32,247 nucleotides of DNA from Deltaproteobacteria bacterium (GTDB lineage: Bacteria > Myxococcota_A > UBA9160). A program made the translations under genes and the position numbers. The number at the start of each line of letters is the position of its first letter. Position 1 is the first letter of the stretch. Under the pieces are notes generated by a model, which did not search any database, was not told the origin of the DNA, and was given only the letters and a program-made list of their open reading frames with translations. Below are positions 1 through 32,247 of this stretch, one piece after another. Location of the stretch: the NCBI GenBank assembly GCA_020849175.1, contig JADLGR010000164.1, positions 1-32,247 on the forward strand, read 5' to 3'.

Positions 1-799
1 GCAGGCGTACCGCCAGGCGGTAGAGGTGCGGATCGTCCGGCGACCAGAGCCGGGCATCCGCGATGCGCAGCACGATGCGCGCCTCAGGACGCCCGAATCC
101 CGGAGCGTTGCCGCGGGCCACCTCGCGAGTGCCGTCGAGCAGCACGGCCTCGACCTCCCCATCGAAGAGGGCAACGTCTCGTGCGGCGCCGAAGTCGATG
201 TGCACCGCGAGCTCGCGCGATGCGGCCGCGTAGCATGTCCACACGCTCTCGATCGAGATCTGCGGCAGCGGCTCCAGCCACACGCTTTGCCAGATCCCCG
301 TCACGCCGTCGTAGTCGATGCCGGTGCTGCCCGCCCCCACGATCTGCTTGCCACGCGGCAGCGCCCACGTCGCACGATCCTCAGCGCGGATCACGAGCTC
401 GTTCTCGCCCGCTCGCAGGCAGTGCGCGACGTCGAGCGAGATCGGCGCGTAGCCGCCTCGGTGCGCTCCGACCTCCCGTCCGTTCACGAAGGCGCGCGTC
501 GCGCGGTCGCATGCGCCGATTCGCAGCACGACTCGCGCGCCTTCGAAGCCAGCCGGCAGCGTGAAGCGGCGCCGGTACCAGACGACGCCGTGAGCGGATC
601 GATCCGCGATTCCCGAGAGCTCGGCCTCGGCGGGGTACGGCACGATGATCCGGCGCGTAAAGGGGCGCTCCGTGTGCCATCCAGCAGCGAGACCCACGTC
701 GTCGTCGTCGATCTCGAACTCCCACGGCCCGTTCAAGCAGAGCCAGCGAGGCCGGCGAAGCGAAGGCCGGGGATACTCGCCGCGCGGGAGCCCTTCCAC
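1..799 (-). CDS. Glycoside hydrolase family 2 protein, N-terminal part (partial, runs off left edge)
   Basis: The minus strand is open from a GTG at 799 to the window edge (266 residues seen) with no stop. The translation reads as the GH2 N-terminal jelly-roll sugar-binding domain: 'LNGPWEFEIDDDDVG' near residue 25, 'GVVWYRRRFTLPAGF' near 75, 'AFVNGREVGAHRGGYAPISL' near 100, 'GSTGIDYDGVTGIWQSVWLE' near 150, and 'ADARLWSPDDPHLYRLAV' at the edge, which is the usual entry to the immunoglobulin-like second domain. Family members are beta-galactosidases, beta-glucuronidases or beta-mannosidases. The catalytic TIM barrel lies outside the window, so substrate and activity cannot be judged. No signal peptide is visible. 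The GTG lies one base after the dipeptidase stop, suggesting co-transcription. The frame stays open upstream of the GTG and no strong ribosome binding site is seen, so the exact start is uncertain. Confidence 0.85.
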   Translation of the reverse strand, partial: MEGLPRGEYPRPSLRRPRWLCLNGPWEFEIDDDDVGLAAGWHTERPFTRRIIVPYPAEAELSGIADRSAHGVVWYRRRFTLPAGFEGARVVLRIGACDRATRAFVNGREVGAHRGGYAPISLDVAHCLRAGENELVIRAEDRATWALPRGKQIVGAGSTGIDYDGVTGIWQSVWLEPLPQISIESVWTCYAAASRELAVHIDFGAARDVALFDGEVEAVLLDGTREVARGNAPGFGRPEARIVLRIADARLWSPDDPHLYRLAVRL

Positions 800-800
800 G

Positions 801-1880
801 TCAGCCGCGCAGGGCTTCGACGACGCGCAGGAAGTTCCCACCGAGGATCTTCTGGATTCGATCGGCGCTCCAGCCTCGGTGCAGGCACAGCTCGACGAGG
901 CGTGGCAGGTCGAGCGGTGTCTGGAGGTCACGCGGCGGGCAGATCGCGCCGTCCCAGTCGCTGCCGAGACTGGCGTGGTCGTCGCCGACCGTCTGGACGA
1001 TGTGGTCGAGGTGTCGCACGACGGCCTCGGCGCGCCCACCCCAGAACGGCTCTCCCAAGAAGCTCGACTGGTACATGACGCCGATGGTCCCGCCGGTCGC
1101 CGCCACGGCCCGGAGCTGCGCGTCGTCGAGATTTCGCCAGTGATCGGTGACGGCCTTCACGCCGGTGTGTGTCACGAGAAGCGGCTGCGATGGATCGTGC
1201 ACCGCCACGGCGTCGAAGAAGCCCTCGCGATTGATGTGCGCGAGGTCGACGAAGATCTTCTTCGCGTTGAGACGCTCAACGTATTCTCTTCCCAGTGCCG
1301 TCAGCCCTTCGCCGCGGCGTGAGAGCGTGGGGGCGCTCGTGACGCCGATCCGCGAAGTCGACAGATGGACGAGCGTCACACGCAGCACGAGATCGTCGGG
1401 GATGAGGTCGAGGTCGTCCGCGTCGCGGTCGAGCGCATTCCCGCCCTGGATTCCGATGAACGCGCCGTGTCGTCCGGCCGCCCTCGCCTTTCGGTACTCG
1501 GCAGCGTTTCGGACGACCTCGAAATCGTTCGCAACGCTCTCGAAGATCCCCTGCAGACGGCGCAGGTTCTCGAGGAAGACCTCGGGACGCCTGCCGACGC
1601 TTCGCAGCGGGTTGGTCGTGATGACCCAGATGCCCCCCGTCATGCACGCTTCGCGCACACGCGGGAAGTCGACCATGCCGAGGAATCGCGCGCCGAACGG
1701 TCCTCCGCGGTGCCGGCGGCGAAGGTCGTAGCCGAAGATCCGGTTCCAGATGAACGAATCGAGGTGCAGATCGATGACGTCGCTCGCGAGGTAGATCTCG
1801 ACCGCCTCTCGGGAGATGCCGAGCGCGCGGGCCCACCCGGCCGGATCGGAGCGGTGGTCGGTATGGAGCAGGCGCCTCAT
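801..1880 (-). CDS. Membrane dipeptidase-like protein (peptidase family M19) with Glu-to-Gln at a metal ligand
   Basis: This 359-residue protein matches the renal/membrane dipeptidase family (M19), zinc enzymes that cleave dipeptides. Visible family residues are the HxD pair in 'DLHLDS' (H39, D41), the metal histidines in 'VDLAH' (H215) and 'VTHTG' (H238), the arginine in 'HWRNLDD' (R249), and 'GSDWDG' (D308), followed by the C-terminal 'KILGGNFLRV'. The bridging glutamate, normally in an 'EGG' motif, is replaced by glutamine in 'GIQGGNAL' (Q145), so either metal binding differs or the protein belongs to a non-classical subfamily. I chose the ATG at 1880 because upstream alternatives add about 40 Arg-rich residues unlike the family and run into the region before the divergent acyl-CoA synthetase. 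There is no signal peptide, so it is probably cytoplasmic. It directly precedes the GH2 gene. Confidence 0.9.
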   Translation of the reverse strand: MRRLLHTDHRSDPAGWARALGISREAVEIYLASDVIDLHLDSFIWNRIFGYDLRRRHRGGPFGARFLGMVDFPRVREACMTGGIWVITTNPLRSVGRRPEVFLENLRRLQGIFESVANDFEVVRNAAEYRKARAAGRHGAFIGIQGGNALDRDADDLDLIPDDLVLRVTLVHLSTSRIGVTSAPTLSRRGEGLTALGREYVERLNAKKIFVDLAHINREGFFDAVAVHDPSQPLLVTHTGVKAVTDHWRNLDDAQLRAVAATGGTIGVMYQSSFLGEPFWGGRAEAVVRHLDHIVQTVGDDHASLGSDWDGAICPPRDLQTPLDLPRLVELCLHRGWSADRIQKILGGNFLRVVEALRG

Positions 1881-2029
1881 CGCGGCGCGCAGTGTACCGC
1901 GGCGTCCGGCCGTCGACGCCCGGCCCGCGCCGAGAACGTGCCCGGCTACACTCACGCGCCGACGCCGACGCGCGGCGACGGACCGGGGCGAGCGGCACAC
2001 CAGAACTCTCGCACGATCGGGGACTTCGA

Positions 2030-3685
2030 ATGCGACCCCTCTGCTGGAACTTCGGAGATCTGCTCGACGGTGTCGGCGCCGCGCTGCCCGCAGGCGGCCT
2101 TGCCCTCGCGCACGGCCAGCACCGTGTGACGTGGGCCGATCTGCGGAGGCGCAGCAACAACCTCGCCGCGGCGCTGCTGGCGCGTGGCGCCTCGAACGGT
2201 GATCGCGTCGCCTTCTATCTCCGGAACGGAACCTCGTACATCGAGACGCTCGCAGCTTGCTTCAAAGCGCGGCTCGTCCACGTGAACGTCAACTACCGCT
2301 ATCTCGACGACGAGCTTCGTTACATCCTCGACGACTCGGATGCGCGCATCGTCGTCTACAGCGAGGAGTTCGCCGACCGCATCGAGCGCGTACGCGGGCG
2401 CCTTCCCGGCGTACTCGCTCACGTGCAGGTCGGAGGCTCGCCGGCGCCGTTCGCGGAGGACTTCGAGACGCTGGCCGAGAGCGGCCGTGGCGAGCCGCTA
2501 CGGATCGAACGCTCGCCCGACGATCTGCTCTTCGTCTACACGGGTGGCACCACCGGCATGCCGAAGGGCGTCATGTGGCGCTCGGGCGATCTGTGGGGCG
2601 CACTCGGCGCTGGACGCAACGCCGTCGCCAACGGCGGAGTCGCTCCGGCGTCGCCTGAAGCGCACATCGAGAACGTGCGGCGCTTTGGCGCCGCACCCGC
2701 ACAGATCCCGGCCTGTCCACTCATGCACGGGACGGGCCTGTTCACCGCGATCGGAAACTTGACGGGTGGCGGCTCCATCGTCACGCTCGAATCGCTCGGC
2801 TTCGATCCCGTCGAGCTCTTCGACACCGTCGTACGTCACCGGGTCGGATCCGTGGTGATCGTCGGCGACGCCTTCGCGCGGCCCATGCTGAAGGCACTCG
2901 ACGAGAACCCCGGCCGATGGGATCTCTCGTCGCTTCGGCTCATCGTCTCGTCGGGCGTGATGTGGAGCCGGGAGGTGAAGGCCGGTCTGCTCGCACACCA
3001 CGGCGGGATGCTGCTGATGGACGCCTTCGGATCGTCCGAGGCCGTGGGCTTCGGAAGCTCCATCACGACGGCGGGTGGCGGCACCCGAACGGCGAAGTTC
3101 GCGATCGGCGAGAGCTGCAAGGTCTTCACCGAAGACCACCGCGAGGTGGTGCCGGGAAGCGGCGAGCGCGGGTTCATTGCGCGCTCGGGACCGATCCCGC
3201 TCGGGTATCACAAGGACCCGAAGAAGTCGGCCGAGGCGTTCCCCGTGATCGCTGGCGTGCGCTGGGCGATGCCGGGCGACTGGTGCACGGTCGAGGCCGA
3301 CGGCACGCTCACGTTGCTCGGCCGCGGGAGCGTGTGCATCAACAGTGCCGGCGAGAAGGTCCATCCCGAGGAGGTCGAGGAGGCGATCAAGACGCACCCC
3401 GATGTCGAGGATGCGCTCGTGATCGGGCTTCCAGACGAGCGCTGGGGGCAGGCCGTCACGGCCGTCGTTCAGCTCCGGCGCGGCTGCACGTTCGACGAGG
3501 AGGGGCTCCGCGCACACGTTCGCGGGCTCCTCGCGGGCTACAAGACGCCTAAGCGCCTCGTGGCCGTGGGACGCATGTTCCGTGCGCCCAATGGCAAGGC
3601 CGACTACAAGGCTGCGGCGACTCACGCTGCGGCGGTGCTCGACGCCCCGGCGGTCCCCGTCCCGGAACCCGGCCCCCGGCGCTGA
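2030..3685 (+). CDS. Acyl-CoA synthetase (AMP-forming, ANL superfamily)
   Basis: This 551-residue adenylate-forming enzyme activates a carboxylic acid to its acyl-AMP and then to the CoA thioester. The ATP-binding P-loop-like motif 'YTGGTTGMPKGVMW' is at residues 170-183. 'DAFGSSEAVGFG' (A5 region), 'GDWCTVEADGTLTLLGRG' (A7/A8 region) and the closing 'APNGKADYK', with the catalytic lysine near residue 523, complete the set. The 'MPKGVMWRSGDLW' stretch resembles the FadD17/FadD19 type of acyl-CoA synthetases linked to steroid side-chain or other bulky acyl substrates; the substrate cannot be read from sequence. The ATG at 2030 was chosen because it has a purine-rich 'CGGGGA' upstream and removes an Arg-rich extension unlike the family. 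It diverges from the dipeptidase gene across 149 bases. No beta-oxidation partner lies beside it. Confidence 0.93.
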   Translation: MRPLCWNFGDLLDGVGAALPAGGLALAHGQHRVTWADLRRRSNNLAAALLARGASNGDRVAFYLRNGTSYIETLAACFKARLVHVNVNYRYLDDELRYILDDSDARIVVYSEEFADRIERVRGRLPGVLAHVQVGGSPAPFAEDFETLAESGRGEPLRIERSPDDLLFVYTGGTTGMPKGVMWRSGDLWGALGAGRNAVANGGVAPASPEAHIENVRRFGAAPAQIPACPLMHGTGLFTAIGNLTGGGSIVTLESLGFDPVELFDTVVRHRVGSVVIVGDAFARPMLKALDENPGRWDLSSLRLIVSSGVMWSREVKAGLLAHHGGMLLMDAFGSSEAVGFGSSITTAGGGTRTAKFAIGESCKVFTEDHREVVPGSGERGFIARSGPIPLGYHKDPKKSAEAFPVIAGVRWAMPGDWCTVEADGTLTLLGRGSVCINSAGEKVHPEEVEEAIKTHPDVEDALVIGLPDERWGQAVTAVVQLRRGCTFDEEGLRAHVRGLLAGYKTPKRLVAVGRMFRAPNGKADYKAAATHAAAVLDAPAVPVPEPGPRR

Positions 3686-3809
3686 CGCGCCGTCCCCTCT
3701 CCTGCGAGCTCTCGACGTGCGCCGCGGGCAACGCCTGCCGCACCGCAATGCGGTATGGCACCCCGACGATGCGCGCAGGAACCTGCCGAGTCCCGGGCGA
3801 GGCCGCTGG

Positions 3810-4121
3810 CTAGCGAGCGCTCGTCGCCTCGCCCCGTACCGGCGGCGGCGACCAGCCGACTTCGATTCCGAGCTTCTGCATCTTCGTGTAGAGGGTCCGC
3901 CGCCCGATCCCGAGCGCGCGGGCCGCGGCCGAGCGATTGCCGCGGCAATCCCGCAGAGCCTGCGTGATCCGCAGCGCCGTCGCGAGATCGACCCACTCAT
4001 CGAGGCGCAGCGCGCTCTGTCCGCGGCCCTCTGCGGCCTGCCGATGGAGGCTTCCGAACAGCGACTCGATCGCCGCCGCGGTCTCCTCCGACTCTTCCTT
4101 TCCGTTGGTCTTCCAGTACAT
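3810..4121 (-). CDS. Small Fis-type helix-turn-helix protein (HTH_8)
   Basis: This 103-residue protein ends in a Fis/NtrC-C-type DNA-binding domain at about residues 50-87: 'ITQALRDCRGNRSAAARALG' followed by 'IGRRTLYTKMQKLGIE'. This is the helix-turn-helix found at the C-terminus of sigma-54 activators, here without any receiver or AAA domain. The N-terminal half ('ETAAAIESLFGSLHR') is helical and may dimerise. It may be a stand-alone nucleoid or transcription regulator, or the relic of a larger NtrC-type regulator. It lies 105 bases downstream of the PI-PLC-like lipoprotein gene on the same strand and converges on the acyl-CoA synthetase gene. Targets cannot be inferred. Confidence 0.75.
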   Translation of the reverse strand: MYWKTNGKEESEETAAAIESLFGSLHRQAAEGRGQSALRLDEWVDLATALRITQALRDCRGNRSAAARALGIGRRTLYTKMQKLGIEVGWSPPPVRGEATSAR

Positions 4122-4226
4122 GCGACGTCCGTGCTGCTGTGGTGGACTGCGGCGACGCGCACCCGAGCGCCGCCCCTCGCAGGAGCAAAGCTCGCGATTC
4201 CGACCTGTCCAGCAGTCGGCGCAGGT

Positions 4227-5303
4227 TCAGAGGGGCGGAGGCGTGCCGCCGGTGACACCGAAGTCAGCGTTCAGCAGACGTGCGGCCTCGACCACGTCAC
4301 CGGTCGTCGCGAAGTCCACCGTCGGAAAGTTCGGGAAGTGTCCGGACTCTCGCCAGCACTGTCGTGCTCGCTCGACGAGGAAGGGGTTCGCGTTCGTGAC
4401 CGGGGCCTCGCCCGGCACCGATGAGTTGCGCGTGAGGAAGTGGTTGAGGATGAACAGCTCGTTGCTCGTTCGGCCGCGGTTCGGCGCGCAGGTGAAGTCG
4501 CTGCGATAGAGGTTCGTGAAGTGTGTCTCCCAGGCCACCGACCAGACGTACACGAGCCAGTCGGGAGCAGGCGACGGCCGGTTGTCGGTTACGACGACGA
4601 GGCGCCGGCCGCTCTCGACCATCTCGCCAAGCGTCGGCCACGGGGTTCCCGGCGCGTGCGGGAGGGCGTAGGGCGTGAGGCCACTGCGATCGAAGGCCGC
4701 GGCTGTTTCTGCCGGCGTGATGTAGCTCTCGAAGATGATCGTCAGCACCTCGCCGGGATGCGTGTCGAGGAAGACGCGAAGCTCGGCGAGCCCCTCGTCG
4801 AGAGGACGCCGGGCCCAGCTACAGTCGGCGTGACACAGGAACGTCTCCCCTGGCTCGATCGTGCCGTTCCCATCGGCGTCGTAAGGCCACGCATCGAGCA
4901 TGAAGCCGCGGATGCCGTGCGCGAGCTGCGCGGGCATGTCGTCCCACTGGTTGAAGTAGAGCGTGAAGCGCTCCCAGGTCGAAAAGGCGTTGTGCGCCGT
5001 GGGATGGGCCACCTGGTCGTAGCGGCGCTCGCACAGCGAAGGCGAGCCGTTGCACACGCGCTTGCCATAGTCCGGCGCGAGCGACAGGACGTCGGTGCCG
5101 TCGATGCGCCCGTCGTGGTTGGTATCCGCGACGGTGCAGGCGGGCGTCGTCGCGGGGTCGAAGCCCACACACGCGAGCGCTAGATCGACATCGCTCCGGC
5201 CCACCCGACCGTCGCCGTCGAGATCCGGCATGGCTGCCGGCACACATCCCGCGAGCGGAAGCAGAGCCGCGGCGGCGATCAGAAGGCGCAGCGAACGCGT
5301 CAT
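4227..5303 (-). CDS. Lipoprotein with dockerin/EF-hand loops and a PI-PLC X-like domain
   Basis: This 358-residue protein starts with a lipoprotein signal ('LLIAAAALLPLAGC'), so it is probably exported and lipid-anchored. Two dockerin type I-like calcium loops follow, 'DLDGDGRVGRSD' and 'DTNHDGRIDGTD'. The rest resembles the PI-PLC X-domain superfamily (Rv2075c-like): 'HPTAHNAFS' carries the probable first catalytic histidine, 'GIRGFMLDAWPYDADG' the metal-site region, 'FLCHADC' the second histidine, and 'FLDTHPGEVLTIIFESY' the following strand and helix. A third EF-hand-like loop, 'DADGNGTIEPGE', sits between the two catalytic histidines. The function is probably a phosphodiesterase or lyase acting on a phospholipid or glycerophosphodiester; this is inference. 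The ATG at 5303 has GAGG about seven bases upstream, which favours it over an earlier in-frame start that would precede the signal peptide by 11 residues. Confidence 0.82.
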   Translation of the reverse strand: MTRSLRLLIAAAALLPLAGCVPAAMPDLDGDGRVGRSDVDLALACVGFDPATTPACTVADTNHDGRIDGTDVLSLAPDYGKRVCNGSPSLCERRYDQVAHPTAHNAFSTWERFTLYFNQWDDMPAQLAHGIRGFMLDAWPYDADGNGTIEPGETFLCHADCSWARRPLDEGLAELRVFLDTHPGEVLTIIFESYITPAETAAAFDRSGLTPYALPHAPGTPWPTLGEMVESGRRLVVVTDNRPSPAPDWLVYVWSVAWETHFTNLYRSDFTCAPNRGRTSNELFILNHFLTRNSSVPGEAPVTNANPFLVERARQCWRESGHFPNFPTVDFATTGDVVEAARLLNADFGVTGGTPPPL

Positions 5304-5472
5304 GAGATCCTCGAATCGAATCCGCCCCGCCTGCATCCTACCGAATGCGATGCGAAGTGGTGGACCTGGTGTGGCGATTCAGCGGCGCTTCCGTGCGCGC
5401 GGACGGCAGCGCAGCGGCAAGACGCGCGGTAAGTCACGTCAGAGCACGGCCGTCCCTGCGCAGGACTCAGGG

Positions 5473-5491
5473 TTCGGCCAGCGCGGCCGAA
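5473..5491. repeat. Perfect 7-bp inverted repeat in a divergent intergenic region
   Basis: TTCGGCC at 5473-5479 is matched by GGCCGAA at 5485-5491 with a 5-base spacer. It lies in the 248 bases between the divergent PI-PLC-like lipoprotein gene and the DUF2156 gene, about 60 bases before the latter's start. It could be an operator or a leader hairpin. No regulator gene beside it suggests a ligand. On the minus strand a TAGGAT hexamer (5335-5340) is a possible -10 for the lipoprotein gene. I see nothing else in this intergenic stretch. Confidence 0.35.
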
Positions 5492-5551
5492 AGGCAGTGG
5501 GCCGCGGCCGGCCCGGGAGGGTAGGCTGTGCGCCCCGTGGAAGGAGACCGA

Positions 5552-6583
5552 ATGCGAGACGATCAGGCTCGGCCGGATGGCGCTTGCGTCGAGCACGCCG
5601 TCCGCCGCTGGGGAGCGACCGCCTTCGCCTTCGACGTACTCCAGAATCCCGAGCAGTACGCGATGTTCGCGTCGCGTGCGGTGCCGGACGCCATCGTCCC
5701 GTACCGCAGGGTCGGACGTACCGACGTGGTCGTCGGTGAGGCGCTCGCGCCGCACGAGCGCATGGCCGACGTCGTCGCCGAGTTCGTGGCCGACCGTCGC
5801 GCAGCGGGCCGAAGGGTCCTCGGCTTTCTCGCGAGCGAAGCCTTTGCGCGCGCGATCATCGCGCAGGGAGGTGGCGCCGCACAGCTCACGGCCGAGCCGG
5901 AGATCGATCCCGCCACCTACGAGCCGAGCGGCGGCAGCGCCAAGAAGCTCCGCGCGTACGTGCGCCGCCTGCGCCGCGCCGGCATCGATGCCTGCGAGCT
6001 CCCGCGCATGCGCACCGCGCCAGCCGAGCTGCAGCGATCGGTCCAGGCGCTGACGCACGAGTGGATCGCCCGCGGCACCGCGAGGCGCGCACACTTCCTC
6101 GAGGTCGACGCGTGGAAGCGGCTCGAAGAGAAGCGCCTCTTCGCCGTCTTCGATCCCAAGGACAGCGACCGGCTGCTCGCGCTTCTGATCGCGCATCCGG
6201 TCTACGCAGAGAACGGCTGGCACCTGTGCCACTTGATTCGCAGCCCGGACGCTCCCAAGGGAGTGAACGAGCTCACGGTCATGAGTGCGATCGAGCGGCT
6301 CGCCGACGAGGGCGTGCGCTACGCGACGTTCGGGCCTTTCGCGGTGCCACAGGCGGGGGAGTTCCTCGGCTTCTCGCGCCCGATGGAGCGCTTCATTCGC
6401 AAGGGCTACGAGCTCGCATCCACGGTCGGTGGCTACGCCGGGTCGGTCGAGTTCTATCGCAAGGTCAACGCAGGGCCCTGGCTGCCACGATACATGGCCT
6501 TCTCACCGCGAAATGTCGTCTTGCGGCCCTTCCTCGCTACGATGCGCCTCACGCACGTCCTCGGCTTCCTGCGACGCGACTAG
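5552..6583 (+). CDS. DUF2156 / phosphatidylglycerol lysyltransferase C-terminal-like protein
   Basis: This 343-residue protein resembles the soluble C-terminal domain of MprF-type aminoacyl-phosphatidylglycerol synthases (LPG_synthase_C, DUF2156), a double GNAT fold that transfers an amino acid from aminoacyl-tRNA. Recognisable stretches are 'VLQNPEQYAMFASR' near the N-terminus, 'RRVLGFLASEAFA', 'KKLRAYVRRLRRAGI', 'KRLFAVFDPKDSDRLLALLI', 'GVNELTVMSAIERLADEGV' and 'RFIRKGYELAS'. The N-terminal membrane flippase part of full MprF is absent, so it is a stand-alone catalytic-type domain; the acceptor may not be phosphatidylglycerol. The ATG at 5552 has AAGGAG five bases upstream, which decides it over an in-frame GTG at 5528. 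Confidence 0.82.
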   Translation: MRDDQARPDGACVEHAVRRWGATAFAFDVLQNPEQYAMFASRAVPDAIVPYRRVGRTDVVVGEALAPHERMADVVAEFVADRRAAGRRVLGFLASEAFARAIIAQGGGAAQLTAEPEIDPATYEPSGGSAKKLRAYVRRLRRAGIDACELPRMRTAPAELQRSVQALTHEWIARGTARRAHFLEVDAWKRLEEKRLFAVFDPKDSDRLLALLIAHPVYAENGWHLCHLIRSPDAPKGVNELTVMSAIERLADEGVRYATFGPFAVPQAGEFLGFSRPMERFIRKGYELASTVGGYAGSVEFYRKVNAGPWLPRYMAFSPRNVVLRPFLATMRLTHVLGFLRRD

Positions 6584-6587
6584 GCGA

Positions 6588-6609
6588 GCCGTCGCCCGCG
6601 GGCGACGGC
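6588..6609. terminator. 22-bp perfect palindrome between convergent genes (possible bidirectional terminator)
   Basis: The 22 bases at 6588-6609 are a perfect palindrome (arms GCCGTCGCCCG and its complement), starting five bases after the stop of the DUF2156 gene. RNA from either strand can form a 9-bp G+C stem with a CGCG loop. It sits in the 53-base gap between convergent genes, a typical terminator position, but no U-tract follows on either strand, so it may act with Rho or simply protect 3' ends. Confidence 0.4.
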
Positions 6610-6636
6610 GAAACCGCGTGGCGGAGCCAGACGGCG

Positions 6637-8016
6637 TCAGGGCCGGGCCGCGGCGCGCGACCCGAGAACGGCGCTCGATGCGCCGGCACGAAGGACCGTC
6701 CGGCGCCCGCCATGGCGTGCACGACACATCCGTGCGAGCTCGTCCGGCGCGAGCGGCAGGCTGACGAGGTAGCCCTGCACCGCGTCGCAGCCCATGTCCT
6801 CGAGAACGCGCAACGCGTCGATCTCCTCGACCCCTTCGGCCACGACGCGCAGGCCAAGCCCGTGGCCGAGGTCGACGATCGAGCGAACGAGGCGCAACTG
6901 ACGCCCTTCTACGCACAAGCCCGAGACGAAGGAGCGGTCGATCTTCAGCTCGTCGACCGGGAGACGCCTCAGCCGTGAGAGCGACGAGAAGCCGACGCCG
7001 AAGTCGTCGAGTGCGAGGCGGACGCCGAGAGCGTGGAGGCTCTCGAGACCGGCTCGCGCCACATCGGGCTGGTGCATGAGCGCACTCTCGGTGATCTCGA
7101 GCGTGAGATCGTGCGCCTCGACGCCGTGCGCGCCGAGCAGCCCGGCGATCGCGGTGGGAAGGTCGGGCGCCGAGAGATCGAGCGCCGAGAGATTGACGGC
7201 AGCACCGACATGGACCCCACACGAGCGCCATGCGCGCATCTGTTGCAACACTTGACCGAGCACCCAGCGCGTGAGCGGCTCGATCTGCCCCGTCTGCTCG
7301 GCAAGCGGGATGAACTCGTCCGGGGCCGTTGCTCCGAGCGCCGGGTGCCGCCAGCGAAGCAGCGCCTCGGTCTGCTCGATCGTGCGCGATCGAAGCTCGA
7401 GCTTGGGCTGATACTCGAGCGCGAGCTGACCGCCCGTGACCGCGTCTCGAAGCGCGTGGACGATTCCGAGCCGGCGAAGCTGGCGCTCCTCGTGACCGCT
7501 CTCGTAGACGGCGAGCCGGGAGTGCCCTTCCTTTGCCTGCCGCAGCGCGAGATCGGCCCGCCGTAAGAGCGCCACCGCGTCGCTGCCGTGATCGGGATGG
7601 AGCGCGACGCCCGCCCGGACGCGCAGCGGGATGCGAAGACCGCCCACGTCGACCTCGCGCGTGAGCCGTGCAACGAGCCGGTCGGCGTCGGCGAGGGCCG
7701 TCGCCGAATCGAGCCGCGCGAGCAGGATGAAGAACTCGTCGCTCCCGAAGCGCGCCACCGTGTCCCGCGGACCGGTCTCGCGGACGAGCCTTCGCGCGAC
7801 TTCCTGCAACACGCCGTCACCGGCCGCATGCCCCAGCGCCGCATTGAGCGCGTGGAATCGCTCGATATCGAGCATCACGAGTGCGAGCGCACTGCGGTCC
7901 GCCCTCGCCCGCGCGAGGGCTGCCTCGAGTCGCGCGTGGCCGCACCCGCGATGCGCGAGGCCGGTGAGCGCGTCGTGCTGCGCGGGATGGAGCCTGCTCT
8001 GGCGCGCGTCCCGCAT
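6637..8016 (-). CDS. GGDEF-EAL protein, likely c-di-GMP phosphodiesterase (GSDEF variant)
   Basis: This 459-residue cytoplasmic protein has a GGDEF domain at residues 15-175 and an EAL domain at about 190-435. The GGDEF signature reads GSDEF ('ARFGSDEFFILL'), with the second glycine replaced, and the usual 'LTGLxNR' opening reads 'LTGLAHR'; cyclase activity is doubtful. The EAL side looks intact: 'EALLRWRHP', 'VNLSA', 'LEITESALM', 'DDFGVGFSSL', 'KIDRSFV', 'VAEGVEE' and 'VQGYLVSLPL', which supply the metal and substrate residues. Only the loop-6 DDFGTG threonine is changed, to valine. No sensor or membrane domain is present. The ATG at 8016 is preceded by GAGGGGG four bases upstream. It diverges from a PAS-GGDEF-EAL gene across 145 bases. 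Confidence 0.92.
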   Translation of the reverse strand: MRDARQSRLHPAQHDALTGLAHRGCGHARLEAALARARADRSALALVMLDIERFHALNAALGHAAGDGVLQEVARRLVRETGPRDTVARFGSDEFFILLARLDSATALADADRLVARLTREVDVGGLRIPLRVRAGVALHPDHGSDAVALLRRADLALRQAKEGHSRLAVYESGHEERQLRRLGIVHALRDAVTGGQLALEYQPKLELRSRTIEQTEALLRWRHPALGATAPDEFIPLAEQTGQIEPLTRWVLGQVLQQMRAWRSCGVHVGAAVNLSALDLSAPDLPTAIAGLLGAHGVEAHDLTLEITESALMHQPDVARAGLESLHALGVRLALDDFGVGFSSLSRLRRLPVDELKIDRSFVSGLCVEGRQLRLVRSIVDLGHGLGLRVVAEGVEEIDALRVLEDMGCDAVQGYLVSLPLAPDELARMCRARHGGRRTVLRAGASSAVLGSRAAARP

Positions 8017-8049
8017 CTGGCCCCCTCGAAGCCCGTAGCGGCAGGATCC

Positions 8050-8082
8050 GGCCTTCTCTTGAGAAGAGGCGCGTTGAAGGCC
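8050..8082. repeat. Nested inverted repeats in the promoter region of the GGDEF-EAL pair
   Basis: GGCCTTC (8050-8056) pairs with GAAGGCC (8076-8082). Inside the same stretch CTTCTC (8053-8058) pairs with GAGAAG (8061-8066). A third short dyad, GCCTC/GAGGC, follows at 8080-8094. The first two share bases and cannot form together. They lie in the 145-base gap between the two divergent genes and could be operators or leader RNA structure. Confidence 0.35.
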
Positions 8083-8161
8083 TCTCCGGGAGGCTCACCC
8101 CGGCCGCTCCGTCGGTCGATACGGATGCAAGCCCGATGATCGTGAACGGAGCCCTGGCCGA

Positions 8162-10024
8162 ATGTCCAAGCCGACCCCCGCGCGCAGGCGCACGTCGCGA
8201 CGAGTGCTCGGGCACGAGTCTGCGCCTGCCCCGCCGCTCCGACCGGCCGATGGCGAGCGCGTCGCCCGGCGCCGTGGCGACGCCGCGAGCCGACAGCCTG
8301 AGACGCGTGAGACGGCCGAGGCGGCGCTGCGCGAGAGCGAGGAGCGCTACGCACTCGCCGCCCGCGCTGCGAACGATGGACTGTGGGACTGGAACCTCGC
8401 GACCGGACGCGTCTACTACTCACCGCGCTGGAAAGCGATGGTAGGCCTCGGCGAGGACGCTCCTGCCGAGACCCTCGATGTCTGGCTGGAACGCGTACAC
8501 CCCGACGACGCTGCGCGTCTACGGGCCGATCTCGATGCGCATCTGGCGGGCGAGTCGGACCATTTCGAGTGCGAGTTCCGAATCCGACACCGCGATGGAA
8601 GCCACCTCTGGGTTCTCGCACGGGGGCTCGCCGTCTTCGACGAAGGGCGCCGTGCCGTTCGCATGGCGGGCTCGCAGGCGGACGTCACCAAGCGCAAGCT
8701 CGCCGAGGAGCGTCTTCTCCACGACGCCTTCCACGACGCGCTCACAGGCCTTCCGAACCGCGCGCTCTTCACCGACCGCGTGAATCGCTCGCTGTGGCGC
8801 GCCCGCCGTCGCGAAGAGTATCGGTTCGCCGTCGTCCTGCTCGACCTCGATCGCGTGAAGCTGATCAACGACAGCCTCGGTCATCTGGCAGGCGATCGCC
8901 TGCTCGTGGCCATCGCGCGGCGGATCACGCAGTGTCTGCGCGCCGCAGACTCCGCCGCGCGCATCGGTGGCGACGCATTCGCAGTCCTTCTCGACGATCT
9001 CGGTGACCCCTCGGACGCGATCCGCGCCGTGAGCCGCCTGCAGCAGGCGATCCACGACCCGATCTCGATCGGCGTCGAGGAGGTGTACACCACGGCGAGC
9101 ATCGGCATCGCCTTCTACGGCGATCGCTACGACGCCGCCGAGGACATGCTGCGCGACGCAGACACCGCAATGGACGCCGCCCAAGCCGCCGGTGGCGCGC
9201 GCTACCAGATCTTCGACCGTCGCATGCACGAGCGCGCCGTCGCTCGTCTCCAGATCGAGAGCGCGCTGCGTCGCGCAGTGGAACGCGAAGAGTTCCGGGC
9301 CTACTACCAGCCCGTCGTCTCGCTCGAGACGGGCCGGCTGGCGGGCTTCGAGGCCCTCCTGCGCTGGGAGCATCCCGAGCGTGGCATCGTCGAGCCGGGG
9401 GAGTTCATCCCGATCGCCGAAGAGACCGGGCTCATCCACCGCCTCGGCCGCTGGATTTTGCAAGAAGCGTGCGGACAGATGGCGCGCTGGAGCCGAGAGA
9501 TCGAAGGCGCCGCGCCGCTCACGCTGAGCGTCAACCTCTCCGGCCGGCAGATCGTCGAGGCCGATCTCGTCGCGTGGGTCATCGAGCTCCTCGAGGAGAC
9601 AGGCCTCGAGCCCGGACGGCTCAGCCTCGAGATCACCGAGTCGGCGGTGATGCAGGACGCCGAGACCGCCGGCGAGCGTCTCGCCGAGCTCCGAGCCCTC
9701 GGTATCGGCATCAGCATCGACGACTTCGGCACGGGCTACTCGTCGCTGTCCTACCTGCACCGCCTCCCGCTCACCGCGCTCAAGATCGACCGCACCTTCG
9801 TCTGGGCCATGGGCCCCGGCGCGAGAGAGACGCAGATCTGCCAGGGCATCGTCGCACTGGCCCTCGGTCTCGGGCTGACCGTGATCGCCGAGGGCATCGA
9901 GACCGAGGAGCAGCGCCAGCGGCTTCGTGAGCTACGATGCGGATACGGGCAGGGCTACCTGTTCGCGAAGCCGCTGCCGGCTGCGGATATCGCAGCGCTG
10001 CTACGCAGCGGTGAAAGCTGGTGA
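8162..10024 (+). CDS. PAS-GGDEF-EAL protein, likely c-di-GMP phosphodiesterase (GGDAF variant)
   Basis: This 620-residue protein has a basic, disordered N-terminus (1-45), a PAS domain at about 60-180 ('AANDGLWDWNLATGRVYYSP' through 'VHPDDAARL', 'RIRHRDGSHLWVLARG', 'GSQADVTKRK'), a GGDEF domain at about 185-345 and an EAL domain at about 360-612. The GGDEF signature reads GGDAF ('ARIGGDAFAVLL'), losing the glutamate needed for diguanylate cyclase catalysis, so this half is probably inactive or a GTP sensor. The EAL motifs are complete: 'FEALLRWEHP', 'SVNLSGRQI', 'LEITESAVM', 'DDFGTGYSSLSYLHRLP', 'KIDRTFV', 'IAEGIETEEQ' and 'GQGYLFAKPLP'. The PAS domain would sense a cytoplasmic cue; no membrane segment is seen. 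It lies 43 bases upstream of the selenoprotein candidate on the same strand. Confidence 0.93.
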   Translation: MSKPTPARRRTSRRVLGHESAPAPPLRPADGERVARRRGDAASRQPETRETAEAALRESEERYALAARAANDGLWDWNLATGRVYYSPRWKAMVGLGEDAPAETLDVWLERVHPDDAARLRADLDAHLAGESDHFECEFRIRHRDGSHLWVLARGLAVFDEGRRAVRMAGSQADVTKRKLAEERLLHDAFHDALTGLPNRALFTDRVNRSLWRARRREEYRFAVVLLDLDRVKLINDSLGHLAGDRLLVAIARRITQCLRAADSAARIGGDAFAVLLDDLGDPSDAIRAVSRLQQAIHDPISIGVEEVYTTASIGIAFYGDRYDAAEDMLRDADTAMDAAQAAGGARYQIFDRRMHERAVARLQIESALRRAVEREEFRAYYQPVVSLETGRLAGFEALLRWEHPERGIVEPGEFIPIAEETGLIHRLGRWILQEACGQMARWSREIEGAAPLTLSVNLSGRQIVEADLVAWVIELLEETGLEPGRLSLEITESAVMQDAETAGERLAELRALGIGISIDDFGTGYSSLSYLHRLPLTALKIDRTFVWAMGPGARETQICQGIVALALGLGLTVIAEGIETEEQRQRLRELRCGYGQGYLFAKPLPAADIAALLRSGESW

Positions 10025-10067
10025 GCGGGGTCCTCCCCGAGACGAGCGAAACGAGAGGTCGATCCGC

Positions 10068-10829
10068 ATGATCTCCCCCGGCGCTACCGCCCCGGACTTC
10101 ACGCTCGCGGACCATCTCGGCCGCAAGGTCCGGCTGTCCGACTTTCGTGGGCGACACCACGTGTGTCTGCTCTTCTACCCGCTCGACTGGACGCCCACCT
10201 GAAGCACGGAAGTCCCGGCCGTGGAGGCGCTGCTTCCGCGGTTCCGGGATGCCAACACCCAGGTGCTGGGTGTCAGCGTCGACAGCGTCTACAGCCATGC
10301 GAACTGGGCCCGAGACCTCGGGGGCATCTCGTTCCCGCTCCTCTCCGACTTCGAGCCGAAGGGCGCGATGGCGAAGAGCCTGGGTGTGTATCTCGACGGC
10401 CCCGGCATCACCGACCGCGCGACGATCGTGATCGACAGCGCGGGCGTCGTCCGGCACGCCTCGTCCGTCGGCCCCGGCGGTCAGCGAGGAATCGACGATC
10501 TGGCCGCCCTCTGCGCACAGAGCGATCGTGAGGCGCGTACGCCGGTCGTACCGTTCTCGAAGCCCGCGGGTCTCGCGTCCGACGCGGTGCTCTACGTGAA
10601 GAGTCGCTGTGGCTTCTCGCGTGCCGTGCTGCTGGCGCGTGACAACCTGCACCTCGCCGCGAAGCTGCCCGTGCGCAACGTGACCGAAGACGCCGCCGCG
10701 AGAAGCGAGCTCGTGCGCGTCTCGGGCAAGGAGCAGGCGCCGTGCCTCGTCGTCGGCGGTGCGGCGAAGCTCGAGTCGGCCGAGATCATCGCCGTGCTGC
10801 GGGATGCGGCACTCGGGTCGCTCGTCTAA
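10068..10829 (+). CDS. Selenocysteine peroxiredoxin-glutaredoxin (CGFS) fusion; TGA at 10200-10202 read as Sec
   Basis: A single frame runs from ATG 10068 (AGAGG nine bases upstream) to TAA 10827-10829, interrupted once by TGA at 10200-10202 (codon 45). The N-terminal half is an AhpC/TSA peroxiredoxin, 'GATAPDFTLADHLGRKVRLS' followed by 'LLFYPLDWTPT-U-STEVPA'. The TGA falls exactly where the PxxxTxxC motif puts the peroxidatic cysteine. Homology continues on both sides of the TGA, with Arg117 in 'TDRATIVID' as the probable active-site arginine. Residues about 170-253 form a glutaredoxin-like domain: 'VLYVKSRCGFSRAVLLAR' with a monothiol-type CGFS (C181), 'QAPCLVV' with the cis-proline (P225), and 'LESAEIIAVL'. 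The predicted role is selenol-based peroxide reduction with a built-in redox partner. A hairpin follows the TGA (separate entry). The alternatives are a nonsense mutation or a sequencing error. Full length would be 253 residues; reading TGA as stop leaves 44. The 3' end overlaps the convergent PEP-CTERM gene by 4 bases. Confidence 0.88.
10213..10249 (+). promoter_or_regulatory. Candidate bacterial SECIS hairpin downstream of the in-frame TGA
   Basis: Starting ten bases after the TGA, 10213-10227 pairs with 10233-10249 in 15 base pairs (two of them G-U) with a single UU bulge at 10242-10243, leaving a 5-base apical loop CGCUG (10228-10232). The loop begins 26 bases after the TGA and has G among its first two bases. 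These match what I recall of the bacterial SECIS consensus: a stem-loop inside the coding region, small apical loop with an early G, and the loop about 16-37 bases from UGA. A competing fold pairs CGGAAG (10207-10212) with CTTCCG (10233-10238), plus GCC/GGC, around a GUGGA loop (10221-10225). It also satisfies the rule and has GU in the loop. I paired bases by eye and computed no energies. Confidence 0.7.
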
Positions 10830-11392
10830 CGACGAGAGCCGCGTCCGAGAACGAGGAGTCCGAGAGCGACGAGCGCGAGACTCGCCGGCTCCGGGACCAT
10901 CGTCACGGTGTAGGTGCCGCCGGAGCTCCCCGATCCGTAGCTGAGCGAGCTGGACGACGAGCTGCTGCCGGACCACGCTCCGGCGCTCGCATCGAAAGCC
11001 TGTGCGCTGTAGGTCGTTCCGAGGATCGGCACCGTCACGCTCCCACTTTCGTAGAAGTGGATCCGCAGGTCGGTGACCGCGCCGCTGGAAACCACCGCGA
11101 GCACGCTGAGCGCCGAGGACGTCGTGCCGGGCGGGAAGACGAAGGCCGGCGTCAGCGTCGCAGCGACATCGTAGAGCCCATCGACGCCGAGCTGTGCAGA
11201 GTCGAGCGTGAAGCTCTTGGCGAACGTCACGCCCGGTGTGAGCGGGACGCAGAACGAGCGCACGCAGCTCTGGCCGTGGGTCGTGAGGTAGTCGACCTCG
11301 ACCAGGACCGGGCTCGCGCTCGCCTGTGTCGATCCGAACACGACCATCGCCGCCACGAGCAGGCGCGCTCCCGCGCGACCCAGACGCTCCAC
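10826..11392 (-). CDS. PEP-CTERM sorting domain protein
   Basis: This 188-residue secreted protein has a signal peptide ('RLLVAAMVVFGSTQASAS'), a beta-rich body without a recognisable enzyme domain, a Ser/Gly-rich low-complexity stretch before the end, and a C-terminal PEP-CTERM signal: 'VPEPASLALVALGLLVLG' then 'RGSRR'. PEP-CTERM proteins are processed by exosortase (EpsH/XrtA type) and are linked to exopolysaccharide or biofilm matrix; no exosortase gene is in the window. Two cysteines ('CVRSFC') lie near the mature N-terminus. The GTG at 11392 is chosen because GGAGG lies five bases upstream and it gives a normal signal peptide; an in-frame GTG at 11428 would add 12 charged residues. Its stop overlaps the stop of the convergent selenoprotein gene by 4 bases. 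Confidence 0.85.
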   Translation of the reverse strand: MERLGRAGARLLVAAMVVFGSTQASASPVLVEVDYLTTHGQSCVRSFCVPLTPGVTFAKSFTLDSAQLGVDGLYDVAATLTPAFVFPPGTTSSALSVLAVVSSGAVTDLRIHFYESGSVTVPILGTTYSAQAFDASAGAWSGSSSSSSSLSYGSGSSGGTYTVTMVPEPASLALVALGLLVLGRGSRR

Positions 11393-11461
11393 TTCCGCCT
11401 CCGACTGCCGCTCTCGTGCGGCATGCACTGGAGGTGGACACTGCGGCGAAAAGGTGTCAGA

Positions 11462-12265
11462 TCACCTCTTGCGCGCGATGAACCTACCCTGCGCGATCTT
11501 GCCGGCGTGTGCGAGCTGCTGGAGGAAGACCATCTCTCCCGCAACGCCTGCAACGGCATCGCCGTCGAAGCCAAGGATCCGAAGCGCATCGTACGTGAGC
11601 TGCATGTCGACCATCTGGAGATAGAGATCGATGTGGGACGCGAAGCGGCCGGTGTCCGAGGCCTCCGTCACGCTGCATCCGCTTCGCTCGAGCAGATCGC
11701 GATAGTCCGCGATGCTCGCGAGAGTCGGGAACTTCATGAAGCGCAGATACCGCTCGGCCTCTGCGGCCGAGAGCCCGGCGGGCCCCTCGACCCAGTCCGT
11801 GAAGGCGATCACGCCACCCTTCCGAACGATGCGCGCTGCTTCGGCGATCAGGCGAGGCTTGTCTTCGACGTAGCACCACGCGTCCTCACCCCACACGAAG
11901 TCCGCCCCGCCTGCCGGAAGGCCGCTCGCGCAGACGTCGGCGAGCTCGAACGTGATACGGTCGTCGAGGCCCTCTTCCTTGCAGCGCATGCGCCCACGCT
12001 CGATCACGGCGTTCGTCGCATCGACGCCGGTCATGGCGGCGACACCCCGGAAGCGCACCAGAAAACGCATGCCCGCGCCGTTGCAGCAGCACAGGTCGAC
12101 GCCGCGCTGGCCGGCACCGATACCCGCACGGTCGGCAAGGTCCATCGACGACTTGAAGCCGCCCATGTGGATCTGCTGGCCCATGATGAGCTCCCAGAGG
12201 TCGCCTTCAGCGCCGCTGTAGACGGCGTTCACGTCCGAGAGATGGACGTCGGTGAGCGTCTTCAC
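11462..12265 (-). CDS. Class I SAM-dependent methyltransferase (sarcosine/dimethylglycine methyltransferase-like)
   Basis: This 267-residue protein is a Rossmann-fold methyltransferase. 'MGQQIHMGGF' precedes motif I, which is unusual: 'GVDLCCCNGAGMRFLVRF' with three consecutive cysteines where most families have a D/E-x-G-x-G-x-G pattern. 'MTGVDATNAVIERGR' gives the acidic adenosine-binding residue, 'ADFVWGEDAWCYVEDKPRLI' is motif IV-V, and 'RIVRKGGVIAFTDWVEG' is the post-motif strand. The layout resembles glycine/sarcosine/dimethylglycine methyltransferases, but the substrate cannot be read from sequence. An ATG at 12271 sits directly against GGAGGA and is too close for initiation; the GTG at 12265 is seven bases from GGAGG and is the better start. 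It diverges from an EamA transporter across a dyad-rich region, so the two may be co-regulated. Confidence 0.83.
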   Translation of the reverse strand: MKTLTDVHLSDVNAVYSGAEGDLWELIMGQQIHMGGFKSSMDLADRAGIGAGQRGVDLCCCNGAGMRFLVRFRGVAAMTGVDATNAVIERGRMRCKEEGLDDRITFELADVCASGLPAGGADFVWGEDAWCYVEDKPRLIAEAARIVRKGGVIAFTDWVEGPAGLSAAEAERYLRFMKFPTLASIADYRDLLERSGCSVTEASDTGRFASHIDLYLQMVDMQLTYDALRILGFDGDAVAGVAGEMVFLQQLAHAGKIAQGRFIARKR

Positions 12266-12352
12266 GTGCATTCCTCCCGAGTCGTTGTCCGTGCGGATTG
12301 GGGGCTCTCGCCGCGGTGCAGCGCCGAAGGAGGCCGCGCGCGTACGCTCCGG

Positions 12353-12375
12353 GGCTCCGCCATGCTCGCGGAGCC
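12353..12375. repeat. 8-bp inverted repeat in the methyltransferase/EamA intergenic region
   Basis: GGCTCCGC (12353-12360) and GCGGAGCC (12368-12375) are perfect complements around a 7-base spacer. This is the first of three dyads in the 225-base divergent intergenic region and could form a hairpin in the methyltransferase leader. Confidence 0.4.
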
Positions 12376-12388
12376 GTGCGCGGTCGTC

Positions 12389-12406
12389 CTATGACCGCGG
12401 TCATAG
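12389..12406. promoter_or_regulatory. 18-bp perfect palindrome, candidate operator
   Basis: CTATGACCGCGGTCATAG is a perfect 18-bp palindrome with no spacer, roughly midway between the divergent methyltransferase (start 12265) and EamA transporter (start 12491). An A+T-containing outer half-site and a compact dyad of this length are typical of a dimeric repressor operator (TetR-like or similar). No such regulator gene adjoins, so the binding protein is unknown. Confidence 0.55.
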
Positions 12407-12411
12407 CCACC

Positions 12412-12429
12412 CGAGACGCCACCGTCTCG
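12412..12429. repeat. 7-bp inverted repeat upstream of the EamA gene
   Basis: CGAGACG (12412-12418) and CGTCTCG (12423-12429) are perfect complements around CCAC. This is the third dyad of the region, five bases after the 18-bp palindrome and about 60 bases before the transporter start. A TATCCT hexamer at 12454-12459 is a possible -10 element. Confidence 0.4.
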
Positions 12430-12490
12430 AAGCTCCGCGCGTCAGGAACGGCCTATCCTCTGCTTCCGGCACGACCGCCGCGGGGAGTGC

Positions 12491-13408
12491 ATGTTCCGAC
12501 GCAGCGATCTCACGGCGAGCCTTCCGATTCTCGCCTCCGCCCTTCTGTGGGGAACTCTCTGGATTCCGCTGCGTGCGCTCAACGAGAGCGGTGAGGTCGC
12601 GGCGCGACTCACGGCGGCCGGCTTCGCGCTTCCTCTCCTGGTGCTCGTGCCCTTCGCGATCCACCGGCGGTCGGAGCTTCGCCGCGGTGGCCTCGCACTT
12701 GCCGGCGCAGGCCTCGGTCTTGCGATCTCGATCGCGCTCTACTCCGAGGCTCTCGTACGCGGGAGCATCGCGCGGGTGGTGCTGCTCTTCTATCTGATGC
12801 CCGTCTGGACTGCGCTGCTCGCCCGGCTTCGCCTCGCGCAGCCAATCACGCTGCGGCGGCTCCTGTCGATCGGCATCGGTCTGGCCGGTCTTGTGGTCGT
12901 CTACGGCCCCGGAGGCGCAGCGCCGGCGACGAACACGGCCGGCGACTGGATGGCGCTCGTTGCCGGGATCGCGTGGGCTGCGACGATGGTCTTCTTCCTC
13001 CCGACACCACGGCAGACCGCACTGGACCGAGTGGTCGCGCAGTTCGCCTTCCTCGCGCCCGCGTATCTTCTGGTTCGGCTCGTTCCGGGGGCACACGACG
13101 CCGGCGCCGTGGCCCACGCCCCTGCGGAGGCGGTCGCGCTGCCGCTCGGCTGGCTGCTCGCTTTCGCTCTGGCGTGGATGCTGCCGGTCGTCTGGCTCAC
13201 GATCTTCGGCGCAAGCCGCCTCGAGCCCGGGCGTGCAGCAGTCCTGTTCATGCTCGAGATCGCCGTCTCCCTCGCCACGGCGGCGCTCCTGGCGGACGAG
13301 CCTTTCGGCGCCCGCGAGGGCATCGGAGCGGCGCTCATCGCCGCCGCAGGCCTCGTAGAGCTGGCGCCGGCCGGAAGACCCTCCACCACCGGGCCCCGCG
13401 CACGCTGA
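12491..13408 (+). CDS. EamA/DMT-family inner-membrane transporter
   Basis: This 305-residue protein has about ten hydrophobic segments arranged as two EamA repeats (drug/metabolite transporter superfamily), each opening with a typical 'LASALLWGTLWIPLRAL' or 'WMALVAGIAWAATMVFF' stretch. 'VVLLFYLMPVWTALLARL' ends the first repeat, and 'AAVLFMLEIAVSLATAALLA' followed by 'DEPFGAREGIGAALIAAAGL' ends the second, which are strong EamA signatures. Family members export amino acids, purines or other metabolites; the substrate is unknown. The ATG at 12491 has GGGGAG three bases upstream. The divergent arrangement with the methyltransferase and the shared palindrome suggest joint regulation. Confidence 0.92.
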   Translation: MFRRSDLTASLPILASALLWGTLWIPLRALNESGEVAARLTAAGFALPLLVLVPFAIHRRSELRRGGLALAGAGLGLAISIALYSEALVRGSIARVVLLFYLMPVWTALLARLRLAQPITLRRLLSIGIGLAGLVVVYGPGGAAPATNTAGDWMALVAGIAWAATMVFFLPTPRQTALDRVVAQFAFLAPAYLLVRLVPGAHDAGAVAHAPAEAVALPLGWLLAFALAWMLPVVWLTIFGASRLEPGRAAVLFMLEIAVSLATAALLADEPFGAREGIGAALIAAAGLVELAPAGRPSTTGPRAR

Positions 13409-13425
13409 TCGCTGCCAGCGCCGTC

Positions 13426-13454
13426 TTGACTCGGAGGGGGCCTCGGCGCACGAT
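13426..13454 (+). promoter_or_regulatory. Possible sigma-70-type promoter before the second methyltransferase
   Basis: TTGACT (13426-13431, five of six matches to the -35 consensus) is followed 17 bases later by CACGAT (13449-13454, a weak -10). The predicted start of transcription would fall within a few bases of the ATG at 13464, implying a leaderless or very short-leader mRNA. The weak -10 keeps confidence low. Confidence 0.25.
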
Positions 13455-13463
13455 GCGACCGCG

Positions 13464-14060
13464 ATGCGCCTGCACCAGTATCGGAGCTACCGCCAGTACA
13501 GACGGCGGCAGGAGAAGAAGAACCGGCGCCAGATCGACCGGGTCTGGGCGACCGAGCGCGAGATGACCGCGGTCGCCGAGGCCGTGAAGGCGCGGATTCC
13601 CGGCGCGCGCTTCGGCCTGTGTCACGGTGCGAAGGCGGGCTGGGAAGTGCGGCAGCTCCGCGAGCAGCTCGAGATCGAGGTCCTCGGTACGGACATCTCC
13701 GATACGGCGGCCGGCCACGAGCACATGATCCGCTGGGACTTTCACGAGACGAAGCCGGAGTGGATCGGCGCCGTGGATTTCATCTACAGCAACTGTCTCG
13801 ACCATTCCTACGATCCCGATCTGTGCATTCGCCGCTGGCTGAGCTGTCTGCGGCCAGGCGGGCTGGCGTTCGTCGAGTGGAGCGCACTGCACGGCCCTGA
13901 GCACAGCACCGAGGACGACCCCTTTGGGGCGACGGAAGAGGAGTACGAGGCGCTGCTCTCCCGGCACGGCGTGGTGCTGGACCGACTGCACGTCCCCGGG
14001 GAGGACGGGCACCGCTATCCGCTCGACCGAAGGATCTTCGTCGTCGGCCGAACGCTCTGA
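13464..14060 (+). CDS. Class I SAM-dependent methyltransferase-like protein
   Basis: This 198-residue protein has a very basic N-terminus ('RSYRQYRRRQEKKNRRQ') and then a compact methyltransferase fold: 'GARFGLCHGAKAGWEV' at the position of motif I, 'VLGTDISDTA' with the acidic ribose-binding residue, 'VDFIYSNCLDHSYDPDLCIR' as motif IV, and 'WLSCLRPGGLAFVEW' as the post-motif. This resembles methyltransferase type 11, shortened and without the usual GxGxG. The substrate is unknown; the following acyltransferase suggests, weakly, a role in cell-surface glycan decoration. The ATG at 13464 is the first in frame. Confidence 0.72.
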   Translation: MRLHQYRSYRQYRRRQEKKNRRQIDRVWATEREMTAVAEAVKARIPGARFGLCHGAKAGWEVRQLREQLEIEVLGTDISDTAAGHEHMIRWDFHETKPEWIGAVDFIYSNCLDHSYDPDLCIRRWLSCLRPGGLAFVEWSALHGPEHSTEDDPFGATEEEYEALLSRHGVVLDRLHVPGEDGHRYPLDRRIFVVGRTL

Positions 14061-14116
14061 CGTCGCCGCGCCGCACGCCTCTCGCGACACCGGGCGATGA
14101 CGCCTCGCAGATTGGC

Positions 14117-16159
14117 GTGCGTCGCCGAACCGCGCGGCCCGCCGAGAGTCCGACAGCCCACCGTCGCGCACACATCGATGGCCTTCGCGCGATCTCGATC
14201 CTCGCCGTCGTGGGCTATCACGCGCACCTGCCCGGCTTCTCGGGCGGATTCGTGGGCGTCGATGTCTTCTTCGTGATCTCGGGCTACCTGATCCTCGGCC
14301 AGATCGAGGCCGGCCTCGCGTCGGGACGTTTTCGTCTCTGGACGTTCTACGCCCGCCGCTTCCTGCGCATCTTGCCGCCGCTCCTGCTCGTGCTCGTCGC
14401 GAGCGCGCTCGTGGCCCGCGTCGCGCTGGTGACGCCCGACGATCTGCGAGAGTTTCGCCACGAGATCGTCTCCTCCGCGCTTATGTACGCAAACCACCAC
14501 TTCCTGCGGAGCGAGGGCGACTACTTCGGACGCGCGATCCAGGTCAAGCCGCTCTTGCACACGTGGTCGCTCATGGTCGAGGAGCAGTTCTATCTGGTCG
14601 CTCCACTCGCGGCGATGGCCGTTCACGGCGCCTGGCGCCGCCTCCGAGGGCGATCTCGAGCGGCAGCGGGCCTCGTCGTCGCCGGGCTGTTCGCGGCGTC
14701 ACTGCTCGCCTCCGTTCGCTTCACCGATCCCGAGTACAACGCGGCGTTCTTCCTCATGCCGCTGCGCGCCTGGGAGTTCGCCGCAGGCGGGCTCGTTTCG
14801 CTCCTGCTTCCGTTCGTGGCGCGATCGCCCGCACCGCTGCGACCCTGGCTCGCGCCACTCGGTCTCGCCGCGATCGTCGTCGCGACCACGTGCTTCGATG
14901 CCACAACACCCTACCCGGCGCTCTTCGTCGCTCTTCCCGTAGCCGGTTCGGTGCTCCTGATCGCCGCCAATCTGACGAGCCCGCGAACGCGGATGGCACG
15001 CTGGATGTCGGCCGGAGCGCTGGCCGGGATCGGACTCCTGTCGTACGGCTGGTATCTCTGGCACTGGCCGCTTCTCGTCTTCGGACGGCTCGCTCTTCCC
15101 GATGCAGCACCCCTCCAGCGTGATCTGTGCCTCGTGACCGTCGCGTTCGCAGTCGCCTTCGTCACCTACCGTCTCGTCGAGCGTCCCGTTCGGCGTAGCC
15201 GCGGCGCGCTCCTGCGCCGCCCGCGACTCGTCGTCGGGTTCGCGGCCGCGATCCTCGCCGCCTTCGCGATCACGGGTCAGAGCGAGTTCCAGCGCTTGCA
15301 AGCCGCTGCGGCGACAGAGCGGACGGCTCTGCTCGCAGCGCAGAGTGCGCCCACGCAGGAGGGCCTCGCGCAGCCCGGGAACGGAGTCGCGACTGCCGCG
15401 CCGCGCCCGGCGAGAGCATCGGCGATCCTCATGGGCGACTCACACGCGGGCGTGCTGGCGCAGACGCTCACGCAGGCGGCAAGCGGCGAAGCCGTCGAGC
15501 TCGTTCAGTCGACCCGCCTCGGCTGCCTCGCGCTTCTCGACGTCGACGTCTTCGCGAAAGGGATGCGACTCGATCGCTGTCGCGGCTTCTGGGACGAGAC
15601 GCTCGCAGCGCTGCACGAGACGAAGCCTGCCGTGAGATCCGCCATCATCGCGCAGAACTGGATGATGTACCTCGGCACGCCGGACGTCTCGGGTCACGGG
15701 CGCACGTCGCAGATCGGGCCGTCGGACGGACCCGTTGCGGAGGACGCTCTGGCCTTTCTGCGCGAGCGACTCCTCGTCTCTCTCTCGGCGCTCGAAGCCG
15801 CCGGCGTCGAGCGCATTCTGCTGGTGGGGCCCGTCCCCGACTTCGGACACGACCCCGTCAACTGCGTGATGCGCGCGCACCGATTCTCAGGAGACCTCGC
15901 ACGCTGTCGCCAGACGGTGTCGGCCGGCGAGCCCTACGTGTCCGCGCTTCGCAAGACCCTCGAAGCGGTCGTGACGGGCCATCCCGGCCGTCGCTGGGTC
16001 GACCCCGCATCGACCTTCTGCGCAGACGGGCTGTGCAGCGCCGTCGACGGCGACGGCCGCCTCCTCTTCGCCGACCGCAGCCACCTGAGCGGCGCCGGCG
16101 CCGCCCGATTCGAGCGTCATGCACGCTCGGACCTCGACTGGAGCCTCGGCGTGCGGTGA
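14117..16159 (+). CDS. Acyltransferase 3 (OafA-type) with C-terminal SGNH domain
   Basis: This 680-residue protein has an N-terminal membrane acyltransferase-3 domain of about ten helices (residues about 15-375) and a C-terminal periplasmic SGNH domain (about 430-675). Signatures of the first are 'HIDGLRAISILAVVGYHA', 'GGFVGVDVFFVISGYLI' and 'WSLMVEEQFYL'; those of the second are 'ILMGDSHAGVL' (catalytic Ser) and 'DRSHLSGAGA' (Asp-x-x-His). Such fusions O-acetylate lipopolysaccharide O-antigen, exopolysaccharide or peptidoglycan sugars, the membrane part moving the acyl group and the SGNH part transferring it. The start is a GTG at 14117; no strong ribosome binding site is seen, so it could shift by a few codons. 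Confidence 0.92.
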   Translation: MRRRTARPAESPTAHRRAHIDGLRAISILAVVGYHAHLPGFSGGFVGVDVFFVISGYLILGQIEAGLASGRFRLWTFYARRFLRILPPLLLVLVASALVARVALVTPDDLREFRHEIVSSALMYANHHFLRSEGDYFGRAIQVKPLLHTWSLMVEEQFYLVAPLAAMAVHGAWRRLRGRSRAAAGLVVAGLFAASLLASVRFTDPEYNAAFFLMPLRAWEFAAGGLVSLLLPFVARSPAPLRPWLAPLGLAAIVVATTCFDATTPYPALFVALPVAGSVLLIAANLTSPRTRMARWMSAGALAGIGLLSYGWYLWHWPLLVFGRLALPDAAPLQRDLCLVTVAFAVAFVTYRLVERPVRRSRGALLRRPRLVVGFAAAILAAFAITGQSEFQRLQAAAATERTALLAAQSAPTQEGLAQPGNGVATAAPRPARASAILMGDSHAGVLAQTLTQAASGEAVELVQSTRLGCLALLDVDVFAKGMRLDRCRGFWDETLAALHETKPAVRSAIIAQNWMMYLGTPDVSGHGRTSQIGPSDGPVAEDALAFLRERLLVSLSALEAAGVERILLVGPVPDFGHDPVNCVMRAHRFSGDLARCRQTVSAGEPYVSALRKTLEAVVTGHPGRRWVDPASTFCADGLCSAVDGDGRLLFADRSHLSGAGAARFERHARSDLDWSLGVR

Positions 16160-16199
16160 CCGCGGGCAGGGTCGGTCTGCGCGAAAGGCTGCCCAAACG

Positions 16200-16236
16200 C
16201 GAAGCGCCCCCGCTGCCACTGCGCGGAGGCGCTTCG
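16200..16236 (-). terminator. Terminator-like hairpin downstream of tRNA-Gly
   Basis: Arms 16200-16208 and 16228-16236 (GGCGCTTCG and complement) pair perfectly, and after a C/A mismatch CCGC (16210-16213) pairs with GCGG (16223-16226), giving a 13-bp stem. On the minus strand it starts six bases after the tRNA CCA end and is followed by CGTTTGGG, a weak U-tract. It also lies 40 bases after the convergent acyltransferase stop, so it may serve both strands. Confidence 0.6.
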
Positions 16237-16242
16237 GAATCC

Positions 16243-16318
16243 TGGAGCGGGAAACGGGATTCGAACCCGCGACCCTCAGCTTGGGAAGCTGATGCTCTAC
16301 CAACTGAGCTATTCCCGC
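16243..16318 (-). tRNA. tRNA-Gly(CCC), CCA end encoded
   Basis: The minus strand from 16318 to 16243 folds as a standard 76-base cloverleaf. Acceptor stem GCGGGAA pairs with TTCCCGC, the D-arm contains AGCTCAGTTGGTAGAGC (in which the D-stem arms are GCTC and GAGC), anticodon stem TCAGC/GCTGA encloses loop TTCCCAA with anticodon CCC, and the T-arm contains GGTTCGAATCC. The discriminator base is T, followed by a genomically encoded CCA. The anticodon CCC reads GGG glycine codons. Confidence 0.97.
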
Positions 16319-16412
16319 GATCGCCAGAACGGTCGCACGGCGGCGCGCGCGAGGCAAGCGGGCCCCCTGGAGCCGCGACGGCGCGCGGCATTGCGAGGTG
16401 GGCTCGTGGGGG

Positions 16413-17441
16413 TCAGCCGACCTCGTCTTCGAGCAGGGTCTCGAGGTCGTCGTCCTTGGGCGGGCCGTCTTCGGGCAGGATCGCGGTCGCCTCGAGCTCG
16501 ATCCCATCGAAGAGCGGCGCGACCTCGGGCTCGGTTCGATCGCGGCGCGTGAGGCCGAACAGGCCACTCTCGCCTGGCTCCACGAGCGCTGCGTCCGGGA
16601 GAGGCAGGACGGGCGCTGCGATCGACGTGAGCGCGAGACCGAGATGCCGCGTGGCGCGCTCGACGGCCTCGGGGCCGACGCGGGCTGCCCCGAGCAGCCA
16701 CGCTTCGTGGAGCGCGTTGTCCGCGAGCGTGAGTGCGAGTCGCGGAACGCCGCCGCTGCGTCTTGCGATCTCACGGAGCGCCACAGCATCGAATAGCGCT
16801 GGTTCGGCGCCCGCCACCCGAAGACGGTGCGCGACGAAGGCCGATACGCCCTCTTCGTCGAGAGGTGCGAGACACACTCCGACGTCGACGCGCTGCGCGA
16901 GGCCCGGGTCGAGCACGATCCCGCGTTCGAGCTCGGCTCCGCCGGCAAGCACGACCGACAACAGGTGCTGGCCTTCGTGCTCGAGACAGAGCAGGCCGCG
17001 AAGCTCGGCCAGCGGCTCTTTGCGAGCCAGGAGCTGCGCATCGTCGACGAGCAGTACGGCGTGACGACCCTCTTCATGGAGAGCAGCCAGGCGGTCGAAG
17101 ATCTCTCCACAGAGCCGAGAGCGCTCTTGCGACGGTGAGTCGACTCCGAGCAGGTGCGCGAGTCGCATCATCAGCCATGCGCCCTCGACGCCGCCGTGGA
17201 CGAGCACGAGCAGGTGGGCATCGAAACGCTCCTCATCGAGCTGCTCGAGCAGGCGGCGAACGACCGTGCTCTTGCCGAGACCGATGCCTCCGGTCAGCAC
17301 GCCGAGGCCGCGTCGCTGCAGGCAGGCCCGGAGCAGTCTCCGCTCGGCATCCGTGACGGCGTCGCTCTCGAAATGAAGAGCGGCCACAGGGTCCTTCACG
17401 AACGGATCGCGCGACAGCCCGAAGTGTTCGAGATGCTCCAC
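16413..17441 (-). CDS. ExeA/GspA-like AAA ATPase
   Basis: This 342-residue protein begins 'MEHLEHFGLSRDPFVKDP', the typical ExeA/GspA family opening, followed by Walker A 'GGIGLGKST' near residue 51 and Walker B 'HAVLLVDDAQLL' near 127. 'RRSGGVPRLALTLADNAL' is the lid region (sensor-2 type). ExeA-type ATPases help insert secretin or pilus assemblies through peptidoglycan; the peptidoglycan-binding domain of classical GspA is absent, replaced by an acidic tail of about 70 residues. The start is a GTG with AGGAG six bases upstream, and that site overlaps the stop codon of the preceding large TPR gene (gap 9 bases), so translation is probably coupled. It is the last gene of the long minus-strand block. 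Confidence 0.88.
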   Translation of the reverse strand: MEHLEHFGLSRDPFVKDPVAALHFESDAVTDAERRLLRACLQRRGLGVLTGGIGLGKSTVVRRLLEQLDEERFDAHLLVLVHGGVEGAWLMMRLAHLLGVDSPSQERSRLCGEIFDRLAALHEEGRHAVLLVDDAQLLARKEPLAELRGLLCLEHEGQHLLSVVLAGGAELERGIVLDPGLAQRVDVGVCLAPLDEEGVSAFVAHRLRVAGAEPALFDAVALREIARRSGGVPRLALTLADNALHEAWLLGAARVGPEAVERATRHLGLALTSIAAPVLPLPDAALVEPGESGLFGLTRRDRTEPEVAPLFDGIELEATAILPEDGPPKDDDLETLLEDEVG

Positions 17442-17450
17442 GGAGGACTC

Positions 17451-20333
17451 CTAACCGAACGAGATCTTCCGGCGCCGCGGCGACGTGCCGGACGCGGGCG
17501 CCGCCCGGGGGCGATCGCCGGTTTCCGGAGCGGACGACTTCGTCTCGCTCGCCTGCGAGTCTGTCGCAGCGTTGCCGCTCACGAGGTCGGCTTCCGCGTG
17601 CGCGATGAGATCGTCGAACGATTCATAGACTTCGGCGACCTCGTCGCTCTTCGTCTCCGACGCGGTGAGCGTCGAGACCGCACGAAGCGCGTCGATCCGC
17701 TCAGCGAGACCGGGGTGAGACGGCTCTTCGGCCGCGACCTCTTCGAACGCTGCAAGCGCGGCTCGGAGTTCCCCGCGCTCCTCCAGCGCAATCGCCAGAT
17801 CGAAGCGGATCGCTGCTCGCCGCGACGGCGGAAGCGCGACGTCGGCGAGCGCCTGCTCGAAGAAGGCCACGGCATCGTTCGGGCGCTTGAGCTCGCGAGC
17901 GCAAACGCCCAGCAGATGGAGACAGTCGATGCGCCGCGCGGGCGATTCGAGCGCGATCTGGAACTCGCCCATCGCATCCTCGACGAGACCCATCTCGCGG
18001 TAGGCGATGCCGAGATCGTAGTGCGTCTCGTGATCCGCAGCGGTGAGTGTCTTTCGAACGCCTCGCTTGAACTCGTCGAAGATGGCCTCGAGGCTCTCCT
18101 CGGGCTGCGGACCGGCTCCGCACGCGGTCGCGTCGTCGGTTCCCAGTGCATGCGAGATCTCTGCTGCGAGGTCGAAGTGCGACGGCTCTCCAGCGACTTC
18201 GGGGGCCACCGATGTCGTGGTCTGCCCGTCGACGAGCCTCGCCACGCCGGGCTCGTTCTCGATCGTGAGCTCCTGCGCGACGGATTCGAGCACCGGCGCC
18301 TCGGCTTCGATCTCGACGCCTTCTGGAGATTCGACGTCGAAGGCCGGCTCGATCTCGGCGTCGACGGCAGCCGGAGCAAAATCATCCCACTCCGCAAGAT
18401 CGTCACCAGGCGATCCCGCCTCGGCTCCCTCGAGCGCCAGATTCCCCTCGCTCCGAGGGGCCTCCGATACCGACTCCTCGAGCGCTGAATCGGCCTCGAT
18501 CGGGGCCTGGCCGGCTGCGGGATCGTCGCCCCGCGCCGCTGCAATCTCGCCGAGTCCGAGGAGCGCCTGCGGGTTCGTCGGTGCGATCTCGAGGATGCGT
18601 CGATAGATGCGCTCGGCCTCTTCGCCGAGCCCCTGCTGGACGTAGAACGCTGCCTCTTCGAGCCCCTCGAGGATCTGCTTGGGCGAAGCCGGGGCCGAGC
18701 CTGCTGTCACGCTCTCGCTCGCGGCAGAGCGTGCAACGGCCGGCGTCGAAGTCTCCCCGGCGCCGGCTTCCAGCTCGATCTCCAGACCGCCCGACTCGTG
18801 CGACTCGCAAGGCGCCGCGCTCTCGTCTCGCGCGAAGCCGCTGGGGTCGCACGCCTCCGAGAGATCGAACTCCACCTCGAACTCGCCGCCGGTGCCGATC
18901 GCCCAGTCCGCAGGAGCGCCATCGTGGCGCTCTGCGTCGACGCTCTGCGCGAATGCAACCGGCTGCGCAGGCGCGATCGGCTCGGCTTCGGGGCTCCTGT
19001 CGTGCTCGATCACGAACTCGTCGAGCGACATCTCGGCGAGGTCGCTCGCCACGTCGGACTCGGAGTCATCCGGCGCTGCCGGTGACGCCGCGGCGTCATC
19101 CACCAGACTGCTTGCATGCGCGGCCTCGCCGCCCTCGGCCAGTACGGCCGCGAGCCGCTCGCGGACGCCCGGGTGATCGGGCTGCCGGGCCAGCGCGGCT
19201 TCGAGGCTCGCAATTGCCCGGTCGCGCTTGCCAAAGCGTACGTACACACCGGCCTCGGCGAGAAGCTGCTCTAGATCGGCCTCCGGAGGCTCCGAGAGAT
19301 CGGACGCGATGCCACCGGCGGCCGGCGCGCCTGCTGCGGCGAGTTCGGTCTCGGGCAGCCCTGCCAGTGAGGGACCCGTCGACTCGACGAACGACGCTTC
19401 GAAGTACGATCCCTCCGGCGCCGGGCCATCGGCCGTCCCGAGATCGAGCGCAGCAACACCGCTCAGCGTCAAGTCGCAGGCCGGAAGGAACCGCTGCAGG
19501 ATCTCGCGAGCACGCTCTTCATTGCCGCGCTCGCGGTGTGCCTCGGCGAGGCGCCGGAACACGGGCTCGGTCTCCTCGACGGCCCGGCCGAGCGCCTGGA
19601 GCGCCTCGGCGTGCAGCTCGAGCGCGTCGATCAGATCGGGATGGTCACCGGCGGCGTGTCCGGCGAGCGTGCACGCACGCTCGGCGGATCCACTCGCGAG
19701 CGATAGGCGTGCCAGCGCCAGCACCGTGGCCAGTCGCGTGGGTTCGATCTCGAGAATGCGTTCATAGACGCAGGCCAGCGCCTCGTGTTCGCCAGCTCGT
19801 TCGAGCTCGGTCGCCACCTCGTCGTACTCGGCGAGCGCCTCGGCCGTCATGTCCTGCTGGCGCAGCAGCTCGGCGATCTTGAGGCGGCTCGTGGTGTTCG
19901 ACGGATCGAGGGCCGCTGCCTTTCGCAGCAGATCGAGGGCTTCGCGCTTGCGACCGGCCTTTTGGAACCCCTCGGTCGCGACCTGGAGCGCAGACATCGC
20001 CTCGGCAACGAGGCCGAGGCGCTGATACAGCTCGGCGAGGGGAACGAAGACTTCCGTCTGTTCAGGAGCGAGCTTCGCGATCTGCTTGAAGAGAGCGACG
20101 GCCTTCGCGTCGAAGCCCTCTTTCATGAACTGCTGGGCAACCCGCAGATACGCGTTGACCGCCTCGCCCTTCTCACCGAGCCGCAGGTGGATGTCGCCGA
20201 GCTTGAGTCGGGCGCTGCAGTCGCGCGGATCGACCTCGAGGAGGGTGCGATACTCCTTGAGGGCGCGGTCGAGCACTCCCTTCTGAAGGTATTTCTGCGC
20301 GGCCTCGAGGATCTTGCGCTTGTTGACGGCCAC
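17451..20333 (-). CDS. Large tetratricopeptide repeat protein with acidic central region
   Basis: This 960-residue protein has no signal peptide. TPR units fill residues about 10-285 ('YLQKGVLDRALKEYRTLLEV', 'LKLGDIHLRLGEKGEAVNAY', 'KAGRKREALDLLRKAAALDP'). Single units recur near 350-395 and 570-610, and another block spans about 775-900 ('YDLGIAYREMGLVEDAMGEF'). Between them are long Glu/Asp/Ala/Ser-rich, probably disordered linkers. TPR proteins scaffold complexes; this architecture (N-terminal TPR block, acidic spacers, C-terminal TPR block) is common in deltaproteobacterial proteins near pilus and motility genes. It is probably a cytoplasmic scaffold acting with the ExeA-like ATPase that follows it by nine bases; this is inferred from context only. 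The GTG at 20333 has GAGGG about four bases upstream. Confidence 0.88.
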   Translation of the reverse strand: MAVNKRKILEAAQKYLQKGVLDRALKEYRTLLEVDPRDCSARLKLGDIHLRLGEKGEAVNAYLRVAQQFMKEGFDAKAVALFKQIAKLAPEQTEVFVPLAELYQRLGLVAEAMSALQVATEGFQKAGRKREALDLLRKAAALDPSNTTSRLKIAELLRQQDMTAEALAEYDEVATELERAGEHEALACVYERILEIEPTRLATVLALARLSLASGSAERACTLAGHAAGDHPDLIDALELHAEALQALGRAVEETEPVFRRLAEAHRERGNEERAREILQRFLPACDLTLSGVAALDLGTADGPAPEGSYFEASFVESTGPSLAGLPETELAAAGAPAAGGIASDLSEPPEADLEQLLAEAGVYVRFGKRDRAIASLEAALARQPDHPGVRERLAAVLAEGGEAAHASSLVDDAAASPAAPDDSESDVASDLAEMSLDEFVIEHDRSPEAEPIAPAQPVAFAQSVDAERHDGAPADWAIGTGGEFEVEFDLSEACDPSGFARDESAAPCESHESGGLEIELEAGAGETSTPAVARSAASESVTAGSAPASPKQILEGLEEAAFYVQQGLGEEAERIYRRILEIAPTNPQALLGLGEIAAARGDDPAAGQAPIEADSALEESVSEAPRSEGNLALEGAEAGSPGDDLAEWDDFAPAAVDAEIEPAFDVESPEGVEIEAEAPVLESVAQELTIENEPGVARLVDGQTTTSVAPEVAGEPSHFDLAAEISHALGTDDATACGAGPQPEESLEAIFDEFKRGVRKTLTAADHETHYDLGIAYREMGLVEDAMGEFQIALESPARRIDCLHLLGVCARELKRPNDAVAFFEQALADVALPPSRRAAIRFDLAIALEERGELRAALAAFEEVAAEEPSHPGLAERIDALRAVSTLTASETKSDEVAEVYESFDDLIAHAEADLVSGNAATDSQASETKSSAPETGDRPRAAPASGTSPRRRKISFG

Positions 20334-20342
20334 GGTCCCTCG

Positions 20343-20377
20343 CCTCGGTGGGGGGAAGCCGAGGGGAGAAACCCCTC
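20343..20377 (-). promoter_or_regulatory. Two overlapping, mutually exclusive hairpins before the large TPR gene
   Basis: On the minus strand GAGGGG (20377-20372) pairs with CCCCTC (20366-20361), while CCTCGG (20364-20359) pairs with CCGAGG (20348-20343). The arms overlap at 20361-20364, so only one hairpin can form. The second sits just upstream of the ribosome binding site of the TPR gene (start 20333). This may be a weak attenuation or translation-control element between the ligase gene and the TPR gene; no U-tract is present. Confidence 0.3.
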
Positions 20378-20386
20378 TCCGCAGCT

Positions 20387-21193
20387 TTATCGGCTGGCGA
20401 GAGGGGGCCTTGAGGCAAGGAGCCCGGGCTGAGAAGGCGGAGCCCAGGGTTTCGCCCGACGCTCGCGATATCGGGCGAGGGCCATGCGCCTCTCTTCGCT
20501 CGCGAGTGTCGCCGGCTCGAATCCGACGTCCAGCTCCGCGGCGAACGCGTCGACCAGCGCACTTCGCAGCGTACGATCGGGGACCTGGACGCCGAGCGCC
20601 GCCAGGTTCGTCGCCGCGTCCGGCGCGATGCCTGCGGCCTGCGCCGCCGGGATGGCGTCGTCACCGAGGCGCACCGATCCGTGTTGGAGCACCGCTCCGC
20701 CTGCCCGGCGCTGCGCACTCCCGGCGAGCTTGCGCCCCCCCACGCAGATCTCGTCCTGCCCCGGTCGCTCGAAGCAGTCGAAGGGGCGCTCCCGCGTCGT
20801 CGGAGCCGGTCCGCTCGCCGGGTACGCGCTCACACCCAGCTCGCCAAGCGCGCGCAGCAGCGCGCGTGAGACCAGCGCGTACGAAGCGCGCAGCCCGTCG
20901 GGGAGCGCCGCTTCCGGCGCAGTCAGCGAATAGGTGACGTCGGCGCCGTGCAGGACCGCCGCGCCCCCCGTGACGCGCCGAACGATTCCGACCTCCGCCC
21001 GCGCGCACGCGCTCACGAGGCCCGGCGGGAGCGGCTGTGCGTAGCCGAGCGAGAGCCAGGGGCCGCGCCATCCGTAGAGACGAAGCGTCGGGACGCCGCC
21101 CGCCTGCACGGACGCGAGAAGCGTCTCGTCGACGGCCATGTTCCACACGCCGTCGGCCGGCGAGTCGAGGATCAGGCGCCACTGCTCCGGCAT
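20387..21193 (-). CDS. Lipoate-protein ligase A / octanoyltransferase LipM family protein
   Basis: This 268-residue protein belongs to the BPL/LplA/LipB family, which attaches lipoate or octanoate to lipoyl domains. 'WNMAVDETLLASV' near residue 17, 'TLRLYGWRGPWLSLGYAQ' near 38, 'RRVTGGAAVLHGADVTYSL' near 75 (the RRxxGG acyl-binding motif), and 'VGGRKLAGSAQRRAGGAVLQ' with 'HGSVRL' near 155-180 (the catalytic lysine) are all present. Whether it is a ligase (LplA) or an amidotransferase (LipM) cannot be told; a separate LplA C-terminal domain is not evident. The ATG at 21193 matches the family start; a GTG at 21226 overlapping the aroQ stop (GTGA) is an alternative that would couple translation. 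Confidence 0.87.
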   Translation of the reverse strand: MPEQWRLILDSPADGVWNMAVDETLLASVQAGGVPTLRLYGWRGPWLSLGYAQPLPPGLVSACARAEVGIVRRVTGGAAVLHGADVTYSLTAPEAALPDGLRASYALVSRALLRALGELGVSAYPASGPAPTTRERPFDCFERPGQDEICVGGRKLAGSAQRRAGGAVLQHGSVRLGDDAIPAAQAAGIAPDAATNLAALGVQVPDRTLRSALVDAFAAELDVGFEPATLASEERRMALARYRERRAKPWAPPSQPGLLASRPPLASR

Positions 21194-21222
21194 CCGGGAC
21201 GAGGGGTCCGGTCCGGACCGGG

Positions 21223-21684
21223 TCACGCGGGCGCTGGCGCCTCGCGCAGCCGCGCCAGGAGCCCTTCGAGTCCGAGCCGATAGCTCGCCGCCCCGAAACC
21301 ACACACGACGCCGACCGCGATCGGAGACACGAACGAGTGTCTTCTGAACTCCTCGCGCGCGTGAACGTTCGACAGATGCACCTCGGCCACCGGAAGCTTC
21401 GTCGCCGCCAGCGCATCACGTAGCGCAATACTCGTGTGCGTCAGCGCGCCGGGGTTGATGACGATGCCGTCGAAGAAGGCGGGCGCCTCCTGGATCCGGT
21501 CGATCAGCGCTCCTTCGTGGTTCGACTGGAAGAACTCGATCTCGGCGCCTTCGCCCTTTGCGACGGCGGCGAGGCTCGCGTTGATCTCCTCGAGCGTTGC
21601 ATTGCCGTAGATCGCGGGTTCGCGCGACCCCAGCAGGTTGAGATTCGGTCCATGAACCAACAGGATGCGGAGCGGGTCCGGCAT
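21223..21684 (-). CDS. aroQ: 3-dehydroquinate dehydratase, type II
   Basis: This 153-residue enzyme converts 3-dehydroquinate to 3-dehydroshikimate, the third step of the shikimate pathway. All type II signatures are intact: '[18 protein letters not shown]' (catalytic Arg and Tyr), '[15 protein letters not shown]', '[18 protein letters not shown]', '[20 protein letters not shown]' (catalytic His) and '[18 protein letters not shown]'. Length fits the family. It works as a dodecamer in the cytoplasm. It starts 11 bases after the Roadblock gene stop and belongs to the same run as aroK and aroB, with a TPR and a Roadblock gene inserted between the pathway genes. Confidence 0.96.
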
Positions 21685-21695
21685 GACACCCCTCT

Positions 21696-22070
21696 CTACA
21701 TCTCCTCGCGAAGCGCGAGCAGATGCCGCCGGACGAGATAGCGCGCCCGCCCGAGGTTGCCATCGGGAGCGAGCGCGAGCGCCACGAAGCTGTCGGCGTC
21801 GATCACCCGCAGGACGACGGTGAAGCGCGCGAGCGTCACGACGACTTCGCCGAGGACGCCGCCGTCGAGAGCGTCGGCGACCTTGCGGATCTCGTCGAGG
21901 ATACGCCCGAACTCGACTCCCGCCGCGGCCATGTCGTCGACATCGAAGACCTGCGATCGCCGGGACGCGATCGCCTGCGCGATCGGAATCCCATCGCTGC
22001 CCATGAGCGCCACGCCGAGGCCGCCTCCGCACTCGTCGACGATGCGCTGCAGGATTGCGTCGAAGCTCAT
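21696..22070 (-). CDS. Roadblock/LC7 domain protein
   Basis: This 124-residue protein consists of a single Roadblock/LC7 domain: '[20 protein letters not shown]' then '[10 protein letters not shown]', '[20 protein letters not shown]' and '[20 protein letters not shown]'. In bacteria such dimeric proteins often act as regulators (GAP-like) of small Ras-like GTPases such as MglA, as MglB does in Myxococcus; no MglA gene is in the window. Its ATG overlaps the stop of the upstream TPR gene (ATGA), so the two are translationally coupled and probably work together. GAGGA is about seven bases upstream. Confidence 0.9.
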
Positions 22071-22756
22071 GTCGCGGTCCTCCTCAGGTTCTCGAGCCAG
22101 CGCTCCAGCGTCGCGAGCACGCGCCCGGTGTCTTCGTCGATCGCAGCGACCTCCTCGGTCACGTCGCCGACTCGTCGCGCGAGGCTGCTGCGAAGAGACT
22201 CCGCCTGCGCCTCGTGTCCCTGTCGCTCGAGCAGGTCGGCGAACGTACGCGTTGCGAACGGCGAGTCCTCCGAGGGAAGCAGCTCGTCGTAGAGTTCGGC
22301 CGGCACCTCGCGGAGCACGTCCCCGGCCACGGAGTCGGCATCGAACATGAGCTCGCGCTGCGCCTCGGCCTCCTCCATCGCCCGGTCGAAATCGTCGTCG
22401 TCGAGCGAGCTCACGAGCTCGAGGGTCGCGGCCGTCGCAGCCGCAACGGTACCGTCGGCGATCACGCTCGCCGCCGACACGCCCTCGTCGAAGCCTGCTC
22501 CTGCGTGCGAGACGCTCTCGCCCAGCAGGCTCTCGAGGAGTCGCTCGAGGCTGTGGCGGGCTTCGTCGATCTGGCCGAGGTCGAGCAGCGCGAGCGCAAG
22601 CGCAGCCCGCGCAGCCCCGTCGTCCGCGCTCCCGAGCGCTTCGCGTGCGACCGCAGCGGCCCGAACAGGGTCTCCCGCGCGGCGCGCGCGTTCTGCTCGT
22701 TCGATCACGCCCGACCCCGTCCGTTCGACCTCGGGACTCTCCGCGTCCTGGAGCAT
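22067..22756 (-). CDS. TPR-like helical protein coupled to the Roadblock gene
   Basis: This 229-residue acidic protein has TPR-like helices near residues 20-75 ('[20 protein letters not shown]', '[20 protein letters not shown]'), an Asp-rich central part ('[20 protein letters not shown]'), and a C-terminal '[20 protein letters not shown]' motif of the kind seen at the ends of TPR scaffolds in deltaproteobacteria. I recognise no enzyme domain or signal peptide. The 4-base ATGA overlap with the Roadblock gene suggests a stoichiometric partner. It starts nine bases after the aroB stop. Confidence 0.75.
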
Positions 22757-22765
22757 CCGGTCTCC

Positions 22766-23890
22766 TCACTCGCGCCCGCCGCCGCGACGGCCTGGGCGAA
22801 CGGCCTCCCGGAACGCAGCGGCGGGAAGGATCTGCTCGGGGGTGAGCGGAACCGTGTCCGCCTTGCCGATTCCGCGCAGGACGACGTAGCGAATCCGAGC
22901 GTCCGTACGCTTCTTATCGACGCGCAGCGCGGCGAGATAAGCTCTCCGCTCGAAGACCGGAGGCGCTGCAGGGAGGGCGCAACGCGCGAGCAGATCTCGC
23001 AGGCGTGCGGCCGTCCCGCCGGGAGCGAGTCCGAGCTCCTCCGACCGGCGCCCCGCCCAGACCATCCCTATCGCGACCGCCTCGCCGTGGAGGATCCCGC
23101 GATAACGCTGCAGCGCCTCGATCGCATGGCCCACGGTGTGCCCGAAGTTGAGCAGCATCCGAAGGCCCGTTTCGCGCTCGTCCCTGGCGACCACGTCTGC
23201 CTTGATCGCGCACGCGCGCGCGATCACTGGCAGCAGTGCGTCCATTTCGAGGGCCAGCGCACGCCCTGCATCCCGCTCGAGCCTCGCAAAGAAGTCCGCG
23301 TCGAGGATCGCGGCGGCCTTCACGATCTCGGCCATTCCGGCCGCACGCTCGCGGGCCGCGAGGGTCTCGAGCGTCCGAGCGTCGATCCAGACCAGACGAG
23401 GCTGGTGGAACGCGCCCGCCAGGTTCTTGCCCTGCGGCAGGTTGACGGCCACCTTCCCGCCGATGCTCGAATCGACCATCGCGAGCAGCGTCGTCGGCAC
23501 TTGAACGAAGGGCACGCCACGTAGCCAGGTCGCGGCCACGAAGCCCGCGAGATCGCCGACCTTGCCGCCACCCAGCGCGACGATTGCGGTACTGCGGTCG
23601 GCCCCAGCACGAAGCAGCGCCTCGTAGATCCGGCTCGCCTGTCGCAGACTCTTGTGTGTCTCGCCGCGCGGCACCTCGATGCGTGCGACCGAGAGTCCCG
23701 CCGCCTTCATCCCGCGGAGCAGCGCAGGACCGTGACGCCGGCCGATCGCAGGCTCGGTCACGACCACGACCCGCGAGGCCCCCGTGCGCTCCGCAATGGC
23801 GCCGCCCGCGTCGCGAAGCGTCCCGGCGCCGATCTCGATCGGGTACGAGCGTTCGCCGAGCGCGACCGTGACGCGGCGACGCTCGCTCAC
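22766..23890 (-). CDS. aroB: 3-dehydroquinate synthase
   Basis: This 374-residue enzyme makes 3-dehydroquinate from DAHP, the second step of the shikimate pathway, using NAD and a divalent metal. Visible motifs are 'GGGKVGDLAGFVAATWLRGV' (NAD-binding), 'VQVPTTLLAMVDSSIGGKVA', 'GMAEIVKAAAI', 'KADVVARDERETGLRMLLNF' with 'GHTVGHAIEA' (metal histidines), and 'VDKKRTDARIRYVVLRGIGK' near the C-terminus. Length fits the family. The start is the GTG at 23890, one base after the aroK stop, with GGGGAG about six bases upstream; longer readings run into aroK. Confidence 0.96.
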   Translation of the reverse strand: MSERRRVTVALGERSYPIEIGAGTLRDAGGAIAERTGASRVVVVTEPAIGRRHGPALLRGMKAAGLSVARIEVPRGETHKSLRQASRIYEALLRAGADRSTAIVALGGGKVGDLAGFVAATWLRGVPFVQVPTTLLAMVDSSIGGKVAVNLPQGKNLAGAFHQPRLVWIDARTLETLAARERAAGMAEIVKAAAILDADFFARLERDAGRALALEMDALLPVIARACAIKADVVARDERETGLRMLLNFGHTVGHAIEALQRYRGILHGEAVAIGMVWAGRRSEELGLAPGGTAARLRDLLARCALPAAPPVFERRAYLAALRVDKKRTDARIRYVVLRGIGKADTVPLTPEQILPAAAFREAVRPGRRGGGRE

Positions 23891-23891
23891 G

Positions 23892-24485
23892 CTAGCTCCC
23901 CTCACGTCCCTGCCCTCCCAGTCGCCGCACGATCTCGGCGACGACGGCCTCCACGTCTGCATCGTCCGTATCGACCACGATGCCGGCGCGCTCGTAGTGG
24001 TGTCGTCGTTCCTCGAGCAGGCTGCGGAGCTTCGTGAGCCGCTGCGCCTTCGGAACCTCCCGGAGCAGCGGCCGCGTTCGCGCTTCACCGACTCTGTGCA
24101 GCAGCGTTTCCGGCCGAGCGCGCAGATAGACGACCGTTCCGGTCGCGGCGAGCCGTTCGGCGACGCCCGGCTGCGCCACCGCGCCGCCCCCGAGAGACAC
24201 GACGGCACCCGATCCGGCGACGGCTTCGATCGCCGCGCGCTCGCGCGCGCGGAACCCCGCCTCTCCTTCGCGCGCGAAGATCTGCCGTACGCTCACACCC
24301 GCCGCCCGCTCGGTCTCCTGGTCGGTGTCGACGAAGCGCCGCCCAAGACGCGCTGCGAGTCGGCGACCGACGCTCGTCTTGCCCGAGCCCATCATCCCGA
24401 CGAGCCAGACCGCGTCGATCGTCGCACCGGACGGGTGCGGCTCGCCGGCCTGCGGCGCATGCGGTGGAGCCTTCACGGGATTCAC
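23892..24485 (-). CDS. aroK: Shikimate kinase
   Basis: This 197-residue P-loop kinase phosphorylates shikimate to shikimate-3-phosphate. Walker A is 'GMMGSGKTSVG', the substrate-binding Asp is in 'RFVDTDQE', 'FRARERAAIE' carries the shikimate-binding Arg region, 'VVSLGGGAV' is the family's GGG motif and 'RTRPLL' is the lid. The N-terminus is about 25 residues longer than usual and Pro-rich, so the true start could lie downstream, although no convincing alternative is seen. It starts with GTG at 24485; TATACT lies only six bases upstream (24492-24497), so the mRNA may be leaderless. The pilQ-aroK-aroB order is typical of deltaproteobacteria. Confidence 0.94.
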   Translation of the reverse strand: MNPVKAPPHAPQAGEPHPSGATIDAVWLVGMMGSGKTSVGRRLAARLGRRFVDTDQETERAAGVSVRQIFAREGEAGFRARERAAIEAVAGSGAVVSLGGGAVAQPGVAERLAATGTVVYLRARPETLLHRVGEARTRPLLREVPKAQRLTKLRSLLEERRHHYERAGIVVDTDDADVEAVVAEIVRRLGGQGREGS

Positions 24486-24491
24486 GCGCGG

Positions 24492-24497
24492 AGTATA
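24492..24497 (-). promoter_or_regulatory. Possible -10 element of a leaderless aroK promoter
   Basis: TATACT on the minus strand matches five of six positions of TATAAT and lies six bases before the aroK GTG, which would put the transcription start at or next to the start codon. No good -35 is seen at the right distance, because that stretch is taken up by the pilQ terminator hairpin. Confidence 0.35.
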
Positions 24498-24504
24498 ACG
24501 GCAA

Positions 24505-24528
24505 ACGGGGGAGCCAAGGCTCCCCCGT
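24505..24528 (-). terminator. Intrinsic terminator-like hairpin between pilQ and aroK
   Basis: ACGGGGGAGCC (24505-24515) and GGCTCCCCCGT (24518-24528) are perfect complements around two bases; in RNA at least nine pairs can form with a small loop. On the minus strand it lies 39 bases after the pilQ stop and runs into GTTTGCCGTTAT, a short and interrupted U-tract. It probably separates the pil operon from the aro group, at least partly. Confidence 0.65.
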
Positions 24529-24567
24529 CGCCGCCGTGCTGCGGGCGCGGTCCGCCCGACGCGCCGA

Positions 24568-27198
24568 TCAGTTCCGCGCGACGTCCGCCTCCACGATCCG
24601 CGGCGTCACGAAGATCAGCAGCTCGCGCCGCTTGTCGCGGATCGCGTCGTTCTTGAACGCGTTGCCGAGGATCGGGATCCGATACAGGTACGGCACGCGC
24701 TGCTCGGTCTCGGTTCGATCGATCACGTAGATGCCACCCAGGACCAGCGTCTGACCGTTCTTGACCAGTGTCTCGGTCCTCGCCTCGTTCTTGGCGATGG
24801 CGGGCGAGCCCGTCGGCGTCGGGACGCTGGGATCGGGCGCGTTGCGCGTCACCTGGATCTTCATGATGATGCTCTTGTCCGCGGTGATGTGCGGGGTGAC
24901 GAGCAGGCTCAGCACCGCGTCGATGAACTCGAGCTGCGCGTCGCCGTTCTCGAAGGTCTGGAACGGGATCGACACGCCCTGCTCGATCTTCGCCTCGCGG
25001 TTGTCGAGCGTGACGACACGCGGACTCGAGATCACCTTGCCCTCGCCGTTGCTCTCCGCCGCCTGGAGCTGGAGCGTCAGGTTGAACCGATCGTCGAGGA
25101 TGTAGCCGCCGAGATTCAGCAGGCCGTTCGCGGTCGACGTGATCGGATTCGAGACCACGACGTTGTTCGGCTGCTGGAACGGGAAGCTGGTGCCGGTCGC
25201 CGTCTGGTCCGGCGGCGGCGAGAACGCGTCGTAGCCTGCGACGGTGTTGTCCGGGTTGGACCCGATGCCCCACACGGCGCCCAGGTCACGCGAGAAGTCG
25301 AGCTTCGCTTCGACGATCTTCGACTCGATGAGGACCTGCGGCGTCGGCGTGTCGACGGCCTTGACGAGCGCCACCGACTCGTCGACGACGCTCGGAATGT
25401 CCTTGAGGATGAGAGTGTTCGTCCGCTTGTCGACGTTCACCGACCCGCGCGAGGTGAGGAGCTTCTTCACCATCGTGTCGACTTCGGCGACGTTCGCGTA
25501 GTTGACGGGCAGGATCTTGACGACGAGGTCTTCGAGCTTCTCCTTGGCCCGCCTCTCCTCGAGCCGTGCCGCCTCTTCGGTCTTGAGCACGTCCTGCGGC
25601 GCGATCCGCAGCACGTTCCCGACCAGAACGAAGCCAAGGCCCTTGGTGAGCAGGATCACGTCGAGTGCCTGGTCCCACGGGACGTCCGTGAGCCGGATCG
25701 TCACGTTGCCTTTGACTTCGTCGCCCGCGATCACGTTGAGGTCCGAGACCTCGGCGATGAGGCGCAGCACGTCGGCGATCTCGACGTCCTTGAAGTCGAG
25801 CGAGATCCGGCGTCCGGTGTAGGTCTTGCCGCCGACGAGGCCGCCCTCCTTGAGCATGTCCGTCGGAGCACCGGCGGCGGACGCCGGCGGCGGACTCACC
25901 GGCGCTGCCGGCATCGTCGCCGCAGCCGCCGCCGTTCGCGCCGGCGCCGTGGCGCGCTCGGCAGCCTCTTCGACGCGCACGGGATCGGGCGTCGCCGAAG
26001 CACTCGCGCGCACCTTCGAGGAGCGCGGGAAGTCGAGCACGAGGAACGGACCCTGCTGCTCGACCGCGGGCTCGACGCCGGCCGCACGTGCGATCGCGAT
26101 GCGCACTTCGGGCTTCGAAGCGCCGGGCATCTGGAGCGCCGTCACGAGCGACACCGGGCCGGGCTCCTGTGGCGTCACGCGGACCGTTGCCCCTGGCTCG
26201 AGCATGGCGTCCTGAAGACTGACGATCAGCGTCTCGGCGTCCGGTCGCAGGATCGAGTACGGCGCAACTGCGTTCTGCACGATCACGACCCGATCGCGAT
26301 CGGTCTGGGCGTCGTACTCGACGCCATGCACGCGGACGGTCGCCGTCGGTGACGCCTCAGGCGAAGCCGCCGGGGCCTCGGGCGCGGCCGACGCTGCGAT
26401 CGCCGGAGCTGCCGCCGGAACCTCGGGTGCGGCCGACGCTGCCTCGGACGGAGCGGGTGCGTCCGCGGGCATGGCGGGCGCGGCCGCCGACTCGGCGGCT
26501 GCGTCCAGAGGCACCACGGGCAGACCGAGCGGAGCGGCGTCTTGCGCCGCGAGCTGCGAGGCGACGTCACTCGTCTCCGGTGCGGCGGAGGCTGCCACCG
26601 GCGGAAGCGTGGCGGTCTCGCCCGGCGTCTCCTCGGTCGGAGGCACACTCGCGAGCGTCTCGGTCGCGGAGCCGGCGAGGCGCGCCGCCTCGCTTCCGAG
26701 GCCGATCCACAGCCCGTCCGCCCGCGGCACCAGAAGCCGTCCCTCGAACGGCCGCTCGACGCCTCCCGCATCGATGACGACGCGGAGCTTCGTATCGTGC
26801 TGTCCGATGCGAACGCGCTCCACCTGCGGCGAGCCGACGGGGATTGGCTTCGCCGCCAGCGCACTTCGAAGCCCCGGCAGATCGACGACGAGGCGACCCG
26901 GGTTCTCGAGCACCTCGGTTCGCGCATCGGTGATCGTTCCGTCAGCGCGCAGGCGCAGGAGCGTCCCGCCGTCCGCGGTCTCGGCCTCGACGTCGAGCAG
27001 ACGCCGCGCCGCAGCAACGCTGGGGATCGGCGCGTCCACCGCTTCGATCTCGCCGGCGATCTCGGAGGCGAGCCCCTGTGCACTCGCCTCCGCTGCGGCC
27101 TCGTCCGACGCGCCCCCGAGCGCGAGGCTCGCCGCCAGGAGCACCGGCCCGAGCGCTCGACGCCGAAGGCCACGGAACCCGTTCAGAGTCGATCGCAT
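24568..27198 (-). CDS. pilQ: Type IV pilus secretin PilQ
   Basis: This 876-residue outer-membrane secretin forms the channel through which the pilus passes. In order: signal peptide (about 1-36), AMIN domain 1 (about 67-150), a long Ala/Pro/Glu/Ser linker (about 180-285), AMIN domain 2 (about 286-395), a second linker, N0/STN domain (about 464-535: 'ISLDFKDVEIADVLRLIAEV'), N1 domain (about 555-625, including 'NTLILKDIPSVVDESVALVK'), and the secretin core (about 690-870) with 'KVISSPRVVTLDNREAKIEQ' and 'QTLVLGGIYVIDRTETEQRV', ending 'RRELLIFVTPRIVE'. AMIN domains bind peptidoglycan. The ATG at 27198 lies five bases after the pilP stop. It is the last gene of pilMNOPQ. Confidence 0.96.
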   Translation of the reverse strand: MRSTLNGFRGLRRRALGPVLLAASLALGGASDEAAAEASAQGLASEIAGEIEAVDAPIPSVAAARRLLDVEAETADGGTLLRLRADGTITDARTEVLENPGRLVVDLPGLRSALAAKPIPVGSPQVERVRIGQHDTKLRVVIDAGGVERPFEGRLLVPRADGLWIGLGSEAARLAGSATETLASVPPTEETPGETATLPPVAASAAPETSDVASQLAAQDAAPLGLPVVPLDAAAESAAAPAMPADAPAPSEAASAAPEVPAAAPAIAASAAPEAPAASPEASPTATVRVHGVEYDAQTDRDRVVIVQNAVAPYSILRPDAETLIVSLQDAMLEPGATVRVTPQEPGPVSLVTALQMPGASKPEVRIAIARAAGVEPAVEQQGPFLVLDFPRSSKVRASASATPDPVRVEEAAERATAPARTAAAAATMPAAPVSPPPASAAGAPTDMLKEGGLVGGKTYTGRRISLDFKDVEIADVLRLIAEVSDLNVIAGDEVKGNVTIRLTDVPWDQALDVILLTKGLGFVLVGNVLRIAPQDVLKTEEAARLEERRAKEKLEDLVVKILPVNYANVAEVDTMVKKLLTSRGSVNVDKRTNTLILKDIPSVVDESVALVKAVDTPTPQVLIESKIVEAKLDFSRDLGAVWGIGSNPDNTVAGYDAFSPPPDQTATGTSFPFQQPNNVVVSNPITSTANGLLNLGGYILDDRFNLTLQLQAAESNGEGKVISSPRVVTLDNREAKIEQGVSIPFQTFENGDAQLEFIDAVLSLLVTPHITADKSIIMKIQVTRNAPDPSVPTPTGSPAIAKNEARTETLVKNGQTLVLGGIYVIDRTETEQRVPYLYRIPILGNAFKNDAIRDKRRELLIFVTPRIVEADVARN
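26376..26442. repeat. 45-bp-period direct repeat in the PilQ linker
   Basis: The 22 bases at 26376-26397 recur at 26421-26442 with one difference, a spacing of 45 bases or 15 codons. In the protein this is 'AASAAPE' followed by V/A-P, repeated in the Ala/Pro linker between the two AMIN domains. Such repeats can change in number by slippage. Confidence 0.6.
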
Positions 27199-27203
27199 CT
27201 TCG

Positions 27204-27743
27204 TCACCCCCCCTGGCTCTGCCGAATACGCATCTCGATGTCCTTCTCGGTTCGGCCGCCGAGCGTGTCTTCGTACACCTCGCGAACGACCAGCGTGCTG
27301 TCGCTGATCTTCGTCACGAGGCCCGCGTTCTTTCCGATGGGCGTACCTTCCTTCACGATGTATCCGCGCCCCTGCGGATCCGTCACGAGGGCGCGCGGCT
27401 TGTCGGTCCCCCACACGACCGCTTGCAGTGCGATCTGTCCGATCTCGAACTGCTCGAGCGGCCCACGCTCTCCCTTGTTGCGACGTGCCGCCTCCTCGAG
27501 AACGAACGACCGGAACGGGTCGCGCTTTCCCGCCGGCTCGTAGACGTATCCCTTCTCGATGTTTCCCTCGCTCGCCGGCGCCTCCGCCGGCGGCTTCTTC
27601 GGCCCCTTGCCGGCGCCCGCGGCGGCGGCGTTGAGCTTTGCCGTGCGAGCGGCCTCGTACTCGCTCGTGCTCGGCCCGGCGACTTCGTTGCCGCAGGCGG
27701 CGAGCAGCGCGCCGGCCAGGGCGATCCCGACGATCCGTCGCAT
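27204..27743 (-). CDS. pilP: Type IV pilus assembly lipoprotein PilP
   Basis: This 179-residue inner-membrane lipoprotein carries a lipobox ('IALAGALLAAC'), an Ala/Pro/Lys-rich linker, and the PilP beta-domain: 'YVYEPAGKRDPFRSFVLEE' (the conserved Y-x-x-x-GRRDPF-like region), 'IGQIALQAVVWGTDKPRALV', 'GRGYIVKEGTPIGKNAGLVT' and 'VVREVYEDTLGG'. PilP links the PilN/PilO inner-membrane complex to the PilQ secretin. The ATG at 27743 overlaps the pilO stop by one base (TGATG); a GTG one codon earlier is equally possible. A G-rich GGAGGGG lies about seven bases upstream. Confidence 0.95.
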   Translation of the reverse strand: MRRIVGIALAGALLAACGNEVAGPSTSEYEAARTAKLNAAAAGAGKGPKKPPAEAPASEGNIEKGYVYEPAGKRDPFRSFVLEEAARRNKGERGPLEQFEIGQIALQAVVWGTDKPRALVTDPQGRGYIVKEGTPIGKNAGLVTKISDSTLVVREVYEDTLGGRTEKDIEMRIRQSQGG

Positions 27744-28402
27744 CACGCGTCCCCTCCCCCGGCTCGGGCCGGCGCGGGCCTCACTGGAGTCGGCGCCGCC
27801 GCCGGCGTCCCTCCCTGCTCGAGGAAGCGAAACGTCGTCGCGTTGCCCTTGACGAGCAGACGGGTTCCGAGCGGCGTCTCCTTCTCGATCTCGATCTTGA
27901 GGTCGGCGACGTTCACGATTCGCGGGAGCTTCGAGACGTCGTCGAAGAAGCGGGCGACGTCGTGGAAGCCGCCGGTGAACTCGATCTCGATCGGCACCTC
28001 GGCGTAGAACTCGCGAGCGACCTCGTCCTTGGGACGGAACGCCTTGAACTCGAGCCCTGCGTTCTTTCCCCGGCTCGAGATGTCGGTCAGCAGTCCCGGC
28101 AGCTCCTTGCTGTTCGGAAGCTGACGCAGCGCCGTTCGGAGCTCCGATTCGAGCTCCGTGAGCCTCGCCTGGAACGCAGGCAGGTTCGCGGCGACCGAGC
28201 GCACCTCGCTGAGCTTTCGCTGGAGCTCGAGCTGCTGGGCGCCGAGACGGTCGAGCGTCTCTCGCGCCGGGAGATAGAACAGATAGACGTAGAGACCTGC
28301 GACCGCGACCGTGAGCAGGGTGAGGATCGCGATGCGCTGCGTGCGCGGAAGCCTGGTCACCTTCGCGAGGCTCGCCTGGTACTTCTCGAGTCCGAGCTCC
28401 AT
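27743..28402 (-). CDS. pilO: Type IV pilus assembly protein PilO
   Basis: This 219-residue bitopic inner-membrane protein has a cytoplasmic N-terminus, one membrane helix ('IAILTLLTVAVAGLYVYLFY', about residues 24-43), a coiled coil ('LDRLGAQQLELQRKLSEVRS'), and the ferredoxin-like PilO domain ('ISSRGKNAGLEFKAFRPKDE', 'FTGGFHDVARFFDDVSKLPR'). It dimerises with PilN in the alignment subcomplex. The C-terminus is Pro/Ala-rich. The ATG at 28402 has GGGAGA six bases upstream, which favours it over an Arg-rich extension; it lies ten bases after pilN. Confidence 0.95.
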   Translation of the reverse strand: MELGLEKYQASLAKVTRLPRTQRIAILTLLTVAVAGLYVYLFYLPARETLDRLGAQQLELQRKLSEVRSVAANLPAFQARLTELESELRTALRQLPNSKELPGLLTDISSRGKNAGLEFKAFRPKDEVAREFYAEVPIEIEFTGGFHDVARFFDDVSKLPRIVNVADLKIEIEKETPLGTRLLVKGNATTFRFLEQGGTPAAAPTPVRPAPARAGGGDA

Positions 28403-28412
28403 CGTCGTCTCC

Positions 28413-29033
28413 CTAGCCGTTCGCCGCAGGAGCGGCCGCGGGCGGAGTGCCGGCGCCGGCCGGCGCAACCGGTGCCGGCGTCGTCTTCGCCTCGGGGCTG
28501 GTCAGCACGGCGGTCACCTGGAAGCTGTTCAGCTTGAGTCCGCCCGACTCCGCGAGCTCGGTGCTCTTGAGCTCGACGTCCTTCAAATACGGCGAGTCGT
28601 TGATGCGGTTCAGGAACTCCGCGATCAGCTCCGTATCGAGACTCATCCCCTTCATGTGGATCCGCGTCCCTTCCGCCTGAAGACTCGTGATCCAGAGCTT
28701 CTGCGGCGAGCGGCTCGCCAGCTCGTCGAGGAGCCGTACCGGCCCGCTGCGCGAGAGCTCGAGCTTGTGGATCACGTCGAGCTTTCGCTCGATCTCGCCG
28801 GCCTTCTTCTTGAAGTCCTCGACCTGCTGGAGCTGGCTCTGGAACTCCGAGATCTGTGCGTTGAGCTGGGCGACGCGCGACTGCCCGTTCGAGATGCTCG
28901 TCAGCATGGCGAGCTGGGCGAGCACGCAGGCCAGGATCGCCGCCCCGATCACGAGGCCGAGGATCAGGATCTGCTGCTGCATGTCGGCCTTGCGGCGCGC
29001 CTCGCGGACCGGCAGCAGGTTGATCCGAATCAT
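28413..29033 (-). CDS. pilN: Type IV pilus assembly protein PilN
   Basis: This 206-residue protein begins with the conserved PilM-binding peptide 'MIRINLLPVREARRK', then a membrane helix ('ILILGLVIGAAILACVLAQL'), a coiled coil ('QSRVAQLNAQISEFQSQLQQ') and the PilN periplasmic domain ('LLDELASRSPQKLWITSLQA', 'AEFLNRINDSPYLKDVEL'), closing with an Ala/Pro tail. It connects cytoplasmic PilM to PilO and PilP. Its ATG overlaps the pilM stop by four bases (ATGA). Confidence 0.96.
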   Translation of the reverse strand: MIRINLLPVREARRKADMQQQILILGLVIGAAILACVLAQLAMLTSISNGQSRVAQLNAQISEFQSQLQQVEDFKKKAGEIERKLDVIHKLELSRSGPVRLLDELASRSPQKLWITSLQAEGTRIHMKGMSLDTELIAEFLNRINDSPYLKDVELKSTELAESGGLKLNSFQVTAVLTSPEAKTTPAPVAPAGAGTPPAAAPAANG

Positions 29034-30106
29034 CGTTCACTCCCTTCGCGCAGAGCGAGCCCGACGGCGACCCCGAGGAACGGAGCCATGTCTTTCACGA
29101 ACTCCGACTCGTAGATCGAACTCGGGAGCATCCTCGCCAGCGGATCGAGGCGTTCGACCGGGAAGCCCGTCTTCTCCTCGAAGCGCTTGTCGAAGCCCGG
29201 CACCTTCGAGGACCCGCCGGCCAGGTAGACCTTCGCCACACGGCTCTCGGCCGAAGTCGCCGAGAAGAAGTCGAGGCTCCGCGAGATCTCTCCGATCACC
29301 TGGTCGCTCACGTTCCGCATGGCCTGCTCGACCTCCTGCGGGACCACGTCCTGGCTGTCCTCCTCGCCCGCACCTCCGAGCTTGATGCGCTCGGCCTCCT
29401 CGAAGCCGACCGAGAGCGTCTTCTGAATCTCTTCGGTGTAGGCGTTGCCCCCGATCGAGATGTCGCGCGTGAAGGCGGGAACACCGCGCGCGAGCACGTT
29501 GATGTTCGTGCTCTGGGCGCCGACGTTCGCGATCGCGACCACTTCGTCCGGCGCGGCTTCCACGTTCGCGTCCCAGGCGTTCGCCACCGCGAAGCCGGCC
29601 ACGTCGATCACGCTCGGCGTCATTCCCGCCTCGGCCAACACGTTGACCGTGTCGTCGATCAGCTCCTTCTTCGCGGCGACGAGCAGGACGTCCATCTGTC
29701 CCTCCACCGCCCCCGGATTGAGAATCTCGAAGTCGAGATTCACCTCGTTGACGTCGAACGGGATGTACTGCTCGGCCTCCCAGCGAATCGATTCCTCGAG
29801 CTCCTCACGGGTCATCGTGGGAAGCGAGATCTTCTTCACGATCACCGAGTGGCCGGAGACGGCGACGGCGACGTTCGTGCTCTTGATCTTCGCGCTTTCG
29901 ACCGCCTCGCGGATCGCATCGGTGATCGCACCGGCGTTGAGGAACGCTCCCTGTACGATCGACTCGTGTGGAAGCTTCGCGACGCCGAGGTGGAGTAGCT
30001 CGTAGCCCCTCGGACTCACCTTCAGCTCGACGGCTTTGACCGAAGACGAGCCGATGTCGAGGCCGAAGAGCGACTTGTTCTTGAACTGTCGGAACGGGAG
30101 CTTCAC
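29030..30106 (-). CDS. pilM: Type IV pilus assembly protein PilM
   Basis: This 358-residue cytoplasmic actin-like protein (FtsA-like fold) has the phosphate-1 motif 'FGLDIGSSSVKAVEL' near residue 14, 'NVAVAVSGHSVIVKKISLPT', 'EELEESIRWEAEQYIPFDVN', 'VVAIANVGAQSTNINVLARG' (phosphate-2) and 'VAKVYLAGGSSKVPGFDKRF' (adenosine motif). It binds ATP and the N-terminal peptide of PilN. The start is a GTG at 30106 with GAGGAGGGG about nine bases upstream. It is the first pil gene, 23 bases after the small XRE-type regulator. Confidence 0.96.
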   Translation of the reverse strand: MKLPFRQFKNKSLFGLDIGSSSVKAVELKVSPRGYELLHLGVAKLPHESIVQGAFLNAGAITDAIREAVESAKIKSTNVAVAVSGHSVIVKKISLPTMTREELEESIRWEAEQYIPFDVNEVNLDFEILNPGAVEGQMDVLLVAAKKELIDDTVNVLAEAGMTPSVIDVAGFAVANAWDANVEAAPDEVVAIANVGAQSTNINVLARGVPAFTRDISIGGNAYTEEIQKTLSVGFEEAERIKLGGAGEEDSQDVVPQEVEQAMRNVSDQVIGEISRSLDFFSATSAESRVAKVYLAGGSSKVPGFDKRFEEKTGFPVERLDPLARMLPSSIYESEFVKDMAPFLGVAVGLALREGSER

Positions 30107-30129
30107 GGGCCGCGCCCCTCCTCTCGCGC

Positions 30130-30384
30130 CTACGGGCGCTCGAGCGTTTCCGGAATCGAACGTGCGTGAGCCGGGACCACCCCGGGCAGGTCCGCGTCGC
30201 CGAAGACGCGATCCTTGTCCGAGACTCTGAGGCCCAGAGCGATCAGAACCTTGCGCTTGGTATCGAGACGGGAGGGGCGCCCGGCCTCGAGTCGGTCGAT
30301 GGTGAGGGTCGAGAGCCCGGCCTTCCGGGCGAGCTCCGCCTTGCTCATCATCAGCGCCTCACGGAAGCGCTGGACGTTGTTCAC
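30130..30384 (-). CDS. Small XRE-type helix-turn-helix regulator at the head of the pil operon
   Basis: This 84-residue protein is mostly one HTH_3/XRE domain: 'NVQRFREALMMSKAELARKA' then 'GLSTLTIDRLEAGRPSRLDT' and 'KRKVLIALGLRVSDKDRVFG', with a short tail. I chose the GTG at 30384 because a G-run ribosome binding site lies about six bases upstream and the domain begins right after; longer readings are Arg/Cys-rich and unlike the family. Twenty-three bases separate it from pilM, so it probably belongs to the operon and may regulate it. It faces the divergent sigma-54 regulator across 233 bases. Confidence 0.85.
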   Translation of the reverse strand: MNNVQRFREALMMSKAELARKAGLSTLTIDRLEAGRPSRLDTKRKVLIALGLRVSDKDRVFGDADLPGVVPAHARSIPETLERP

Positions 30385-30617
30385 GAGAATCCCCCCGGCG
30401 ATGCGCGCTGCGGTCCGGCATTTCCGCGCGCCACATCCTGACAGCAGGGGTATCGGCCCGGAGTTCCGGGGACTTGAGACGCCTTGCGCGCCTTCTCGGT
30501 GACGCGGATCACGCTCCGCTCTCCGGCAAGAAGAACGCAGCCTGCGCACGGGCGGAGTGAGGCTGCCGCTGGCGTGCCACTTCACGCGCCGCCTGCGCCC
30601 GCCGATACGGAGGTCAG

Positions 30618-31982
<1,365 letters not shown>

Positions 31983-31983
31983 G

Positions 31984-32247
31984 TCAGCGCTCGGCCGGTG
32001 CTGCCGGCGGCGCACTCGCAGCCGGATCCCGCCCGATCGTGACCTCGAATCCCTGGACGCTCTTGCCTCCCTGCCCGTCTTCGACGGCGACCTCGACCGC
32101 GTGCGCGCCAGTCTGCGCCGGAGCGGGCGCCCAGCGGATCGCCCCATCGAAGCGGTCGATCGTCATGCCCTCGGGCGCGCGATCGAGCGAGAAGCGAAGG
32201 CTCCGATCCCCATCGGGGTCCTTCGCCTCGACCACGTACTGGAAGAC
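31984..32247 (-). CDS. C-terminal end of a protein with a cadherin/Ig-like (He_PIG-type) domain (partial)
   Basis: The minus strand is open from the right edge to TGA at 31984-31986 (87 residues seen). The visible part, 'QYVVEAKDPDGDRSLRFSLD', 'RAPEGMTIDRFDGAIRWAPA' and 'TGAHAVEVAVEDGQGGKSVQ', is a putative Ig/cadherin-like repeat of the type found in tandem in surface and secreted proteins, ending in an Ala/Pro tail. The N-terminal part lies outside the window, so size and role are unknown. It converges on the sigma-54 regulator with a one-base gap between stops. Confidence 0.75.
   Translation of the reverse strand, partial: VFQYVVEAKDPDGDRSLRFSLDRAPEGMTIDRFDGAIRWAPAPAQTGAHAVEVAVEDGQGGKSVQGFEVTIGRDPAASAPPAAPAER

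Follow-up and report, generated by a model that had tools for sequence, protein, structure and literature searches.

Is a peroxiredoxin gene with an in-frame TGA at its peroxidatic position a defective gene or the gene of a selenoprotein, and if the latter, what kind of enzyme does it encode? This question is raised by a locus in a 32,247-nucleotide stretch of DNA from a Deltaproteobacteria bacterium (contig JADLGR010000164.1), which as a whole we refer to as the window. Comparison with homologous genes strongly supports reading the TGA, codon 45, as selenocysteine (Sec), and the product is very probably a one-chain selenoprotein whose Sec45 would be reset through Cys181 and glutathione in a fused glutaredoxin-like domain. 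A preliminary description of the locus, which had proposed a selenocysteine-containing peroxiredoxin, overlooked this second domain. The features of the locus are as follows.

10053..10059, plus strand: GAGAGGT, which may be a ribosome-binding site, 8 bases upstream of the start codon ATG at 10068 (by eye)
10068..10829, plus strand: complete frame encoding the fusion of a Sec-containing peroxiredoxin with a glutaredoxin-like domain, with predicted Sec45 and then TAA (read-through, Pfam, homologues)
10080..10457, plus strand: peroxiredoxin domain, residues 5-130, AhpC-TSA (Pfam, PDB sequence search, Foldseek)
10200..10202, plus strand: codon 45 (TGA), predicted to specify selenocysteine in the peroxidatic position (TGA in 33/33 records, window included)
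10212..10250, plus strand: strong hairpin after the TGA, candidate bacterial SECIS, with a loop GCU that starts 26 bases after the TGA (folding)
10587..10760, plus strand: glutaredoxin-like domain, residues 174-231 (Pfam; in the model, strands and helices follow a thioredoxin-type order)
10608..10610, plus strand: TGT, Cys181 (CxxS), predicted resolving or glutaredoxin-type nucleophile (invariant in 28/28 distinct sequences that reach the domain)
10743..10745, plus strand: TGC, Cys226, beside Pro225 (Cys in 20/28, otherwise Ala or Val)

Translated through its one internal TGA, the frame from 10068 to 10829 encodes 253 residues followed by TAA. The read-through product matches the Pfam family AhpC-TSA (PF00578) over residues 5-130 with 122 bits, which bears out the earlier reading of a continuous peroxiredoxin frame across the TGA. 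It also matches Glutaredoxin over residues 174-231 (29.6 bits, cut-off 22.9), and GST_N_3 matches the same C-terminal end (24.6 bits, cut-off 22). Since the AhpC-TSA and Glutaredoxin matches lie in one read-through protein, it is a two-domain fusion. Codon 45 completes the motif PLDWTPT-U, that is PxxxTxxU with P38 and T42, and when C is written for the TGA it aligns with the peroxidatic Cys of Mycobacterium tuberculosis AhpE, which is the nearest solved relative by sequence (103 bits in a PDB sequence search) and ranks fourth among the structural matches found by Foldseek. The glutaredoxin-like domain alone retrieved no PDB sequence at E <= 0.1. Its site in the window reads CGFS, and S184 is present in 27 of 28 sequences.

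The distribution of cysteines bears on how such an enzyme might be recycled. Among the 28 sequences, columns 45 and 181 are the only invariant Cys or Sec columns, while Cys149 (22/28), Cys226 (20/28) and Cys76 (16/28) vary; Cys226 is replaced by Ala or Val in the rest and is therefore not essential to the fusion family. Within the peroxiredoxin part, invariance of Cys or Sec is confined to column 45 and there is no invariant resolving Cys, and all 28 sequences that are uncut before the glutaredoxin-like domain keep the fusion. In a structure model built on an alignment of 8 sequences (mean pLDDT 78.5), residue 45 lies within the opening turns of helix 42-54, and residue 181 immediately precedes helix 182-193 in a second thioredoxin-like domain; much of residues 73-96 falls below pLDDT 50, and the arrangement of the two domains is not settled by the model. 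Glutathione synthetase is found in all 20 of the carrier genomes tested (26 carriers are known) and scores over its cut-off in 19 of them; in genome G022 it is in two pieces at contig ends.

We propose that ribosomes would insert Sec at codon 45 by way of the SelA/SelB/SelD/tRNA-Sec pathway, and that the AhpE-like domain, going by its family, would use Sec45 to reduce hydrogen peroxide or organic peroxides, leaving a selenenic acid. Because the peroxiredoxin domain has no other invariant Cys, Cys181 is the probable resetter of this selenenic acid, acting either directly or after glutathionylation, with glutathione as the putative final electron donor. The electron path that we infer, Sec45-Cys181-glutathione, would resemble the scheme of M. 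tuberculosis AhpE and mycoredoxin-1, except that selenium would be used and both partners sit in a single chain.

A selenoprotein could also be reset in other ways. Thioredoxin or free thiols might reduce Sec45, leaving the CxxS domain to reduce glutathionylated proteins or to bind a partner, and several observations would suit such a division of labor: CxxS is a monothiol-type site, the model is unsure of how the domains are arranged, the Glutaredoxin match is modest at 29.6 bits, and the domain alone lacks a PDB sequence at E <= 0.1. On the other hand, Cys181 is invariant in 28/28 sequences with no other such Cys apart from the Sec column, the fusion is kept in 28/28, and the comparable fusion of Haemophilus influenzae, PGdx, is described as glutathione-dependent (PMC1361801). 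We consider a different reductant possible but unlikely, and favor resetting through Cys181.

The reading of the TGA as Sec draws on the relatives of the gene. We compared 33 fusion records, four of which exactly repeat another record, leaving 29 distinct sequences; 28 of these reach the glutaredoxin-like domain, since L035 stops before it, while L121 is truncated close to its end. All 33 records, the window included, have TGA at codon 45 and none has Cys, an agreement far beyond chance, which confirms the earlier placing of the TGA at 10200-10202 on the peroxidatic PxxxTxx position. The other distinct sequences are about 50-69% identical to that of the window. Of 97 genomes, 96 from relatives and one the window's own, 15 have a match at E <= 1e-59, that of the window among them, and each match contains exactly one TGA; one of the 15, locus L035 in genome G021, is cut by a contig end. 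Lower-ranked matches of the same search include others with one TGA. In a phylum sample of 377 genomes, for which at most 7 candidates per genome were scored, 26 genomes match at E <= 1e-40, the window's own and all of the 15 included, and 26/26 have exactly one TGA. The same-genus genome G001 (90% complete) and the same-family genome G002 (81% complete) have no match at that threshold. A scan of further contig records with short exact peptide patterns gave 16 loci, of which the seven named L051-L057 are fusions and the other nine are more distant peroxiredoxins. No Cys version of the fusion occurs among the 29 distinct sequences, as recovered by this exact-pattern scan and by the phylum search with its 7 candidates per genome at most.

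The MAG records that carry L051-L057 are labelled Planctomycetota, Myxococcales, Deltaproteobacteria, Binatota and Acidobacteria. The genes at L052, L053, L054 and L057 are identical to genes in genomes of the window's phylum, and the odd labels of the other three records may be misassigned.

An in-frame stop is usually taken as a defect, and the window comes from a fragmented MAG, so that a pseudogene, in which a Cys codon had been hit by a random nonsense mutation or misread in base calling, would be the customary reading. It would have to account, however, for a TGA that recurs at this codon in 29 distinct sequences, of which those other than the window's share about 50-69% identity with it, and for coding constraint beyond the TGA. 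After the TGA, dN (0.035-0.279) is below dS (0.28-1.8) in 14/14 pairs, these being pairs of more than 72% identity drawn from 12 sequences, non-independent and with the window in none of them. For the peroxiredoxin part downstream of the TGA, dN is 0.035-0.162 and dS 0.33-1.07 in the 14 pairs, and for the glutaredoxin part 0.035-0.279 and 0.28-1.8. Across 28 sequences, variation is greatest at third codon positions in each of the three regions examined, on either side of the TGA. Together, dN below dS and this third-position variation exclude a decayed or non-coding tail for the fusion family. We find no downstream degradation in homologues, a possibility that the preliminary description had raised against itself, and its preference for selenocysteine over a chance nonsense mutation or base error is supported; a pseudogene strikes us as extremely improbable.

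The preliminary description had also pointed to the Sec genes of the genome as a check, and the result that it named as refuting, a complete genome with no selABCD genes, is not what we find. The window genome (G000) is a MAG of 3.95 Mb in 371 contigs, 94.8% complete. It contains selA (484 bits, cut-off 267.9), selD (316 bits, cut-off 125) and the start of selB, 52 open codons cut by the end of contig C14 (69.6 bits, model positions 2-43; L003:1477-1634), while tRNA-Sec was not found in the 371 contigs (RF01852, and a DNA query with the tRNA-Sec of G001, the latter with no positive control). Six other selB matches in this genome (three of the six listed) fall below the cut-off and were taken as other translation GTPases, and ARAGORN identifies C14:864-951, the only RF01852 match that exceeds the gathering score, as a tRNA-Ser. 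A serS-like gene, recognized by eye, directly precedes the selB start at the end of C14. The selD gene (C302:22275-23201, minus strand; L017:1501-2427 region) has an in-frame TGA of its own in the context GGGU, and selenophosphate synthetase is thus itself predicted to be a selenoprotein.

Both G001 and G002 have a tRNA-Sec with anticodon tca (ARAGORN), and selB scores over its cut-off in 4/7 genomes tested, these two included. Because the DNA query found nothing and the best match in the window genome to the gene beside the G001 tRNA-Sec is 37% over 121 of 417 residues, the tRNA-Sec locus is probably missing from the window MAG rather than lost from the organism. The window genome is incomplete, and the missing tRNA-Sec therefore does not refute selenocysteine. 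All 15 carriers in the 97-genome set have selA. A tRNA-Sec match above 58 bits is present in 13 of them and lacking in G000 and G035. As selA is present in 87/97 genomes, its co-occurrence with the fusion says little by itself.

The frame is open once the TGA is given a residue, and this would also hold under an altered genetic code, or if TGA were read through without selenium as Trp, Gly or Cys. Yet TGA ends 17/23 likely genes of the window (genes picked by eye) and is therefore an ordinary stop there rather than a reassigned codon; it also closes the frame in 18/33 fusion records, any second TGA being counted as a stop. Moreover, six distant relatives (L058-L063), which match the peroxiredoxin part only, have TGT or TGC, a codon for the catalytic Cys, at this site in a codon comparison that covered L037 and L058-L064, and the Sec genes selA and selD are present. 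We give recoding of this kind almost no credence. Two other distant peroxiredoxins, L037 (G066:C10:62183-62620) and L064, carry an in-frame TGA after FTGG at the same site, and apparently represent another Sec-Prx subfamily. Finally, although table 11 does yield two ORFs, one ending at 10202 and one from GTG 10221, just as the preliminary description said, a short fragment plus a separate protein is scarcely credible, as the second ORF would begin too late to include the opening strands of the peroxiredoxin fold and its catalytic residue, and conservation is unbroken through the TGA.

Gene neighborhood is uninformative, since the ORFs beside the gene differ among L051, L053 and the window, with no conserved operon seen by eye in this comparison, which takes in two of the seven loci L051-L057. 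Next to the gene in the window, a 200-residue ORF on the minus strand (10826-11428) ends VPEPASLALVALGLLVLGRGSRR, which by eye looks like a PEP-CTERM sorting signal. Farther along, minus-strand ORFs at 24568-30106 resemble, again by eye, pilQ, pilP, pilO, pilN and pilM of a type IV pilus.

RNA structure after the TGA offers a further line of evidence for selenocysteine. In the window, the RNA at 10197-10250 folds at -29.5 kcal/mol (z -2.9, with 1/200 shuffles as good), and 0/60 synonymous-codon permutations give a hairpin as stable. Across the 29 distinct sequences we observe a shared hairpin of six pairs, with GGA in a loop that starts 19 bases after the TGA, and it is perfect in 18/29; the window forms four of the six pairs, and its strong hairpin is a different one. 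Pair 14-28 of the shared hairpin is A-U in 10 sequences, U-A in 5, G-U in 9 and unpaired in 5, and at three further pairs both partners change, each time in one or two sequences. In total, pairing fills 132/174 cells of the shared hairpin, whereas six slid registers reach 27 to 90, a comparison that favors it over its slid versions because it was chosen after the folds of the same sequences had been viewed.

Tests over the whole set were less telling. Applied to 19 sequences, over 57 bases counted from the TGA, RNAalifold gave no consensus structure, and hairpin energy alone was rejected as a test, the mean being -17.2 kcal/mol at the site against -0.8 to -17.1 kcal/mol at 20 control codons (each taken from up to 10 randomly drawn sequences), one of which came within 0.1 kcal/mol of the real-site mean. 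Under synonymous permutation, 7/29 sequences reach a fraction <= 0.05, and the mean fraction is 0.30. With the shared hairpin perfect in 18/29, four of six pairs formed in the window and the set-wide energy tests weak, we regard a SECIS as supported for the fusion family, and the evidence for the window's own sequence as suggestive.

How does this fusion relate to known enzymes? Sec-containing peroxiredoxin of the TxxU type is an established selenoprotein family (PMC13188914, PMC9312934, PMC1794560, PMC1088965), classed as experimentally verified with the motif PxxxTxxU in, for example, Eubacterium acidaminophilum (PMC13188914), and the earlier statement that Sec is known at this site in other bacterial peroxiredoxins holds. 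Anaeromyxobacter is credited with three Sec peroxiredoxins (PMC1794560). The E. acidaminophilum enzyme and the fusion both have an AhpC/TSA domain with Sec, here predicted, at the peroxidatic position, but the fusion is AhpE-like with an additional C-terminal glutaredoxin-like domain, and the NCBIfam model PrxU scores it at 76 bits against a cut-off of 270; none of its 15 NCBIfam matches exceeds its cut-off. AhpE of M. tuberculosis has one peroxidatic residue, which is reset by the glutaredoxin-like mycoredoxin-1 (PMC4360819). Both AhpE, the best solved sequence match of the fusion, and the fusion itself are of the one-Cys type with a single peroxidatic residue, but AhpE has Cys, a separate reductant and mycothiol, whereas the fusion has predicted Sec, a fused domain and genomes that encode glutathione synthetase. 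A Sec-Prx linked in one protein with a PP2C-type phosphatase domain, which has a conserved Cys, is reported from marine metagenomes (PMC2398784). There, too, a Sec-Prx is joined to a domain with a conserved Cys, but the partner is a phosphatase and not a glutaredoxin-like domain.

Glutaredoxin sites of the PGdx type have two cysteines. PGdx of H. influenzae combines peroxiredoxin and glutaredoxin in one chain and is described as a glutathione-dependent peroxidase and an atypical 2-Cys Prx (PMC1361801). Compared with PGdx by description, without an alignment, the fusion shares the order of a peroxiredoxin and then a glutaredoxin domain in one chain, but differs in its predicted Sec, its AhpE-like Prx and its CxxS site (CGFS) in place of a two-Cys site. 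Table 1 of one survey has no separate peroxiredoxin-glutaredoxin fusion family, though such proteins may fall under its Prx TxxU entry (PMC13188914), and we found no description of a Sec peroxiredoxin-glutaredoxin fusion in the titles and abstract openings of the papers listed from the open-licence literature. Sec-containing peroxiredoxin is thus already known, and the Sec-only AhpE-glutaredoxin fusion is the new part. A more specific proposal, that the family is Sec-only, resets itself through a Sec45-Cys181 selenenylsulfide, uses glutathione directly and has retained Sec throughout the phylum, no Cys counterpart having been seen, seems to us evenly poised between right and wrong.

In place of this enzyme, a standard gene caller reports a fragment and a second ORF with a wrong start, and the fusion is therefore likely missed or misnamed wherever it is present. 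Its architecture would bring peroxide reduction and probable glutaredoxin-type recycling together in one selenium-containing chain, so that the electron step between the domains can be tested with one protein. Among peroxiredoxins overall, Cys forms dominate, with 7,348 against 253 Sec forms in a table of GOS data (PMC2398784), yet none of the 29 distinct fusion sequences is a Cys version, making this family a useful case for asking when selenocysteine is irreplaceable.
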